From NCBI GenBank assembly GCA_030949385.1, contig JAUZSP010000007.1, forward strand, positions 131,210 to 195,209: a stretch of 64,000 nucleotides of DNA. Reading direction: 5' to 3'. Positions 1-64,000 of the stretch are shown piece by piece. The notes beneath the pieces are model-generated. The model saw only the letters and a program-made list of their open reading frames with translations. It was not told the DNA's origin and made no database searches. The DNA is from Gammaproteobacteria bacterium. GTDB taxonomy: Bacteria > Pseudomonadota > Gammaproteobacteria > JAUZRS01. How positions within the stretch are numbered: the stretch's first letter is position 1; every line of letters starts with the position of its first letter. Position numbers and translations under genes: made by a program.

Positions 1-2649
1 GTTTTCCAATAAGGTATCAATGTCACTCATCGGATAAATCGGTGCGGCCAAACGCCCCACCGCATCGCCCACCACATACTCCAAGGGACGCAAATCTTTG
101 TGGTAAATCACCGGGTCTTGGGTCACTTGAACAAAACGCCCCAGCTCCGCCAGCGGAATCAGCTTGCCATTGCTGTTGGCAATGGGCAGTTCATTGAGAT
201 ACTCCGTGCGCGAACGCATAGAAAGCGGTATTTGCAACACAATGTAAGTCGGCTCCAGCGCCGCACCTTGTTTGATATCATCCACACGGTACTCGCCCAT
301 GGCCATACTCAGGTTACGAATGATACTCTTCACTGAAATACCCAGACGGCTGGCTTTTTGCGTATCCACCTCAAAATGCCACACCTGATGCTCTTGCTGC
401 ATCAAGTTATTCACGTCAGCCAAACCGTCCAAGCTCTCAAACATCTTGGTCATATCCGCCGCTACTTGGCGGCGCGTCTGCGCATCTGGGCCATAAATTT
501 CTGCCACCACCGACTGCATCACCGGAGGGCCTGGAGGCATCTCTGCCACCGTCAAACGCCCACCAGCCGCCTGCACGATGGGCAACAACAGACCCCGCAC
601 CTCTTGGGCAATCTCATGACTGGAGCGATCACGTTCGGTTTTGTGCAGCAATTGCACTTGCAACTCACCCTGCCACGGCTCTGAACGCAAATAGTAGTGA
701 CGCACCATGCCGTTAAAATCAAAGGGTTTCGCTGTACCGGTGTAGGTTTGCACCGCCGTTACTTCCGGTACCAAACGAATCACTTCCGCCATCTGCAACA
801 CCGCATTGGCGGTACTGGCCATGGCGCTGCCCTCGGGCATATCCAAAACAACACTGAACTCTTGTTTGTTGTCGTAAGGCAACATCTTCACCGTTACCGC
901 CGTGGTGTAAAACATTGAACAAACCAAGAAAAACGACACCACCAAACCAATCAAAAAGACCTTACCGTAAAACCGGTTTTCAATCAGAGGCACCAAGACA
1001 CGACGGTAAAGTGAATCAAGACGTTCCTGCTCGGCGTGTTCTTTGTCTTCCATCTCTCGCAACTGGCTCAGAGAGGGTTTAATCCGCATGATCAACCACG
1101 CAGTAAAGGCAAACGCGGCAAACAGAGAGATAATCATCGCCACCGAACCCAGCGCCGGAATCGGCCCCATATACGGCCCCATCAAACCGCTCACAAAGGC
1201 CATCGGCAACAGCGCCGCCACCACCGCAAAGGTCGCCACAATCGTCGGGTTGCCCACTTCACGAATCGCATCCACCGCCGTATCCGTGTCCATCGCGCCT
1301 TTCATTAACCAACGCCGGTAGACGTTTTCCACCACCACGATGGCATCATCCACCAAAATACCGATAGAGAAGATCAACGCAAACAGACTCACGCGATCAA
1401 TGCTAAAGCCCATCAAAAAGGCAGCAAACACCGTCATCAAGATCACCACCGGAATCACCAATGTGACCACAATCGCCGGACGGATGCCCAAGGCGTACCA
1501 AACCAACAAGGTCACAATGCCCGTTGCGATCACCAGTTTAAACAGCAGTTCATTGACCTTATCCGCCGCGCTGGCACCGTAATTACGGGTCACTTCCACA
1601 TGCACTTCTGCTGGAATCAAACGCCCTTTCAAGGATTCAACTTTGGCCAAAATTGCATCGGCCACCGTCACCCCATTAGCACCCATTTTTTTCGCAATCG
1701 CCACCGTCACTGCTTGCGCGTTGTTTGCCTGATGATTGCTGCCCGTGGCTTGCTGATACGCCACCCCCGTCGAATAGGTCACCAATTGATTTGGCTCCTG
1801 CAACGCGCTGGTTACCGTGGCCACATCTTTAATGTAAACCGGCTGACCTTGATGAGTTGCAACCAACAAATTACCCACATCGCTGGCCGAAGCCAAAAAT
1901 CCACCGGCATAGAGTGCCATGTGATGATTGTTCGACTCCATTGAACCGGTTTTGGCCTCACTGTTGGAAGCACGAATGATCTGCGCCACCTGCTCCAAAC
2001 TGACCCCAAAGCCCGCCAAACGCTCTGGCAAAACGTCCACCTGAATCTGCTCACTGCGACCGCCCACCACAAAACCCTGGCCGGTATCCGGAATCTGTTT
2101 CAAACTTTGCAGTAAATTCAAAGAGAGACGACGCAACCCCCCGCCGTCCACCACATCGGACCACAGAGTCACGGTCACCACCGGCACATCATCAATGCCT
2201 TTGGCCTTCACCAACGGCGGGCTGACCCCAGGCGGCATCTGATCCATATTGGACTGCAATTTATCATGCACTTTTACCAGTGAGGCTCCTGCTTCTTCAC
2301 CGACGATAAAGCGCACCGTCACCACACCTTGGCCGCGTTGACTGGCAGAGTAGACGTGCTTCACACCAGGAATTTCACTCATAATACGTTCGAGTGGTTC
2401 AATGGCCAGCGCCGCCACCTGCTCCGAAGAAGCCCCCGGATAGGCCACAAACAGATCCACTATTGGCACCGAGATCTGAGGATCTTCTTGACGTGGAGTA
2501 ACCATTAAGCCAATCAGCCCCATGGCCATCATGGCTAAAAAGAGCAGAGGTGAAAGAGGAGAGTGAATGAATGCTTGTGCCGTTTTGCCTGCCAGCCCCA
2601 GAGGAGCGTGCGTCTCAACCGCGTTTTGAGCTGATGCGTCCTGTGCCAT
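1..2649 (-). CDS. RND efflux transporter permease (AcrB/HAE-type), C-terminus beyond window
   Basis: Inner-membrane proton-driven pump subunit of a tripartite efflux system. The minus frame is open without interruption from the ATG at 2649 to the first base, giving 883 residues; the family is usually about 1,030-1,070, so the C-terminal part lies outside. The first membrane helix (about residues 27-47) is followed by the porter domain, and the transmembrane block near residue 420 carries GILVDDAIVVVENV, with the paired aspartates that relay protons in AcrB-like pumps. The adaptor gene lies just upstream on the same strand (stop at 2741), so the two form an operon. The substrate cannot be read from the sequence; the Asp pair favours organic compounds over metal ions. 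Confidence 0.9.
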   Translation of the reverse strand, partial: MAQDASAQNAVETHAPLGLAGKTAQAFIHSPLSPLLFLAMMAMGLIGLMVTPRQEDPQISVPIVDLFVAYPGASSEQVAALAIEPLERIMSEIPGVKHVYSASQRGQGVVTVRFIVGEEAGASLVKVHDKLQSNMDQMPPGVSPPLVKAKGIDDVPVVTVTLWSDVVDGGGLRRLSLNLLQSLKQIPDTGQGFVVGGRSEQIQVDVLPERLAGFGVSLEQVAQIIRASNSEAKTGSMESNNHHMALYAGGFLASASDVGNLLVATHQGQPVYIKDVATVTSALQEPNQLVTYSTGVAYQQATGSNHQANNAQAVTVAIAKKMGANGVTVADAILAKVESLKGRLIPAEVHVEVTRNYGASAADKVNELLFKLVIATGIVTLLVWYALGIRPAIVVTLVIPVVILMTVFAAFLMGFSIDRVSLFALIFSIGILVDDAIVVVENVYRRWLMKGAMDTDTAVDAIREVGNPTIVATFAVVAALLPMAFVSGLMGPYMGPIPALGSVAMIISLFAAFAFTAWLIMRIKPSLSQLREMEDKEHAEQERLDSLYRRVLVPLIENRFYGKVFLIGLVVSFFLVCSMFYTTAVTVKMLPYDNKQEFSVVLDMPEGSAMASTANAVLQMAEVIRLVPEVTAVQTYTGTAKPFDFNGMVRHYYLRSEPWQGELQVQLLHKTERDRSSHEIAQEVRGLLLPIVQAAGGRLTVAEMPPGPPVMQSVVAEIYGPDAQTRRQVAADMTKMFESLDGLADVNNLMQQEHQVWHFEVDTQKASRLGISVKSIIRNLSMAMGEYRVDDIKQGAALEPTYIVLQIPLSMRSRTEYLNELPIANSNGKLIPLAELGRFVQVTQDPVIYHKDLRPLEYVVGDAVGRLAAPIYPMSDIDTLLEN

Positions 2650-2740
2650 ATGAATTGTCTTTATCAAAAAATAGGTGAGCCAAAACAGTGAGCCAAAACA
2701 TACGCTTGCTCACCGTTACTGATTGTTTTTACAGAAAAAA

Positions 2741-3925
2741 TTATTCTGCTTCAGTCGCTGCTGCTTGAGGCACGACCGTATCGCCACTTTTCATTCCTGG
2801 CAAAGGTTGCTTAACAATGGCAGCCCCCTCCTGCAAACCGGAAATCACCACCACAGAATCATCTGTCGTCGCCCCCAAACGCAGCAGGCGCAACATCGCT
2901 TGCCCCTTCTCGTCCATCACGAACACCAAGGGCAGGCCGCCTTTAATCACCACCGCCGAACGCGGGATCACCAAATCACCTTGCGCGCCACTGTTTGCTT
3001 CTGGAATCATCACTTCGGCGTACATACCGGCAACGGCACTGGTCTTCTCAGGCAGCAACAACTCCAAAGGCACGGTATGACGCACCGAGTCCGCCACCGG
3101 GAAAATACGACTGATCACCGCCTGCACCACCGGGCGGCCATTGGCCACATCATCCAAGCGCACGTCCAAAGTCATACCGACTTTTAAAGCCGAACGCAGG
3201 CGCACCGGCACTTCGATTTTGACTTCCAAACGCGAGGTGTCCGCAAAAGCCAATAAAGCCTGTCCTGGTTGCACCGTATCACCCAGCTCCACATGGCGTT
3301 TGATGATCACGCCATCAAAGGGAGCCACACTTTGACTGTCCCGCAGCGCCGCTTCGATCTGTTGAATTTGCGCCTGAGAGCGCAGCAAATTGCTCTTGGC
3401 CTGAGAAAGCGCCACCTGACGTGCCACTAAATCACTGTGGCGTTCCGCACCCGTATCGCGGGTGCCCATCACCGACTGCATGGGATCCGTAAACATCTGA
3501 TCCATCATCGAGGGCATCGCCATGCCACCGGGGGTTTTGGCCACCACACTCGGGGAGTTAATCTCACGATTCAGTTTTGCTTTTGCATCCTGAATAGCCG
3601 CTTGAGCCGAGGAATAGTCCGCTTGAGCCGCTTGTAACTGCGCTCGCAAAGCGGTGTTATCCAAACCCAACAACAACGCGCCTGCTAAGAAACGATCGCC
3701 TTCGTTACCGGCAAGGTAACGTACCCGACCTGGCAATTGCGCCGCCAGAGAGACGGTTTTCAAGGCCGTCACACTGCCACCGATGGTACTGGTCAACAGC
3801 GATGCGTTCTGACGTTTCACCTGCACAACTTCCAACTGGCTCTCAGCCGCGATTGGCTCGATTTCTGCTGCATTCACAGTACCAAGTAACATTGTGCCAA
3901 CCAGCACACCCCACGATTTTGTCAT
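2741..3925 (-). CDS. RND efflux periplasmic adaptor (HlyD/MFP family)
   Basis: Membrane-fusion protein that links the RND permease to an outer-membrane channel. The 394-residue product starts with a signal-like segment (MTKSWGVLVGTMLLGTVNA). It then shows the split lipoyl-type half-motifs near residues 60-100 and after 210 (SVAPFDGVIIKRHVELGD), a long helical hairpin between them, and a beta-barrel region (SRLEVKIEVPVRLRSALKVG). The hairpin carries a Met-rich stretch (GGMAMPSMMDQMFTDPMQSVM), which is unusual and might bind metal; that is speculation. The gene is 91 bp upstream of the permease on the same strand and is the first gene of the pair. No outer-membrane factor is visible here. Confidence 0.88.
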   Translation of the reverse strand: MTKSWGVLVGTMLLGTVNAAEIEPIAAESQLEVVQVKRQNASLLTSTIGGSVTALKTVSLAAQLPGRVRYLAGNEGDRFLAGALLLGLDNTALRAQLQAAQADYSSAQAAIQDAKAKLNREINSPSVVAKTPGGMAMPSMMDQMFTDPMQSVMGTRDTGAERHSDLVARQVALSQAKSNLLRSQAQIQQIEAALRDSQSVAPFDGVIIKRHVELGDTVQPGQALLAFADTSRLEVKIEVPVRLRSALKVGMTLDVRLDDVANGRPVVQAVISRIFPVADSVRHTVPLELLLPEKTSAVAGMYAEVMIPEANSGAQGDLVIPRSAVVIKGGLPLVFVMDEKGQAMLRLLRLGATTDDSVVVISGLQEGAAIVKQPLPGMKSGDTVVPQAAATEAE

Positions 3926-4060
3926 AATCCGTACCCAACAGCCCTAGCAAAACGCCAACTGTATTATTCAAAGTGATGAAAACCGCTCAGTATAAACGGT
4001 GCTTTTGTGACAAACCCCGCAAAAGCGGCTGAATATGCGGGAATAGTAACCATTTGTCTA

Positions 4061-5245
4061 TTAGGGATTTCCCTTGCTCTTCACGCTTAAAACAAACTCA
4101 CCCCTGCCAAACAAGCCCCAATACGCAACCAGAGCTGCTAACAAAGCCACTCCTCCCGCCACCGAGAAGGTCAGCGCCGCGCCCCATGACTGCCAAAATT
4201 GCCCCGCAAAATAACTGCCCACTGCCCCACCAGCACCAAAACTGACACTGGCATAAATCGCCTGCCCTCGCCCCTGATGACGACCGACAAAAAAGCGGTG
4301 AATAAAGGAAATGGCCGCCAAATGATAGAGACCAAAGCTGGCCGCATGCAGCAGTTGAGCAAACAGCAACACAACCTGCACCTCAACAAAATAGGCGATC
4401 AACAACCAACGCAAGGCGGTTAAAAACAGACTCAACGCCAACAACGTACCCAAAGGAAAGCGACGCAACAGCTGCGGTGCCCAGATAAAGACCCCAATCT
4501 CCGCCACCACCCCCAAAGCCCACAGCAGACCAATCACTGTTGTACTGTAACCGACCTGCTCCAAATAGATGCTGTAAAACACATAATAAGGGCCATGACT
4601 GGCCTGCAACAGAAAACAGGCCAGCAACAACGCCAGCACTTTTGGCTGCTTCAACACCGACCAAAGACTGGCCGCAGAAGAGGGGTGCTCAGAGGCCGGA
4701 GCTTCCGGCACCAGCAAGGAAGAGAGCCACAGCACCACAAACAGCCACAACACAATCCACGGCAAAGTCTCGACACCAAAACGATCCAACAGCGGCCCCA
4801 ACACCACCACCAGCAGAATAAAACCCAAGGAACCCCAAAGGCGAATGCGACCGTAAGCGTGGCTGTTTTTGCCCAGATGAGAAAAGGTGACCGCTTCAAA
4901 TTGCGGCAAAGAGGCGTTCCAAAAAAAACTAAAGAGCGCCATTACCAGCGCCAGCCACAAATAACTGTTGACCCACAACAGCAATGAAAAACTCAGCAAC
5001 GCCAACAGACTGGTGATGCGCACCACCCACATGCCCTTGCCGGTGTGATCCGCCACCCAGCCCCAAATATTGGGCGCAATCAACTTGGTCAACGCCAAAA
5101 TGGCAATCAACTCACCAATTTCAGCGGCAGAGAACCCCAACGATTGCAGATAAAGCCCCCAGTAGGGGATCAAAGCACCCAGGGTGGCAAAATAGAACAG
5201 ATAAAACGAGGAGAGTTTCCAGTACGGCAGATCAGAAGAGGTCAC
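4061..5245 (-). CDS. MFS transporter, HcaT-like (3-phenylpropionate permease family)
   Basis: A 394-residue, twelve-helix major facilitator. The N-terminus (YWKLSSFYLFYFATLGALIP, then YWGLYLQSLGFSAAEIGELI) matches the HcaT/MFS_1-like family typically seen in proteobacteria. The first half carries the loop (KLIAPNIWGWVADHTGKG) that corresponds to the MFS motif A. No substrate-specific partner gene is nearby. aroC lies 27 bp upstream on the same strand, so the two may be cotranscribed. Function beyond inner-membrane solute transport is not supported by the sequence. Confidence 0.82.
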   Translation of the reverse strand: MTSSDLPYWKLSSFYLFYFATLGALIPYWGLYLQSLGFSAAEIGELIAILALTKLIAPNIWGWVADHTGKGMWVVRITSLLALLSFSLLLWVNSYLWLALVMALFSFFWNASLPQFEAVTFSHLGKNSHAYGRIRLWGSLGFILLVVVLGPLLDRFGVETLPWIVLWLFVVLWLSSLLVPEAPASEHPSSAASLWSVLKQPKVLALLLACFLLQASHGPYYVFYSIYLEQVGYSTTVIGLLWALGVVAEIGVFIWAPQLLRRFPLGTLLALSLFLTALRWLLIAYFVEVQVVLLFAQLLHAASFGLYHLAAISFIHRFFVGRHQGRGQAIYASVSFGAGGAVGSYFAGQFWQSWGAALTFSVAGGVALLAALVAYWGLFGRGEFVLSVKSKGNP

Positions 5246-5272
5246 AACAGAGCCGCACCAGAAAAGAAAAAA

Positions 5273-6370
5273 TTACACGCCCGCCGGAATCACCGGAGTA
5301 TCCACCATCACATCGCCATTTTGCGCTCGATGTCGCAGATAGTGATCCATCAACACCAGAGCCAACATCGCCTCGGCAATTGGGGTGGCACGAATGCCGA
5401 CACAAGGGTCGTGCCGCCCCTTGGTGACCACCTCAATCGGCTCGCCTTGCAAATTCACACTGCGCCCAGGCAGACGCATACTGGAAGTGGGTTTCATCGC
5501 AATGGAAGCCACAATCGCCTGCCCTGAAGAGATCCCCCCCAGCACCCCACCCGCATGATTGGAGAGAAACCCTTCAGGAGTGATCTCATCGCGGTGTTCC
5601 GTGCCTTTTTGCGCCACACAATCAAAGCCCGCGCCGATCTCCACCCCTTTGACGGCGTTGATGCTCATCAAGGCATGAGCAATATCCGCATCAAGACGAT
5701 CAAAAATCGGCTCACCCAAACCTGGTGGAAGACCTTCGGCTACCACGGTCACTTTTGCCCCCACCGAATTGCCCTCTTTACGCAAGGCATCCATATACGC
5801 TTCCAGCTCAGGCACCTGCGCGGCGTTCGGCCAGAAAAAGGGGTTATCACCCACCACCGACCAGTCCAAACCTTCGGCTTTAATCGGCCCCAACTGAGAA
5901 AGATGACCACGAATCGTCACCCCCAACTGCTGCGCCAGATATTTTTTCGCAATCGCACCAGCCGCCACTCGCATCGCCGTTTCACGCGCAGAAGATCGAC
6001 CGCCGCCACGGTAATCGCGGAAACCGTATTTTTGTGTATAAGTGTAATCGGCGTGACCGGGACGGAACCGATCCATAATATCTGAATAATCTTTCGAACG
6101 TTGATCGACGTTTTCAATGATTAGGGCAATGGGTGTACCGGTGGTTTTACCCTCAAACACCCCTGAGAGAATTTTGACCTGATCCGGTTCGCGGCGCTGG
6201 GTGGTGTGACGCGAGGTACCTGGGCGACGACGATCCAGATCTCCTTGCAGATCCGCCTCGCAAAGCGCTAACCCAGGGGGGCAGCCGTCCACAATGCAAC
6301 CGATGGCGGGGCCGTGACTTTCACCGAAACCGGTGGTCGTAAACAATTTTCCAAAGCTATTTCCTGACAT
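5273..6370 (-). CDS. aroC: Chorismate synthase
   Basis: Converts 5-enolpyruvylshikimate-3-phosphate to chorismate, the last step of the shikimate pathway, using reduced FMN. The start chosen is the ATG at 6370 ([20 protein letters not shown]), which matches the family's conserved N-terminus; an upstream ATG at 6403 would add 11 residues not seen in the family. This gives 365 residues, the usual length. Signatures seen are [54 protein letters not shown] and [13 protein letters not shown]. The gene is followed closely by the MFS gene on the same strand. Confidence 0.97.
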
Positions 6371-6424
6371 GGTGCGTATTGTAGCGATTCTGCCCTGAAA
6401 CAACAGGAGAAATTTCCAGCACCG

Positions 6425-7082
6425 CTATTTTGAACCACGCCATTTATGCGATGGCTGTTCTTGGCAATAACCCCAGTAACCGTCAAAATGGGTGCGCGCA
6501 TCATCGAAACTAAACAGCACTTTCCCCCAATAAAACGAGCCGTCTTTTTCTACCTCACAACGTTTACGCGACTTCGCTTCGACCCAATAACCATCCAAAA
6601 CACCGCCGCGATACTGACCCAGTATGCGACCTTGATCACTGCCATACTCGGCCAGATGACCACTAGAGACATCACCTAAAAAAAACCATTTCGCCTTGAC
6701 TGGTCTGCCATAGATCACTCTTACCGCCAGTAACCGATTTTGAACCCGTATAACTGAGTAATTTTTTACAGGTGGCGTTACTGATACTTTTGCCATCACA
6801 GCCACACTGCAACTGACGGTATTGAAAACAGCCACTAAAGTAGGTGTCATCTCGCACTCCATACAAAGCGCACATGCCTGGACCACTCTGATTAACCCAG
6901 TCTCCGGTCAAGATTGAAAAAGAGCCATCGGGCATCACATAATAAGGTGTCGGATCACCGCTCACCACATCATTCACGTAGGTCGGTTGCCAATCGTTAC
7001 CGCGACAGAGGCGCACATCTGAGGCCAACACCCACTGCGGAAACAGCAAAAAAACCAGAGCCATTACGAAACCACGAACCAT
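6425..7082 (-). CDS. Secreted protein of unknown function, split by a frameshift at an A8 run
   Basis: Two minus frames together make one protein. The 5' part starts at the ATG at 7082 behind GGAGGTGA, has a signal peptide (MVRGFVMALVFLLFPQWVLA), a Cys-containing middle (CGCDGKSISNATCKKL), and ends in WQTSQGEMVFF then a stop. The 3' frame continues with LGDVSSGHLAEYGSDQGRI, GQYRGGVLDGYW, DGSFYWGKVLFSF and FDGYWGYC to a stop at 6425. The join falls in the A8 run at 6678-6685; one base fewer restores a single frame of about 218 residues. The C-terminal part has the repeated G-x-Y/G-x-W pattern of small beta-sheet proteins that measure a response against a background. No function is recognised. 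Sequencing error, true mutation or slippage are all possible. Confidence 0.6.
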
Positions 7083-7281
7083 CACACTCACCTCCAGACA
7101 ATAAACAATCAGACTTTCTTTGATTCTGTGAGGAATTATCCCTATCCCTCGGCATTTTCTTGTACAATGCCGAACTTTTCGGGGCTGACGGGTCCCGATA
7201 CTCAGGGCAGAGAGTTTAACCCAAACTCGGATGCCATCGACAAAGACTTTTTTACCCGAAATCAAGATCTAGAGCACACAC

Positions 7282-9366
7282 ATGACTGAACTACTGAACT
7301 ACCGCAACATCGGCATTTTCGCGCACGTGGATGCGGGCAAGACCACCACCACCGAACGCATTCTTAACCTTACCGGTAAGACCCATAAAATCGGTGAAGT
7401 CCACGACGGTGAAGCCACCACCGATTTCATGGATCAAGAGCGCGAACGCGGCATCACCATCCAATCTGCGGCCACCACCTGCTACTGGGACGACCATCGT
7501 TTCAATATCATTGATACCCCTGGACACGTTGACTTCACCATTGAAGTTTATCGCTCCCTTAAAGTATTAGACGGCGGCGTTGGCGTTTTCTGTGGCTCTG
7601 GCGGTGTTGAACCTCAGTCTGAAACCAATTGGCGTTACGCCAATGAGTCTGCTGTGGCTCGGGTCATCTTTGTCAACAAGCTGGATCGCATCGGTGCGGA
7701 TTTCTACCGTGTGGTGGATCAAGTTACCAAAGTACTGGCTGCCAACCCACTGGTCATGACCCTGCCCATCGGCATCGAAGATGACTTTATCGGTGTAGTC
7801 GATGTCCTAACCCGCAAATCGTGGATCTGGGATGACTCTGGTGACCCCCACAACTACCGCATCGAAGACGTGCCTGCGGACATGGTTGATAAAGTGGAAG
7901 AGTACCGCGAACAGATGATCGAGACCGCCGTCGAACAAGACGACGATCTGATGGAATCCTATTTGGATGGTACCGAACCTTCCATTGATGAGATTAAACG
8001 CTGCATTCGCAAAGGTACCATCGCGCTGGACTTCTTTCCCACCTACTGTGGCTCCGCCTTTAAAAACAAAGGCATTCAGTTGATCCTCGACGGCGTAGTG
8101 GACTACCTGCCCAGCCCCACCGAAGTACCACCTCAGCCTGAAGTGGACATGGAAGGCAACGAAACCGGCGAATTCGCCCTTGTTGCGCTGGACAAACCTC
8201 TGCGCGCGCTGGCATTCAAAATTATGGATGACCGCTTTGGTGCATTGACCTTTATCCGCATCTACTCCGGCAGACTGGAAAAAGGCACCTCGGTGCTCAA
8301 CACCTTCACCGGCAAAACCGAACGCATCGGTCGCATCGTTGAGATGCACGCCGACTCTCGTGAAGAGCTGAGTTCAGCCCAAGCCGGTGACATCGTTGCC
8401 ATCGTCGGCATGAAAAACGTGCAAACCGGTCACACCTTGTGTGATCCTAAATTCCCAGCCACTTTGGAACCCATGGTCTTTCCTGATCCAGTCATCTCCA
8501 TTGCTGTTGCGCCCAAAGACAAAACCGCCTCGGAAAAATTAGGCGTGGCACTGGGAAAAATGATCGCAGAAGACCCTTCTTTCCGTGTTGAAACCGACGA
8601 AGACAGCGGTGAGACCATCCTCAAAGGCATGGGTGAGCTGCATCTGGACATCAAAATCGACATCCTGCGCCGTACCCACGGAGTTGATGTTGAAGTGGGC
8701 AAACCACAGGTGGCCTACCGTGAAACCATCACCCAACTGATCGAAGACAGCTACACCCACAAAAAACAGTCCGGTGGTTCTGGTCAATTCGGTAAAATCG
8801 ACTACACCATCGAGCCTGGCGAAGCGGGCAGTGGTTTTGTCTTTGAATCCAAAGTCACCGGCGGTAATGTTCCTCGTGAATACTGGCCTGCGATTGAAAA
8901 AGGCTTTAAAAACAGCATGCACCAAGGTGTCTTGGCTGGCTTCCCGTGTTTGGACTTCAAAGTCACCTTGTTAGACGGTTCATTCCATGCCGTTGACTCC
9001 TCTGCCGTTGCGTTTGAAATTGCAGCCAAAGGCGCTTACCGTCAGTCCATGCCCCGAGCCGGTGCTCAGCTGATCGAACCGGTCATGAAAGTGGACGTCT
9101 TCACCCCTGACGATCACGTCGGTGATGTCATCGGTGATCTGAACCGTCGCCGTGGCATGATTCAAGGCCAAGATTCCACTCCTACCGGCGTGCGCATCAA
9201 AGCCAACGTACCATTGAGTGAAATGTTCGGTTACATCGGTGATCTGCGTACCATGACCTCTGGTCGTGGCCAGTTCTCAATGGAATTTGACAACTACTCA
9301 CCCTGTCCTAAGAACGTGGCTGAAGCCGTGATCAAGGAGACCAAAGAACGCAACGCCAAAAAATAA
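7282..9366 (+). CDS. fusA2: Elongation factor G, second (fusA2-type) copy
   Basis: Ribosomal translocase GTPase of 694 residues. G1 is [16 protein letters not shown]2 lies in [11 protein letters not shown]3 is DTPGHVDFT and G4 is [10 protein letters not shown]. The later domains are present: domain IV contains [12 protein letters not shown] and domain V ends with [20 protein letters not shown]. The gene stands alone rather than in the rpsL-rpsG-fusA-tuf string, as expected for a second EF-G, which in related bacteria can specialise in translocation or recycling. The start is the ATG at 7282. A bidirectional terminator follows at once. Confidence 0.9.
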
Positions 9367-9382
9367 GGCGTTTGTTCTTCCA

Positions 9383-9421
9383 AAAAGACCCGCTTGGCCG
9401 TAAGGCCAGCGGGTCTTTTTT
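9383..9421. terminator. Bidirectional intrinsic terminator between fusA2 and the dUTPase gene
   Basis: The hairpin pairs AAAAGACCCGCTTGGCC with GGCCAGCGGGTCTTTT around a GTAA loop. It is flanked by A-runs on the left and T-runs on the right, so it can stop transcripts from both convergent genes. Confidence 0.92.
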
Positions 9422-9441
9422 ATCCCCTCAGAAAAATCAGC

Positions 9442-10053
9442 TCAAGCCGGATAAACCGCCTCCAACGCCCGATAAACCCCAGCAGCAAACTCATCAGCGT
9501 TTGCATCCAAGCGCGTCAAAATATCCACCAAATGTTCGTTATCCTCTCGTCCCTGCCAGACTTTGATGTAATTTCCTTGCTTATAACCGTGATCTTGGCG
9601 AAATACATTTAACACATTCTTGCCCACATAAGATTTAAACAGCTCATCAAAATCCATCTTCAACAGCTGCATCAAACGGATAAACACCCCCATATCCACT
9701 TCATGAGTCTCAAGCGAACGCTGCGCCAATTTTTCGATCAACAGACGAACATCATCACTCTCATCGGCTTTTTCCAAGGCAAGCACAATCTGCTCGGCTG
9801 TCTGTTCCAGTGACAAACCAGCCATCAATTTGGCACTCAGAGCAAAATGCCAAATATCGATCAACTCCAGCTTCACTTGTTCCAGATCCGGCTCCTGATG
9901 TTTCCACCACTTCCAACCGTAATGATCCAACATCTCAGCACACTCGGTCCAGATGGCTCGATACCACTCACAACCAGCACTGCGCCACTCGGGATTAACT
10001 CTGACATTCATCGACTCTTGCAACGTTAACATGGTGATGATTTTGGCTTGCAT
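9442..10053 (-). CDS. Dimeric all-alpha dUTP diphosphatase
   Basis: Hydrolyses dUTP to dUMP and pyrophosphate, keeping uracil out of DNA. The 203-residue protein shows the all-alpha NTP pyrophosphatase metal motif: ECAEMLDHYGWKWW followed by KLELIDIWHFALSAK (the E-x-x-E and E-x-x-D halves), with the tryptophan-rich stretch typical of the dimeric family. It converges on fusA2 and is separated from it by the bidirectional terminator. The start is the ATG at 10053; an ATG a few codons later (METLQ-type position, MLTLQESMNV) is also possible. Confidence 0.85.
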   Translation of the reverse strand: MQAKIITMLTLQESMNVRVNPEWRSAGCEWYRAIWTECAEMLDHYGWKWWKHQEPDLEQVKLELIDIWHFALSAKLMAGLSLEQTAEQIVLALEKADESDDVRLLIEKLAQRSLETHEVDMGVFIRLMQLLKMDFDELFKSYVGKNVLNVFRQDHGYKQGNYIKVWQGREDNEHLVDILTRLDANADEFAAGVYRALEAVYPA

Positions 10054-10130
10054 ACTCAGGCCTCAACTGTAAAAAATTTGCCTATTTTACAAGATCGGAG
10101 CCATTTTTGCTTAGCTCCCATTAAGAGATT

Positions 10131-11432
10131 TTGACAGAGCATAGGGAAGTCAGACAGATCGTGAAAACTCGTTTCTACTCCAGCCTCATCGTAATTGCTC
10201 TACTTATGCTGGCTCTCAGCAGCCTCTTAGCACTGCAAGGCATCGCTTCTCTGTGGCAAATCAGCCTCCAAGGCAGCGTCATTGTATTGCTCTTATGGGG
10301 CATAATTGGTACAACGCAGCGTTATAAAAAAGCACGCACCACAGATGAAAAACGCTACCAAGACTTGCAAAGCGCCATCCAGAACTACGAAACACTCTCA
10401 GGCCAACTCATAAAAGAGAGCAACCAAGAACTCAGCGCACTGCGGGATTCTCTTGCCCAAGTAACCAGCGTCATGAACGACGCGGTCAGCAAACTCAGCA
10501 ACAGCTTCACCGGCTTGCAAAGCATCTCCATTAACCAACAGCAGCAGCTGGAAACTTTAGTTAATGAACTGGTCGACATCGCCTCATCAGACAAAAAAAC
10601 CGCCCATAAACAGGGCATTCATCACCTCACACAAGAGACCGAAGTGATGATCAAGCAGTTCATTCAAACCATATCCGAGATGAAAACCTCCAGCGATGCG
10701 GTGGGAAAAAAATTCAACCACATGCATCAGCAAATCGACTCCGTGGTAAAACTACTCGACGAGGTCAATGCCATCACCTCTCAAACAGAATTGCTCTCCC
10801 TCAATGCCGCCATCGAAGCGGCTCGCGCCGGAGAAGCGGGGCGTGGTTTTGCTGTGGTAGCCGAAGAGGTACGCAACCTCTCACAGCGCACCCATGAATT
10901 CAGTGGTGAAATTCGTTCTCGCATGGAAGAAATTGAAAAATCCGTCAGCGAAGTGGACGAATCCATGGAACAAGCCTCTGCCACCGACATGAGCGTTGCT
11001 CACCACTCACAAAAAAGTCTGGCCAAAATGTGGCAAGAGGTACAACGCATCAACTCCCGAGCGGGTGATCAGTCAAAAAACATCCACCTGCTCTCCGAAC
11101 GCATTCATCAATTGATTATGGACGGCGTTATCTCACTGCAATTTGATGACATTGTCAGCCAGCTCATCGTGCAAACCGCCAACCGAACTGAATCTTTAGA
11201 AGAGCACCTAAACCACTACCTTGACGCTCAACAAGAAAACCACCCAGGAGATCTGGCCGAACAATTCAATCAGCGCAGTGAAAAGATACAACAGATAATT
11301 GAAAGTAAAAACGCATACAATCAACAATTTAATCACGATGCGATTCAACAACATAATGTTGATCAAGGCGACATCGACCTCTTTTTTGATCTAGACGACA
11401 GCCCCAACAAAGAATCTGTCGAACTGTTTTAA
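10131..11432 (+). CDS. Methyl-accepting chemotaxis protein without a sensor domain
   Basis: Chemoreceptor-like signalling protein that would act on CheA. Two hydrophobic segments lie near the N-terminus (about residues 15-36 and 44-62) with only a very short loop between them, so there is no periplasmic ligand domain. The rest is a coiled-coil signalling domain with the conserved hairpin tip ([20 protein letters not shown], then [15 protein letters not shown]). The start is uncertain: TTG at 10131 or GTG at 10161, the latter preceded by AGGGAAG. No CheB/CheR-tethering pentapeptide is seen at the C-terminus. It probably senses a cytoplasmic or membrane signal. Confidence 0.85.
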
Positions 11433-11439
11433 CCCAAAA

Positions 11440-12261
11440 CTACACCTCATCAATCTCATCGGGCAGAACGGGCAGCTCCGGCTGCGGTCGTTTTGGCATA
11501 TCCATTCGCGCCGTCATGCCACCGTCGGCCACATAGGATTGCCCCGTCGTCCATGCCGACACATCTGAGCTTAAAAACAGGGTCAAATTGGCAATCTCCT
11601 CCACCAAACCATAGCGCTGCAAGGGCAGATGAGGTAACCACTGACCTTCAGCCGCCTTAAGCGCCACATGAGTCCGCTCCACTGGCACCACCCCTGGAGC
11701 GACTGCATTAACTCGAATGCCATGCTTTGCCCACTCCAGAGCCATCACTTCGGTTAAAGACTCCAATCCTGCTTTGGAAGCAGCGTAAGCCGAAAAATTT
11801 TCCACACTCTTTTTTGCGTGAATGCTGCTGTTATTAATGATCACACCGGCAATCTCTGCCGCAATCATACGTTTGACCACCGCTCGGCTGAGCAAATAAG
11901 GCGCTCGCAAATTAATGTTCAATACATCATCCCAATAGACCGAACCGGCATCCAACATGCTCGCTTTAAGAACAATACCGGCATTATTGACCAAGATATC
12001 AATGCCGTCCCACTTTCGCCAAGCCTCTGACACCAACCGCTCTAATGCCATTTCCGAACGCAAATCAGCGTAAAAGAGTGCGCCTTTGCCACCCGCAGTT
12101 TGAATCTGCTGCAACACCCTCTGCGCACCTGCTTCACGACTTCGATAGTGCAACAACACCTTAGCCCCTTGTGCAGCAAACGCCTTGGCCATGCCCGCAC
12201 CCAAACCACCGGAAGCACCGGTAATCAAAACCCGTTTGCCACGCAGATCATCAAATTGCAT
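11440..12261 (-). CDS. Short-chain dehydrogenase/reductase
   Basis: NAD(P)-dependent oxidoreductase of 273 residues with a classical SDR layout. The dinucleotide-binding motif TGASGGLGAGMAKAF is at residues 14-28, NNAG is near 90, and the catalytic Ser and Tyr-x-x-x-Lys are in NNSSIHAKKS and YAASKAG. The C-terminus has the usual TGQSYVADGG segment followed by a proline-rich extension. The Rossmann motif with Arg further on (HYRSREA) suggests NADP preference. It ends 8 bp from the convergent chemoreceptor gene. The substrate is unknown; 3-oxoacyl reductase or glucose dehydrogenase-like roles are the usual annotations. Confidence 0.85.
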   Translation of the reverse strand: MQFDDLRGKRVLITGASGGLGAGMAKAFAAQGAKVLLHYRSREAGAQRVLQQIQTAGGKGALFYADLRSEMALERLVSEAWRKWDGIDILVNNAGIVLKASMLDAGSVYWDDVLNINLRAPYLLSRAVVKRMIAAEIAGVIINNSSIHAKKSVENFSAYAASKAGLESLTEVMALEWAKHGIRVNAVAPGVVPVERTHVALKAAEGQWLPHLPLQRYGLVEEIANLTLFLSSDVSAWTTGQSYVADGGMTARMDMPKRPQPELPVLPDEIDEV

Positions 12262-12338
12262 TTTTTACTCCCGTTACCGTTCACTATTGGAGCGGCAGTT
12301 TAACCGAGAGACAAGCAAATAAAGCATTTCCAAGACAT

Positions 12339-12377
12339 AAAAAAACCCCTGCTGAGCCACGCACAAACAGGGGTTTT
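12339..12377 (-). terminator. Intrinsic terminator
   Basis: AAAACCCCTG pairs with CAGGGGTTTT around a 16-base loop. On the minus strand it ends in a run of seven T. It would end the minus-strand transcript coming from the small ORF at 12398 or from the pheST-ihfA-merR operon. Confidence 0.85.
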
Positions 12378-12397
12378 AGAAACAAAAGTTCTAGGTC

Positions 12398-12487
12398 TTA
12401 CTTGGCCGCAGGTTCAACAGCAGTCACAGTAGAAGAAGTGGTGTCGGTTTTGGTAGCAACGTCGCTGCTGCTTTTAGCAAAAACATC
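12398..12487 (-). CDS. Possible small protein gene (about 29-34 residues)
   Basis: A short reading frame ends at 12398, just before a strong minus-strand terminator. It encodes MFFAKSSSDVATKTDTTSS followed by TVTAVEPAAK. Upstream, the neighbouring frame gives MSFGMDVFAKSS across the A6 run at 12479-12484, and joins smoothly to the same tail if that run is one base shorter. The gene may therefore be longer and split by an indel. No clear ribosome site or known family is seen. The evidence is codon composition and the terminator only. Confidence 0.3.
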   Translation of the reverse strand, partial: DVFAKSSSDVATKTDTTSSTVTAVEPAAK

Positions 12488-12677
12488 CATGCCAAAGCTC
12501 ATAGCACCAGCACCGTTTAAAGTTAAAAAGTGTTTATTTAGGTTGTTGGCAGTGCCTACCTAAACGATGAAATAAAGTATATTAGCAAACACTTTTTTAC
12601 TTATTTTCTAAAATAGACTGAAAAAAGGTTAGATTAAATGAACCGAGAAATCAAAAAAAGAACGTCAAAAAGAAACT
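12488..12677. other. AT-rich intergenic stretch with inverted repeats
   Basis: Together with the small ORF and terminator, this fills the gap between merR and the SDR gene. TTTAGGT at 12538-12544 pairs with ACCTAAA at 12559-12565, and AAAAAGTGTTT at 12526-12536 is matched by an inverted copy near 12588-12598. This could be an operator or the leader of the small transcript. Nothing else is recognised. Confidence 0.4.
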
Positions 12678-13043
12678 TCAACTCTTCAAAATAGTCAAAA
12701 TCGCTTCCAACTCAATGCGAATTTGCCGCACCATCTGATGAGACTGAGCGCTATCCTCTTTGGCAGCTTCCCCTGAAAGCTGCAAACGCGCACCACCAAT
12801 GGTGTAGCCTTGCTCGTAGAGCAAGCTGCGAATTTGACGGATCAACATCACATCGTGACGCTGATAATAACGCCGATTACCGCGTCGCTTGACCGGCTTC
12901 AGTTCTGGGAACTCTTGCTCCCAATAACGCAAAACATGCGGTTTAACCCCGCACAATTCGCTGACCTCACCAATGGTGAAGTAGCGTTTATTCGGTATCG
13001 GTGCCAGTTCGCTGTTATTGCTGATTTCCAGCATACGCTTCAA
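12678..13043 (-). CDS. MerR-family transcriptional regulator downstream of ihfA
   Basis: A 121-residue DNA-binding protein with a MerR winged helix ([20 protein letters not shown], then [20 protein letters not shown]). The family's dimerisation helix follows. The gene overlaps the end of ihfA by 29 bp, a conserved arrangement in gammaproteobacteria. No ligand-binding cysteines are present, so it is not a metal sensor of the MerR/CueR type. Its targets are not known. Confidence 0.88.
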
Positions 13044-13314
13044 CCCGTGCTTTCAGTTTCTGCCCTGGCCTAAAGGTCACCACCCGCCGTGCGCTGATGG
13101 GGATCTCCTGACCGGTTTTGGGATTACGTCCCGGACGTTGATTTTTAGTACGCAGAATAAAGTTGCCAAAACCGGAAAACTTCACATCGTCTCCCGTTTC
13201 AAGTGCTTGGCGAATCTCCTCAAAAAACAGCTCCACCAACTCTTTGGCTTCACGTTTATTAAGACCCAATTCCTCAAACAACATCTCCGACATTACTGCC
13301 TTCGTCAACGCCAT
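13015..13314 (-). CDS. ihfA: Integration host factor subunit alpha
   Basis: DNA-bending nucleoid protein that pairs with IhfB. The 99-residue sequence starts [20 protein letters not shown] and carries the HU/IHF signature near residues 46-65 ([20 protein letters not shown]), including the proline that intercalates into DNA. It sits between pheT (3 bp upstream) and merR (overlapping), the standard gammaproteobacterial order. Confidence 0.96.
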
Positions 13315-13317
13315 GAA

Positions 13318-15687
13318 TTACTCCCTCAGTGTTGCGCCTAAATTCTCCTGCAGATGCGCCAAGATTTTCGCAACAGCCTCTTCCACGTCATCTTCTTTAA
13401 GAGTGCGCGATAATTCCTGTAAAATCAAGCCTAAAGCGAGACTTTTTCGTCCTGTTTCGATGCCCTTACCACGGTAAAGATCAAACAGACGCAACTCAAT
13501 CAGGTAACTCGGCGCAACCTCATGCACACAAGCCGAGACCTGTGCCATGGAAACTGACTCATCCACCACCAGCGCCAAATCTCGACGAATGGAGGGAAAA
13601 CGCGACAGCGGTGCAAATTTTGGCAACACCCCTTCCAGCAACAGATCCAGCTCCAACTCAAACAGCAGCGCCGTTTGACTCAACCCCAAAGCCTTTTCAA
13701 GCCGTGGGTGCAGCGCACCGATCCAGCCCAGTGGCCGACCGTTTTTATACAGCCGTGCCGATTGCCCAGGATGCAAACTGGGGTGCTCTTCAACTCGGTA
13801 TTCAACCTGTGCAGCCGAGCGCCCCAACAACACCTCCAGATCACCCTTGAGATCAAAAAAGTCCACCTGCCGAGCCGACTCGCCCCACTGCTCGGTCACA
13901 ATCGGGCCGCTGATCAAACCGGCCAAACAGCGCGTCTGCTCTAAACCGTCCTTGGTTTGAACAAATTTCAGGCCGCTCTCAAACAGACGCACCCGCGACT
14001 GCTGACGGTTCAGGTTGTACTGCAACGTTTTCAACAAACCGGTAAACAGCGTGGTGCGCATCACCGCCAAATCCGCCGACAACGGGTTAGCCAAGGGCAA
14101 CGGCGTTTTATCCGGCTCCACCAAAGCCTGTAGCTCAGGATCACAAAAGGTGTAACAGACCACCTCTTGATAACCGCGATCCACCAAGGTGTTCTGCAAC
14201 TGCTCCAGACCCACACTCGCTTCGGGATTGACTTTCATCTGCGGGCGCAAAGAGGGCTGGGTGCGCGGAATGCGGTCGTAACCGTAAATGCGCGCCAACT
14301 CCTCCACCAGATCCGCTTCAATGTTCATATCAAAACGGTAGCTGGGGGGCTGAATAGACCAGCCGCCCTCTATTGGCTCCAGTTGCAGACCCAAACAGGT
14401 CAACATCTCCTCCACATCCACAGCGGCCAGATCCAGACCGAGAATCCGCTTGATGCGCTCTGCGCGCAAAACAATCGCCGACTTTTTCGGCATGGCCGCG
14501 CTCTCCAGCGCCTCGATGACTGGTCCCGCTTGCCCCCCGACGATCTCCAGCAACAGCGCCGTGGCGCGTTCCATTGCGGCACGTTGCAGTTCAGGATCAA
14601 CACCGCGCTCAAAACGGTGCGAAGAATCGCTGTGCAAACCGTAACGACGCGCTTGACCGGCCAATGTATGCGGCACAAAAAACGCGCTCTCCAAGAAAAT
14701 ATCTTCGCTGCGGGCGGTCACACCAGAGGCCAAACCGCCCATAATGCCCGCCAGCGCCAGCGGCTTGGTCTCATCCGCAATCACCAGACTGTCGCCCTTC
14801 AGCGTCACCTCGTTGCCATCCAGTAAGGTCAATTTTTCACCGTTTTCAGCCAGACGTACCACAATGCCGCCACTGACGGTGCTGAGATCAAAGCCGTGCA
14901 TCGGTTGACCCAGCTCCAACATGACGTAGTTGGTCACATCGACAACGGGCGAAATGGCCCGAATGTCGGAACGGCGCAGACGCTCCACCATCCAGAGCGG
15001 CGTTTGTGCCTGCACATCAATGTTACGAATCACGCGGCCAACGTAGTGCGGGCAGCGATCAGAGGCTTGCAGTGAAACCGGCAGCACATCCTCAATCTCA
15101 GCCATCACCGCTGGAATTTCAATCTCTTTTAGAGTCAAACGATTGCGAGCGCAGAGATCCCGCGCCACGCCACGAACACTAAGGCAATCGCCACGATTGG
15201 GGGTCAGATCCACCTCAATGATCGTATCTTCAAGCTGCAAATAGGTGCGGATGTCTTCGCCCAAAGGCGCATCGCTGGGCAGCGCCAGCAAACCATCGGC
15301 ACTTTCAGCCAAACCCAACTCTTTCTCTGAGCAGAGCATCCCCATGGACGGCACACCGCGCAGCTTGGCTTTTTTGATCTTAAAACCTGACAGACGTGCG
15401 CCCACTTTGGCACAAGGCGCTTTCATCCCCAGATGCACATTGGCTGCACCGCAGACAATCTGCAACAGCGCGTCTTCCCCCACCGCCACCTGACAAATGC
15501 GCAACTTGTCCGCATCAGGGTGTTTTTCCAACGAGATCACTTCCCCCACCACCACACCGCTGAACTCTGCCGCAGCGGGCGTAATGCCCTCCACTTCCAG
15601 ACCCAACATGGTCAGCTGCGCTGCCAATTCAGCGCTCTCAATATCGGGATTTACCCATTCTCTCAACCAGCTTTCGCTTAATTTCAT
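13318..15687 (-). CDS. pheT: Phenylalanyl-tRNA synthetase beta subunit
   Basis: Large subunit of the heterotetrameric enzyme that charges tRNA-Phe and edits Tyr-tRNA-Phe. The length of 789 residues matches the family (about 795). Domains in order: N-terminal part MKLSESWLREWVNP, tRNA-binding EMAP-II-like fold (residues about 40-150, with HPDADKLRICQV), the B3/B4 editing region (ISPVVDVTNYVMLELGQPMH), B5 (LTPNRGDCLSVRGVARD and later parts), and the C-terminal anticodon-binding FDX domain (PSIRRDLALVVDESVSMAQV). The frame is intact, unlike pheS. Confidence 0.97.
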   Translation of the reverse strand: MKLSESWLREWVNPDIESAELAAQLTMLGLEVEGITPAAAEFSGVVVGEVISLEKHPDADKLRICQVAVGEDALLQIVCGAANVHLGMKAPCAKVGARLSGFKIKKAKLRGVPSMGMLCSEKELGLAESADGLLALPSDAPLGEDIRTYLQLEDTIIEVDLTPNRGDCLSVRGVARDLCARNRLTLKEIEIPAVMAEIEDVLPVSLQASDRCPHYVGRVIRNIDVQAQTPLWMVERLRRSDIRAISPVVDVTNYVMLELGQPMHGFDLSTVSGGIVVRLAENGEKLTLLDGNEVTLKGDSLVIADETKPLALAGIMGGLASGVTARSEDIFLESAFFVPHTLAGQARRYGLHSDSSHRFERGVDPELQRAAMERATALLLEIVGGQAGPVIEALESAAMPKKSAIVLRAERIKRILGLDLAAVDVEEMLTCLGLQLEPIEGGWSIQPPSYRFDMNIEADLVEELARIYGYDRIPRTQPSLRPQMKVNPEASVGLEQLQNTLVDRGYQEVVCYTFCDPELQALVEPDKTPLPLANPLSADLAVMRTTLFTGLLKTLQYNLNRQQSRVRLFESGLKFVQTKDGLEQTRCLAGLISGPIVTEQWGESARQVDFFDLKGDLEVLLGRSAAQVEYRVEEHPSLHPGQSARLYKNGRPLGWIGALHPRLEKALGLSQTALLFELELDLLLEGVLPKFAPLSRFPSIRRDLALVVDESVSMAQVSACVHEVAPSYLIELRLFDLYRGKGIETGRKSLALGLILQELSRTLKEDDVEEAVAKILAHLQENLGATLRE

Positions 15688-15734
15688 GACTGTTTTTTCA
15701 CACTAAATCGTTGATTATTCGGGAGCCGTGGCGA

Positions 15735-16759
<1,025 letters not shown>

Positions 16760-16781
16760 AGTGATAATCCTAACTAAAAAC

Positions 16782-16841
16782 GAGATTTTGACAAAACAGC
16801 CTTATTTGAATAACAAGGCCAAGCTACTTTGCCAAAATCTC
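16782..16841 (-). promoter_or_regulatory. Hairpin just upstream of pheS (possible attenuator)
   Basis: On the minus strand GAGATTTTG pairs with CAAAATCTC, closing a 60-base element. Inside it GCCTTGTT pairs with AATAAGGC around ATTCA. A GTTTTTA tract follows directly before the pheS ribosome site. The shape fits a terminator that would control pheST, as known for pheST attenuation in enterobacteria; control here is inference. Confidence 0.5.
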
Positions 16842-16844
16842 AAC

Positions 16845-16873
16845 AAAAAGGGGAAAGGTTTCCACCTTTCCCC
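16845..16873 (-). terminator. Intrinsic terminator or attenuator between rplT and pheS
   Basis: On the minus strand GGGGAAAGG pairs with CCTTTCCCC around TGGAAA, followed by five T. A short frame beginning at 16893 (MFYRFVWGKGGNLSPFC), with three Phe codons, runs across this hairpin and could be a leader peptide, but it lacks a clear ribosome site. Confidence 0.7.
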
Positions 16874-16910
16874 CAGACGAAGCGATAAAACATCGGCAAT
16901 AAGCGACGCT

Positions 16911-17270
16911 TTAATCGTTCAGGCTTGCTTTCGCTTTTTCAGCAATGGCGGCAAACGCAACGGCGTCACGCACGGCCAAATCAGCCAAGACCTTACGATC
17001 CACTTCGATGCTGGCTTTTTTCAGGCCATTCATAAAGCGGCTGTAAGAAAGGCCGTTGATGCGAGCGGCGGCGTTGATACGCACAATCCACAACGCACGG
17101 AACTGACGTTTTTTCTGACGACGATCACGATACGCGTATTGACCGGCTTTGGTGACCGCTTGTTTGGCAACGCGCAAAACACGACTGCGCGCACCACGAT
17201 ACCCTTTGGCTTTCTTCAGAATCTTTTTATGGCGGGCGTGAGCCGTTACACCACGTTTTACTCTAGGCAT
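16911..17270 (-). CDS. rplT: 50S ribosomal protein L20
   Basis: Ribosomal protein needed early in large-subunit assembly, and translational repressor of its own operon in known bacteria. The 119-residue product has the standard basic N-terminus ([20 protein letters not shown]) and the signature [20 protein letters not shown]. It lies 16 bp after rpmI in the infC-rpmI-rplT operon. Confidence 0.97.
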
Positions 17271-17286
17271 TTTCTATTCTCCCAAC

Positions 17287-17484
17287 TTACGCAAAAGGCA
17301 ACATGCGACGAACCATAGCGGTATCGCAATGAGCAACTTGTGAAGGCGCACGCAAATGACGTTTCCGCTTGGTGCTCTTCTTGGTGAGAATATGACGGCG
17401 ATGGGATTGACCCCGTTTAAAGCCGCCGCTGGCGGTGCGTTTGAAGCGTTTCGCAGCACCACGGTTGGTTTTCATCTTTGGCAT
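17287..17484 (-). CDS. rpmI: 50S ribosomal protein L35
   Basis: Small basic large-subunit protein of 65 residues ([20 protein letters not shown], and the family's [15 protein letters not shown]). The ribosome site ACGGGAG precedes the ATG at 17484. Its leader is the intergenic region 17485-17632. Confidence 0.96.
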
Positions 17485-17632
17485 AGTATAACTCCCGTTA
17501 CTATATATAAAGTTTCTGTCCGGCTCAGTCGGAGTCTACTGAAGCTCGAACGATGTTACCCACACAAAAATCGCCCCAGCCAACCGCAGTTGAGCAGGGA
17601 CGACGTTTTCAAGGTTCGGTACGTTTTGCTGA
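17485..17632 (-). promoter_or_regulatory. infC-rpmI spacer, probable L20 autoregulation leader
   Basis: A 148-bp gap separates infC from rpmI. In known gammaproteobacteria this region folds into the L20-binding site that represses rpmI-rplT. Here the minus strand can form TTCAGT with ACTGAG shortly before the rpmI ribosome site. The regulatory role rests on gene order and the literature, not on a proven structure. Confidence 0.35.
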
Positions 17633-18151
17633 CTACCTCTTTCGAGCTGCCATCACCATCACCATCTGACGGCCTTCCATTTTAACGTGTTGTTCAATCA
17701 CCGCCAACTCATCCAAATCTTGGGCAACACGAGCAAGCAGCTTAGCGCCCAAGTCACGATGCGCCATCTCACGACCACGGAAACGCAGGGTGATTTTGGC
17801 TTTATCGCCATTTTCCAAGAAGCGAGTCAAATTACGCAGTTTGACCTGATAATCTCCCTCCTCAGTCCCAGGGCGAAACTTGATCTCTTTGAGCTGGATC
17901 TGCTTCTGCTTCTGCTTCGACTGGTTGTGTTTCTTGCGTTGCTCAAAACGAAACTTACCGTAGTCCATAATTCGACAAACAGGCGGCTTCGAGTTGGGCA
18001 CAATCTCAACCAGATCCAATGTAACAGCCGTTGCAGCGGCAAGTGCTTTCTCTATAGAAACCACACCAACTTGTTCACCTTCAGCGTCAATCAAACGCAC
18101 TTCAGGCGTGGTGATATCACGGTTTCTACGATGCTTTTTTTCAGCAGCGAT
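17633..18151 (-). CDS. infC: Translation initiation factor IF-3 with an ATC start codon
   Basis: Binds the 30S subunit, prevents premature 50S joining and rejects non-standard start codons. The reading frame extends past the first ATG (18100) to ATC at 18151, giving [20 protein letters not shown] and 172 residues, as expected for IF-3. GGAGG lies 8 bases before ATC. E. coli infC uses the similarly rare AUU for autoregulation. The frame is closed by TGA of thrS just upstream (three bases before the start), so no ATG/GTG/TTG gives the family N-terminus. The later part shows [20 protein letters not shown] and the C-terminal domain [13 protein letters not shown]. Confidence 0.92.
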
Positions 18152-18154
18152 ATT

Positions 18155-20080
18155 TCAATCCTCCAAAATGGCAAGACCGTGGTTTGCGATTTCGTCCTTC
18201 AGACGTTCGGTCAGCGCTTCAACAGTCAAGCTGCCCAGCTCCTGACCGTCTCGCGCACGCACGGCGACGGTATGTGTTTCTACCTCACGATCCCCCACCA
18301 CCAAAAGATAGGGAACACGTTGCAAGGTATGCTCACGGATTTTAAAGCCGATTTTCTCGTTTCTCAAGTCCACATTGACCTTAAATCCACATTTTCTCAG
18401 CTTTTTTTCCACTTTTTTAACGTAATCGGCCTGATTGTCGGTAATGTTCATCACCACCAACTGAATCGGCGACAACCACGTCGGCAATTTACCGGCATGA
18501 TGTTCAATCAAAATACCAATAAAACGCTCTAAAGACCCCAAAATAGCCCGATGAATCATCACCGGAACCTGTTTTGAACCGTCTTCGGCAACGTATTGCG
18601 CGCCTAAACGGCCTGGCATGGAAAAATCGACCTGAATAGTACCACATTGCCAAGCACGACCGATGCAGTCTTTGAGAACAAACTCAATCTTAGGGCCATA
18701 AAAAGCCCCTTCACCTGGTTGCAGCTTCCATTTGATACCTTTGTCATCCAGTGCAATCTGCAACGCCTCTTCCGCCCGATCCCAAAGTTCATCGGCACCC
18801 ACACGCTTTTCAGGCCGAGTTGAGAGCGCCACTTCAATCTCATCAAAACCAAAACTTTTGTAGGTCAGATAGGTGAGATCAATCAGATCCGCCACTTCCG
18901 CTTGCAACTGCCCTTCGGTGCAAAAGACATGGGCATCGTCTTGGGTAAAACGACGGGCGCGCATCAAACCGTGCAAGGTACCAGAAGGCTCATTGCGATG
19001 CACCACCCCAAACTCGGCGATGCGCAGCGGCAGATCACGGTAGCTTTTCAGACCTTGGTTGAAGATCTGAATGTGACACGGGCAGTTCATCGGCTTGATG
19101 GCGTAATCCCGATTCTCCACATGAGTGCTGAAAATCATGTCACCGAACTTATCCCAGTGACCGGATTTTTCCCACAAGCTGCGATCCAGCACCTGCGGCG
19201 TGTGTACCTCTTGATAACCAAAATCCTCTAAGGTCTCGCGCATGTGGGTCTCCACATTGCGATAAAGCTGCCAACCCTTCTCATGCCAAAAAACCATACC
19301 TGGCGCTTCTTCTTGGAAATGAAACAGATCCAACTGTTTGCCCAGTTTACGGTGATCGCGTTTTTCAGCCTCTTGCAAACGGTGCAAATAACCTTTCAAC
19401 TCTTTTTTATTCGTCCAAGCGGTGCCGTAAATGCGCTGCAACATCTCGTTCTTAGAGTCACCACGCCAATAGGCCCCCGCCACTTTGGTTAACTTAAAGG
19501 CTTTCAAAAAGCCCGTAGAAGGCACATGAGGGCCGCGACAGAGGTCAATAAAGTCACCCTGTTGGTACAAAGAGATCTCTTGCTCACTGGGAATATCAGC
19601 GATGATTTTCGCCTTGTACTCTTCACCTAAGCCTTTGAAGAACTCCACCGCTTCATCGCGAGGTTTCAAAGAGCGTTCGATTTTGCTGTTGGCCTTGACC
19701 AACTCCTTCATCTTCTTCTCAATCGCACTCAAATCATCGGTGGTAAACGGACGCTCAAAAGCAAAGTCGTAATAAAAACCGTTTTCAATCACCGGTCCGA
19801 TGGTCACCTGCGCGGAAGGGAACAAAGACTTCACCGCCTGCGCCAACAGATGCGCGCTGGAGTGACGAATCACCTCCAACGCCTCATCGCTTTTATCGGT
19901 GACAATGCTCAACCGTGCATCGGCACTCATCACGTGGGAGCTGTCCACCAGCACCCCATCAACCACACCCGCCAAGGTTGCTTTGGCCAATCCTGAGCCA
20001 ATATCCGCTGCAACATCAAACACCGTCACCGGCTGATCGAACTCGCGTACGCTGTTGTCCGGCAAAGTAATGTTAGGCAT
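18155..20080 (-). CDS. thrS: Threonyl-tRNA synthetase
   Basis: Charges tRNA-Thr and edits Ser-tRNA-Thr. The start is ATG at 20080 ([20 protein letters not shown]), preceded by AAGGATTAAAGAG; a longer frame to 20206 lacks family support. The 641 residues carry the TGS domain (1-60), the editing domain with [11 protein letters not shown] (residues 73-86), the class II core with zinc ligands in [10 protein letters not shown] and the C-terminal anticodon domain. The infC ribosome site lies inside the last thrS codons. Confidence 0.97.
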
Positions 20081-20168
20081 CTCTTTAATCCTTTTTTGTT
20101 GTGTAGTGACCCATACGAAAGGCCACGGTTTATGTGGCGGCGATACTAGCGCAGCCGTCCAGTGGGAA

Positions 20169-21335
20169 TCAACTGGCATCCCAGTATTTGGTGGCGATGC
20201 CCTCACCCAAATCCGCTTCGATCAAACGACTGCGTACGTCCAACAGCTTCTCCAGCAGTGCCGGTTCCGCTTGCTCATAGGCATCGGCATCAGGCACACG
20301 CTTGACGACCACACCAAGCAGTTCAGTAATGGCGTTGCCAACGGAGTTCTGACTGATGGTGACAATCAATTTGCCCTCATCGTTGCGATAAATGAGCTGC
20401 TTGAAGGCCGGTTGCCAACGAATGGAGTTGGCGTATTTGGCGTCTCTAACACAGTGATCCCGCACTTTTTTCGCCGCTTTCATAAAGTCGTTGTTAAACA
20501 ACAAAATGCTTTCGACTTCTTTAGGGAAATAGATATCCCGAGGCATGGCCGCATTGCGAGTCGACACCTGCGAGAAAAAAGCCCGATAGAAATCGATAAA
20601 GCCCTTTAACACCAGATCATATTCTGCCCAAAAACGCACGTCCTTCAGTGCATCCACCCCACCTTGAACTTCCCAACAAGGCAAACCTTGTGGGTAGCCC
20701 GTCAAAGAGAGGTTTGACTCATCGCCGTGCAGCGGTTTTAAAATCTCCAGATGCAAGGCCTGATCAAAAAAGTCCCGATAAACCGCTCGCATGTAGGCCT
20801 GAAACAGGCTGTGCTGACCGCCATCAGTCAAATTAGGGTTATCCGCATCCGCCAGCTTGGCCTCACGCAAGCCTTGCATGGGAAAGACAATAAAATGATT
20901 GTGCAACATGCGAATGCTCGGCACCCCTGGAGAAGTCAGCGGCCAAGTGGCATCCAAGCTCGCCTCGCCCGCCAACACCAGCGCCTCAGTGGGGTCAGGG
21001 TACTGCTCGATCATATATTCGATCATGATCTGATTCATGCGGTTCCAGACCGACTTCACTCCAACGTCAATCTGAGTTCGACGCACAGGCCGCCCCAAGG
21101 GGTTCAAAATACTCTGCGAGGTGTTGTAGATGATCGAGGCATCAAAGGCGTTGCTGTGACCCAAGGCTTTGCGATACAGCAGCAGATTTTCAGGGTTGAG
21201 CAACAGGCCGTTATTATTGACCAGATCGTTTAGGTTTTCGGTGCTGTTAAAAAATTCATTGGGTTTCATTCCCTCCGGCACATCCAGAGGAATAGGACGA
21301 AAAGGCGTAATTATTTCACGTGAGCCGATCTGCAT
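20169..21335 (-). CDS. Conserved-looking protein of unknown family (388 residues)
   Basis: I do not recognise this protein. It is soluble, without signal peptide or membrane helices, and starts [20 protein letters not shown]. Possible landmarks are [20 protein letters not shown], the motif [14 protein letters not shown] near residue 145 and [20 protein letters not shown]. The HNH stretch is not followed by a nuclease-like context. Codon use resembles the neighbouring genes, so it is probably native. It lies 88 bp upstream of thrS on the same strand and may be cotranscribed, but no pathway link is visible. Confidence 0.75.
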
Positions 21336-21341
21336 ACAACG

Positions 21342-21584
21342 TTATCCTTGTTCCGTTTTTTGACAATATTTTGCTTTGATCTGCTCATTGGCAGCTTCAC
21401 CACGATCACAACGAACGCAGTTTAAAACACGATTTAACCTCTTTTTCCGACCAGCGACGGTTACAACCCAAGGACGGTTCACAAACGGCGGTTTATGGCG
21501 AACGTGCTGACCGTGATGACAGGCCAACTCTGCGACCCAATCGCCCAATTCATCTTGGTGATAACCGATGATTTTTTGCTGCAC
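21342..21584 (-). CDS. DUF3565 small protein
   Basis: An 80-residue protein with the DUF3565 pattern: IIGYHQDELGDWVAELACHH, GQHVRHKPPFVNRPWVVT, and a C-terminal LNCVRCDRGEA. The paired cysteines and histidines suggest metal binding, but no function is established. It ends 6 bp before the 388-residue protein and starts 2 bp after the diguanylate cyclase, so these three are likely one transcript. Confidence 0.8.
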   Translation of the reverse strand: MQQKIIGYHQDELGDWVAELACHHGQHVRHKPPFVNRPWVVTVAGRKKRLNRVLNCVRCDRGEAANEQIKAKYCQKTEQG

Positions 21585-21586
21585 GT

Positions 21587-22999
21587 TTAAGAAGCCGTCT
21601 TAATCCGGTTGCGCCCCGAATTTTTTGCTTCATACAAAGCCTTGTCCGCACGCGCCATCAACTGACTCAAATCATCATCGGCATCATTGGGAATCAAGTC
21701 AGCCACTCCCGCACTGATGGTGACAGAGATCACCTCCCCATCAGAGAGGCTAATTTTTTCCGCTTCAATCGCACGACGAATGCGCTCAGAAGTTAACCAC
21801 GCTTCATCAACACTGGTTTTGGGAAAGACAATACAGAACTCTTCACCACCAATGCGAGCGGCAAAATCCGTGTCACGAATCAGCTTCAGCAACAACTGAC
21901 AAACTGCGATCAAAACACGATCACCCGACTCATGACCGTAACGGTCGTTCACCTGCTTAAAATGATCCAGATCCAAAAGCAACATCGAAAACGGTTGTGA
22001 ACTGCGTTGCGCAGCGACAATGCATTGTTCCGCACGAGAGTGAAAATAACGGCGATTAAACAACCCTGTCATGGAGTCTGTGACCAATAACGTATGCGTC
22101 GTATTACGACTGGCCAATAAAAAATGGCTCAAATAACCGGCCAATAACACCACCAGCAGACCCAAAGACCAAAACAGAGCACGTCCTTGCCACTGCCCAC
22201 CCCAGCCCGCCAACGGGCGGCCTGCCAGCTGCCACTGACCATTGGGAAAATTCACCGCCAGCAACAATGACTCACTCTTCGGCGCAAACAACTCAGCTTG
22301 ACCCCAAAAAAGCGCACCCTGTGCGCCTTTACCATCCACTCCGCGCAAAGCGATCTCTATACCCGCCTGTTGCGACTCCAACACGACGTCATTCAATAAC
22401 CGGTCGAGATCGATCAAAATTACCGCCAACCCCCAATAACCGTCTGCACTAAGATTGCCTACCACAGCAGGGAAAAACAGCGGATAACGAGCAATAATGG
22501 CGCGACCGGTTTGACGCAGTTCCACCGGGCCTGAAATCAGCAGCTTTTTTTCGCTTATGGTTTTACGCACCACCTGCGCACGTTTTGGATCAGCCAACAA
22601 ATTATGGCCGACAGCAGCTTCATTGCCTTTTAAGGGATGGATAAAGGTCACCACCGAACGGGGTGCCAACTGTAAACTGCGAACACCAGGCACCTCTTTC
22701 AGCAGCACTTTGGCGTAACGTTCAAAATAGACTTGGTTTAAAACAGGACTGGTACGCACCCAAGCGGCCAGACTGTAGACCAAAAAAATGCGTTTATTGA
22801 TTGCTTGCTCAAGGTGAATGCGGCTCGCACTCAAATCTCTGTGCAATGTTATTTGCGCCGCTTGCTGAGCCAAGTCGCCCTGTTTTAGATCCCACAGGCG
22901 CAACAGAGTTAATAACGCCAACACCGTAACCGCACCGAGAAAAATCGGTAACCACTTACGACACCAACCTTTTTGGTTATGCAGCTGACAGCCAAACAC
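21587..22999 (-). CDS. Membrane diguanylate cyclase with CHASE-type sensor
   Basis: Predicted to make cyclic di-GMP in response to a periplasmic signal. The 470 residues contain a first membrane helix (about 15-35), a periplasmic CHASE-like domain (about 40-265, with PGVRSLQLAPRSVVTFIHPL), a second helix (about 275-295) and a GGDEF domain. The GGDEF domain has an intact active site (RIGGEEF) and an RxxD inhibitory site five residues before it (RDTDFAARIGGEEF), so product feedback is expected. It begins 9 bp after rlmB. Confidence 0.9.
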   Translation of the reverse strand: MFGCQLHNQKGWCRKWLPIFLGAVTVLALLTLLRLWDLKQGDLAQQAAQITLHRDLSASRIHLEQAINKRIFLVYSLAAWVRTSPVLNQVYFERYAKVLLKEVPGVRSLQLAPRSVVTFIHPLKGNEAAVGHNLLADPKRAQVVRKTISEKKLLISGPVELRQTGRAIIARYPLFFPAVVGNLSADGYWGLAVILIDLDRLLNDVVLESQQAGIEIALRGVDGKGAQGALFWGQAELFAPKSESLLLAVNFPNGQWQLAGRPLAGWGGQWQGRALFWSLGLLVVLLAGYLSHFLLASRNTTHTLLVTDSMTGLFNRRYFHSRAEQCIVAAQRSSQPFSMLLLDLDHFKQVNDRYGHESGDRVLIAVCQLLLKLIRDTDFAARIGGEEFCIVFPKTSVDEAWLTSERIRRAIEAEKISLSDGEVISVTISAGVADLIPNDADDDLSQLMARADKALYEAKNSGRNRIKTAS

Positions 23000-23008
23000 C
23001 GTTCTGCA

Positions 23009-23767
23009 TCACCCCAATGAACCCGCATTTTGTTGCCGTTTCACCTCAAACAGGGTGATTCCTGTGGCGACGGAGACGTTCAAACTCTCCACCTGCCCCT
23101 GCATTGGAATTTTGACCAGTTGATCGCAACCGTCACGCGTCAATCGGCGCATACCACTGCTTTCTGAACCCATCACCAAAGCCAGCGCGCCTTTTAACTG
23201 AACGTCGTATAAGTTCTGTTCAGCCTCACCCGCCAGCCCCACCACCCACAAATCCAAATCCTGCAAGGTTTTCAGGGTACGGGAAATATTGGTCACTTGG
23301 AAAAAAGGCACACTCTCCACCGCACCGGCGGCCACTTTGCGCACCACAGGAGTAATGCCCACCGCACGGTCTTTGGGCACCACCACCGCATGTGCGCCCA
23401 CCGCATCGGCACTGCGCAGACACGCACCCAAATTATGCGGGTCTTGAATGCCGTCTAAAACCAAGACCAAGGCATCTTCTTCGAGCGCCTGAATCAGCTC
23501 AAACAACTCCCCCTCACCGCGCATCTGTACGCTGCGGTATTCCGCAACTACCCCTTGATGATTTGGATTGCCAAAACGATCCAATTCTCGTTTTGAACAC
23601 GAGACCACAGCAACCTGAAGAGAGTCGGCCAATGCCCGTATCTTTTGCAGACGTTGATCACTGCGCGCCTCATCCACCGAGAGCTGCACGACGTTTTTAG
23701 GGTCGTTACGCAGCGCCGCTTCCACGGCATGCAGACCGTAAATCAACGGCCTACTGCTTTTGGCCAT
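23009..23767 (-). CDS. rlmB: 23S rRNA (guanosine-2251-2'-O)-methyltransferase
   Basis: SPOUT-class methyltransferase that modifies G2251 in the ribosomal P loop. The 252 residues show the substrate-binding N-domain (YGLHAVEAALRNDPKNVVQL) and SPOUT motifs 1-3: LDGIQDPHNLGACLRSADAV, VMGSESSGMRRL and IPMQGQVESLNVSVATGI. Its ATG overlaps the rnr stop by one base (TAATG), so translation is coupled. Confidence 0.95.
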   Translation of the reverse strand: MAKSSRPLIYGLHAVEAALRNDPKNVVQLSVDEARSDQRLQKIRALADSLQVAVVSCSKRELDRFGNPNHQGVVAEYRSVQMRGEGELFELIQALEEDALVLVLDGIQDPHNLGACLRSADAVGAHAVVVPKDRAVGITPVVRKVAAGAVESVPFFQVTNISRTLKTLQDLDLWVVGLAGEAEQNLYDVQLKGALALVMGSESSGMRRLTRDGCDQLVKIPMQGQVESLNVSVATGITLFEVKRQQNAGSLG

Positions 23768-26100
23768 TAACTGGCACCAGAGGGTTTACGCGCCGGACGT
23801 TTGCGACGACGAGGACGACGCGCCGGACGCTCAAACTCAGATTTAGGTTTGGCTTCGACAGTGTCATCGGCCAGCGGCTCAAAATCAATTTTTCGATCAT
23901 CCAAACTGACTCGCGCCACTTTGACCTTAATCGCATCACCGATGCGATAAATTTTGCCCGAACGCTCACCGATCATACGGTGACCCTTGGGATCAAATTT
24001 ATAATAATCTTTGCTCAGCGAGGTGACGTGTACCAAACCCTCAACGTAAACGTCATTCAACTCCACAAACAAGCCAAATGAGGTCACCGTGGTGATAATG
24101 CCAGGGAATTCTTCACCCACTCGATCCAGCATGTATTCACACTTAAGCCAATCGGTGGCATCACGGGTCGCGTCATCGGCACGGCGCTCCGCCATAGAAC
24201 ACTGCTCACCCAAACGCACCATCTGATCGGCGCTGTAATCGTACGCTCGCACCCGTTTGCCACGCAGTGCCAGCAAGGCCTTTTTCGGCAACGAGGCAAC
24301 TGTGCGCTGATCACCGCCGTGAATGATGTGGCGAATGGCACGATGCACCAGCAGATCAGGGTAACGACGAATCGGTGAAGTGAAATGAGCGTAGCTGTCC
24401 AGTGAAAGACCAAAATGCCCTTGAGAACCATCTGGACTGTAAACCGCTTGACTTAAGGAACGCAATAAAACCGTCTGGAACAGACGCGCATCGGGGCGCT
24501 CGGCTACTGCGCGCAGCACTTCGGCGTAATCTTCCGCTGAGGGGCTGTCACCGCCTTTGAGGCTCAAACCGTGCTCTTTTAAGAAGGTGTGCAGATCTTC
24601 CAACTTGGCTTTTTTCGGTCCACCGTGAACACGAAACAGACCCGGCACCTTTTTATTTTGCAGGTACTCAGCGGCGGCCACATTGGCCAAAATCATACAC
24701 TCTTCGATCAAGCGGTGAGCGTCGTTGCGCCCCACCGGCACAATCGCTTCGATCTTTTTATTGGCATCAAAACGAATCACCGTTTCACGACTGTCAAAAT
24801 CAATCGCGCCCCGCTTCTGGCGACGTTTCAACAGCGCGTGATAAAGGTCGTAAAGACGCTCTAAGTGGGGAATCAAAACTTGGTTTTGTTGGCGCAAGGT
24901 CTGATCTTTATCCACCAGCATCGCCGCCACATCGGTGTAGGTCAGACGCGCATGAGAGCACATCAAACCTTCAAAAAAGCGGCTGCGGATCATCTTGCCG
25001 CTGGGATCAATGATCATCTCAGCCACCATGCAGAGACGATCCACATGCGGGTTCAATGAACAGAGACCATTGGAGAGCACTTCCGGCAGCATCGGCACCA
25101 CCCGTCCAGGGAAATAGACCGAGGTGGCACGCAGCTGCGCTTCGTCATCCAGTGGTTCACCGATTTTGACATAATGTGACACATCGGCAATCGCCACCAG
25201 CAACCGCCAGTTTTCGCCTTGTTGTTCACAGAAGACCGCATCATCAAAATCTTGTGAATCGGCACCGTCAATGGTCACCAAGGGCATGTTGCGCAGATCT
25301 TCACGACCGACCTTATCCGCCTCCAACACCTCTGGCGAAAGGCCGACAATGTCGGCCTCCACCGCATCGGGCCATTTAACCGGAATATTGTGGGCGTTGA
25401 GCGCCACCTCAATCTCCATCCCCGGCATCATGTGGTCACCCAGCACTTCGGTAATGTGGCCGATGGGCTGATGACGGCGGTTAGGCTGCTGCACAATGGT
25501 GGCCATGACAATCTGGCCGTGCTGAGCTTCACCCCGTTGATCGCTGGGAATAAAGACTTCTTGATGAATGCGTTTGTTGTCGGCAATCACCAACGACAAA
25601 CCATCTTCACAATAAAAACGCCCCACCACTTGTTTATTGGCGCGCTCCAGCACCTCCACCAAGACCCCTTCACGGCGACCTCGGCGATCAAAACCGGACA
25701 CACGCACCACGGCACGATCACCGTGCAACAAAGAACGCATCTCTTTCGGCCCTAAAAAAAGGTCATCGCCACCTTCATCGGGTACCAGAAAACCGAAACT
25801 GTCGGGATGAGCAATCACTCGTCCTCGCACCATATCTTCATCGTTAACCAACATATGGCCACCACGGCGGTTCTTCACCAGCTGACCGTCACGCACCATG
25901 GCAATCAGCCTGCGCCGCAGCGCTTCCAGTGGCTCATCACCGGTCAGCTTTAAGATTTCAATAAAACCATCGTAGGTCAGCGGAGCACCGTGCTTCTCTA
26001 AAAGTTCCAGCAACAGCTCTCGGCTGGCAATGGGATTGTCGTAATGGCGCGCTTCACGCTCAGCTTGGGGGTCGCGAGGGGTGTTTTTATTAATACTCAT
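23767..26100 (-). CDS. rnr: Ribonuclease R
   Basis: 3'-to-5' exoribonuclease that degrades structured RNA. The start is ATG at 26100 (MSINKNTPRDPQAEREARHY); a frame to 26130 adds ten unsupported residues. The 777 residues hold an N-terminal winged helix, cold-shock domains, the RNB catalytic domain with IDGADSQDFDDAVFCEQQG (metal-binding aspartates) and a C-terminal S1 domain ending in a basic tail (RRPRRRKRPARK). It is the first gene of the rnr-rlmB pair, divergent from tRNA-Leu. Confidence 0.95.
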   Translation of the reverse strand: MSINKNTPRDPQAEREARHYDNPIASRELLLELLEKHGAPLTYDGFIEILKLTGDEPLEALRRRLIAMVRDGQLVKNRRGGHMLVNDEDMVRGRVIAHPDSFGFLVPDEGGDDLFLGPKEMRSLLHGDRAVVRVSGFDRRGRREGVLVEVLERANKQVVGRFYCEDGLSLVIADNKRIHQEVFIPSDQRGEAQHGQIVMATIVQQPNRRHQPIGHITEVLGDHMMPGMEIEVALNAHNIPVKWPDAVEADIVGLSPEVLEADKVGREDLRNMPLVTIDGADSQDFDDAVFCEQQGENWRLLVAIADVSHYVKIGEPLDDEAQLRATSVYFPGRVVPMLPEVLSNGLCSLNPHVDRLCMVAEMIIDPSGKMIRSRFFEGLMCSHARLTYTDVAAMLVDKDQTLRQQNQVLIPHLERLYDLYHALLKRRQKRGAIDFDSRETVIRFDANKKIEAIVPVGRNDAHRLIEECMILANVAAAEYLQNKKVPGLFRVHGGPKKAKLEDLHTFLKEHGLSLKGGDSPSAEDYAEVLRAVAERPDARLFQTVLLRSLSQAVYSPDGSQGHFGLSLDSYAHFTSPIRRYPDLLVHRAIRHIIHGGDQRTVASLPKKALLALRGKRVRAYDYSADQMVRLGEQCSMAERRADDATRDATDWLKCEYMLDRVGEEFPGIITTVTSFGLFVELNDVYVEGLVHVTSLSKDYYKFDPKGHRMIGERSGKIYRIGDAIKVKVARVSLDDRKIDFEPLADDTVEAKPKSEFERPARRPRRRKRPARKPSGAS

Positions 26101-26224
26101 TCCAGATAACTTCAATAACCGATACACCACGATTCATGGCAGGAGACATTATGGCCGAAATTTGCAGCAGGGCATAATATTTCTCTGCTTAATCTGCCAT
26201 TAAACACTATTTTGCACAAAAACA

Positions 26225-26253
26225 TTGACATATCAGGAGGAGATGGGTAAATT
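26225..26253 (+). promoter_or_regulatory. Sigma-70 promoter of tRNA-Leu
   Basis: TTGACA at 26225-26230 and TAAATT at 26248-26253 are 17 bases apart. A GC-rich discriminator (GCGCGCC) follows, as is usual for stringently controlled stable RNA genes. Confidence 0.8.
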
Positions 26254-26295
26254 GCGCGCCACTTCGAGTGGCAACACTGAAGTAACCGCACTTTT

Positions 26296-26382
26296 GCCGA
26301 GGTGGCGGAATTGGTAGACGCGCTAGCTTCAGGTGCTAGTGAGCTTTGGCTCGTGGAGGTTCAAGTCCTCTTCTCGGCACCA
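26296..26382 (+). tRNA. tRNA-Leu (anticodon CAG)
   Basis: The 87-base gene begins GCCGAGG and ends with the pairing strand, discriminator A and an encoded CCA. The anticodon arm CTAGC-TTCAGGT-GCTAG exposes CAG, reading CUG. The long variable arm (GAGCTTTGGCTC) and TTCAAGTCC T-loop are those of a class II tRNA-Leu. Confidence 0.97.
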
Positions 26383-26537
26383 TATTTATAGAATCCTGCC
26401 AGATCAACACAAGTCACTTTCAGCATTATTTTACACACTCTGCCTATTTTGTATTCCCCTTCCGCTTTGATTACGCCCTCAGCGCATGTCTGCTCGAAAG
26501 CTCTCTTACACCAAAGTTCAAATAAGACAGAAGCAAC

Positions 26538-27251
26538 TTGATTATCAGTCTGTTATTCATGGGATTTCTGATCGGCATGCGCCATGCGCTGGAGGCTGAT
26601 CACATCGCCGCCATTGCTACCCTTGCAACACGCACGAATTCGCTGCGAGGAGCCCTAAGGCAAGGCGCAGCCTGGGGGCTGGGTCACACCGCCACGCTGT
26701 TCTTGTTTGGCTCCGTCGTCATCCTGATGGACTCGGTCGTCCCTGAAACGTTCGCCCTAAAACTCGAATTTGCCGTAGGCTGTTTATTGGTGATTTTAGG
26801 TTTAGATGTGATGCGCAAACTGATTCGTGACCGAATCCATTTCCATAGCCATAAACACACCTGCGGCGTACAGCATTTCCATGCTCACTCACACGCCGGT
26901 CAACGTAACCACAGTCCTGCGACGCATCAACATCAACATCCTGAAGGATTTCCTGTTCGAGCCTTGTTTATTGGCCTGATCCACGGCATGGCAGGTTCTG
27001 CCGCACTTATATTATTAACGCTGGAAACAATTCAGTCTCCTCTGCTTGGCTTAACGTACATGGCCTTGTTTGGCTTAGGTTCCATGCTCGGCATGGCCGT
27101 GCTGTCGGTGATCATCGCCATCCCGCTACGCCGATCTGCTCAAGGCCTGACTTGGTTGCATAATAGCCTGCAAGCCATCGTCGGTATCATCACCATTGCG
27201 TTAGGCGCTCATCTGATCATGAACATCGGCACTCAAATTATCGTCTTCTGA
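26538..27251 (+). CDS. Nickel/cobalt transporter-like membrane protein (UreH/NiCoT type)
   Basis: A 237-residue, roughly six-helix membrane protein. The second half of helix one carries RHALEADHIAAIATL, close to the HX4DH signature of NiCoT-type nickel/cobalt transporters. A later helix has GLIHGMAGSAALILL. Between helices three and four is a histidine-rich loop (HSHKHTCGVQHFHAHSHAG) with more than ten His, which could bind metal. The start is uncertain: TTG at 26538, or ATG at 26559. Its end lies on the relic of a YihY-family gene. Metal specificity is inference. Confidence 0.75.
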   Translation: MIISLLFMGFLIGMRHALEADHIAAIATLATRTNSLRGALRQGAAWGLGHTATLFLFGSVVILMDSVVPETFALKLEFAVGCLLVILGLDVMRKLIRDRIHFHSHKHTCGVQHFHAHSHAGQRNHSPATHQHQHPEGFPVRALFIGLIHGMAGSAALILLTLETIQSPLLGLTYMALFGLGSMLGMAVLSVIIAIPLRRSAQGLTWLHNSLQAIVGIITIALGAHLIMNIGTQIIVF

Positions 27252-27254
27252 TTT

Positions 27255-27652
27255 TTTCGCCGAGACCATAAAATGCCGTCGCTTGATCACCACCCGATGA
27301 AAGAAAATCACCGACATGGCGTTTTCCAACACCGTAAAGGCCATTGAACTGAAAAACAGCAGCACCACGATCAACAGCCAACCAATCTTCTCACGCTGCG
27401 ACAACACCACGGCCAACTGTTCCAGCAACGCCTGCGATTCACCCGCCACCACCAAATTCAGATGCTGCCCTAAGGTATAGAGAGTGCCAGCAGGATCAAA
27501 ATCAACAGAGGAAAATGGATAACAGCGAGTAATAAGCCACCGCTCCCGAAAGCAACATGCCTTGATTGGCACGAAAACCTACTAACACTCGCCAGAGAAA
27601 CTTAAAGGGATGAGAGATCACCCAACGCAATCGGAAAGAAGAGAGGGCCATG
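27255..27652 (-). pseudogene. Remnant of a YihY/BrkB-family membrane protein gene
   Basis: Three minus-strand frames form pieces of one YihY-family protein. The start at 27652 gives MALSSFRLRWVISHPFKFLW, then GFRANQGMLLSGAVAYYSLL and a stop. A second frame reads PLLILILLALS. A third gives LGQHLNLVVAGESQALLEQL and then FSSMAFTVLENAMSVIFFHR to MVSA. Homologues have about ten more residues between pieces two and three and a further 250 or so at the C-terminus. The rest is replaced by antisense of the nickel transporter gene. An intact paralogue is at 41606. Confidence 0.8.
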
Positions 27653-27700
27653 AATTAACAGTAGCCGAAAAAGCGCCAAAAAATCCAGTATGCTACGCCC

Positions 27701-28588
27701 ATGAGAGCCGACCCCATTATCCAAGTGAACAACTTGAAGAAAAAATACCCGCGCGTTTACGCCGTGCAGGGCATCCATTTTGAACTGCACCGTGGTCACT
27801 GCCTCGGGCTGCTTGGCCCCAACGGTGCGGGCAAAACCACCACCATTGAAATGCTGGAAGGCATCACTCCGCCCAGCAGCGGTGAGATACTCTACAAAGG
27901 TAAGCCGCTGGGGAAAACCTTTCATAATCAAGCGGGGATTCAATTTCAAGCCACTGCCTTGCAAGAGTTCCTCACTGCCAAAGAACATTTAACTCTGTTC
28001 CAAAACCTCTACCCACAGAGCCTGCCCCTTTCAGAGGTTGTCGAGCTCTGTTCACTGCACGAATTCCTCAACCAAGATGCCAGTCAACTCTCCGGCGGCC
28101 AACGCCAACGTCTGCTGTTGGCCATAGCCATGATCAACGATCCCGAAGTGCTGTTTCTTGACGAACCGACCACCGGCCTCGACCCGCAAGCACGGCGCAA
28201 TTTTTGGAGCATGATCGACGGCATCAAACAACGCGGCAAAACCGTCTTGCTCACCACCCACTACATGGAAGAGGCCTACCAGCTCTGTGACCAAATTTTA
28301 ATTATGGATCACGGCAAAATCATCGCCAGCGGCTCCCCAGACGAACTGCTGAAAAGCCATTTCCAAGAGTCCATTATCACTCTACCAAGTGAGGACTTTA
28401 AGGTTCAAAACGATTTTCCTCTACAACACCAAAACCTCGGTGACAACATTGAAATTCGCTCCAGCAACATCAACCAAACGCTGCAAACCTTACTGGAACA
28501 CAAGATTCCACTGCAACATCTACAAATCCGAAAACACACACTGGAAGACCTCTTTTTGGCTCTGACCGGTAAGGAGCTACGCCAATGA
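27701..28588 (+). CDS. ABC-2 exporter, ATP-binding protein
   Basis: Energises export with the permease that follows. The 295 residues show Walker A (LLGPNGAGKTTTIEMLEG), a Q-loop, the signature LSGGQRQRLLLAIAM, Walker B (VLFLDEPTTGLDPQARR) and the switch His (TTHYMEEAYQLCDQI). Its stop overlaps the permease start (ATGA). This type (CcmA/NodI/drug-efflux-like) commonly moves drugs or lipid-linked molecules; the substrate is unknown. Confidence 0.92.
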   Translation: MRADPIIQVNNLKKKYPRVYAVQGIHFELHRGHCLGLLGPNGAGKTTTIEMLEGITPPSSGEILYKGKPLGKTFHNQAGIQFQATALQEFLTAKEHLTLFQNLYPQSLPLSEVVELCSLHEFLNQDASQLSGGQRQRLLLAIAMINDPEVLFLDEPTTGLDPQARRNFWSMIDGIKQRGKTVLLTTHYMEEAYQLCDQILIMDHGKIIASGSPDELLKSHFQESIITLPSEDFKVQNDFPLQHQNLGDNIEIRSSNINQTLQTLLEHKIPLQHLQIRKHTLEDLFLALTGKELRQ

Positions 28589-29604
28589 TGCGCCGCATTG
28601 CTGCCCTGTTTCACGCCCGTAACTTAGAATTTATCCGTGACCGCGCCTCCTTGAGCTGGAATTTGCTCTTCCCCGCCCTACTGGTCTTAGGCCTTGCGTT
28701 TGTTTTTTCTGGTGATGACAAGAGCCTATTCAAAGTGGCTCAGCTCACCACCGCCACAGAGCAGATTAACCCTCAACAACACCCCTTTTTAAGCACCGAA
28801 CACATTCAATTTTTTATCCTCGAAGATCGAACAGCCGCACTGAAAAAAGTCGCCACCCATCAAATTGATCTGCTGTTAGAAATACACGATAAACAGATCC
28901 ATTACTGGGTCAATTCAGAATCGGCCAACGGTTACATCGTAGAAAAATTGCTATTAGCCCGTGATCCAAAGGCACTCAAACAAGTAACGCAGGGGCAGCC
29001 CATGCGTTATGTGGATTGGTTACTGCCTGGCATATTAAGCATGAACATTATGTTCAGTTGCCTGTTTGGAGTCGGTTTTATTGTGGTACGTTATCGTAAA
29101 AATGGTTATCTGAAACGCCTTAATGCCACCCCAGTTACGGCCATTGAGTTTTTAATTGCCCAAGTTTTGTCGCGTCTGCTGCTGCTGCTCAGCGTCACCG
29201 TACTGGTTTATATGGGTACCAATTATTTTCTCGATTTCAGTATGCACGGCAATTATTGGCACCTGCTTCTGCTCACCGCCTTGGGCATTTTTTGCATGAT
29301 CAGTCTCGCCTTAACGCTGGCCTCACGCACCTCCAGCGAGGAGCTGGCAGGCGGTCTGCTGAACGTCATCAGTTGGCCGATGATGATGCTCTCTGGGGTC
29401 TGGTTTTCCCTAGAGGGCAGCCCAGAAGCCATTCAGATATTGGCAAATTTTTTCCCGCTGACGCATTTAATCGACGGCGCACGGGCGATTATGTTGGAAG
29501 GGGCTGATCTGAGTGACATTCGTTATTCATTGCTGGCATTGAGCATCATGAGTTTGGTTTTTCTGCTCACCAGCACCAAGCTGTTTCGCTGGAAAGCAGA
29601 GTGA
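28585..29604 (+). CDS. ABC-2 exporter, permease
   Basis: A 339-residue permease with one N-terminal helix (LSWNLLFPALLVLGLAFVFS), a large extracytoplasmic loop (residues about 50-140) and a C-terminal block of five helices, including MMMLSGVWFSLEGSPEAIQI and the characteristic SPEAIQILANFFPLTHLIDG. It overlaps the ATPase gene by four bases. A divergent-looking HxlR regulator follows on the same strand and may control the pair. Confidence 0.9.
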   Translation: MMRRIAALFHARNLEFIRDRASLSWNLLFPALLVLGLAFVFSGDDKSLFKVAQLTTATEQINPQQHPFLSTEHIQFFILEDRTAALKKVATHQIDLLLEIHDKQIHYWVNSESANGYIVEKLLLARDPKALKQVTQGQPMRYVDWLLPGILSMNIMFSCLFGVGFIVVRYRKNGYLKRLNATPVTAIEFLIAQVLSRLLLLLSVTVLVYMGTNYFLDFSMHGNYWHLLLLTALGIFCMISLALTLASRTSSEELAGGLLNVISWPMMMLSGVWFSLEGSPEAIQILANFFPLTHLIDGARAIMLEGADLSDIRYSLLALSIMSLVFLLTSTKLFRWKAE

Positions 29605-29662
29605 ATTTATTTTTCTTAAGGAATCAAATCGCCAAATTTTCAGCGGTTATCTGACCCACCCT

Positions 29663-30034
29663 ATGACAAATTACATTTTCGGTGACCGCTGGAGCTTGCT
29701 TATCATTCGTGACCTGCTGTTTATGGAAAAACAGTACTACGGGGATTTTTTAAATTCTACAGAAAAAATATCAACCAATATTCTGGCCAATAGGTTAGAA
29801 AAATTAGAGGTCGATGGTCTGATTACAAAAAAAGTAGATGCCAAAAATAGATCGAAGAAAATCTACAGATTAACGGAAAAAGGACTTGATTTACTGCCAA
29901 TGCTGTTAGAGATGATCGTTTGGTCTGCCAAATACGATAAACAGACTCTGGCACCAAAAAAGTTTATCGAACAGATTCAAACAGATCGGGATGATTTTAT
30001 GCAAGAAATAAGAAGAAAGCTTAATGTACTGTAG
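29663..30034 (+). CDS. HxlR-family winged-helix regulator
   Basis: A 123-residue DNA-binding protein: FGDRWSLLIIRDLLFMEKQY, then ISTNILANRLEKLEVDGLIT and the wing KKIYRLTEKGLDLLPML. The family usually has 15-20 more residues before FGDRW, often with a sensing cysteine. The frame is open upstream to the end of the permease gene (KESNRQIFSGYLTHP), but without a normal start codon, so the true start may be a rare codon after AAGGA at 29618. It may regulate the exporter. Confidence 0.78.
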   Translation: MTNYIFGDRWSLLIIRDLLFMEKQYYGDFLNSTEKISTNILANRLEKLEVDGLITKKVDAKNRSKKIYRLTEKGLDLLPMLLEMIVWSAKYDKQTLAPKKFIEQIQTDRDDFMQEIRRKLNVL

Positions 30035-30046
30035 TCGCTGGGTCAT

Positions 30047-30391
30047 TCAGATATTAAAATCCGTCACCTCCTGCACAAATAGCATACCCTGTGCAAACGA
30101 GCCTAACTGAATTTTTTCCACACAGCATTGATTCAGTGCCACTAAATGGGCTTTTACCAGCCCTTCAAACTCGTGCAGAGAAAGTGACTGCCCAGTGGCA
30201 ATACACTCAATGAATTTTTTATCCTGACTCGGTTTAAGGGTATAAATTGCCCCCGCTGAATCAACCAAACGATCCTGATCGGAATAACCATAAAAATGCA
30301 GATCTGGGTCATTATTCCAGTGCGCTTCATCGGCAATAAAGATCAATTCGTCATCATGTTCGTACTGAATAAAAGCAGGCCAAACAAGCAT
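30047..30391 (-). CDS. DUF4144 protein
   Basis: A 114-residue protein with the DUF4144 pattern (MLVWPAFIQYEHDDELIFIA, then WNNDPDLHFYGYSDQDRLVD). No catalytic motif is visible. It starts 3 bp after carbonic anhydrase, so the two are cotranscribed; a functional link to bicarbonate supply is possible but not shown. Confidence 0.75.
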   Translation of the reverse strand: MLVWPAFIQYEHDDELIFIADEAHWNNDPDLHFYGYSDQDRLVDSAGAIYTLKPSQDKKFIECIATGQSLSLHEFEGLVKAHLVALNQCCVEKIQLGSFAQGMLFVQEVTDFNI

Positions 30392-30394
30392 TGT

Positions 30395-30991
30395 TTATAA
30401 CTCCGAGACCGAAGTCTCTAGATCCTTAATAATGCCATTATGAATATCGTAAACCCAACCGTGTACCGCCAGCTCGTAACCTGCCCGCCACGCTTTTTTT
30501 ACCACTGTGGTATGACAAACGTTTTTCACCTGTTCCATAACGTTCAACTCGCACAGTCGATCCAATTTTTCCTTGCCTTGCAAGCCTTTCAGTTCACCTT
30601 CATTAAACCGTGCCACGTCTTGAATGTGACGCAACCAGTTATCAATCAAGCCGTGGTCACAGCTCTCTTGCGAAGCCGCTACCCCACCACAACCGTAGTG
30701 ACCACAGACGATAATGTGCTTCACTTTTAACACTTCCACTGCGTAGTGAATCACCGACAAGCAGTTCAAATCCGTATGCACCACCACATTGGCAATGTTG
30801 CGATGCACAAACACTTCACCCGGTGGCAACGAGACAATTTGATTGGCAGGCACACGGCTGTCCGAACAACCGATCCAAAGGTATTCGGGAGCTTGCTGCT
30901 TAGACAGAGTAGAAAAAAAATGGGGATCTTTGTCCGTAACCGAGGTGGCCCATTCAAGGTTGCGGTTCAAGAGGTGCTGTAAGGTGGTCAA
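30395..30991 (-). CDS. can: Beta-class carbonic anhydrase
   Basis: Zinc enzyme that interconverts carbon dioxide and bicarbonate in the cytoplasm. The 198 residues have the beta-class zinc ligands in CSDSR (Cys and Asp/Arg pair) and HYGCGG (His and Cys), plus HRNIANVVVHTDLNCLSVIH. The length and sequence resemble E. coli Can. In a sulfur-oxidising autotroph it could feed carboxysomal or other carbon fixation, which is inference. Confidence 0.95.
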   Translation of the reverse strand: MTTLQHLLNRNLEWATSVTDKDPHFFSTLSKQQAPEYLWIGCSDSRVPANQIVSLPPGEVFVHRNIANVVVHTDLNCLSVIHYAVEVLKVKHIIVCGHYGCGGVAASQESCDHGLIDNWLRHIQDVARFNEGELKGLQGKEKLDRLCELNVMEQVKNVCHTTVVKKAWRAGYELAVHGWVYDIHNGIIKDLETSVSEL

Positions 30992-31081
30992 AAGAAACTC
31001 ACTTTCTCTGCTGTAGGTGAGCTATTGAACGTCAAAGGTCACAGAATGGCAAGCACAATTCACACGTCCCGCCACCACACC

Positions 31082-31498
31082 TCAATACTCCTTCACCTTA
31101 CCTCGCAGCGTCTTGAGCCGCCCACGCTTGGTTTTGCTCTCCATACGCCGAACTTTTGCACCCTTGCTCGGTTTGGTGGCACGACGTGTTTTTTGCACCA
31201 CCGTCACCGCTTTAATTAACGTTTGCAAGCGCATCAACGCTTCCGTACGGTTTTTATCTTGGCTGCGATGGATCTGTGCTTTGATCACCACCACACCTTC
31301 TTTATTGATGCGATGATCATTTAAATTAAGCAATTTTTCTTTGTAAAACTCAGGCAACGAAGAGGCTCGAATATCAAACCTAAGATGCACCGCCGAGGAG
31401 ACCTTATTCACATTTTGGCCACCCGCCCCTTGAGCACGAATCGCCTGCAACTCAATTTCAGAGCTGGGAATAACCACATGATGTGAGATAAATAACAT
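31082..31498 (-). CDS. arfB: Alternative ribosome-rescue factor ArfB
   Basis: Peptidyl-tRNA hydrolase that frees ribosomes stalled without a stop codon. The 138-residue product has the catalytic GGQ in IRAQGAGGQNVNKVSSAVHL and the basic C-terminal tail (KPSKGAKVRRMESKTKRGRL) that enters the empty mRNA channel. Confidence 0.94.
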   Translation of the reverse strand: MLFISHHVVIPSSEIELQAIRAQGAGGQNVNKVSSAVHLRFDIRASSLPEFYKEKLLNLNDHRINKEGVVVIKAQIHRSQDKNRTEALMRLQTLIKAVTVVQKTRRATKPSKGAKVRRMESKTKRGRLKTLRGKVKEY

Positions 31499-31515
31499 AA
31501 GAGTTCACATTCAAA

Positions 31516-32463
31516 TTATGCTGGGAAAAAATCAATGGTATGGCTGACCGTTGTCACCGAAACCGGCTCGCGTCCAAAATTGATCATCTTCAAACGCGCC
31601 ACCAATTTACGCTGCAAACGCCGATCAGACAACTCACTGGAGAGAATTTTACAGCGAATCACCTTACCCGCCGCAGAAATCGTCAACTCAAACACCACCC
31701 TGCCCTGCAACGATGGGTCTTTACGGGTGGCACGATTGTAAAGCGACTCCAACGAACCTTTATTTCGATCCAAACTGCGTCGAATCGCATCCACATTGCG
31801 CCCACCTTGCCTGCCAGCACGGCTCACCGATGCCCCTTCCGCACGAGCCAAACGGCTGCCGACTCGCCGTACCCCAGCATCACGCAAACTCGAATTTCCG
31901 GCCTCACGACTAAAGGAGACGTTTTGCATACCACCACTGCCACGCCCCACCGCAGAAGTAAGCACACCCCGTGACGAACCTCGGCTGCTGCTTATCGCTC
32001 CATGGGATAAACGTTGTGGTGAGTTAAGTGAATTCAGCTGAGGCCGTCCAAGATCGTGTAAAGCACGGGCATCAGAAAACAGCCCCACACTGGCCGCCCG
32101 TTGACGAGCCGTTTGAACGGGGCGCGTAACACTTTGGCGTGGTTTTACTACACGTTTTATTTTACGGATGGCTTTAGTTTGACGTTTTACAAGCCTCTTT
32201 TTGGCTTTAGTTACCTTTTTTAGCACTGGTTTTTTATTGCTAACCACCGGCGGTGTAACTGCACGCTCTTTTAGCAGCATCTGCACCACGACGGGAGGTA
32301 ACATATTTTTTTTCTCTTGTTTAATTTCGGGCAAGTTAACCAAAGGAATCAATAGACCCAAAAAGAAAAAAACAGCAAAACTGATGCGAACAATTTTTTT
32401 AAAGCGCCGCGTCTCTTCTTCAGAATCACTCCACGGCAGATCGGGCGTTGCATAAACACTCAT
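31516..32463 (-). CDS. AgmX/PglI C-terminal domain protein (TonB-like)
   Basis: Periplasm-spanning partner of an ExbB/ExbD-type motor. One membrane helix near residues 25-45 (IVRISFAVFFFLGLLIPLVN) is followed by a long basic, low-complexity linker (residues about 70-220, rich in Lys, Arg and Ser). The folded C-terminal domain (RKDPSLQGRVVFELTISAAG) is the AgmX/PglI type known in gliding motility and TonB-like proteins. It is the last gene of the ExbB-ExbD-ExbD operon, 3 bp after the second ExbD. Confidence 0.82.
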   Translation of the reverse strand: MSVYATPDLPWSDSEEETRRFKKIVRISFAVFFFLGLLIPLVNLPEIKQEKKNMLPPVVVQMLLKERAVTPPVVSNKKPVLKKVTKAKKRLVKRQTKAIRKIKRVVKPRQSVTRPVQTARQRAASVGLFSDARALHDLGRPQLNSLNSPQRLSHGAISSSRGSSRGVLTSAVGRGSGGMQNVSFSREAGNSSLRDAGVRRVGSRLARAEGASVSRAGRQGGRNVDAIRRSLDRNKGSLESLYNRATRKDPSLQGRVVFELTISAAGKVIRCKILSSELSDRRLQRKLVARLKMINFGREPVSVTTVSHTIDFFPA

Positions 32464-32466
32464 GAT

Positions 32467-32964
32467 TTACCCCCTCGCCTTTTGCAAAACGGGCAGCGAG
32501 ATTTTACTGAACCCCGCTTGACTGCAACTGCGCATCACTTTTTTCAACAACTTATAGGGAATGTCCTTATCCGCCATAATCATAATCTCTCGTCCCTCTG
32601 TTTCACTGTCTTCTTTCAGCACACGTCGTTTTTTTTGGTTCTGCAATGCAAAAACCAACTCAGGAATGGCCTGTTTCCCACTGCGTTTCACCCGCTCAAG
32701 CGTGATGATATTTCGATCTTGCAATAAAATCTCTGTCTGCGTCACCATCACACGTAATACCTGACGAGGTTTCTGCTCAGCCACCGATTCTGGCAACTGC
32801 AAGACTTTTAAGTTAGGCAAGACCTGTTCACTGGAAGAGTTCACCAGCAGAAAAAAGACCAAAATGGTAAAAATATCCATCAAAGAAACCAAATTGAAAC
32901 CGACGCTGTTTTTCGCTCGCGTGTGATGCCGCTGCATACGACGCGCCCGACGAGAGAGCTTCAT
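32467..32964 (-). CDS. exbD: ExbD/TolR-family protein (second copy)
   Basis: Motor subunit with one N-terminal membrane helix (residues 22-42, NLVSLMDIFTILVFFLLVNS), whose Asp (D30) is in the position of the proton-carrying aspartate, and a periplasmic domain (residues about 60-160). The 165 residues overlap the first ExbD gene by four bases. The helix is preceded by a strongly basic stretch. Two different ExbD copies suggest a heteromeric stator. Confidence 0.88.
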   Translation of the reverse strand: MKLSRRARRMQRHHTRAKNSVGFNLVSLMDIFTILVFFLLVNSSSEQVLPNLKVLQLPESVAEQKPRQVLRVMVTQTEILLQDRNIITLERVKRSGKQAIPELVFALQNQKKRRVLKEDSETEGREIMIMADKDIPYKLLKKVMRSCSQAGFSKISLPVLQKARG

Positions 32965-33461
32965 TGACCCATTCCAGCCAGAGGTGCATCACCCAGAGAG
33001 ATCTGCGGAAACAGCTCCAGCATCACACTGCCCCCCACCTGCACCACTTCGGCTGCCCGAACTTGATCCATCAACGCAACCAAACGCTCATAAGAGACCG
33101 ATTCGGCCAGCAAAATCGACACGGATTTTTTCTCTGGATAACGAGACTTAACCTGTTGCAACACCCCTGACAAACGCTGCAACACCTTCTCATCAGACCA
33201 ACGCAACTGTTTGATGATCTGCTGATTTTGGCCAACCACAGTCAAATTGTTGGGTCGCACCACCAACTGCAAAACCCACTCCTTGGCATCTTCTGCCGCC
33301 GCTGTTTTACTGGGCAGATTCAATTCCAAAATGGTGATGCGAGAAAAAACAGCGGTAATCAATAAAAAAGGCACCAGCACCACCATCAAATTCATAAACG
33401 CGGTAATGTTCAGCTCCTCCGCCTCTTTACGACGCTGAGCTCGACGCTGATGCCGACGCAT
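32961..33461 (-). CDS. exbD: ExbD/TolR-family protein (first copy)
   Basis: A 166-residue ExbD homologue with a basic N-terminus and one membrane helix (TAFMNLMVVLVPFLLITAVF). Unlike the second copy, the helix lacks the Asp usually seen after the Met-Asp position (here MNLMV), so it may not carry protons itself. It starts one base from the end of the ExbB gene and overlaps the next gene by four bases. Confidence 0.85.
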   Translation of the reverse strand: MRRHQRRAQRRKEAEELNITAFMNLMVVLVPFLLITAVFSRITILELNLPSKTAAAEDAKEWVLQLVVRPNNLTVVGQNQQIIKQLRWSDEKVLQRLSGVLQQVKSRYPEKKSVSILLAESVSYERLVALMDQVRAAEVVQVGGSVMLELFPQISLGDAPLAGMGQ

Positions 33462-34147
33462 TAGAGCTGTATTCCTTGGGTCTCATTCGGGCCTGCTTGA
33501 GTACGGGTTTTACGTTTACGACCGGCACGCAAGGTAATGACGTTCACCAAGCGCACCGCCGCCATCTCCAAACTGTCCACCAACTCCGTGGTTTTGGTCT
33601 GCAAAAAAGCGTGCGCCAACAACAGCGGAATGCCCACCATTAACCCAAGAGCCGTGGTGTTCATGGCCACCGAGATACTGGCCGAAAGCAGGTCGGCTTT
33701 TTCCGCCGGATTGGCGTTGGCCACCGCAGTAAAGGCTTCGATCAAACCGATAATCGTACCCAACAGACCCAGCAAAGTCGCAATATTGGCCAGTGTAGCC
33801 AGATAATGAGTGCGCCTCTCCAACTGCGGCATCACCTCCATCAAACCCTCTTCCATCGCCAGCTCAATGTCTTCCCGATGCCGTGCTGTGCTAATCCGAC
33901 TCAGACCGTAACCCAAAATTTTTGCCAAGGCCGTTTGAGAATTGTCCGCCACCTTCAAGGCTTCTTTGTATTTGCCCTGCTCCAAGACCGGTTGCAACAG
34001 CCCCCAATCCTGACGATTGCGACCTTTGGCGCGATCCAGATAAAGATAACGCTCTACCGCAATTGCCGTCCCCACCGCCATTACCAGCATGATCGGGTAC
34101 ATAAACAGTCCACCGGTTTGAAAAAAGTGGATAATGACATCAAACAT
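33461..34147 (-). CDS. exbB: ExbB/TolQ/MotA-family channel protein
   Basis: Three-helix stator protein. The 228 residues show an N-terminal helix (FQTGGLFMYPIMLVMAVGTA), the long cytoplasmic loop, and the family's helices two and three (LGLLGTIIGLIEAFTAVANA and ISVAMNTTALGLMVGIPLLL). The gene leads the ExbB-ExbD-ExbD-AgmX operon. Such four-gene sets power outer-membrane or envelope machines other than classical TonB. It is divergent from the small RNA candidate. Confidence 0.9.
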   Translation of the reverse strand: MFDVIIHFFQTGGLFMYPIMLVMAVGTAIAVERYLYLDRAKGRNRQDWGLLQPVLEQGKYKEALKVADNSQTALAKILGYGLSRISTARHREDIELAMEEGLMEVMPQLERRTHYLATLANIATLLGLLGTIIGLIEAFTAVANANPAEKADLLSASISVAMNTTALGLMVGIPLLLAHAFLQTKTTELVDSLEMAAVRLVNVITLRAGRKRKTRTQAGPNETQGIQL

Positions 34148-34311
34148 TATTTTCTCCTACACGACCCTAAACCGCCCATCGGTTTAAAAGATCCGCAACG
34201 GTTTTTGCTGCATCTTTCGGGCTAGAGTAAAACAAACTTACCGATAAAACTGTGAAGGAAAAGACAAAAGTAGCGAAATAGCAGACGGCACTGCCTGTTT
34301 TGTGAAGGCCG

Positions 34312-34446
34312 TTGACTTAGAATAGCGGGGCGTTATCGATAAGGATGTAAGCCAAACCGGCAACGGGTTGGCCACAAGGAAGAGGAAGGATTCTGATCGC
34401 TACCAACGAATTAGCAGGGAGCCTGATTCATTGGTATTTTTATTTT
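34312..34446 (+). ncRNA. Candidate intergenic small RNA with terminator
   Basis: A possible -35 (TTGACT) lies at 34312. GCCAA and CCG pair with CGG and TTGGC around a GCAA tetraloop (34351-34372). A purine-rich single strand follows with several GGA motifs (AAGGATG, AAGGAAG, GGAAGG). A terminator closes it: TACCAA at 34401-34406 pairs with TTGGTA at 34431-34436, with CAGG/CCTG inside, then TTTTTATTTT. GGA repeats in unpaired parts recall CsrA/RsmA-sponge RNAs. No coding frame explains this stretch. The family is not identified. Confidence 0.55.
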
Positions 34447-34458
34447 ATCCAAAAAAAT

Positions 34459-34839
34459 TCAAGCCACTTGCATCGGAATAGCATTGGCACTGCGTACCAT
34501 CTCATTGGCTTCATTGACATAAATCAAACGGGGTTTAAAGGCCTTCGCTTCTTGAGTAGACAGCTGTGTATACGCACAGATAATGACCCTGTCATTTGGG
34601 TTGGCTTTATGCGCTGCTGCACCGTTCACCGAAATCATCCCCGAACCCGCTTCACCCCGAATCACATAAGTGGTAAAACGCTCGCCATTATCAACGTTGT
34701 AAATCTGGATCTGTTCGTATTCCAAAATACCCGACGCATCCAATAAATCCGCATCAATCGCACAAGAGCCTTCATACTCCAGCTCCACTTGAGTAACACG
34801 CACTTTGTGCAATTTTGCCTTTAACATCGTGACCTGCAT
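34459..34839 (-). CDS. panD: Aspartate 1-decarboxylase
   Basis: Makes beta-alanine for pantothenate. The 126-residue precursor self-cleaves between Gly and Ser in YEGSCAID to form the pyruvoyl group. The start at 34839 ([16 protein letters not shown]) matches the E. coli start pattern. It follows panC by 77 bp on the same strand. Confidence 0.96.
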
Positions 34840-34916
34840 GACTCTTTAACTCTTCTTCAAAGGGGAATAAAACTCAACAACCGAGGTGACAATTATGAAA
34901 GATAATGACCACCGCA

Positions 34917-35801
34917 TCAATGCTCTTGATGCATGTCAACCTCAGCTAGAATCAGATTATCAATCAATCGCGTTCGTTCTAATTGCACCGCCACCAACAA
35001 CACCCAGCTCAATGGGTCGGAACTCAGCGCCACCTCTGATAAATCGGCAGCGCTGCGAACAGCCAAATACTCCACCCGCAAACCAGCCTCATTGAGAGCC
35101 TCCACCGTCTGCCGCAAAGCCGTCTCTCGATCCATCTCACACTTAAGTAAGGTCTTCGCCAAACGCGTAAGCTTCTGATACAACAGAGGCGCTCTTGCAC
35201 GTTCATCCGAGCTTAAATAGCCGTTACGCGAACTCATGGCCAAACCGTCGCTTTCCCGCTGCGTCGGCACCGAAACAACCTCAATGGGATAATTAAGATC
35301 GTCACAAAGCCTGCGAATCACCAACAGTTGCTGATAATCCTTCTGGCCAAACAACGCCACCTGCGGCTGCACCAAGTTAAACAGCTTACTCACCACCGTG
35401 GCCACACCAACAAAATGGCCAGGCCGATGCACACCACAGAGCTGCTCCGTCAGCCTCTCCGGCACCTGTACTTGTGTGCTTGATTCAGCCCCACGCGGGT
35501 AGATCACCTCATTCGTTGGCATAAACACCAGATCCACCCGCGCCTCTTCTAGCCGCTCTAGATCAGCCAACAAGGTTCGAGGATAGGCTGCCAGATCCTC
35601 ATCCGCGCCAAATTGCAGTGGATTAACAAAAATACTCACCACCACTCGAAACGCCTGTTTTTTTGCCTCGGCCACCAAACTCAGATGCCCCGCGTGCAAA
35701 TTACCCATCGTCGCCACCAGTGCAATGGACTCCCCATCACTGCGCCACTCCGATACCTGCTCACGCAGATCCTCAATGTCATCGGCGAACGTCATCAGCA
35801 T
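34917..35801 (-). CDS. panC: Pantothenate synthetase
   Basis: Joins pantoate and beta-alanine using ATP. The 294 residues show ATMGNLHAGHLSLV (HxGH nucleotide-binding motif), FVGVATVVSKLFNLVQPQVA and FGQKDYQQL. The start at 35801 overlaps the panB stop by one base (TGATG), so translation is coupled. Confidence 0.96.
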   Translation of the reverse strand: MLMTFADDIEDLREQVSEWRSDGESIALVATMGNLHAGHLSLVAEAKKQAFRVVVSIFVNPLQFGADEDLAAYPRTLLADLERLEEARVDLVFMPTNEVIYPRGAESSTQVQVPERLTEQLCGVHRPGHFVGVATVVSKLFNLVQPQVALFGQKDYQQLLVIRRLCDDLNYPIEVVSVPTQRESDGLAMSSRNGYLSSDERARAPLLYQKLTRLAKTLLKCEMDRETALRQTVEALNEAGLRVEYLAVRSAADLSEVALSSDPLSWVLLVAVQLERTRLIDNLILAEVDMHQEH

Positions 35802-36613
35802 CAGGCTAAAACCTGTTCAGGTGCGGGAAAAGAGCCCACTTTGACCGCTGCAACGTAGGCCGCAATCGCAGCTTGAATCGAATCGTGTCCCAAGAGGAAA
35901 TTTTTACTGAAACGTGGCGCGTTGTGACTCAAACCCAACAAATCGTAAAGCACCAAAATTTGGCCATCCACTCCAACACCGGCTCCGATACCAATCACCG
36001 GAATATCCACATTGGCTGTAATTTCGCTGGCCAACAACTCGGGAACACACTCCAATATCAATAGATCCGCACCGGCCTCCGCCAGCAACACCGCGTCTTT
36101 TAATAAAATCGCCGCACTCTGATCATCTTTGCCTTGCAGCCGATAACCGCCCAATTTATGCACTGCTTGAGGCTGAAGCCCCAAATGCGCGCAGACCGGA
36201 ATGCCCTTTTGCGCCAGCAATTTCACGGTCTGCACCTGACTGGCACCGCCTTCCAGCTTCACCATCTGCGCGCCACTCTCTTTCAACAGACGACCGGCGT
36301 TGTGCAACGCACTCATTGGATCGACGTAGCTCATAAAGGGCAGATCCACCACCAACAACGCCTGTGACAGCCCTCTGCGCACCGCCTGTGCATGATAAAC
36401 CGTCTCATCCATCGTCACGGGCAACGTGGTTTCATGACCTTGAATCACCATGCCGAGAGAATCACCGACCAAAACCAGATCCACACCCGCCTGATCCAAA
36501 ATTTTGGCAAAACTGGCATCATAGGCGGTCAAACAGGCGATTTTTTCACCGGCCTGTTTCATCGCTTGCAGACGAGTTACGCTCATTTTTTGTGGTTTTT
36601 TTTCTGCACTCAC
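35801..36613 (-). CDS. panB: 3-methyl-2-oxobutanoate hydroxymethyltransferase
   Basis: First committed step to pantothenate, using 5,10-methylene-tetrahydrofolate. The 270 residues have KIACLTAYDASFAKILDQAG, VLVGDSLGMVIQGHETTLPV (metal-binding DS), VKLEGGASQVQTVKLLA and CVPELLASEITANVDIPVIG. It overlaps folK by four bases upstream and panC by one base downstream. Confidence 0.96.
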   Translation of the reverse strand: MSAEKKPQKMSVTRLQAMKQAGEKIACLTAYDASFAKILDQAGVDLVLVGDSLGMVIQGHETTLPVTMDETVYHAQAVRRGLSQALLVVDLPFMSYVDPMSALHNAGRLLKESGAQMVKLEGGASQVQTVKLLAQKGIPVCAHLGLQPQAVHKLGGYRLQGKDDQSAAILLKDAVLLAEAGADLLILECVPELLASEITANVDIPVIGIGAGVGVDGQILVLYDLLGLSHNAPRFSKNFLLGHDSIQAAIAAYVAAVKVGSFPAPEQVLA

Positions 36614-37116
36614 GCCCTTTGCACCTCATCACTCTCATCTGGCAAACGCCACAACGTCTCTTTTTCTATCTTCAGTAGCAGGTCTGTAAGGCAGCCCTGT
36701 TTTGGAATAAACAGCTCATCCACAATCTCAGACAACGGCAACAGCACAAACGCTCGCTGCGCGATACCGACGTGAGGCACCTGCAGACGCGGATGATCAA
36801 TGATCTGACCTCCATACAACAGCAGATCCAGATCTAAAACCCGTGCTCCCCAGCGTTCGCCCTTCAATCGCCCAAAGTTCACCTCAATGGCTTGCAGCTG
36901 ATCCAGCAACGCCAGCGGAGCAAGAGCGGTCTCAATATTCACCACGGCATTGACGTAATTCGGTTGATCTTGTGGCCCCATCGGCACACTGCCATAGAAA
37001 GAGGATGCGGCAATAAAACGACTCTCTGGCAGCCGCTTTAAAACTTCGATGGCGCGCAATAACTGTTGAGCGGGTTGCTCTAAATTACTGCCCAAGGCAA
37101 TGTAACACTCAACCAT
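36610..37116 (-). CDS. folK: 2-amino-4-hydroxy-6-hydroxymethyldihydropteridine pyrophosphokinase
   Basis: Folate-pathway enzyme that transfers pyrophosphate from ATP. The 168 residues contain YIALGSNLEQPAQQLLRAIE, YVNAVVNIETAL, and RWGARVLDLDLLLYGGQIID (metal-binding DLDL). It lies between pcnB and panB in a tight minus-strand operon; folate and pantothenate genes together fit the folate-dependence of PanB. Confidence 0.96.
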   Translation of the reverse strand: MVECYIALGSNLEQPAQQLLRAIEVLKRLPESRFIAASSFYGSVPMGPQDQPNYVNAVVNIETALAPLALLDQLQAIEVNFGRLKGERWGARVLDLDLLLYGGQIIDHPRLQVPHVGIAQRAFVLLPLSEIVDELFIPKQGCLTDLLLKIEKETLWRLPDESDEVQRA

Positions 37117-38479
37117 TACTGCTCACTGTCAGACTTTTTAGCGTATTTTCGCCGCCGCTTACGCTTTCGAGGCTGATCCGGTTTGGGAGCCTGACGCGCC
37201 ATCTCCTCTTGCTGCTCGGCGGGCAACTCTTGAATACGAGTCCACCAATCGCTGCGCTCTTGCAACGAGGAATCCAACTCAGCTCGCAGACAAAGGAAAT
37301 CGTAACCGGCACGAAAACGAGGCTGCTCCAGCAAACGCAGGGCTCGTTTGCCGGTGTAGGTCAACAAACGTCCTTGCATCATCCAAATTTCCCGCATTGG
37401 GAAAGAAAACCGTTTTGGCAATGACGTGTGTGTCAATTGCACCGCCAAAGCGTCATCACCGGCACGCTGCATCGCCACCATTGGCGCTTCACCTTTTGCT
37501 AACCAAAGCTCATAACGCTCAGAGACATCAGGCCAAAGAAAAACGGCATATAAAAAGCCGGAGTCACCGATTTGCCTGCACGAATGCGCTGATCGGTGTT
37601 ATTCAAGCCCCGCTCCAGCAGATCCCAAGTTGACTCATCGTCGTCACCCAGCTTTTTTGCCGCATGGGGAAACAGATAATCCAACAGATAATAGTCGTGC
37701 AACAACTCCAAACTCTTCACCGCATGACCGCTGTGAAACAGCTTCAGCACCTCTTCAAACAGACGCGCTGGTGGAATCTCTCCCAATTCAGAAGCAAGAT
37801 CAGCAATGGGATCGCTGGCTTCAGGGGCAATTTCAAAGTCCAATTTAGCCGCAAAGCGTACCGCGCGTAACATCCGCACGGGATCTTCTTTATAACGGGT
37901 CACCGGATCGCCAATCAGACGCAAGAGACGCGCAGACACATCAGCCATGCCACCGGCGTAATCGTGAATAGAATAGTCTTTAATATCGTAATAAAGTGCG
38001 TTAACGCTGAAATCTCGGCGCAGGGCATCCTCAGCAATGTCACCAAAGACGTTATCGCGCATGATGCGGCCACCGGCATCGGTACGACCGTCTTCACCGT
38101 CACGATGACTGGCACGAAAGGTGGCCACTTCAATCACTTCACGCCCATACAGCACATGCGCCAGACGAAAGCGGCGACCAATCAAACGACAATTGCGAAA
38201 CAGCGCGCGAACCTCTTCAGGACTGGCGCTGGTGGCAATATCAAAATCTTTAGGTTTCAAGCCGAGCAGCAGATCACGTACTCCGCCGCCGACCAAACAG
38301 GCTCGAAAACCCGCATCATTAAGACGATAGAGCACTTTTAACGCATTTTTACTGATGTTATTCCGTGAGACACCGTGCTCTGAACGAGGAATAATAGTTG
38401 CCACTGGCGCTTTTTTCACCCTTTCAACCCTCTCCACTGCAACCGTACCCTTTAGTCGCTGCCAAATCCGCGCAATCAT
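37116..38479 (-). CDS. pcnB: Poly(A) polymerase I, interrupted by a single-base frameshift
   Basis: Adds poly(A) tails to RNA for decay. The N-terminal part from 38479 has the nucleotidyltransferase motif LVGGGVRDLLLGLKPKDFDI and the head-domain pocket RRDFSVNALYYDIKDYSIHD, and reaches SVTPAFYMPF then a false stop. The C-terminal part continues in another frame (VFLWPDVSERYELWLAKGEA, then PKRFSFPMREIWMMQGRLLT) with a basic tail. One extra base in the A5 run at 37552-37556 restores an intact 454-residue enzyme. An assembly error is likelier than a real mutation. Confidence 0.9.
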
Positions 38480-38501
38480 ACCATTACCGCTCTCTCCCAG
38501 G

Positions 38502-38530
38502 AAAAAAAAAGCCTAGCATTCAGCTAGGCT
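38502..38530 (-). terminator. Terminator after glnK
   Basis: AGCCTAGC pairs with GCTAGGCT around TGAAT on the minus strand, then nine T. It separates the amtB-glnK unit from pcnB. Confidence 0.9.
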
Positions 38531-38562
38531 CTGTTCAATCAAAACGATGCAATCAATTGCAT

Positions 38563-38913
<351 letters not shown>

Positions 38914-38958
38914 TCAAATTTGATCTTCATTGAACTGTCTCACAGAAAGCACGTACCT

Positions 38959-40161
38959 TCAGCTGTCGTATTTAGGCGAAGCAGAGATCTTATGGATACT
39001 CAAATCAGCGCCCTGATGCTCTTCCTCTTCTGACATACGAATACCCATGGTCTTTTTCAGTAAGCCATACACCACAAGCCCACCAGCGAGTGCAATCGTA
39101 GCACCAACGACCGTTCCTACCAGCTGAGACATAAAGGTCACACCACCTGCTCCACCTAAGGCCGTTAAACCAAAGATACCAGCGGCAATACCTCCCCAAA
39201 CACCACACAAACCATGCAGAGGCCAAACACCCAATACATCATCGATTTTCCAACGATTCTGAGTCAAAGTGAAGCTCCAAACAAACAAGCCACCAGCAAC
39301 GACACCTGTGGCCAAAGCGCCCAGGGGATGCATCAAATCTGAACCTGCACAGACCGCGACCAAACCAGCCAAAGGCCCGTTGTGGACAAAACCCGGATCA
39401 TTACGACCAGCCACAAGTGCGGCCAAAGTGCCGCCCACCATTGCCATCAAGGAATTCACTGCCACCAAACCACTCACGGCATCAATGGTCTGCGCAGACA
39501 TCACATTAAAACCAAACCAACCCACGGTAAGTACCCAGTCCCCCAAAGCCAAAAAGGGAATACTGGAAGGGGGGTGAGCCACCACCAGACCCTCCTTGGT
39601 GTAACGCCCTTTACGTGCCCCCAACATCAAGACCGCACCAAGGGCAAGCCAGCCCCCCATCGCATGCACCACCACAGAACCGGCAAAATCATGAAACTCG
39701 GCTCCAAACGTAGATGCCAACCACGCTTGAAAGCCCAGTTGACCGTTCCAAATCATACCTTCAAACGTAGGATAGATCAGAGCGACAATCACGAAAGAAG
39801 CCAGCACTTGTGGATAAAACTTAGCCCTCTCAGCAATACCTCCTGAAATAATCGCTGGAATGGCTGCTGCAAACGTCAGCAGGAAGAAGAACTTAACCAG
39901 CTCGTAACCATTTGTTTGGGCTAAAACATCCACCCCAGAAAAGAAGTCGATCCCATAAGCGATGCTGTAACCGATAAAGAAATAAGCAATCGTTGAAACA
40001 CAAAAATCAATCAAGATCTTAACCAACGCATTGACCTGATTCTTCTCTCTTACTGTCCCCACTTCCAAAAAAGCAAAACCGGCGTGCATCGCCAGCACCA
40101 TCACAGCACCGATCAAAATAAACAACACATTTGAACCCGACTGCAAAACCTCCACAAACAT
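38959..40161 (-). CDS. amtB: Ammonium transporter
   Basis: Eleven-helix channel for ammonium. The 400 residues carry the Amt signature (DFAGSVVVHAMGGWLALGAV with the pore histidine) and FNVMSAQTIDAVSGLVAVNS. The N-terminus (LIGAVMVLAMHAGFAFLEVG) starts in a helix, without a cleaved signal. Upstream at 40171-40184 is the inverted repeat GTGCcaataaGCAC, which may be a nitrogen-control site; a clean sigma-54 promoter was not found. Confidence 0.94.
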   Translation of the reverse strand: MFVEVLQSGSNVLFILIGAVMVLAMHAGFAFLEVGTVREKNQVNALVKILIDFCVSTIAYFFIGYSIAYGIDFFSGVDVLAQTNGYELVKFFFLLTFAAAIPAIISGGIAERAKFYPQVLASFVIVALIYPTFEGMIWNGQLGFQAWLASTFGAEFHDFAGSVVVHAMGGWLALGAVLMLGARKGRYTKEGLVVAHPPSSIPFLALGDWVLTVGWFGFNVMSAQTIDAVSGLVAVNSLMAMVGGTLAALVAGRNDPGFVHNGPLAGLVAVCAGSDLMHPLGALATGVVAGGLFVWSFTLTQNRWKIDDVLGVWPLHGLCGVWGGIAAGIFGLTALGGAGGVTFMSQLVGTVVGATIALAGGLVVYGLLKKTMGIRMSEEEEHQGADLSIHKISASPKYDS

Positions 40162-40553
40162 CCCCTTTCAGTGCCAATAAGCACCAATGTTATAAAAAAA
40201 GATCAAGGTAAAAAAATATACCTTGAAAATCAATATCTTAATAAAAAACAAGAGCGCACCATTTTTGATCACAGGCGCACCAAGACACTTTATGTCAAAA
40301 CCTGTTACAAAAATCAAGGATAAAATAGGAAGTGGGTTAAAAACTCAAGAAAAAAGAAACAAAAGGATTAATAAAGAGTCTGAAACTTCTAGAATAAGAT
40401 CACAGTATATGGGGAATTATCTGCGTAGAATGACGTTTCTTTAAGCCCAAGCAGTTAAAACAACAAATTGCGGGCAAAAAAAAGGGCACATGATGTGCCC
40501 CAAAGTCGCGTGGAAACTGTATCCAATGATGTTTACCCTGTTAACTCACTCCG
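40162..40553. other. AT-rich intergenic region between amtB and the repeat protein gene
   Basis: About 390 bases. It holds the amtB upstream region with the inverted repeat at 40171-40184, and the terminator of the next minus-strand gene at 40476-40501. A plus frame at 40223-40444 has low-complexity, Lys-rich content and no ribosome site, and is not called. Confidence 0.5.
40476..40501 (-). terminator. Terminator after the RRxD-repeat protein gene
   Basis: GGGGCACAT pairs with ATGTGCCC on the minus strand, followed by eight T. Confidence 0.88.
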
Positions 40554-41126
40554 TCAAGAACGATGCATATTCAGAGCAAGACGATTTACGTCACTTACAC
40601 CAACCAAATAAATTTGGTCATCAATGGCGTAATTTTGCTCACAACGTCTTGTTAAGGTCAGCTCACCAACATCATCACTGAAACTAAATTTGGCCTTACC
40701 CAGTACATCCAACTTCACCAAGTTGCGACGCACTGTTTTGTCACTGACATTCTCTGCAAATGTCCAACTCTGCAACACACTTTGATGACTGGAGCGGCGG
40801 GGATCAATGCGCCGCTTGTCAACACGACGATAATCAACTCGGCGTGGATCAAAACGACGCACATCAACTCGGCGCTGATCGAAACGACGTGGGTCACTAA
40901 ACCGGATCTCACCGTTATGATAACTCGTCATCAAATGCACGCTTGCCACCTTAAGGCTCCGGTCACTGGAAAGAAAAACCGACCATAAAGCAACCAACAC
41001 CATAATTGCAAAGAGTGGCAAAACAACATTGAGTAATGAGCCGGTTACCGTCTCTTGTGCAGCGTAAGACGGTTGATCTAAATCATTTTCCAAACCAGGA
41101 AAAAACCGTGCAGTTAAAACGTCCAT
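40554..41126 (-). CDS. Membrane protein with Arg-Arg-x-Asp pentapeptide repeats, unknown family
   Basis: The start is ATG at 41126 (MDVLTARFFPGLENDLDQPS), giving 190 residues; a frame to 41189 has no support. One membrane helix lies near residues 33-52 (VVLPLFAIMVLVALWSVFLS). Outside it the protein runs through about seven copies of a pentapeptide RR(V/F/I)Dx: PRRFDQRRVDVRRFDPRRVD, then YRRVDKRRIDPRR (residues about 76-110). The C-terminal part (TRRCEQNYAIDDQIYLVGVS) looks folded. Such strictly alternating basic/acidic repeats are unusual; binding to a charged polymer or to nucleic acid is possible. Function unknown. Confidence 0.7.
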   Translation of the reverse strand: MDVLTARFFPGLENDLDQPSYAAQETVTGSLLNVVLPLFAIMVLVALWSVFLSSDRSLKVASVHLMTSYHNGEIRFSDPRRFDQRRVDVRRFDPRRVDYRRVDKRRIDPRRSSHQSVLQSWTFAENVSDKTVRRNLVKLDVLGKAKFSFSDDVGELTLTRRCEQNYAIDDQIYLVGVSDVNRLALNMHRS

Positions 41127-41605
41127 AATTTTTCTCAATCTCGCCACTCTGTGGCATAGGAAACTTAGTTCCTGATCGCGATAGTACACGACCAGTCTGA
41201 TAATTTTCGGATAACCCGACTACTGTGACTTTACTAACAACACAGGTAAAAGCAGGATCTGTGCCTTGCTTGCCAAATATATTAGTAGAAGTAATCCTAC
41301 ATATTTCAAATTCAATGACTTAAGGTATTGTTAAGGCATTTAACCACGATCAGAAAATAGTAAATGCAATGGTTTAGGAGGGAAAACAGCCACACTAAAA
41401 AAAAACAAAATAATCATTAAAAACAGTCATTTGAAGCGCTAAAATGCACCTATCATCAGCAGAATTAGGCCTTACATCACTAAAATACCAGCAAAGAAAG
41501 ATAAAGCCCAGAAACGAAACACATTAAAAATCTCAATAAAAAGAGATAATTAGTATTTAAAAACCTTATTACTTAATTTTTTTAATCTGCTAAACGTGAT
41601 TGTGG
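41127..41605. other. AT-rich intergenic region
   Basis: About 480 bases upstream of the RRxD protein gene and downstream of yihY. It is AT-rich with runs of A and T. No tRNA, clear terminator or coding frame was found. It may hold the promoter of the repeat protein. Confidence 0.5.
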
Positions 41606-42871
41606 TCACACAACCGTGCAATTTTCAGCATACAAAGTACTCAGTGGGTCACACATCGCTTCACCCAAATAGGGCTGCAAGCTCTGCATACGTAAATAAA
41701 AACTTTGATCCCAATCATCATCAACCGATAAAGCTGCCTTTACTTCTGTCTCAGGCAAAACAAAACGGTGCGCTTGGTACAGATCCAACAACGTCACCTG
41801 ACTCAAATCTCGCGCCAAAAGCCACTCACCCATTTCGGTACGATGCACATACCGGGCTTTTTCCAGCAGCCGTAACAGCACCTCTAAATTCTCATGGCTG
41901 ATCGCTTCACGCTGCAACAAGGTTTTTTCAGAGAGGCTTTCACCCCTCTTTTGTGCCAACCAAAGGTGACCCAAACAGCGATAAGCCAAATGAAAATCAG
42001 CATCATAAGAGGCTTTACCATCAGCAGAGGTATGAAAACTGCTGAACGCCTGCGTCACCTCAGCACCAAACAACGCCACCATCCACGATAAATAAATCCA
42101 AACCAAAAAAATCGGTACCGAAGCCATAGCACCGTAAATCGCCTCATAAGTAGGAAAATTGGTCACATAAAACGCAAAGCCTTTTTTTGCCACCTCAAAC
42201 AGCAACGCCGCCACCACCCCGCCTGCCAACGCATGTTTAAAGGGCACCCGACAGTGCGGCACGATGCTGTAAATCAAGGTAAAGGCCAGCGCCGAGAGCA
42301 TAAACGGCACCGTTCTCAACAGACCAAAACCTTTGCCCAAATTAGCCGCATCGGAAAACAGCGGCATCGAGACCACATAAGAGCTGAGCGCCAACCCCGC
42401 CCCCATCAACATCGGTCCCAAACTCAGCACCGCCCAATAGACCATAAAACTGCCTAAGGTGCTGCGTTTGCGCCGCGTACGCCAGATGTTATTAAACGCC
42501 TTATCAATCGCCGCCATTAACAGCAACGCCGTCATCACCAAACCGATGATGCCCACCGCAGTCAAACTCGATGCCTTTTCAGAAAAGGTCTGCAAATAAC
42601 CCTGCACCACCTCACCCGAAGAAGGCATAAAGTTTTCAAACACAAAACTTTGCAAACCACCACTAAACTGTTCAAAAACAGGAAACGCCGCCAACACGGT
42701 AAAAATCACCGCCATTAACGGCACCAAAGAGAGCAGCGATGTGTACGCCAAGGACGAAGCGTACTGCACACAGCGATCTTCGCCAAAACGACAGCCCACA
42801 AAAGCAATAAACTGCTTGCTCAGCCGCACTTTTTGGCGCCAACCCACCGCCTGACTCCACCCATTAAACAT
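41606..42871 (-). CDS. yihY: YihY/BrkB-family inner-membrane protein
   Basis: A 421-residue, six-helix membrane protein once called ribonuclease BN. It shows CVQYASSLAYTSLLSLVPLM, YLQTFSEKASSLTAVGIIGL, FNNIWRTRRKRSTLGSFMVY and FPTYEAIYGAMASVPIFLVW. A C-terminal cytoplasmic part (about residues 285-421) resembles a winged-helix extension seen in the long form of the family. It lies 3 bp after the M17 peptidase. This is the intact copy; a decayed one is at 27255. Confidence 0.9.
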   Translation of the reverse strand: MFNGWSQAVGWRQKVRLSKQFIAFVGCRFGEDRCVQYASSLAYTSLLSLVPLMAVIFTVLAAFPVFEQFSGGLQSFVFENFMPSSGEVVQGYLQTFSEKASSLTAVGIIGLVMTALLLMAAIDKAFNNIWRTRRKRSTLGSFMVYWAVLSLGPMLMGAGLALSSYVVSMPLFSDAANLGKGFGLLRTVPFMLSALAFTLIYSIVPHCRVPFKHALAGGVVAALLFEVAKKGFAFYVTNFPTYEAIYGAMASVPIFLVWIYLSWMVALFGAEVTQAFSSFHTSADGKASYDADFHLAYRCLGHLWLAQKRGESLSEKTLLQREAISHENLEVLLRLLEKARYVHRTEMGEWLLARDLSQVTLLDLYQAHRFVLPETEVKAALSVDDDWDQSFYLRMQSLQPYLGEAMCDPLSTLYAENCTVV

Positions 42872-42874
42872 GGC

Positions 42875-44257
42875 TCAAACAGCCTTTGTATAACGTTGCT
42901 GAAGATAGGCAAACACGGTGCGAATGCCCATCGCCTCACCGCCTTCAGGCCGCCCAGGTCGAGGACGGTTGTTCCACGCCATGACATCAAAGTGCAACCA
43001 TTCGATTTCATCAGGTACAAACGCCTGCAAAAAGAGCGCAGCGGTAATCGCCCCACCTTGAGGCACCGTAGCCGAATTAAGCAGATCGGTAATTTTGCTC
43101 TCAATAAACCCTCGGTACTCCTGATGCAACGGCAAACGCCAAGTAGGGTCTTGCAGCTCAGCAGAGAGACTCATCAACTGCTGGGCAGTATCGTCATTGG
43201 TAGCAAAAAAGGCCGCCACCTCCGTCCCCACCGCTACCCGTGCCGCACCGGTCAACGTAGCAAAATCGAGCAACAGCTCCGGCGACTCTTCCGCCGCCAA
43301 GGCCAAGGCATCACACAACACCAAACGCCCTTCCGCATCGGTGTTATCAATCTCAATGCCTAAGCCCTTACGAGAAGCCAATACGTCACCAGGCCGAAAC
43401 GCATTTCCAGAAATAGCATTCTCTACCGCAGGCACCAACACTCGCAATCTCACAGGCACTTTAGCCGCCATAATCATCGAGGCCAGAGCCAGCACATGCG
43501 CGCCACCGCCCATGTCCTTTTTCATCCAACGCATAAACTGCCCGGGTTTGATGTTCAGCCCACCGCTGTCAAAACAGACCCCTTTGCCCACCAAGGTCAC
43601 CTTGGGGTGAGACACATCACCCCAATTCAGATCCAACAGACGCGGTTCAAACACACTCGCCCGACCCACGGCATGAATGGCTGGAAAATTATTCTCCAAC
43701 AACTGCTCACCCACCACTTCGGAAAATTCAGCACCAAACTGTCCAGCCAACGTGCGCATCACCTCCGATAGGTCAGCAGGCATCATGTCTTGAGCGGGGG
43801 TATTGAGCAGATCACGACAGAGACAGGTGGCCTCCACCTGCTGCTGCACTGCGGCCAAATCACCTTGTTTCATTAACAATCGCGCAGGTTGGCGAGCAAA
43901 TTTACGATACCGATCAAATTGATACGCCCCTAACCCCCAACTCAAGGCCAGCTTTTCTGCCAAAGGTACATTCACACTCGCCTCTAACGCATAAACCCCC
44001 TCAGGCAAAGACAACGACAGTGAGCCAAACGCCCAAAAATCAGCATCATCGTTCAAACAGACCAACACCGCTTCCAGCCCACCTTCTGAATCAGACAGCA
44101 GAGAAAATTGCCCAGAACGCGGCTCAAAGGCCGAATTAAGCAACCACCGTTGCCGCACTTTGGGCTGTGCCGCCACCCAGCTGTCGTAATCACCAGCAAA
44201 TACCACATGCAGAGGCACAGTCTGCTCACTGGTTTGACTCAAAAGCACATCAGACAT
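42875..44257 (-). CDS. M17-family aminopeptidase (PepA/PepB-like)
   Basis: Dizinc leucyl-type aminopeptidase. The 460 residues have a short N-domain and the catalytic domain with KGVCFDSGGLNIKPGQFMRW (catalytic Lys and Asp), MKKDMGGGAHVLALASMIMA and NTDAEGRLVLCDALALA. It is shorter than PepA (about 500), closer to the PepB-like group. It probably trims cytoplasmic peptides. Confidence 0.93.
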   Translation of the reverse strand: MSDVLLSQTSEQTVPLHVVFAGDYDSWVAAQPKVRQRWLLNSAFEPRSGQFSLLSDSEGGLEAVLVCLNDDADFWAFGSLSLSLPEGVYALEASVNVPLAEKLALSWGLGAYQFDRYRKFARQPARLLMKQGDLAAVQQQVEATCLCRDLLNTPAQDMMPADLSEVMRTLAGQFGAEFSEVVGEQLLENNFPAIHAVGRASVFEPRLLDLNWGDVSHPKVTLVGKGVCFDSGGLNIKPGQFMRWMKKDMGGGAHVLALASMIMAAKVPVRLRVLVPAVENAISGNAFRPGDVLASRKGLGIEIDNTDAEGRLVLCDALALAAEESPELLLDFATLTGAARVAVGTEVAAFFATNDDTAQQLMSLSAELQDPTWRLPLHQEYRGFIESKITDLLNSATVPQGGAITAALFLQAFVPDEIEWLHFDVMAWNNRPRPGRPEGGEAMGIRTVFAYLQQRYTKAV

Positions 44258-44323
44258 GGAGAATCCTTTTTAATCGGCTCTAAAAATGAAAGCCATTCTA
44301 ACCCGAGTCATAAAATTCAGGCG

Positions 44324-44350
44324 AAAAAAAAGACCCTCAACAGAGGGTCT
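44324..44350 (-). terminator. Terminator after the NHL-repeat protein gene
   Basis: AGACCCTC pairs with GAGGGTCT around TGTT on the minus strand, followed by seven or eight T. Confidence 0.88.
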
Positions 44351-44415
44351 TCTTAGATGAACGTCTTACCTTAAAAGAGGTAAGAGCCGCTGCATCAAAC
44401 TACAACTTTAAACGA

Positions 44416-46218
44416 TTACTCGTCATCGTCATCGTCATCGTCATCGTCTTCGTCATCGTCTTCGTCTTCGTCATCATCTTCGTCATCATCTTCGTCATCA
44501 TCTTCGTCTTCGTCTTCGTCTTCGGCGTGACGATCCAACTCAATAACTGGAGCAGCAGTCACAACCGGAGCTGTCACAACTGGAGCTGTCACAACTGGAG
44601 CTGTCACAACTGGAGCTGTCACAACTGGAGCTGTCACAACTGGAGCTGCCACAACTGGAGGAGCAATCGTAACCGTAGCTGCCGCAGAAACCGCGCTAAG
44701 GTTACCTGCAACATCCGTTGCTGTAGCCGTCACGCTGTAAGTTCCATCAGCCAGTCCCAGCAGATCAGTTGTCCAATTGCCAGCCGCATCAGAGGTCACC
44801 AAAGCAGCCGCAAAGGAACCGGCAACCGTTACATACACCGTACTGCCAACTTCGGCACTGCCAGTGATCGTCACAACCGCACCCGAAAGCAGGTTAGCTG
44901 CGGTGCTCACAAGCGGTGCCGCAGGAGCCACAGTATCCAATGTGATGCTTGAGGTTACCCGCGAGCTGTTACCAGCCATATCGACCAGAGTCACTGTGAC
45001 CGTTTGAATGCCTTGAACCGCTGGATCCAACGCACACGCCGCCAAAGTAGTCGGAGCCAAAGCACCCACGGTGCAGGTAAAGGCCGCTGCATCACAACCG
45101 CTCTCTGCATCGTTACAGGTCGCTGTTACGTTGATGGTCGTGCTGTTGGTCAGAGTCGCACCTGCATCAACAGTCACGCTGCCGGTAGGTGGCGTAATAT
45201 CAGCCGGAGCAAAGACATAACTTTGCGCGGCATCAGCAATATGAACCGTACCATCCGCCGCAATATCAAACCCCGTTGCAGTACCCAAAGTTGGTGCAGG
45301 ATTGGCTAAATTAGGAATTGCTTCCACAACCGTTGCAGCTGCAAATCCAGTAGCTGGATTCATCTGCATTACATCGCCACCACGACTGTAATAAAGGGTG
45401 CCCGCATTTAACTCTAGATCTGTATTAGCATCTATTGATGCACCCACTGGTGAAAATGCAATGACTGAAGACCCAGCCGCAGTCACTTTGCGAATAAAAG
45501 AAGTATCTGGCGTTGTTTCAACAACATACATATTATTGGCATCATCAATAGCAACACCTGATGGTGCTAATAGCCCTGAAGCTGCCGTAGTTACGACACC
45601 AGCCACATCAATTTTAGCAACACAGCCCTCTCGGACATTGGAAACATACAGGTTTCCTGCCGCATCCAAAGCCATATCATTGGCACTGGAGGCATCAAAG
45701 ATTAAGGAACACATTACAAAACCAGTACGATAATTGGCTATCTGCTGACCTGTCGGCGCATATTTATACACACCATGAAACACAGTAGTAAATGTGGCTG
45801 AATCCCAAGACGCACCTGCATCAATAACATACAGATTATCCGCACCATCCAGCATAATGCTTACAGGCACAGCGTTAGCATCAAGCATTACGGTCGATAA
45901 CACACCCGCTGCATCAATCTTACGCAGCGCCGTTTGACCTGGCGCAGAAGGATCAAGACCCGCCGCAACCGTCTCAATAAAATAGACGTTACCCACCGAA
46001 TCCACCGCCACATCAATGGGTGCATTAACTGACGCACCTAATGCCACAGCCCCATCAACCGTCTGAATTGCATCACCACTGCCTGCAATTTCTGTCACCG
46101 CTGCCGCTGCCGGTTGCGCCGCTGCAACCGCCAAGGTCAAAACACTTATTTTTCCCAACGAATTCAAACCGTTCACCGTTCTACTTATTGCAGAACGCAA
46201 CATCGAGTGCTCACTCAT
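44416..46218 (-). CDS. Secreted NHL-repeat / Ig-like protein with VVTAP repeats and a poly-acidic tail
   Basis: The start is ATG at 46218 (MSEHSMLRSAISRTVNGLNS), with AGGAGGGGG 7 bases upstream. An apparent signal segment (ISVLTLAVAAAQPAAAA) is followed by NHL-type beta-propeller repeats (DVAVDSVGNVYFIETVAAGL; LDAAGNLYVSNVREGCVAKI), two Ig-like domains (PPTGSVTVDAGATLTNSTTI; GSAEVGSTVYVTVAGSFAAA) and six VVTAP copies coded by 15-bp DNA repeats (44552-44661). It ends in about 35 nearly continuous Asp/Glu residues coded by 44419-44523. The protein has 600 residues. The tail could bind calcium; function is unknown. It is likely extracellular. Confidence 0.8.
   Translation of the reverse strand: MSEHSMLRSAISRTVNGLNSLGKISVLTLAVAAAQPAAAAVTEIAGSGDAIQTVDGAVALGASVNAPIDVAVDSVGNVYFIETVAAGLDPSAPGQTALRKIDAAGVLSTVMLDANAVPVSIMLDGADNLYVIDAGASWDSATFTTVFHGVYKYAPTGQQIANYRTGFVMCSLIFDASSANDMALDAAGNLYVSNVREGCVAKIDVAGVVTTAASGLLAPSGVAIDDANNMYVVETTPDTSFIRKVTAAGSSVIAFSPVGASIDANTDLELNAGTLYYSRGGDVMQMNPATGFAAATVVEAIPNLANPAPTLGTATGFDIAADGTVHIADAAQSYVFAPADITPPTGSVTVDAGATLTNSTTINVTATCNDAESGCDAAAFTCTVGALAPTTLAACALDPAVQGIQTVTVTLVDMAGNSSRVTSSITLDTVAPAAPLVSTAANLLSGAVVTITGSAEVGSTVYVTVAGSFAAALVTSDAAGNWTTDLLGLADGTYSVTATATDVAGNLSAVSAAATVTIAPPVVAAPVVTAPVVTAPVVTAPVVTAPVVTAPVVTAAPVIELDRHAEDEDEDEDDDEDDDEDDDEDEDDDEDDDDDDDDDE
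44419..44661 (-). repeat. Tandem repeats coding for poly-Asp/Glu and VVTAP units
   Basis: Two adjacent repeat tracts inside the NHL gene: trinucleotide-like GTCATC/TTCGTC units (acidic tail) and six near-identical 15-bp units of GGAGCTGTCACAACT. Both are prone to copy-number change and to assembly collapse. Confidence 0.85.
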
Positions 46219-46596
46219 CCTCAACCCCCTCCTAGAAAAAAAAATCGTATATCCCTACTTTTCATCATTAAACTCATTAAGCTGGGTCTCCCTACCCCAT
46301 ACCGTGATAAAAAAAACAGCTACTGTTACCGCTCCTTCTCTTATTACCACTAATTTCTTACTTTAGTCTTAAGAAATCAGCAACCTAATGATAATCCTAA
46401 CAATTTAAAAAGTAGGTTTTCTCTCAAGATCCAATATCAAGCGATCAATTTTGCAATCTACAGCACAAAACTTAAGCTACCATTCTAGTATAAATGTTAA
46501 GGAATTTAAACGTAAAAGCCAGAAAAAATACCGCGTGTGAGACGATTGCTCTCTATTTTTCCAAAAGCCAAAGCTATGTTTCAACCAAGCCGCCCT
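46219..46596. other. AT-rich intergenic region upstream of the NHL-repeat gene
   Basis: About 380 bases with many short homopolymers. It should contain the promoter and leader of the NHL gene and the end of the HAD gene. I see no convincing terminator, RNA gene or coding frame. Confidence 0.5.
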
Positions 46597-47308
46597 TTAT
46601 CCTAATAAGGCTACCGTTGATAGGCTTTTTTCCAATTCGAACAAGGTTTTTACCGTCAAGGGCTGAGATTCACACCTCGACCACGGGGCTGCAAAACGGT
46701 TCATCCACACCGCCTGAAGACCCGCTTGCTGCGCCGCCCAAACGTCTCGCAAAGGATCATCGCCCACATGCAACAGCGACGATGGCGCAAGTTGCAAACG
46801 CTCACAGGCCAGATTGAACATCTGCGCATCCGGCTTGCCCAAAGTGACCTCCTCAGCACAAATCGAAACCTGAAACAGGTGATCAATACCGATGCGCTTC
46901 AAATTCGCATTGCCATTGGTCAACGCCACCAGCGGATACACCTGCCCCAAAGCGGCCAACACCGGCAACACATCGTCAAACAACGTCACCTCGTTGCGCG
47001 CCGCGATGAACACCTCAAACGCCTCACTCACCAACGGCTCCTGAGAATAACCCGCCTCATCGGCGTGTTGACGCAACGAGACTCGGCGCAGCTCACTCAA
47101 ATCGTGCTGCAAATGAGGCTGCTGCTGAGCCAGTTGAATACGAACCTCACGCATCTGCTCGCTGCTGTAACCCGCACTAATCCGCCCCGCATGATGTTGC
47201 AGCCAAGCATACAACGTCGCTTCAGCCCGTTGAATCACCGGCTGACAGCTCCCACAGAGTGTCATCCAGATCAAAAGAGATCGCCCGAATGGCCGCAAAA
47301 TCGGTCAC
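46597..47308 (-). CDS. HAD-superfamily hydrolase, interrupted by a single-base frameshift
   Basis: The frame starts at GTG 47308, overlapping the yajD stop (GTGA), and reads VTDFAAIRAISFDLDDTLWE, which has the HAD catalytic aspartates (motif I DLDDT). The rest follows in another frame (CQPVIQRAEATLYAWLQHHA; PLVALTNGNANLKRIGI; GKPDAQMFNLACERLQL; SLLHVGDDPLRDVWAAQQAG). One base fewer in the CCC at 47251-47253 restores the frame and gives about 236 residues. Motifs II-IV are in place. The family (YigB/epoxide-hydrolase-like) has unassigned phosphatase activity. Confidence 0.8.
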
Positions 47309-47688
47309 TTTTTGCCCATCATATCTTTCAAACCCGCAAAGGGATTAAACGTGTCCTCCTCTTTAGCGCCATCGGTATGGCTGCTGTTGCCGTACTGCAA
47401 CTGCTCTTCCAATTTGGAGTGCTCGTTGTCGTGGCAGAAATGGCAAAGCAACTCCCAGTTGCTGCCATCTTCGGGGTTGTAGTCGTGATCGTGATTGCGA
47501 TGGTGCACGGTCAGTTCACGCAAATTTTCACGGTTAAATTCGCGGCTGCAACGACCACAAACCCAAGGGTACATTTTCAGCGCCCGATCTCGATAACCGC
47601 GCTCTTTCGCCTCTTGACTGACACGGGCATTGGCCACCAAATCGTCTAATCGACCCTGATCCAATTTTTTCTTGGTCACTTTAATCAT
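47305..47688 (-). CDS. yajD: YajD-family HNH nuclease
   Basis: A 127-residue HNH endonuclease-type protein: YPWVCGRCSREFNRENLREL (CxxC), LTVHHRNHDHDYNPEDGSNW (HH/N) and ELLCHFCHDNEHSK (CxxC), so a zinc site and the His metal motif are both present. Its stop overlaps the HAD gene start by two bases. The cellular role of YajD is not established. Confidence 0.9.
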   Translation of the reverse strand: MIKVTKKKLDQGRLDDLVANARVSQEAKERGYRDRALKMYPWVCGRCSREFNRENLRELTVHHRNHDHDYNPEDGSNWELLCHFCHDNEHSKLEEQLQYGNSSHTDGAKEEDTFNPFAGLKDMMGKK

Positions 47689-47718
47689 CGTAATGCTCCT
47701 GTTAAACGCGCCGAACCG

Positions 47719-48633
47719 TCAATTCGGCAACCTGACAAGGTGAATGGATTGATCTTTCGCTTTACAGCGTCTGTTCTGCTTCGATTTTTTGCGCCGATCC
47801 GACACCAGCAGCAGACGGGATTTTGATAACCACGCAACCCCTTCAATATTACAGTAGAGCCGTTCTCCTGCCGCGTTTGTTGGTAAACGGTACACCTCAC
47901 CGTCACCTTTCAACGACCATGAGCGCTTCTTCAAGCGCCCCACCCAGAGCCGCGACGAAGCCTGAGAAGTGATGGCAATGCGATTGTCCTGTACCGCCAG
48001 CCCCGAATAATCCACAAACCGCAGCGATTTAGGCAGCTTAATTTTGCGTTCAAAAGACCAGCGACCGGCACGTTTGGCAAACAACAACAGACGCCCTTTG
48101 CCCGCCTTACGCCCCTTTTTACCCGACGTGCAGCGATTACCTTCACAGAGCGCCAACAGATACTCTGCTCCGCCACGACTGAAAAAAGCCAAACCCTCCA
48201 AGCCTTTGTTGCCACTTGGCAGCTCAAAATCCAACCACTGGCTCTGCAATTCAGTGTCGTTAAGAAGAGTGCCACTGCTCAATTTGGCAAAAAACCCCGC
48301 ATCCCTTTTGAGCGACTCCTGCAACAAATAAAACCGTTTTTCCGCTGGATCGAAGCTCAGCGCCTCGTAACCCACCCCAGACGTCTCCCCATCCAACAAG
48401 TGATTGGACGCTACTTTAGACAATGAAATTGACAGTTGAGCCACCGCAGGGCGATTATCAAACACCACATAAGCCTGCTCAGCCACCACCGTCAGGCCAC
48501 TGGCTTCAAAACGCTTATCTCCTCCAACATCGGGCAGCAGTTGAACAATTTTGGCCTCTTTCTCCACCAACAGCAGACCCTCTGCCATCAGCGGAGAGAG
48601 CCAAAAAAGCCACAACAGTAACAAAAATCTCAT
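47719..48633 (-). CDS. Secreted beta-propeller-like protein of unknown function
   Basis: A 304-residue protein with a clear signal peptide (MRFLLLLWLFWLSPLMAEG). Repeated patterns KGLEGLAFFSRGGAEYLLAL, FVDYSGLAVQDNRIAITSQA and CNIEGVAWLSKSRLLLVSDR are those of SdiA-regulated or phytase-esterase-like propellers. Basic residues are frequent. It overlaps srkA by four bases. No catalytic residues can be assigned. Confidence 0.7.
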   Translation of the reverse strand: MRFLLLLWLFWLSPLMAEGLLLVEKEAKIVQLLPDVGGDKRFEASGLTVVAEQAYVVFDNRPAVAQLSISLSKVASNHLLDGETSGVGYEALSFDPAEKRFYLLQESLKRDAGFFAKLSSGTLLNDTELQSQWLDFELPSGNKGLEGLAFFSRGGAEYLLALCEGNRCTSGKKGRKAGKGRLLLFAKRAGRWSFERKIKLPKSLRFVDYSGLAVQDNRIAITSQASSRLWVGRLKKRSWSLKGDGEVYRLPTNAAGERLYCNIEGVAWLSKSRLLLVSDRRKKSKQNRRCKAKDQSIHLVRLPN

Positions 48634-49625
48634 GCGTTAAACAATTGCAACGGCGGCTCCATCAAAGCCGAATACTGCTCCCGCAAGGTCAAAATATGTT
48701 CTTCCCAATATTTAGCCGTATTGAACCAAGGAAAACTGAAGGGGAAAGCCGGATCAGACCAGCGCCGCGCCAACCATGCTGCGTAATGCATGATGCGCAA
48801 GGTACGCAACACCTCGATCAAGGGCAATTCCCGTGGCTCAAAGTGGTGAAACTCATTGTAACCTTCAACAATTTCAGCCAACTGCACCGTTTGGCGCTGA
48901 CGATCACCGGACAACAGCATCCAAATATCCTGAATCGCCGGAGCCATGCGCGCATCATCAAAATCCACCAAAAAAGGCTTCTCATCGCGCCACAAAATAT
49001 TACCCAAATGGCAGTCACCGTGAACGCGCAGATGAGTCACCTCCCCCACCTCCGCCAAACGCTGCTCCATCACCTTAAACAGATCCACACAGAGCGTGTC
49101 GTAAGCCAACTTTAAATCCGAGGGAATCATCTGTTCGCTGATAAACTCAACACTGTCATAACCAAAGTTTTTAATCGTCAGCGTTGGTCGTACCGCAAAC
49201 GGCTGGCGTGCGCCAAGGGCGTGCATCCGCCCCAACAGCTTGCCCATAATGTAGAGGTTATCGAGATTATCCAGCTCCGGCGCATGGCCGCCTTGACGAG
49301 GATAGAGAGAAAAGAAAAAACCGGCGTGCTGAAAAATAGCCTCGCCATCCTCGCTCCTGAGAGGCGCAATCACCGGCAACTCCGCCTCTTTTAACTCAAA
49401 ACAGAACGCCTGCTCCTCCTCAATCTGCGCCTCGCTCCAGCGTTCGGGGCGATAAAACTTAGCGATAATCGGCAGCTCACCCTCAATTCCCACCTGATAA
49501 ACGCGGTTTTCATAGCTGTTTAAGGCCATCACATGACCATCACAACGAAAGCCGTGCGCCTCAATGGCGTCCATCACCGAGTCTGGGGTTAGACGCTCAA
49601 AGGGGTGTTGAGAATTGCTCATCAA
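48630..49625 (-). CDS. srkA: Stress-response kinase A
   Basis: YihE-type eukaryotic-like Ser/Thr kinase that counters envelope-stress death. The 331 residues show DGHVMALNSYENRVYQVGIE, PIIAKFYRPERWSEAQIEEE and the catalytic segment LRVHGDCHLGNILWRDEKPF with LVDFDDARMAPAIQDIWMLL (metal Asp). The start may be 49625 or 49622. It lies one base after the flavoprotein gene. Confidence 0.93.
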   Translation of the reverse strand: MMSNSQHPFERLTPDSVMDAIEAHGFRCDGHVMALNSYENRVYQVGIEGELPIIAKFYRPERWSEAQIEEEQAFCFELKEAELPVIAPLRSEDGEAIFQHAGFFFSLYPRQGGHAPELDNLDNLYIMGKLLGRMHALGARQPFAVRPTLTIKNFGYDSVEFISEQMIPSDLKLAYDTLCVDLFKVMEQRLAEVGEVTHLRVHGDCHLGNILWRDEKPFLVDFDDARMAPAIQDIWMLLSGDRQRQTVQLAEIVEGYNEFHHFEPRELPLIEVLRTLRIMHYAAWLARRWSDPAFPFSFPWFNTAKYWEEHILTLREQYSALMEPPLQLFNA

Positions 49626-50756
49626 CTAACGGTACTGACGCAGATAGAGCTTCTCAAACAGAATTTTTGCCCAATGCAGCGGTTTCATCGAGGGCAACAT
49701 AAAATTGCGTTTCGGCGTACGCGTCACCAACATGCCCGAATCCAACGAATCAACAATGCAGGCCAACTCCACTTTAAAGGTGTGGCTGGCGCTCTCACCG
49801 TTCAACTCGGCCAAGATGTTTTTCGCCGCTGCCGCCGCTTGCAGATCCGCCATGTGCGCCTGCTTGGGCATCCAAGCCGGTCCTGGGAAGCTGCCACAAT
49901 CACCCACTGCGTAGATACGCTCTTGGCCTTCCACTTGGCAAAATTCGTTGGCAGGCAACAAACCACCCGCCGATTTAGGCAGATCGCTCTGCATTAACCA
50001 AGTGCTGCCGCTCATCCCCGGCATAAAGACGATCAGATCGGCGGCAAATTCACCGCCTTCGGTGACCACCGCGCTGTCACTGAAACGTTTCATCTTATGA
50101 CCCAGATGGGTTTCAATGTCCCGATCCGCCATCGCTTTGAGCAAACGCCCAACGGCTTTCTCACCAAGACGTTTGCCCGGCTCCGCCGCAGGTGAGAAAA
50201 AGACCAGCTTGAACTTATCTCGACGGCCTTCATTTTTAAGCTGAGTGTGAATACCGAAGAGAAACTCAAAAATCGGCCCACCGCGCATGGCGCTCGGTTC
50301 ATTGGGGTTGCCACCAAAACCACAGGCGATGGTGCCACCGTCCATCTCTTTGAGACGATCTCGAATTTTTTCAGCGGCTTCCATGCCCTCACAAGGAATT
50401 GCAGCGTTTTCGATCCCCGGCAATTTGCGCAGGTAGCGCCCACCAGAGGCAATCAACAGCGCATCGTTCTCAATCTCACCGTTTTCTGTCAGCAGCAGAC
50501 GACCGCCGTTTTTCACCTCTTTGGCCGCACCTTGATGAAACGTGACCTGCATCTTTTTAAAGAAGTTATCCAGATTGACGGTCAGATCTGCCGCCGTACG
50601 TCGCCCAGAAGGCACCCAAATCAAGCTGGGGTAATAAAAAAATTCCGCTTTTTTGCCCACCACAGTAATCTCCACTTCAGAGTCCTGTTTACGCAGGGTA
50701 CGCACGGCGGTCAAAGCACCAAAACCGGTGCCAACGATGGTAATACGTTTTGTCAT
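49626..50756 (-). CDS. FAD-dependent oxidoreductase resembling sulfide:quinone oxidoreductase
   Basis: Flavoprotein of 376 residues with an N-terminal FAD motif (ITIVGTGFGALTAVRTLRKQ), ATG-like DALLIASGGRYLRKLPGI and IYAVGDCGSFPG. Three cysteines (about 122, 145 and 333) fall near those of SQR, where they handle sulfide sulfur. The C-terminus (PSMKPLHWAKILFEKLYLRQ) is amphipathic, as in membrane-bound SQR. Function as SQR or a FccB-like relative is inference, supported by the DsrS-like neighbour two genes away. Confidence 0.75.
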   Translation of the reverse strand: MTKRITIVGTGFGALTAVRTLRKQDSEVEITVVGKKAEFFYYPSLIWVPSGRRTAADLTVNLDNFFKKMQVTFHQGAAKEVKNGGRLLLTENGEIENDALLIASGGRYLRKLPGIENAAIPCEGMEAAEKIRDRLKEMDGGTIACGFGGNPNEPSAMRGGPIFEFLFGIHTQLKNEGRRDKFKLVFFSPAAEPGKRLGEKAVGRLLKAMADRDIETHLGHKMKRFSDSAVVTEGGEFAADLIVFMPGMSGSTWLMQSDLPKSAGGLLPANEFCQVEGQERIYAVGDCGSFPGPAWMPKQAHMADLQAAAAAKNILAELNGESASHTFKVELACIVDSLDSGMLVTRTPKRNFMLPSMKPLHWAKILFEKLYLRQYR

Positions 50757-50779
50757 AATTCAAACTCCAAAAGGGGGTC

Positions 50780-52372
50780 TCAAATTCCGTTCTGTTCGCG
50801 GGTGGCCAAAAACTGCACCTCCGGCCAACGCTCTTCGGTCATCTGTAAATTAATCCGTGTACTGGCCAAATAGACCCATTCACCGGAGTGATCCTGTGCC
50901 AAATTGGCCGCCACTTTGTTCTGAAACTGCTGAAATAGCTTGTCGTCGTCGCACTTGACCCAGCGAGCCGTCTGCACCGTCACCGCTTCAAACTGACACT
51001 CCACTTTGTATTCGTCTTTGAGCCGTTGCGCCACCACATCAAACTGCAATATTCCCACCGCACCGAGAATCAAATCGTTATTGATGCGCGGTTTAAACAG
51101 CTGTGTCGCGCCCTCTTCACAAAGCTGCGCCAAGCCTTTTTGCAACGCTTTCATCTTCAAGGGGTCTTTGAGGCGCGCACGACGAAACAGTTCAGGGGCA
51201 AAATTGGGGATGCCGGTAAACACCAACTCCTCATTGATACTAAAACTGTCGCCGATGCGAATGCCACCGTGGTTGTGCAAGCCGATGATGTCGCCCGGAT
51301 AGGCGGTCTCAATGTGACCGCGATCCGAAGCCATAAAGGTCACCGCATCGGCAAACTTGACCTCCTTTTTGATCCGTACATGACGCGCCTTCATGCCCTT
51401 TTTATACATTCCCGAACAGATGCGTAAAAAGGCAATGCGATCCCGGTGCTGCGGATCCATATTGGCCTGAATTTTAAAGACAAAACCGCTGAATTTATCG
51501 TCTTCCGGTTTGACTTCACGCAGTGTGGTCTGCCGCGCTTGCGGGGCGGGGGCATGCTGGACAAACTCGTTCAACAGCTCTTCAATGCCGAAGTTATTGA
51601 TCGCCGAACCAAAAAAAACCGGGGTTAACTCCCCTTTGAGATAGGCCTCTTTATCAAATTCATGACTGGCACCGCGCACCAACTCAACCTCCTCGCGCAG
51701 CTCCTCTGCCACCGACTCACCCAACACCTCATCCAAACGCGGGTTATGCAAACCTTGAATCACCTCGCCCTCTTGCATCTTGCCACCGTGAGTGGCACTG
51801 AACAGATGCAGGGTTTCGTACCAGAGATGGAACACCCCTTTGAGACGCTTGCCCATGCCAATCGGCCACGTAACGGGGCTGCAACGGATTTTCAACACCT
51901 CTTCCACTTCGTCCATCAAATCAATCGGATCACGGCCTTCACGATCCAATTTATTGATAAAGGTCATCACCGGCGTATCACGCAAGCGGCAAACCTCCAT
52001 CAATTTTTTCGTGCGCGTTTCCACCCCTTTGGCTACATCAATCACCATCAAGGCGGAATCCACTGCGGTCAAAGTGCGATAGGTGTCCTCAGAAAAATCC
52101 TCATGCCCCGGAGTGTCGAGCAGATTGATAACACACTCTTTATAAGGAAATTGCATTACAGAGGAGGTGACGGAGATGCCACGCTCTTTCTCCATCGTCA
52201 TCCAATCGGAGGTGGCATGGCGCGTCGCTTTTCGGCCTTTAACGCTGCCCGCCATCTGAATCGCACCGCCGTAAAGCAGCAGTTTTTCAGTCAGGGTGGT
52301 TTTACCCGCATCGGGATGGGAGATGATGGCAAACGTGCGACGACGCTGCATCTGTTGCAGAAAATCACTCAT
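50780..52372 (-). CDS. prfC: Peptide chain release factor 3
   Basis: GTPase that removes RF1/RF2 after termination. The 530 residues carry G1 ([20 protein letters not shown]), the G2 region ([15 protein letters not shown]), G3 ([15 protein letters not shown]) and G4 ([13 protein letters not shown]), followed by RF3-specific domains ([20 protein letters not shown]). Confidence 0.96.
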
Positions 52373-52456
52373 AAAGGGTCACGGCAAACTTGGCAATAGA
52401 AAGGCGGCGGATTATAACAGGAATCCGCAGCAGCCCAATGATGGCTGTTAATCGTC

Positions 52457-52476
52457 GGGCTGAACATGTTCAGCCC
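52457..52476. repeat. Perfect 20-bp palindrome between the dsrS-like gene and prfC
   Basis: GGGCTGAACATGTTCAGCCC is identical on both strands. It lacks a following T-run, so it is not a standard terminator. It could be an operator or a stable RNA hairpin. Confidence 0.6.
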
Positions 52477-52484
52477 TCTCACTC

Positions 52485-53594
52485 TCAACGCAACAACGCA
52501 CACACCTGCAACAGAGGCTCCGTCACCGGCTCCAATTTACGCCGCATCAATGAACCGATAGCATCGCTCTGGCCAAAAATGGGGTTGACCAGATACTCAC
52601 TCACCAAAGAGAGCACCATCACCGCTTTCAACTGCGGCACAAAATCAGCCACATGCCGCAACGCTTCGGACAGATCGGGTTGGCACTGTTTGTCACACAA
52701 CAGATCCACATCCGCTTGCATGATCTGCAAAGAACGCCGCCGCTCTCCATCTTCATAGGGACGCACATCAGCAAAATAATCACCGATGGCGTTCATCAAA
52801 GAGACCACTTCATCCTGATTGGCCGGTTTTTTCATTACCAATTCAACGGTCTTTAAAAAGGCTTGTCCCTGCGCTGAAAGCACCTTTTCTAACAGGGTTA
52901 GGTACGGGTTCTCCTGTTCCAACAACGTCTCTTGCAACTCAGACCACCGGCCATGAGCAGCGGCTTCCATCGGCAATTCATGAGGTTGAGCATGCAGAAA
53001 ACCAACGTAATAGGTGGTTTTACGTTTGGCTTTTTTCCACAGAGTGGCGCGCTGCTCTTCGCTGATCAGATCGGGCTGCAACACCGCGTGAATGGAGTCG
53101 ATCATCGCCTTTGGCGACTCTTCAAAGGGCAAAAATTCCAATAAGAACTCCGCCAACTCCGTCCCCATTGCCCCTTGTGCCACCGCTGGTTTTTTCAGCA
53201 TTCGGCGCGCGTTGTCGGCGCTCTGGCCACACCACCAGACCCTTCGTGCCAGCTCATCGCTCAAAGCCGGAGACTGCGCCACCGCCACCACCGCTTCGGG
53301 TTCCCCCAGCAGCAGCAGCTTTTCCAAGCTGTCTGCTTTGGCCTGCCCCATGCGCGTCCAGCGTCGCAGATAGACCGGATAGCCGCTCGGTGAACCCAGA
53401 AAATGGCTGGAGAACATCTCCCGCACCCATTTGATGTAACGGTCTGGGCGACAGGTGGGCGTTAACGCCACCCGCGCCTCACCCCGTTCGGTGAGGGCGT
53501 AGAGCATCGGTTTTGATTCATCAATGCGCACCGCCTGTAGAGGCTGTGCTAACAAGACATTGAGACGTAAACTGTCTTCTGGAGAGAGTTGCAT
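52485..53594 (-). CDS. dsrS: DsrS-like protein
   Basis: A soluble 369-residue protein beginning MQLSPEDSLRLNVLLAQPLQ, with SHFLGSPSGYPVYLRRWTRM, EKLLLLGEPEAVVAVAQSP, and LVEYLP-like EFLLEFLPFEESPKAMIDSI. From memory this pattern matches DsrS of sulfur-oxidising bacteria, a cytoplasmic protein coded at or near dsr clusters and of uncertain role. No dsrAB genes are in this window. It sits upstream of prfC and downstream of the DUF2442 gene, all on the minus strand. Confidence 0.6.
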   Translation of the reverse strand: MQLSPEDSLRLNVLLAQPLQAVRIDESKPMLYALTERGEARVALTPTCRPDRYIKWVREMFSSHFLGSPSGYPVYLRRWTRMGQAKADSLEKLLLLGEPEAVVAVAQSPALSDELARRVWWCGQSADNARRMLKKPAVAQGAMGTELAEFLLEFLPFEESPKAMIDSIHAVLQPDLISEEQRATLWKKAKRKTTYYVGFLHAQPHELPMEAAAHGRWSELQETLLEQENPYLTLLEKVLSAQGQAFLKTVELVMKKPANQDEVVSLMNAIGDYFADVRPYEDGERRRSLQIMQADVDLLCDKQCQPDLSEALRHVADFVPQLKAVMVLSLVSEYLVNPIFGQSDAIGSLMRRKLEPVTEPLLQVCALLR

Positions 53595-53607
53595 AACTAA
53601 AATAACC

Positions 53608-53880
53608 TTAAAAGATAACTCGCTTTGGTGATTGAATCTGACTTAGGCTCTTTACTACTCTCTCATACAGTGTTTCAGGAGAAACATCCGCACCATTTGG
53701 CCAAGATATTGTTCCACCTTCAATCATGGCCTTTTTAAAAAAAGACCTCTTTCTTAAGGGGAAAAAAACGGGCCCTTTATCCAGATACTTAGAGAAATCA
53801 ATCTCACCAGAAACGCCATTGTCAAATGTGATTTGATAAACATAGTCATTCTTATAATCTATTTCTATCACATCATTCAT
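53608..53880 (-). CDS. DUF2442 protein
   Basis: A 90-residue protein starting at ATG 53880 ([20 protein letters not shown]), with [14 protein letters not shown] and a [16 protein letters not shown] tail, the DUF2442 pattern. A longer frame to 53922 is less likely. The start overlaps the end of a DUF4160 fragment. DUF4160-DUF2442 pairs occur as mobile two-gene modules that are often suspected to be toxin-antitoxin-like; here only the second gene is complete. Confidence 0.75.
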
Positions 53881-53971
53881 ATTCCACATAATCTGCATGA
53901 AAATGCGGTGGATTATGTTCATCGTAGAACATCCTAATTATAATCCCAAAAAACCTCGATATTTCTGGCAT
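53873..53971 (-). pseudogene. Truncated DUF4160 gene
   Basis: The frame from 53971 gives [20 protein letters not shown] and [12 protein letters not shown], 32 residues, then stops. Complete DUF4160 proteins run to about 80 residues. The reading runs straight into DUF2442, so the C-terminal half has been lost. The fragment may still be translated and couple to DUF2442. Confidence 0.65.
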
Positions 53972-53984
53972 CAGTACGCTCCCA

Positions 53985-55265
53985 CTAATTGAGTTGAACC
54001 CGCTGCCCCCAAGGCACCCTTTTTTTACCTTTAATCAACCAGATCACCTGATAGGGCGGCGCATATTCAGGAAATTTACCCAACCCATCGGTGAAATAGA
54101 TCAACAGGTCAGGCTGACGATCCTGTGTTTCCCACCAGGAAAACATCGGTTTAAACGCCGTACCACCGCCACCTTTAAAACTTTTTGGCAACACGATCTC
54201 TTCCCACGGCTCAAAACACCACGGGCCCTCTTTTGCCAATTTGGCATCGCAGGCGTGCAACGTGATGCGGGCGCGCATCTGGCCTTTAATCGCGTTGATC
54301 TCGGCCAGAAACGTGGCCAGTTCCTTGTCGCCCACGGAACCGCTCACATCCAGCGCCACCGCCAGATTAATCTGCGCGCTGCGCAAACTGGGGTAGATGG
54401 CCGGATCACCACGGCGAGTGGAAGGACGGGTGTAGCTGTAATCGTCCCGTGCCGTGGCCGAAACGTAACGCGCCAACATCATTCGCCACGGCAGTTGCGG
54501 CTGCAACATAAAATCCACCGTGCGCGCCATGTTGCCGCCCATTTTACCCGCCTGCATCGCCTGTTGAGCCGCACCGGCCAACCGCTGTTGCCACTGCACT
54601 GCCAGAGAATCCCGCTCTTCTTGCAGCAGCGGTGGCGGACGTTTGGCCAAACCATCTGAGCCTTGTTCGGGCGAATTGGACTGCCCCTGACCGCCGTTGT
54701 TTTGCTCTGTGTCTAACTCCGGCTTTGTCTGCCCACCGTCACCTGCGGAAGGTGAGTTACTGGAGGGTGGTTTATCCCCCACGCCGCCCTGCTGACCGCC
54801 ACCGTCTTGGTTTTCTTGATCGTAAATATGATCGTCCAGCGGTTTAAGATTCTCCTCCTCTTTGATGCAAGGGTAGATCTCTTCGGCGCTCATGCCTTCA
54901 AATTCACGCAGCAGCAAGCTACCAGGTGGCGGCATCAACCCCTCTTTCAACAGCAGTGGGTTGATGGCGTAATCACAGGCCACATCCCAACGGGCTTTGA
55001 GCCGATGTTGACGGCGAACAAAATGAGACAAACCGCAGTGCAGCGCCTCATGGCAGAGGACAAACTGCACCTCTTCAGGTCGCAACGCTTCGATGAATTC
55101 GGGATTGTAATAGAACGTACGCGCATCGGTGGCGGTGGTTTTACACCACTCTGGCTGCGCGGCCACCATCGGCAGCCGCAGCACCAACGCACCCAAAAAA
55201 GGCTTGTCCAAAATAAGACGGGTGCGAGCGGCGCTCAGACGTTGTTCAATCGCTTTCAGATCCAT
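53985..55265 (-). CDS. VWA-like protein with N-terminal metallopeptidase domain (DUF2201)
   Basis: Partner of the MoxR ATPase upstream. The start is ATG 55265 (MDLKAIEQRLSAARTRLILD); a TTG at 55283 would add six residues. The 426 residues begin with a DUF2201 metallopeptidase-like domain (FVLCHEALHCGLSHFV, HExxH-like), then a Gly/Gln-rich linker (about residues 150-215) and a VWA-like domain with the metal motif (NLAVALDVSGSVGDKELATF). Together with MoxR it could form an assembly or metal-insertion machine; the target is unknown. Confidence 0.85.
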   Translation of the reverse strand: MDLKAIEQRLSAARTRLILDKPFLGALVLRLPMVAAQPEWCKTTATDARTFYYNPEFIEALRPEEVQFVLCHEALHCGLSHFVRRQHRLKARWDVACDYAINPLLLKEGLMPPPGSLLLREFEGMSAEEIYPCIKEEENLKPLDDHIYDQENQDGGGQQGGVGDKPPSSNSPSAGDGGQTKPELDTEQNNGGQGQSNSPEQGSDGLAKRPPPLLQEERDSLAVQWQQRLAGAAQQAMQAGKMGGNMARTVDFMLQPQLPWRMMLARYVSATARDDYSYTRPSTRRGDPAIYPSLRSAQINLAVALDVSGSVGDKELATFLAEINAIKGQMRARITLHACDAKLAKEGPWCFEPWEEIVLPKSFKGGGGTAFKPMFSWWETQDRQPDLLIYFTDGLGKFPEYAPPYQVIWLIKGKKRVPWGQRVQLN

Positions 55266-55272
55266 AAACGGC

Positions 55273-56319
55273 TCAATTGTCAAACAACATCAAATCCGCA
55301 ATGTCCTTCGCCCAGTCGGCAAACTCCGGCACACTGAACAGTTCAGCACCGATGGCACGGTGCATGTCCGAAACCAACATCACCCCCATCTCTTTTTGAC
55401 GAAACTGTTTCGCGTACTCCAAAATAGCGCCGAAAACCGCCTGCGCGTGCTCGCTCTCTTTGGCGCGAATCGCGCGCCCCACCAAGGCCGTGGCCACGGC
55501 GTATTGCAGATCAATCTCTTCTGGTACCAACACCGCTTCGCCACGCAAAATGGCATCCAGATCAGGCATCTGATCCAAGCTGGCGATAAAGGCATTCAAC
55601 TCAATGCCCGCCGCCGGGCCGACACAAGCTTGCAGGGAGCCGAGCAACAACTGCGGATGGTGCAGAAATTTCTGCAACGCCCGATGGGTAAATTCCCACG
55701 AACGCGGCGAAGGAAAGGCCATCGGGTTGTGTGCTGGATCAAAATCAAACAGCAGTTCAGGACGGAAACGCAAAAAGGCGATCACCCGCTCATCAATGCC
55801 CTCTTGGTAAGCCCAAGCGACCCAATCGTCCAGATTGACCTCCACCTCAAAATGAGAAAACCGATTCGCCAAGGGTGCGGGCATGGCGTAAGTCACGCCG
55901 CGATCCCCTTGCCGATTGCCCGCCGCCACAATCGCCCAACCTTCCGGCACACGGTAGTTGCCCAGACGACGATCCAAGATCAACTGATAAGCCGCCGCCG
56001 ACACACTCGGTGGCGCGGAGGTGATCTCATCCAAAAAAAGGATGCCTTTCGGGCCATGAGTTTTTGAGTTGGGCAGCATGGAGGGCACCGCCCATTCCAC
56101 CTGTTCACCGTCCCGAAAAGGAATGCCACGCAGGTCTGATGGTTCCATCTGCGAAAGACGAATGTCAATCACTGGCACTTGGTGGGATTCCGCCACCTGA
56201 ACCACGATCTGCGATTTGCCCACTCCAGGCGGACCCCACAACATCACAGGGGTGTGATGACCCGTCGAGGCACCGAGAAACTCTTGATCCAAGACCGAAG
56301 CGATAAACGCGGGGCGCAT
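55273..56319 (-). CDS. MoxR-type AAA ATPase
   Basis: A 348-residue AAA+ ATPase. Walker A is MLWGPPGVGKSQIVVQVAES, Walker B is GILFLDEITSAPPSVSAAAY, and sensor 1 is GWAIVAAGNRQGDRGV. The next gene codes for the VWA partner, 7 bp downstream. MoxR-VWA pairs act as chaperones for cofactor insertion or complex assembly; the client is unknown. Confidence 0.88.
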   Translation of the reverse strand: MRPAFIASVLDQEFLGASTGHHTPVMLWGPPGVGKSQIVVQVAESHQVPVIDIRLSQMEPSDLRGIPFRDGEQVEWAVPSMLPNSKTHGPKGILFLDEITSAPPSVSAAAYQLILDRRLGNYRVPEGWAIVAAGNRQGDRGVTYAMPAPLANRFSHFEVEVNLDDWVAWAYQEGIDERVIAFLRFRPELLFDFDPAHNPMAFPSPRSWEFTHRALQKFLHHPQLLLGSLQACVGPAAGIELNAFIASLDQMPDLDAILRGEAVLVPEEIDLQYAVATALVGRAIRAKESEHAQAVFGAILEYAKQFRQKEMGVMLVSDMHRAIGAELFSVPEFADWAKDIADLMLFDN

Positions 56320-56322
56320 GAC

Positions 56323-56751
56323 TTAAAAGCCCGCCTTTTTGTACCACTCTTTCGCCGCTTCGGGGTTTTTCTCAATCCCATTGCCCTCTTCGTACATCAT
56401 CGCCAGCGTGGTTTGGGATCCCACCAAACCTTGCTCCGCTGCGAGGGTGAACCATTTCACCGCTTCTGCGCCGTTTTTCACCGCACAGTCGCCCTCCATA
56501 AACATAAAACCCAAACCGTGCTGAGCAATGGCCAGACCTTGCTTCGCTGAGGCTGTCATCCAGCGATACGCTTCCGCCTGATTCGGCGGTGTGCCTAAAC
56601 CGTTCTGATACATGATCGCCACCCGATGCTGTGCATCGGCGTCACCCTGTTCGGCGATGGCGGATAAAAATTGCATCGCACGGGAAAATTCTTTGGCCTC
56701 AAATGCGGCCATGCCACTGGCCAGCTCCATATTAATCTCGTTCTCACTCAC
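56323..56751 (-). CDS. Sel1/TPR-repeat protein
   Basis: A 142-residue protein with about three Sel1 repeats (AIAEQGDADAQHRVAIMYQN; QAEAYRWMTASAKQGLAIAQ; AVKWFTLAAEQGLVGSQTTL). It has no signal peptide, so it is probably cytoplasmic and binds proteins. It lies 3 bp before moxR and may be part of that module. Its ATG is 270 bp from a divergent gene. Confidence 0.85.
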   Translation of the reverse strand: MSENEINMELASGMAAFEAKEFSRAMQFLSAIAEQGDADAQHRVAIMYQNGLGTPPNQAEAYRWMTASAKQGLAIAQHGLGFMFMEGDCAVKNGAEAVKWFTLAAEQGLVGSQTTLAMMYEEGNGIEKNPEAAKEWYKKAGF

Positions 56752-57021
56752 CGCAGGTACTCCTCAATTTTTGTCAAACGACCCAGTTTCGGTCACAATA
56801 GCCAAGTCTTTTACTCGGACATTTGCGCACGGATCATATATAAACCTATCCCTTTTAGGTATATCCCCGAAGGGAGAAAGACAGGATTACTGCCTTCCCC
56901 CCTCTATGGGGATATACAGCCTAAGCCTAGGGTTTTGTATGCTTCCTGCCCCAAAATGTGAGTTTGTGGTGTCATTTTCCCATTCACTCAAATTGAAACC
57001 CTTTTTTACTGAGGAATCGCC
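56752..57021 (+). promoter_or_regulatory. Divergent promoter region with a large hairpin in the TrpD2-like gene leader
   Basis: GTATATCCCC at 56859-56868 pairs perfectly with GGGGATATAC at 56908-56917. Inside, GAAGG pairs with CCTTC and CAG with CTG; outside, TTAG and CTAA extend it. Upstream lies the AT-rich stretch CATATATAAA, possibly a -10 element. This would be a structured leader of the next plus gene, but a function is not known. Confidence 0.55.
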
Positions 57022-58149
57022 ATGTCGGCGCAATTGATCGAAACCAGTGACCTGCAAGCCAATATGCGCACCTGCATCCAAAAAGTCGCTACCGGCCCCG
57101 AGTACAGCAAGGACCTCTCCTTTGAAGAAGCTCATGCGGCGCTCACTTTGGTCATGCAAGGCGAAGCCGATCCGGTACAGACCGCCGTATTGCTGATCGC
57201 CATGCGCATGAAGCGCGAAGTGAACGAAGAGTACATGGGTACTCTGCAAGCGATCATCGACCACAGCAGCACCGCCATTGCCGAAGTGGACGAAGTGATT
57301 GACATCGCTGACCCTTACGATGGCCAAGTACGCGGCCTGTTGATTGCGCCCTTTTTGCCTGCGCTGTTGGCCGCCTGTGGCTATCCGTCGGTTTCTCACG
57401 GTGCGCAGAGCATCGGGCCTAAATTTGGTGTCACTCATCGCCAAGTGCTGCACGCGGCTGGTGCCAATGTGGATCTCTCACCAACCGCTGCCGCTCTGCG
57501 CCTCAGCGATGAGAACGTCGGCTGGGCCTATGTGGATCAAAGCCATTATTGCCCAGCGATGCACAATTTGGTTGAGCTGCGCCAGCGCATCGTTAAACGC
57601 CAAGTGCTGACCACGGTAGAGGTTTTGGTCGGGCCGATTCGCGGTCGCCAAAAGACCCATCTGCTCACCGGCTTTGTGCATAAGGCCTATCCGCCCATCT
57701 ACGCCCATCTGGCACGGTACGCAGGCTTCAGCAGCGCAGCGATTGTGCGCGGCGTGGAAGGCGGCATCATCCCCTCTTTGCAACAACCCGCCAAAGTACA
57801 TCACTACCACGATAAAGGCGAAGAACAAGAGTGGCAGATCACGCCACAAAGTATGGGCATTGAGCAAAGCACCCGCGCGGTGCCGCTGCCCAAAGACCTG
57901 CCCCCCGCTGTGGCGCAGAGCAACTCCAGTATTAATCTTGATGCGGCAGCGGAAGCCGCCGCAGAGACAGGTGTCGCTGCTCTGCAAGGCACAACAGGTC
58001 CCGCTTTTGATGCACTGGTTTACGCCGCTTCGATTATGCTTACCCACCTCAAAAAGTACGACTCACTGGCGGATGCCGGTCAAGCCGTGCGTGAGGTGAT
58101 CAACTCCGGTGCTGCCATTGCTCGCTTTGAAGCGGGTCTGGCGGACTGA
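57022..58149 (+). CDS. TrpD2/YbiB-like protein (glycosyltransferase family 3)
   Basis: A 375-residue relative of anthranilate phosphoribosyltransferase (TrpD) that lacks a trp operon context. The helical N-domain (MQGEADPVQTAVLLIAMRMK) precedes the phosphoribosyl-type fold (LLAACGYPSVSHGAQSIGPK; HNLVELRQRIVKRQVLTTVE). The first Gly-rich loop expected in TrpD (KHGN..) is not seen, so the enzyme activity is doubtful, as for E. coli YbiB, which binds nucleic acid. It is followed by an RMF-like gene. Confidence 0.8.
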   Translation: MSAQLIETSDLQANMRTCIQKVATGPEYSKDLSFEEAHAALTLVMQGEADPVQTAVLLIAMRMKREVNEEYMGTLQAIIDHSSTAIAEVDEVIDIADPYDGQVRGLLIAPFLPALLAACGYPSVSHGAQSIGPKFGVTHRQVLHAAGANVDLSPTAAALRLSDENVGWAYVDQSHYCPAMHNLVELRQRIVKRQVLTTVEVLVGPIRGRQKTHLLTGFVHKAYPPIYAHLARYAGFSSAAIVRGVEGGIIPSLQQPAKVHHYHDKGEEQEWQITPQSMGIEQSTRAVPLPKDLPPAVAQSNSSINLDAAAEAAAETGVAALQGTTGPAFDALVYAASIMLTHLKKYDSLADAGQAVREVINSGAAIARFEAGLAD

Positions 58150-58220
58150 TTTTTTTTACTAACCCCTGTGTTTTTAATTTCGTTGACTCAACGAATCCAG
58201 ACTCTCTAAAGGAGATTACA

Positions 58221-58403
58221 ATGGATCAAGCTTACCGCGACGCAATCACCAAGATGGAAGACAACAACGTGCAAGACGAGTACATCATCGGCTGGCAGGG
58301 TGGCTACTTAGGTCACCCCGAACGTGAAGAGCAGCGTGCAAGCGATGCCTACACCGCCGGTTATGAAGCCGGTCAAGAAAAAAAGCACCGACGATATAAG
58401 TGA
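58221..58403 (+). CDS. Ribosome modulation factor-like protein
   Basis: A 60-residue protein (MDQAYRDAITKMEDNNVQDE, with YIIGWQGGYLGHPEREEQRA and a basic C-terminus) that resembles RMF, which pairs ribosomes into inactive 100S dimers in stationary phase. The ribosome site AAGGAG lies 8 bases before the ATG. A terminator follows. It could equally be a distant RMF-like family of other use. Confidence 0.7.
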   Translation: MDQAYRDAITKMEDNNVQDEYIIGWQGGYLGHPEREEQRASDAYTAGYEAGQEKKHRRYK

Positions 58404-58437
58404 GTGGACCAAATAAGTCGCTGTTTTTGCTGTAGCT

Positions 58438-58466
58438 AAAAAAGCGGGCTAAGCCCGCTTTTTTGT
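58438..58466 (+). terminator. Terminator after the RMF-like gene
   Basis: AAAGCGGGCT pairs with AGCCCGCTTT around a tight loop, followed by TTTT. Confidence 0.92.
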
Positions 58467-58496
58467 GCCTGTTTAAACTAGAAGCTAAATATACAC

Positions 58497-59721
58497 CAGG
58501 GCAAACGCATCAAATTAAGTGCCATTAAGTACTATTTTCAAATATTCCTCATCCCACCCTGCTCTTAAACGTTTATTTTTTACACCCAACTTTAAGCTCT
58601 TTTCCTGTTTAAGAAGGTTTAATGCCATATGCCTCATTACTGCAAAATTTTGTGCTGAATACCCCTTGCGAATTCGAGACTCATCTTCTCGAAAACTCAC
58701 ATCCAACTGCCAATGCAGTGAGTTTTCCACCCCCCCAGTGCTGGCGAAAAGATCGACCAAACAGTTCTGCGTTATTCTCAATGGAGCTAATGTAATAGCG
58801 GTGCTCTATCGTCGTTTTTCCCTTTACCGTTCGTTCGGATTCCACTCGGCCGAGGGTGTTTAAGGATGCCCACTGCTTGGCCTCTTCCAATGTCTCATCG
58901 CACGACAATGTCCAATGTCGTCGAATCTCCGTGCGATCTCTGGAAACCTCTTTCGTCTCATGATAACTAAAATCGCAACCTTCAAAGCCGTTTGTGTCCG
59001 CTTGATCAAACAGGGCTTCCACTGCTTTGGATAGTTTTTCCTGATTGCCTTTCAATGCCAGCAGATAATCCCCTTCTTGATCAATGATTTGCTGAGCAAT
59101 TGATCGCTGACAACCCATGGCATCAAGGGTGATAATACAGCCTTTGATCGCCAGCATATTGAGCAACTTGGGGATCGCCGTGATCTCATTTGACTTCTCT
59201 TCTGTTTTTACTTGCCCCAATACCAACTGATTTTCTACGCTCCACGCACTCACCATGTGGATCGCTTTTTTCCCCAGCCGCCGATCGTGAGAACGTCTCA
59301 GCGTCTTACCATCAATGGCAATCACACCTTGAACTAATCCCGCTATATCTCGAACCCACTCTGTAAAAAAACGCTCAAATGCCTCTGGGGAGAGCATGAA
59401 AAAAAGACGCCGAAACGTATCGTGCGATGGGATTCCATGGGGCAACTCAAGAAAACTTTCGAACCACGACTGCTTTGTTTGCCCAAACTCTTCAATAGAG
59501 TTCCAATCCTCAGCTCCACAGATGATCGCACAGATTGAAATCGCGATGATATCGACCAATTTGTGACTGCATTTGCCTTCGATTCGAGGATCAGGGATTG
59601 TACTGATATGCTTTATTAAAGATTGGGTTTGCATGAACGATTCTCGCTTGATTAGCTGAGAAACAATTATAACCCTATACTTTTCCCTTTTAAATCAATA
59701 CGTTTTCGTGCGTTTGCCCTG
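58497..59721 (-). mobile_element. ISAs1-type insertion sequence with perfect 13-bp ends
   Basis: The 1,225-bp element begins CAGGGCAAACGCA and ends TGCGTTTGCCCTG, perfect inverted repeats. It carries one transposase gene on the minus strand. The element is inserted 10 bp after the stop of the PLD-family gene and about 90 bp after the RMF-like gene. Confidence 0.92.
58515..59634 (-). CDS. ISAs1-family transposase, frameshifted in a C7 run
   Basis: DDE-type transposase. The first frame starts at 59634 (MQTQSLIKHISTIPDPRIEG) with FFTEWVRDIAGLVQGVIAID (first Asp), ITLDAMGCQRSIAQQIIDQE and ending in SFRQHWGG. The rest (VENSLHWQLDVSFREDESRI, Glu motif, then NFAVMRHMALNLLKQEKSLK) follows in another frame. 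One C fewer in the run at 58730-58736 joins them into about 372 residues. It may be active if the shift is a sequencing artefact. Confidence 0.9.
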
Positions 59722-59740
59722 AAATATACACCCCTAAATA

Positions 59741-61517
59741 TTACTCAATATCCTGAGGAGTTAAGCTATCTATATAAAGATGCGTCATTGAACTGCTACT
59801 AAGATCAAAATAAAATTTTAAATTACCTCCTAGAACAAACTTACCCTTTATTTTTTCAAGATCACTCTCATCCATTTCCAAACGACTCAGAGCCTCGTTT
59901 TTATCAAAAGCAATAATAACTCCATCACTTTCCAAACCATCCTTAAATTCAAGATTGTACCTTATTTTTGATGGTTCAATAAATACATATGGACACTCAT
60001 CTGACACCCCTTTATCCAATGATTCAACACTCCCATCAACACAAACAATATTCTTGTTAACAAGTAACTCTGACATTTCTGGGTATTTCATCGCCAAATT
60101 AAATCCTGTTATTTCACAATAGCTGTCCATACAACGATCCAATTCAGAACTACTGGATGCTTCTTGAATATCCAACACAATAGACTCCAGTTTCATGCGT
60201 GTATCTTCTTTGTACCTTGAAAGAGAGTCATACCCATAAATATTATGAATATCTTTATCCAACCCAACATCAAACCACCAAACCGATGGAATATTAAGCG
60301 ACACCTGCTTGTATCTTAGTTTTATTGCAAGCTCACACATAACCAATAAATTAATTTGATCAGAAGACAAAAGGCTAAATTCGCAATCATTCTCAGTCAC
60401 ACCACTATCACCAATCTTGTAGGGGTTAAGCAAAGAAACAATATCAGAACGCCCACTTATTTTATCAAACAATCTCTCTATTTTTCTATATGGGCTTCTT
60501 GTATCACTAATATCAAAATCAAACTTATCCAAGAATCCATCAATAGATGCCCTTTGGTATCCTGATAGCTCTCCTCCCTCATTATGAACCCACCCAAGAA
60601 TATACTCCCTTATTTCATCAGAGATAGATTCCCTATACTCAATATTTTTATACTTATTTCTAATCGAATTAATTTCATCTATAAAATCAATATAAATCCT
60701 CCCTATCGGATGATCTTCATTTAAAACACGACCTAGAGACCACCGCGAAGTAACCCACCCATAGGCATCCAATTTAATTGCAAAGTGCTTTTTAATTTCA
60801 TTCTTAAACTCCTTCTCTTTTTTCAACAGCAAAACCCTATCATCATCTTTTAAAACGGAAATACTGAGCGACCGTTTTGACTTTATATTTACCACACCCT
60901 CATCACCTGAATCAGACACCCTTAAATCAGAAATAATTTTTTTAATACCACTTGGGGATACAAAAATACACTGCCTCATTTTGCTTTCATCCAGCGCAAG
61001 AAACAACAACTCACTATAGAAGTGAGAATACATTGACTTTCTTATAATATCTTCAACTGAACTTTTCGCCTCACATTTCCCTATCAATTCATTTATATAT
61101 TCCATGCTCTTTTTTGTTTCAGCAATCGTCAACAAAACACCTGTTTCAATGTTTGACTTCACAGCCCTGTTAGTAAGATTACCAGACCCTAAATAAATAC
61201 ACATACTTTCTTTTGATTTAGCAGCAAACAATTTTGCATGCATCAATGGACTCTTAACGAGAGTGAATTTGAAATATGGCAATGTAGTCATATGAATTAT
61301 TTCATCCACCACCTCATGAAACGGATTAACCGATTCCATCGAAAAAATAACATTCACCACTGCTTTTTTTATTTCTTTTTTTCATCAAGTCCAGTATGTC
61401 TAAAACCAAATCTTTCGAAAAATATGCAAAAGCCAACCATAACTCATCAACATCTTCATCCTTAATTAAACTCTTCAGTTTTTCATAAGGAAAGCCATGC
61501 GTATACTCGTAATTCAC
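59741..61517 (-). CDS. PLD-superfamily protein, frameshifted near the N-terminus, possible defence nuclease
   Basis: The first frame begins at 61517 (MNYEYTHGFPYEKLKSLIKD) and includes LWLAFAYFSKDLVLDILDL; after the T7 run at 61364-61370 the frame changes. One base fewer joins it to AVVNVIFSMESVNPFHEVVD and gives about 591 residues. The PLD-like motif is MHAKLFAAKSKESMCIYLGS, then GNLTNRAVKSN; it has H-x-K and GS-G-N, but lacks the usual Asp, so catalysis is uncertain. Residues after about 190 show no known domain. Strong AT bias and the neighbouring IS suggest transfer. A stand-alone PLD defence gene is possible. Confidence 0.65.
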
Positions 61518-61668
61518 AAACCACCCCTTTTATAATTTAAAACACTATTCACAAATCACTTAAGCTAATCAACACTTATACCTCAAAGAGAACAAAATTA
61601 CCATAAAAAAATCACACCCCAAACCCACTCTCCCTTCACACTGTGCAAAAGCACACTCCACTCTGTTT

Positions 61669-61762
61669 GTTATCATCTGGCCATAGCCCCGCTGATGGAG
61701 GAAAGTAAGCCCATCGGAAACGCAGGGTGGCCTTCAGCGGCACTTACGTTTTATCCGATAAC
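61669..61762 (+). promoter_or_regulatory. Structured leader upstream of the bufferin operon
   Basis: Two alternative folds are visible. CCGCTGATGG at 61689-61698 pairs with CCTTCAGCGG at 61731-61740 with one mismatch. Then either GTTATC at 61669-61674 pairs with GATAAC at 61757-61762, or ATCGGA at 61713-61718 pairs with TCCGAT at 61754-61759; these share bases and exclude each other. GTAAG at 61705 can also pair with CTTAC at 61743. AGGAG of bufA lies 13 bases after the element. Confidence 0.5.
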
Positions 61763-61786
61763 CCCAAACACTCTAGGAGCGTAACA

Positions 61787-62047
61787 ATGAAAGCATCAAA
61801 AATCATCGCAGCCTCTTCTATGGCAACCGTATTGGCAGTTGGCCTGATGGCCGCTTCTGGCACTGCTCTGGCAGCAAAAGAAGGTTTTGAAAAATGCTCC
61901 GGCATCGTCAAAGCAAAACAGAACGATTGCGGCACCAAAAAACACGCCTGCGCCGGTCAAGCCTCCAATGACGGTGCCTCCACTGACTGGATCTACGTAC
62001 CCACCGGTACCTGTAGCAAAATTGTGAATGGCAAGGTGAAAAGCTAA
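61787..62047 (+). CDS. bufA1: Bufferin precursor (DUF2282)
   Basis: Secreted precursor of a copper-binding modified peptide. The start is ATG 61787, with AGGAG 7 bases upstream. The 86 residues have a signal peptide (about 1-30, ending GTALAA) and a core with four Cys (37, 48, 55 and 76) in [21 protein letters not shown] and VPTGTCSK. This is the DUF2282 pattern, in which DUF692 enzymes convert cysteines to thiooxazoles in known bufferins. The operon continues with bufB, bufC and a DoxX gene. Confidence 0.9.
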
Positions 62048-62131
62048 GCCCTTACGCTTTTTTTAAAACTTGAGGTTCTCTCCGCCTCAAGTTTTATTTT
62101 ATTCACAAAAAAACTCAATAGGCACAAAAAA

Positions 62132-62965
62132 ATGACTCAATCTCTCAGGGGTGTCGGTGTTGGCCTGCGTGTCGAACACTTCAACGAACTGCTTGAAAGC
62201 GCAAGCAACCCCGTGCCTTGGCTGGAAATACTGGCGGATAATTTTCTCTCTGCCGGAGGGCCAAGCATTCGCAATCTTGAGCGCGTGGCACAACGTTACC
62301 CACTCAGTTTTCACTGTGTCGGCATGTCTCTCGGTTCCACCGACCCCATTAACAAAGCCTATTTCAAACGCCTAAAAGAGCAAGTAGACCGTTTTCAACC
62401 CGCGCTGATCTCTGACCATCTCGCTTGGGTCAGTGTCCACCACCGCTATCTACACGATTTAATCCCCCTGCCCTACACTCAAGAAAGTCTGGCGCACATG
62501 GTCAGCCGCGTTCAGCACGCACAAGAGTTATTGGGTCGTACTATTATTATTGAAAATCCATCGGCTTATTTAAGTTTTAAAGAGAGTGAAATCAGCGAAA
62601 CAGAATTTTTACGCCAATTACACCAACAGACCGACTGCGGCTTATTAATAGACGTTAATAATATCTACGTCAGCGCGGTCAACAACGATTTTTCAGCTCA
62701 TGATTATTTAAATGACCTTCCCGCCTCAGCGGTGGCCGAACTTCATCTGGCCGGTTACGAAGAGCAAGCCGGTTATCTGTTTGATAGCCACGGACAACGA
62801 GTGCATCAACCGGTCTGGGATCTCTATCAACAGGCCTTGCAACGCTTTGGCGACACCCCCACCTTAATCGAATGGGACACCGACATCCCCCCCTTTAGCG
62901 TTTTAGCCGAAGAGGTGGCCAAAGCGCAAGCCTACCAACAGCAGTGCCAAGAGGTTGAAGCATGA
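62132..62965 (+). CDS. bufB: Bufferin modification enzyme (DUF692/MNIO)
   Basis: Multinuclear iron-dependent oxidase that modifies cysteines in the precursor. The 277 residues have RYPLSFHCVGMSLGSTDP, LISDHLAWVSVHHRYLHDLI, ENPSAYLSF, LLIDVNNIYVSAVNN and HLAGYEEQAGYLFDSHG, with the His, Asp and Glu ligands expected for the iron cluster. The TIM-barrel family name is DUF692. It overlaps bufC by four bases. Confidence 0.92.
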   Translation: MTQSLRGVGVGLRVEHFNELLESASNPVPWLEILADNFLSAGGPSIRNLERVAQRYPLSFHCVGMSLGSTDPINKAYFKRLKEQVDRFQPALISDHLAWVSVHHRYLHDLIPLPYTQESLAHMVSRVQHAQELLGRTIIIENPSAYLSFKESEISETEFLRQLHQQTDCGLLIDVNNIYVSAVNNDFSAHDYLNDLPASAVAELHLAGYEEQAGYLFDSHGQRVHQPVWDLYQQALQRFGDTPTLIEWDTDIPPFSVLAEEVAKAQAYQQQCQEVEA

Positions 62966-63738
62966 CCTCCCTCGTCGAATTACAAAACGCCTTTGCAGAA
63001 GCCGTTTTTGCCCCTGCCGACGATCAGCACCCAATTGTGCAGCAGATCGACAGCAAACATGGCCCCGCTGCCACCGAGCGATTAAACATTTATCGAGACT
63101 CCATTTTAAGCAGCTTCAGCCGTGTTTTAGCCAGCACCTATCCGGTCATCGAAACACTCTTGGGGGAGGAGTTTTTTGCTGCAATGGCACGCCACTACGC
63201 CTCCCTAAGCCCCTCTTTACAGCCCGATCTGGGTGAATTTGGTCGTCAGTTTGCTGAGTTTTTAACCGAATTTGAGCCGGTAAAAGAATTTGTGTATCTG
63301 CCCGACGTGGCGCGCTTAGAGTGGTTATGGGAAGAGGTCTTTTACGCCGCTGACGATGCCGAAGCCAATTTTGCAGCCTTGGCAACCTTAAGCAACGAGG
63401 CACTGCAAAAGGTACGTTTTACTCTCTCCGCCTCAGCACGCCTGCTGCACTCCCCTTATCCTGTGCTGGCCATTTGGCAGGCCAACCAAAAAGGTGAAGA
63501 GAACGCTGAAATTGATCTTGATAATGGCGGCGATCAACTGCTGCTGCTCAGACAAGGCGACGAGTGCCGCATGGATCGCCTCACCCCAGCGGAGTGGTCA
63601 CTGCTCAACGCCCTGCATTCGGGTCACTCTTTTGCACAACTGGTCGAGCTTGCCGGTGGTCTTGAAGCACTGAATAAAACATTACCCCTCTACGTGCAAC
63701 GGGGTTGGATTGTCGGTTTAAATTTAACTCACCTTTAG
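62962..63738 (+). CDS. bufC: Bufferin partner protein (DUF2063)
   Basis: DUF2063 protein of 258 residues that presents the precursor to the DUF692 enzyme in known systems. It starts MTSLVELQNAFAEAVFAPAD and contains RLNIYRDSILSSFSRVLAST and YPVIETLLGEEFFAAMARHY. The overlap with bufB (ATGA) shows tight coupling. It is 13 bp before the DoxX gene. Confidence 0.9.
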   Translation: MTSLVELQNAFAEAVFAPADDQHPIVQQIDSKHGPAATERLNIYRDSILSSFSRVLASTYPVIETLLGEEFFAAMARHYASLSPSLQPDLGEFGRQFAEFLTEFEPVKEFVYLPDVARLEWLWEEVFYAADDAEANFAALATLSNEALQKVRFTLSASARLLHSPYPVLAIWQANQKGEENAEIDLDNGGDQLLLLRQGDECRMDRLTPAEWSLLNALHSGHSFAQLVELAGGLEALNKTLPLYVQRGWIVGLNLTHL

Positions 63739-63750
63739 GAGTAAATTAAT

Positions 63751-64000
63751 ATGTCTGCTTTACATCTGATCGCCAAAACCTGCGAAAAAGGCAGCAACGT
63801 TACCGCTTTATTAAGCCCCTTATTGGATTTTGGTCTGCGTTTTTGGGTCGCCTACGCCTTTTTTCTCTCAGGTCTGACCAAAATTCAGAGCTGGAGCACC
63901 ACCGTGATGCTGTTTGAATACGAATACGCCGTGCCACTGCTCTCACCCGTGACCGCCGCTTGGACAGGTGCAGCCACAGAATTAATTTTACCTATTTTTT
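63751..64000 (+). CDS. DoxX-family membrane protein (start of gene, cut by window end)
   Basis: The ATG at 63751 follows TTTAGGAG. The visible part (MSALHLIAKTCEKGSNVTAL, then LLDFGLRFWVAYAFFLSGLT and KIQSWS) matches the N-terminus of DoxX-like proteins that close bufferin and gig operons. The rest lies beyond the right edge. Its exact function in these operons is not known. Confidence 0.85.
   Translation, partial: MSALHLIAKTCEKGSNVTALLSPLLDFGLRFWVAYAFFLSGLTKIQSWSTTVMLFEYEYAVPLLSPVTAAWTGAATELILPIF

Follow-up and report, generated by a model that had tools for sequence, protein, structure and literature searches.

Does the intergenic gap between exbB and panD encode a small RNA, and could such an RNA act by sequestering CsrA? 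The question was raised by a first-pass annotation of the window (the whole 64,000-nt stretch of DNA analysed here, from a 2.87-Mb gammaproteobacterial assembly). There, a promoter-like TTGACT, a GCAA-capped hairpin, several GGA motifs and an intrinsic terminator were read as a plus-strand small RNA (sRNA) titrating CsrA/RsmA, placed in a gap with both neighbours on the minus strand. The arrangement of the genes is as described: the gap spans 311 bp (34148-34458) and is flanked by exbB (33461-34147) and panD (34459-34839), both on the minus strand. Neither the locus nor the organism was named in the publication listings searched. With a probability of roughly 0.7, the sequence of the locus points to a CsrA-titrating sRNA of about 112 nt on the plus strand.

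Architecture of the putative RNA

The GCAA-capped hairpin is recovered both in the sequence and in the predicted fold (Table 1), and the proposed intrinsic terminator is likewise present as a hairpin with TTTTTATTTT directly 3' of it. A generic terminator scan did not list this hairpin, presumably owing to mismatches in the stem. The GGA motifs also stand as claimed, since five GGA (at 34343, 34378, 34384, 34388 and 34418), including four ANGGA, occur on the plus strand; over this stretch the minus strand contains neither GGA nor ANGGA. One ANGGA lies near the 5' end, two lie in the purine-rich single-stranded linker and one lies in the terminator loop. In the predicted fold the four ANGGA are mostly unpaired, one of them inside a five-base hairpin loop. 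The GGA at 34388 and at 34418 have unpaired probabilities of 0.95 or more, that at 34378 has one of about 0.6-0.8, and pairing is partial for the first and third; counted by pairing, the five comprise two unpaired at that level, two partly paired and one mostly paired. The linker is proposed as the main CsrA-binding stretch. The folding energy of the whole RNA is just mildly low (z -1.64).

Table 1. Positions of the features of the putative sRNA locus and of the host's CsrB-like RNA
Feature	Position	Strand	Basis or remark
Proposed sRNA, ~112 nt	34330..34442	+	Fold, GGA/ANGGA counts, unpaired probabilities; 5' end inferred from -10, 3' end from T-run
Candidate -10, TAGAAT	34318..34323	+	5/6 consensus; weak -35 CTGTTT 17 nt upstream, 2/6
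First ANGGA (AAGGA)	34341..34345	+	Motif count and fold; partly paired in predicted fold
Stem-loop with GCAA (GNRA) cap	34351..34372	+	Sequence and predicted fold
Purine-rich linker with three GGA (CACAAGGAAGAGGAAGGAUU)	34373..34400	+	Unpaired probabilities
Terminator hairpin with AGGGA in loop	34401..34436	+	Sequence and fold, about -12.9 kcal/mol
Terminator T-run	34437..34446	+	Sequence
GTAA-N7-TTAC inverted repeat, upstream	34227..34241		Weak; possible non-canonical response-regulator site
Longest identical run vs sister species, 257 nt	34166..34422		18,470 positions compared; upstream region and most of RNA
CsrB-like RNA	L147:1475-1842; G000:C7 around 325488-325662	-	CsrB model and reading of sequence

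The number of plain GGA is ordinary for the composition, five being reached in 34% of shuffles. In dinucleotide shuffles of the stretch (114 nt), four or more ANGGA turn up in 1.2-1.5% of cases and three AAGGA in 0.3%; when the whole gap is shuffled, four or more ANGGA turn up in 3.5%. Scanning both strands of the window gave 58 terminator-like hairpins. In the 110 nt before them, ANGGA is absent in 47 cases, occurs once in nine and twice in one; the terminator of the putative sRNA, with four, is the sole one with more than two. Four ANGGA per 112 nt occur at two places in the window, the second of which (60523-60647, minus strand) reads as an open frame.

The main rival is a real plus-strand sRNA that works by base-pairing or some other mechanism, its GGA-rich linker being incidental. 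Terminator, conservation and GNRA hairpin do not by themselves imply CsrA, and the plain GGA count is inside the shuffle range; however, the ANGGA density is an outlier among the window's terminators and one GGA is placed within a hairpin loop, which is how CsrA sites are usually presented according to an excerpt of PMC7652899, and on balance this rival appears unlikely. That the plus strand carries instead the mRNA of a small protein is highly improbable, as the TTG-started 37-codon frame that could suggest it (34368-34481) crosses the terminator into panD, which lies on the opposite strand, and the ATG at 34345 has TAA as its next codon.

Upstream region and conservation

The promoter was the part of the first-pass annotation that did not hold. 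TTGACT (34312-34317) has no -10 above 3/6 matches at 13-19 nt spacing, a consensus promoter scan found none at this position, and it was dropped as a -35. TAGAAT, which starts directly after TTGACT and is the same in the sister species, is a likelier -10 on sequence than any available to TTGACT. Its poor -35 would be as expected for an activator-dependent promoter. Transcription on the plus strand would proceed from this promoter and end at the hairpin and T-run (34401-34446).

In Pseudomonas the canonical GacA box has the consensus TGTAAG-N6-CTTACA. No such box is present upstream of the putative sRNA, where the best match is 7/12, a score matched or exceeded at 703 plus-strand positions of the window. 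The GTAA-N7-TTAC repeat comes closest to a response-regulator site and differs from the Pseudomonas consensus. Across the whole genome the box pattern occurs with one mismatch at four places, versus one for a reversed-pattern control, and none of the four has a convincing GGA-rich RNA. A canonical box was not seen upstream of the CsrB-like RNA of this genome (see below) either, so the operator in this host may differ from the GacA box; a comparison of the upstream regions of the two RNAs gave no common motif beyond shuffles.

The sister species is about 95% identical (94.6% at L002), and between 34166 and 34494 it differs by one substitution. The gap differs at 2/311 positions (0.6%); for coding DNA the figure is 5.9%, and for the eight other comparable gaps longer than 60 bp it is 1.3-10.8%. 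The longest identical run in the comparison falls here (Table 1), an argument drawn from one close species; the same 18.5 kb also contains identical stretches of 228 and 221 nt elsewhere, so uneven rates or recombination may play a part. The sole substitution within the RNA, 34423 C>T, turns a G-C pair of the terminator stem into G-U and leaves the predicted terminator energy unchanged. In 80 exbB upstream regions of relatives, panD lies next to exbB only in the sister species. Within 110 nt of the strand opposite to exbB, this species has four ANGGA and the other 79 have at most three.

Part of the conserved stretch probably serves the control of exbB, because it holds a perfect 7-bp inverted repeat, TAAACCG-N5-CGGTTTA (34168-34186), immediately before the ribosome-binding site of exbB, together with a weak match to a promoter on the minus strand at 34256-34226; the repeat may form an exbB leader hairpin. 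Extending this to the entire gap, as an exbB leader or promoter plus the panD 3' end with no separate RNA, is improbable. The region 34330-34446 is at least 180 bp from exbB and past the panD stop, no T-run follows the 34401-34436 hairpin on the minus strand, and the T-run and all GGA, which are fully kept in the sister species, are plus-strand features.

Elsewhere in the window, a 160-nt run identical in the sister species (44227-44386) covers much of another intergenic gap, in which the minus strand carries a hairpin, GAAGACCCTC-GAGGGTCTT, that resembles a terminator. At 44419-44520 there is a long GTCATC/TCGTCT-type repeat whose minus strand, by eye, would encode an acidic run.

Relatives and the host CsrA circuit

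The covariance search in related genomes that had been suggested as a check did not extend the family: a two-sequence model matched the genome itself and the sister species alone in 369 genomes, and found no second copy in the former. Searching 274 genomes of the class by blastn returned the same two plus one 24-nt chance match (L121), which, judged by eye, falls in coding-like sequence lacking a GGA array, and with neither method was an sRNA relative seen outside the genus. The first blastn genome set comprised the genome itself, one same-genus genome and 35 marked as related at class level only. Nearer relatives thus seem to be missing from the set, and the lack of matches elsewhere is weak evidence of absence, since Csr sRNAs are described as conserved more in structure than in sequence (an excerpt of PMC9927453). 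Weak blastn matches fell at 28 loci (L003-L030; best 18-nt, E 0.0045), and the five inspected (L004, L006, L007, L008 and L012) contain no comparable RNA. The phage and plasmid collections searched gave no matches.

Searched against Rfam at E up to 10, the gap gave no match, and whole-genome runs of the RsmY (RF00195), PrrB_RsmZ (RF00166) and CsrB (RF00018) models did not report the locus. Among their other matches, the one inspected of six to the RsmZ model (L112 of L112-L117) is an inverted repeat pair with few GGA, and the four inspected of seven to the RsmY model (L143-L146) are terminators or repeats with 0-1 ANGGA. The L112 pair (L112:1490-1640) surrounds GGGGCGGATTCCATATCCGCCC and GGGCAGATATGGAATCTGCCCC, is intergenic and is possibly a small mobile repeat. 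At L145:1545-1620, GTCATTCCCGCGAAGGCGGGAATCC inverted repeats lie, by eye, between an apparent radical-SAM-like gene and CRISPR cas2/cas1-like genes.

The host has a single csrA gene, which scores above the curated cut-offs in Pfam and for two NCBIfam models; its product has L4 and R44, the two residues marked in a CsrA structure figure of PMC7652899. A LuxR-type regulator is encoded directly upstream of uvrC; its best family is UvrY/SirA/GacA at 251 bits, below the cut-off of 280, with the next family at 155. The BarA model met many hybrid kinases in the genome, none above its cut-off, so no cognate sensor was picked out.

The CsrB model matched the genome once, below threshold (24.3 bits, E 9.8e-5), beside a tRNA-Ser gene. 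This score alone is insufficient, since the same search had matches in 5 of 14 control genomes, just one of them above the cut-off. The 367-nt sequence read at this place has 16 GGA, eight ANGGA and five AAGGA, reached in 13.5%, 1.2% and 0 of 2000 dinucleotide shuffles, respectively, and also a terminator hairpin of -20.9 kcal/mol. We take it, from its sequence, to be the CsrB-type RNA of this genome, missed by the Rfam threshold. It has CCACAAGGA in common with the linker of the putative sRNA.

Comparison with known CsrA-titrating RNAs

The best reading of the locus is a putative second CsrA-titrating RNA of this genome, of RsmX/RsmY size. The four ANGGA sites would bind CsrA dimers and thereby release CsrA from mRNAs, with the sRNA acting as small partner to the larger CsrB-like RNA and perhaps being switched on by the UvrY/GacA-type regulator encoded beside uvrC; transcription, CsrA binding and UvrY control are what we infer. 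The titration proposed in the first-pass annotation is therefore kept as the best fit to the four mostly unpaired ANGGA, the terminator, the conservation and a host with csrA, a uvrY/gacA-uvrC pair and a CsrB-like RNA, and its promoter assignment is probably wrong. A pre-filter for RsmA-pathway sRNAs, as given in an excerpt of PMC5568370, asks for at least two ANGGA, the last of them no more than 60 nt from a poly-U tail, and for an intrinsic terminator; the sRNA passes it. RNAs with a single GGA fail to titrate RsmA, several being required (an excerpt of PMC2375449), and the present sRNA has five. RsmX-1 and RsmX-2 of P. brassicacearum are 110-111 nt long with six GGA (an excerpt of PMC7911923). 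The five GGA, the pre-filter result and the RsmX-like size and GGA number favour a CsrA-titrating sRNA.

A wider proposal, possible but doubtful, is a lineage-private family of CsrA sponges built from a GNRA hairpin, a purine linker with three GGA and a terminator loop that is itself a CsrA site, through which CsrA could protect or modulate the 3' end, working beside a CsrB-like RNA and a UvrY with an operator unlike the known GacA box. The sRNA would be a known kind of RNA that matches no listed family. Csr/Rsm sponge RNAs diverge too fast for family models to catch them. Together with the CsrB-like RNA it suggests a whole circuit of CsrA, UvrY and sponges, one long and one short, in an uncultured, deep-branching deep-sea gammaproteobacterium, and the locus could serve as a test case for scans based on ANGGA plus terminator in place of homology.

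Like RsmX, RsmY and RsmZ, the putative sRNA combines a length of about 110 nt (RsmX) and several unpaired ANGGA with a host CsrA/RsmA and GacA-type regulator (excerpts of PMC7911923 and PMC2375449); unlike them, it matches no Rfam model and has no canonical GacA palindrome upstream. With CsrB and CsrC it would share CsrA titration via repeated GGA, and its CCACAAGGA recurs in the host's CsrB-like RNA, but it is much shorter, with five GGA against 22 in E. coli CsrB (an excerpt of PMC7652899) and 16 in that CsrB-like RNA. It also resembles CsrR2 of Alcanivorax dieselolei, described in an excerpt of PMC9788540 as a putative CsrA-related sRNA with genus-level conservation, its own promoter and six unpaired GGA; CsrR2 was seen by dRNA-seq, whereas the present sRNA is known as a sequence.

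Follow-up and report, generated by a model that had tools for sequence, protein, structure and literature searches.

What do the four co-directional genes at the 3′ end of this stretch of DNA make, and what sets the level at which they are expressed? The genes, bufA, bufB, bufC and doxX, all have open reading frames, and an earlier note had taken them for a bufferin-type (gig) operon. We analyzed them in the window (the whole stretch of 64,000 nucleotides, G000:C7:131210-195209), in the extended contig (L002, C7:188000-204000) and at the corresponding locus (L033) of a congeneric sister species, the one further genome that we found for this genus. The best overall explanation, to which we assign a probability of about 0.9, is that they form a Buf1-type bufferin (gig) operon whose exported, modified BufA peptide would bind excess copper in the periplasm. 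The operon is of the ordinary bufferin kind, and two features give it modest interest, a hairpin between bufA and bufB and a two-component pair downstream.

The operon encodes a complete set of bufferin genes

The profile searches against DUF2282, DUF692 and DUF2063 that the earlier note had proposed all succeeded, and together with DoxX they give four Pfam matches in the order claimed, each above its curated cut-off. The precursor gene bufA (61787..62047, + strand) encodes a Buf1/DUF2282 protein of 86 amino acids (PF10048, E = 8.5e-21, 74.1 bits against a cut-off of 22.4). As the earlier note had it, the precursor carries four cysteines and no more (C37, C48, C55 and C76), and their spacing, C-x10-C-x6-C-x20-C, is the commonest in the family (101 of 164 DUF2282 ORFs). 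The BufA precursor contains no EGKCG repeat. Judged by eye, its N-terminus resembles a signal peptide with n-, h- and c-regions as expected. The likely start codon is the ATG at 61787, which has an AGGAG upstream; the ORF list gives an in-frame GTG at 61727.

The second gene, bufB (62132..62965, + strand), encodes a multinuclear non-haem iron oxidase (MNIO, formerly DUF692) of 277 amino acids (PF05114, MbnB_TglH_ChrH, E = 1.8e-104). The protein passes the NCBIfam equivalog model NF050167 MNIO_BufB (“MNIO family bufferin maturase”) with 365.5 bits (cut-off 310), whereas its scores with the HvfB, MbnB, ChrH and ApyH models stay under their respective cut-offs. The best match among its solved relatives is 3bww (E = 5.2e-44), followed by the DUF692 chain of 8hci and MbnB structures. 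Nine metal-site residues (H61, H96, E141, D174, H205, D218, H220, E247 and D249) do not vary among the 149 homologues aligned. In the numbering mapped in this analysis, Val follows GLR and Thr follows EWD, not Arg and Phe. PMC12668002 links these two positions to substrate class and states that MNIOs of the DUF2282 type lose conservation there; the Val/Thr pair fits this statement and thus supports the Buf1 assignment.

The start of bufC (62962..63738, + strand) overlaps the bufB stop by 4 nt. Its product is the DUF2063/PME1 partner protein of 258 amino acids (PF09836, E = 6.2e-22, 78.1 bits against a cut-off of 27.2). The fourth gene, doxX, follows after 12 nt, and only its 5′ part lies inside the window (63751..64000, + strand; DoxX match of this fragment, E = 6.6e-07), as the earlier note had recognized. 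Extension of the contig gave the complete gene, which encodes 155 amino acids (L002 6961-7428; PF07681, E = 3.6e-15, 56.8 bits against a cut-off of 23.6). The partner and DoxX proteins score 61.4 and 45.2 against the NCBIfam HvfC-family and HvfX models, below cut-offs of 142 and 80 that were built for another subgroup.

On its sequence, the operon is thus of the Buf1 (gig) type, an already known kind and a new example of a large described family. The gene set equals the published bufferin core of precursor, MNIO, DUF2063 and DoxX genes, which PMC12452194 reports for Buf1 and Buf2 bufferins numbering in the thousands. The genome contains a single DUF2282 match and a single MNIO gene, and DUF2282 is present in 96 of 369 sampled genomes of the same class. 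The operon is kept in the sister species, with codon differences that are mostly synonymous (45 synonymous and 8 non-synonymous in bufB).

A terminator-like hairpin separates bufA from bufB

The description of the operon as joined by overlaps and short gaps is right for bufB/bufC and bufC/doxX, but bufA and bufB lie 84 nt apart. A consensus scan places an intercistronic terminator-like hairpin in this gap (62064..62096, + strand), with a 13-bp stem, a 7-nt loop and a T-rich tail. At one position of the stem, G-C replaces A-U in the sister species; both partners have changed, and the stem is kept.

We surveyed 106 non-identical BufA-MNIO operons, with the two congeneric operons counted separately, and found a hairpin after bufA in 14 of them, where dinucleotide shuffles predict 2.5. 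Operons with gaps of at least 60 nt account for the excess (11/25 versus 1.8 expected). Gaps shorter than 20 nt occur in 62 of the 106 operons, and one of these 62 has a hairpin. The listed hairpins differ in sequence, which suggests that they arose repeatedly.

The strength of the hairpin, its T-rich tail and the concentration of such hairpins in wide gaps would all be compatible with a full terminator, in which case bufA would be a transcription unit of its own and bufBC-doxX would have a separate promoter. The consensus scan, however, returned no promoter-like match in 61500-64000, and the gigPABT genes of Cupriavidus form one transcript by RT-PCR, so that we consider full termination somewhat unlikely. 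We favor partial termination, or protection of the bufA transcript end, either of which is likely to result in more precursor than enzyme. Terminator-like hairpins are perhaps a recurrent way to make the precursor exceed the enzyme. The passages of the bufferin literature consulted make no mention of such hairpins between precursor and enzyme genes, and their presence in a minority of bufferin operons is a useful addition to the described family.

The leader, its left border and the search for a promoter

The region upstream of bufA (61640..61786, + strand) is identical to that of the congeneric genome at 136 of 147 positions. As this value (92.5%) is near that of the coding genes, the conservation alone says little. 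The leader starts with a perfect inverted repeat, TGTGC-AAAA-GCACA (TGTGCAAAAGCACA, 61642-61655), and similarity to the sister genome, which begins at 61640, stops just left of this repeat. The palindrome was rejected as a regulon box because no second site in the genome matches it with one mismatch or fewer; it could be a site that serves this single operon. A known riboswitch was likewise rejected, with no Rfam match at E values up to 1 and a folding z-score of −0.31 relative to shuffled sequences. By eye, no leader-like sequence was seen upstream of other DUF2282 genes, and the genome holds no second copy. A leader stem, CCGCTGA/TCAGCGG, is weakened without compensation in the sister species. 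An upstream ORF of 29 codons (61695-61784, translated by hand) that ends just before bufA was discarded because a 1-nt deletion breaks its frame in the sister species.

Left of the leader is an insertion hot spot (window ~58480-61640), which lies between a small gene downstream of a pyrimidine-phosphorylase-like gene and the bufferin operon, and where the inserts of the two congeneric genomes are unrelated. Left of TGTGCAAAAGCACA, this genome has an IS and a PLD-like gene, and the sister genome has a nitrilase-family gene together with an HTH ORF. The DDE transposase (DDE_Tnp_1 and the associated N-terminal domain; 58681-59634 and 58515-58781, − strand) looks frameshifted, its C-terminal part apparently continuing in another frame, and the sister genome lacks this stretch. 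The PLD-like gene (59741-61360 and 61326-61517, − strand) gives weak DrmC/ZacB matches among defence models and is possibly broken, its apparent N-terminal piece being in a different frame.

The consensus scan finds no sigma-70-like promoter in the leader. A promoter of the sigma-F type, GTAACC-N16-CGAA (from PMC3511200), gave one match with two mismatches, against 0.68 expected by shuffling; this match, which is not conserved and leaves too little room before the bufA start, was rejected. The earlier note had suggested that extension of the contig might reveal a sigma/anti-sigma pair. On the anti-sigma side this expectation was not borne out: NrsF, the anti-sigma factor that goes with control of the sigma-F type, is absent from the whole genome (97.97% complete), and a two-component pair is attached downstream instead. 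NrsF occurs in some Buf1 clusters and is an optional feature, so its absence leaves membership in the family unaffected.

A two-component system follows doxX

The observation that no regulator is seen stands for the window; on the contig, a histidine kinase/response regulator pair directly follows. The kinase gene (HisKA_3/HATPase; L002 7415-8959, extrapolated to window positions 64205-65749) overlaps doxX by 14 nt. About 1 nt after it comes the gene of a NarL/LuxR-type response regulator (to L002 9686, extrapolated to 65751-66476), whose product has a receiver domain and a LuxR-type match below the Pfam cut-off. A gene for an OmpA-family protein (L002 9742-10410, extrapolated to 66532-67200) lies 55 nt farther on. 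The gene order and the overlaps recur in the sister species.

Whether the pair belongs to the operon or is an independent neighboring unit, with bufferin expression controlled otherwise, is in our estimate an even question. Considering (i) that none of 10 loci with homologues of the pair in other gammaproteobacteria (response regulators 50–59% identical) adjoins bufferin genes, (ii) that bufferin operons show no excess of kinase genes around them (9 per Mb within 2 kb, against 16 per Mb at greater distances), and (iii) that third codon positions of the pair are 0.95 identical between the two species, compared with 0.83–0.87 for bufABC, a hint of a different history, the two units may well be separate. 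The 14-nt overlap of the kinase start with the doxX stop, the lack of a forward sigma-70-like promoter just before the kinase gene and the preservation of the layout in both species argue against separation.

The absence of enrichment led us to reject the linkage as a general bufferin trait; we regard it as a lineage-specific variant with a plausible, putative regulatory role. A fuller proposal is that the operon dispenses with the usual sigma/anti-sigma control and has its own two-component system, whose dCache sensor could bind copper or loaded bufferin through its invariant Cys/His/His/Asp set in a closed loop, while the hairpin would set the precursor-to-enzyme ratio. We hold this combination to be unlikely. 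Searches of a literature made up mostly of papers open without subscription found nothing relevant on two-component systems with links to bufferins or DUF2282. A lineage in which such a system is joined to the operon is a second useful addition to the described family. Should the pair be regulatory, its junction with the operon would offer a simple test of sensing and feedback in bufferin production.

Two side observations concern this gene string. The contrast in third codon positions suggests that different histories meet within it (L002:7415-9686). Homologous NarL-type pairs in other gammaproteobacteria adjoin HbpS-like (haem-related) or DsrE-like genes (L109:3779-4273, L110:10820-11335, L108:8106-8561), which is a lead to the signal.

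The kinase sensor is a dCache-like domain with an invariant Cys/His/His/Asp set

A PDB search with the full-length kinase was dominated by kinase cores, and the sensor part (L002:7502-8230) was therefore modelled alone, from 12 sequences (pLDDT 83, pTM 0.83). Along its full length, the model matches dCache sensor domains from chemoreceptors and kinases: the top VIA-align row has a Z of 15.1 with an rmsd of 4.2 over 213 aligned residues, rows within 1 Z being tied, and the top Foldseek match has an E value of 1.3e-05. C124, H144, H151 and D153 are invariant in all 12 kinases, whose sensor parts are, the sister species apart, ~22–28% identical. This invariance makes a metal or haem site possible, and the four residues are a candidate for one on sequence grounds. 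The kinases that share them are mostly without bufferin linkage. Separately, this dCache family with its invariant Cys, His, His and Asp is common to kinases of different catalytic types (relatives L096-L099 and L101-L106).

Proposed function

We propose the following model. BufA would be made with an N-terminal export signal and recruited by BufC to BufB, an iron oxidase. By analogy with characterized relatives, BufB would convert the central BufA cysteines to thiooxazoles, the outer two would form a disulphide, and the mature peptide would bind excess copper in the periplasm. DoxX would act as a membrane accessory, whose precise role the model leaves unspecified. The hairpin probably stops most transcripts after bufA, or shields the bufA end, so that precursor outnumbers enzyme. 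A long transcript likely continues into the kinase/regulator pair, which may return a signal from the periplasm to the operon. The sequences directly show the gene families, the conserved active-site residues, the layout of the operon with its conservation, and the hairpin with its paired substitution; control by the pair and a stoichiometry or attenuation set by the hairpin are inferred.

Periplasmic copper sequestration by Cys-derived thiooxazoles is the role best supported by analogy, and the thiooxazole chemistry, copper binding, copper protection and copper response are all taken from characterized relatives. According to PMC12452194, the Caulobacter Buf1 bufferin carries copper-chelating thiooxazoles, and the characterized Buf1 peptide acts as a chelator of Cu(I)/Cu(II) and allows better growth when copper is in excess. 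Related Buf1 operons in Cupriavidus and Legionella respond to copper and gold. The modified cysteines of the earlier note agree with this picture; its secreted peptide calls for a refinement, in that the characterized bufferins act in the periplasm rather than having a demonstrated release from the cell.

The same machinery might here serve a soft metal other than copper (Au, Cd, Cr or Hg) or another stress such as redox stress. Chromate and cadmium induce the Caulobacter DUF2282/DUF692 operons via sigma-F (PMC3511200), the Cupriavidus gig operon responds to gold besides copper, MerC-bufferin fusions hint at other metals for some bufferins (PMC12452194), and the attached kinase sensor is of the dCache type, which often binds small molecules and is not a known copper sensor. 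Against this stand the copper chelation and the growth benefit in copper excess of the characterized Buf1 peptide, and the Caulobacter deletions, which gave no Cr or Cd sensitivity (PMC3511200). We consider another metal improbable and retain copper as the target.

Comparison with known systems

Among the closest described systems are the Buf1 clusters, both those of Caulobacter vibrioides (CC3254-3257) and the wider family in PMC12452194, which have the same four families in the same order. The four-cysteine precursor with a putative export signal and a BufB that passes the equivalog model are shared with them. Unlike these clusters, the present operon has neither NrsF nor a conserved sigma-F-type promoter, and it has an 84-nt bufA-bufB gap with a hairpin and a kinase/regulator pair overlapping doxX.

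The oxazolin/fontiphorin (HvfABC/FonABC) captophorin clusters likewise combine an MNIO and a PME1 partner that install thiooxazoles. Their precursors have EGKCG repeats, whereas BufA here has none, and the HvfB, HvfC and HvfX models all score below cut-off, which places the operon outside the oxazolin/HvfABCX group. The MNIO here differs from HvfB in its score (248 against a cut-off of 360) and in lacking the Arg/Phe pair that PMC12668002 links to Lys-Cys substrates. The gigPABT operon of Cupriavidus metallidurans and the GIG operon of Legionella have the same gene content as the present operon and respond to copper and gold there; the Cupriavidus operon is accompanied by a divergent ECF sigma/anti-sigma pair, rpoQ-rsqA, in contrast to the two-component system found downstream here.
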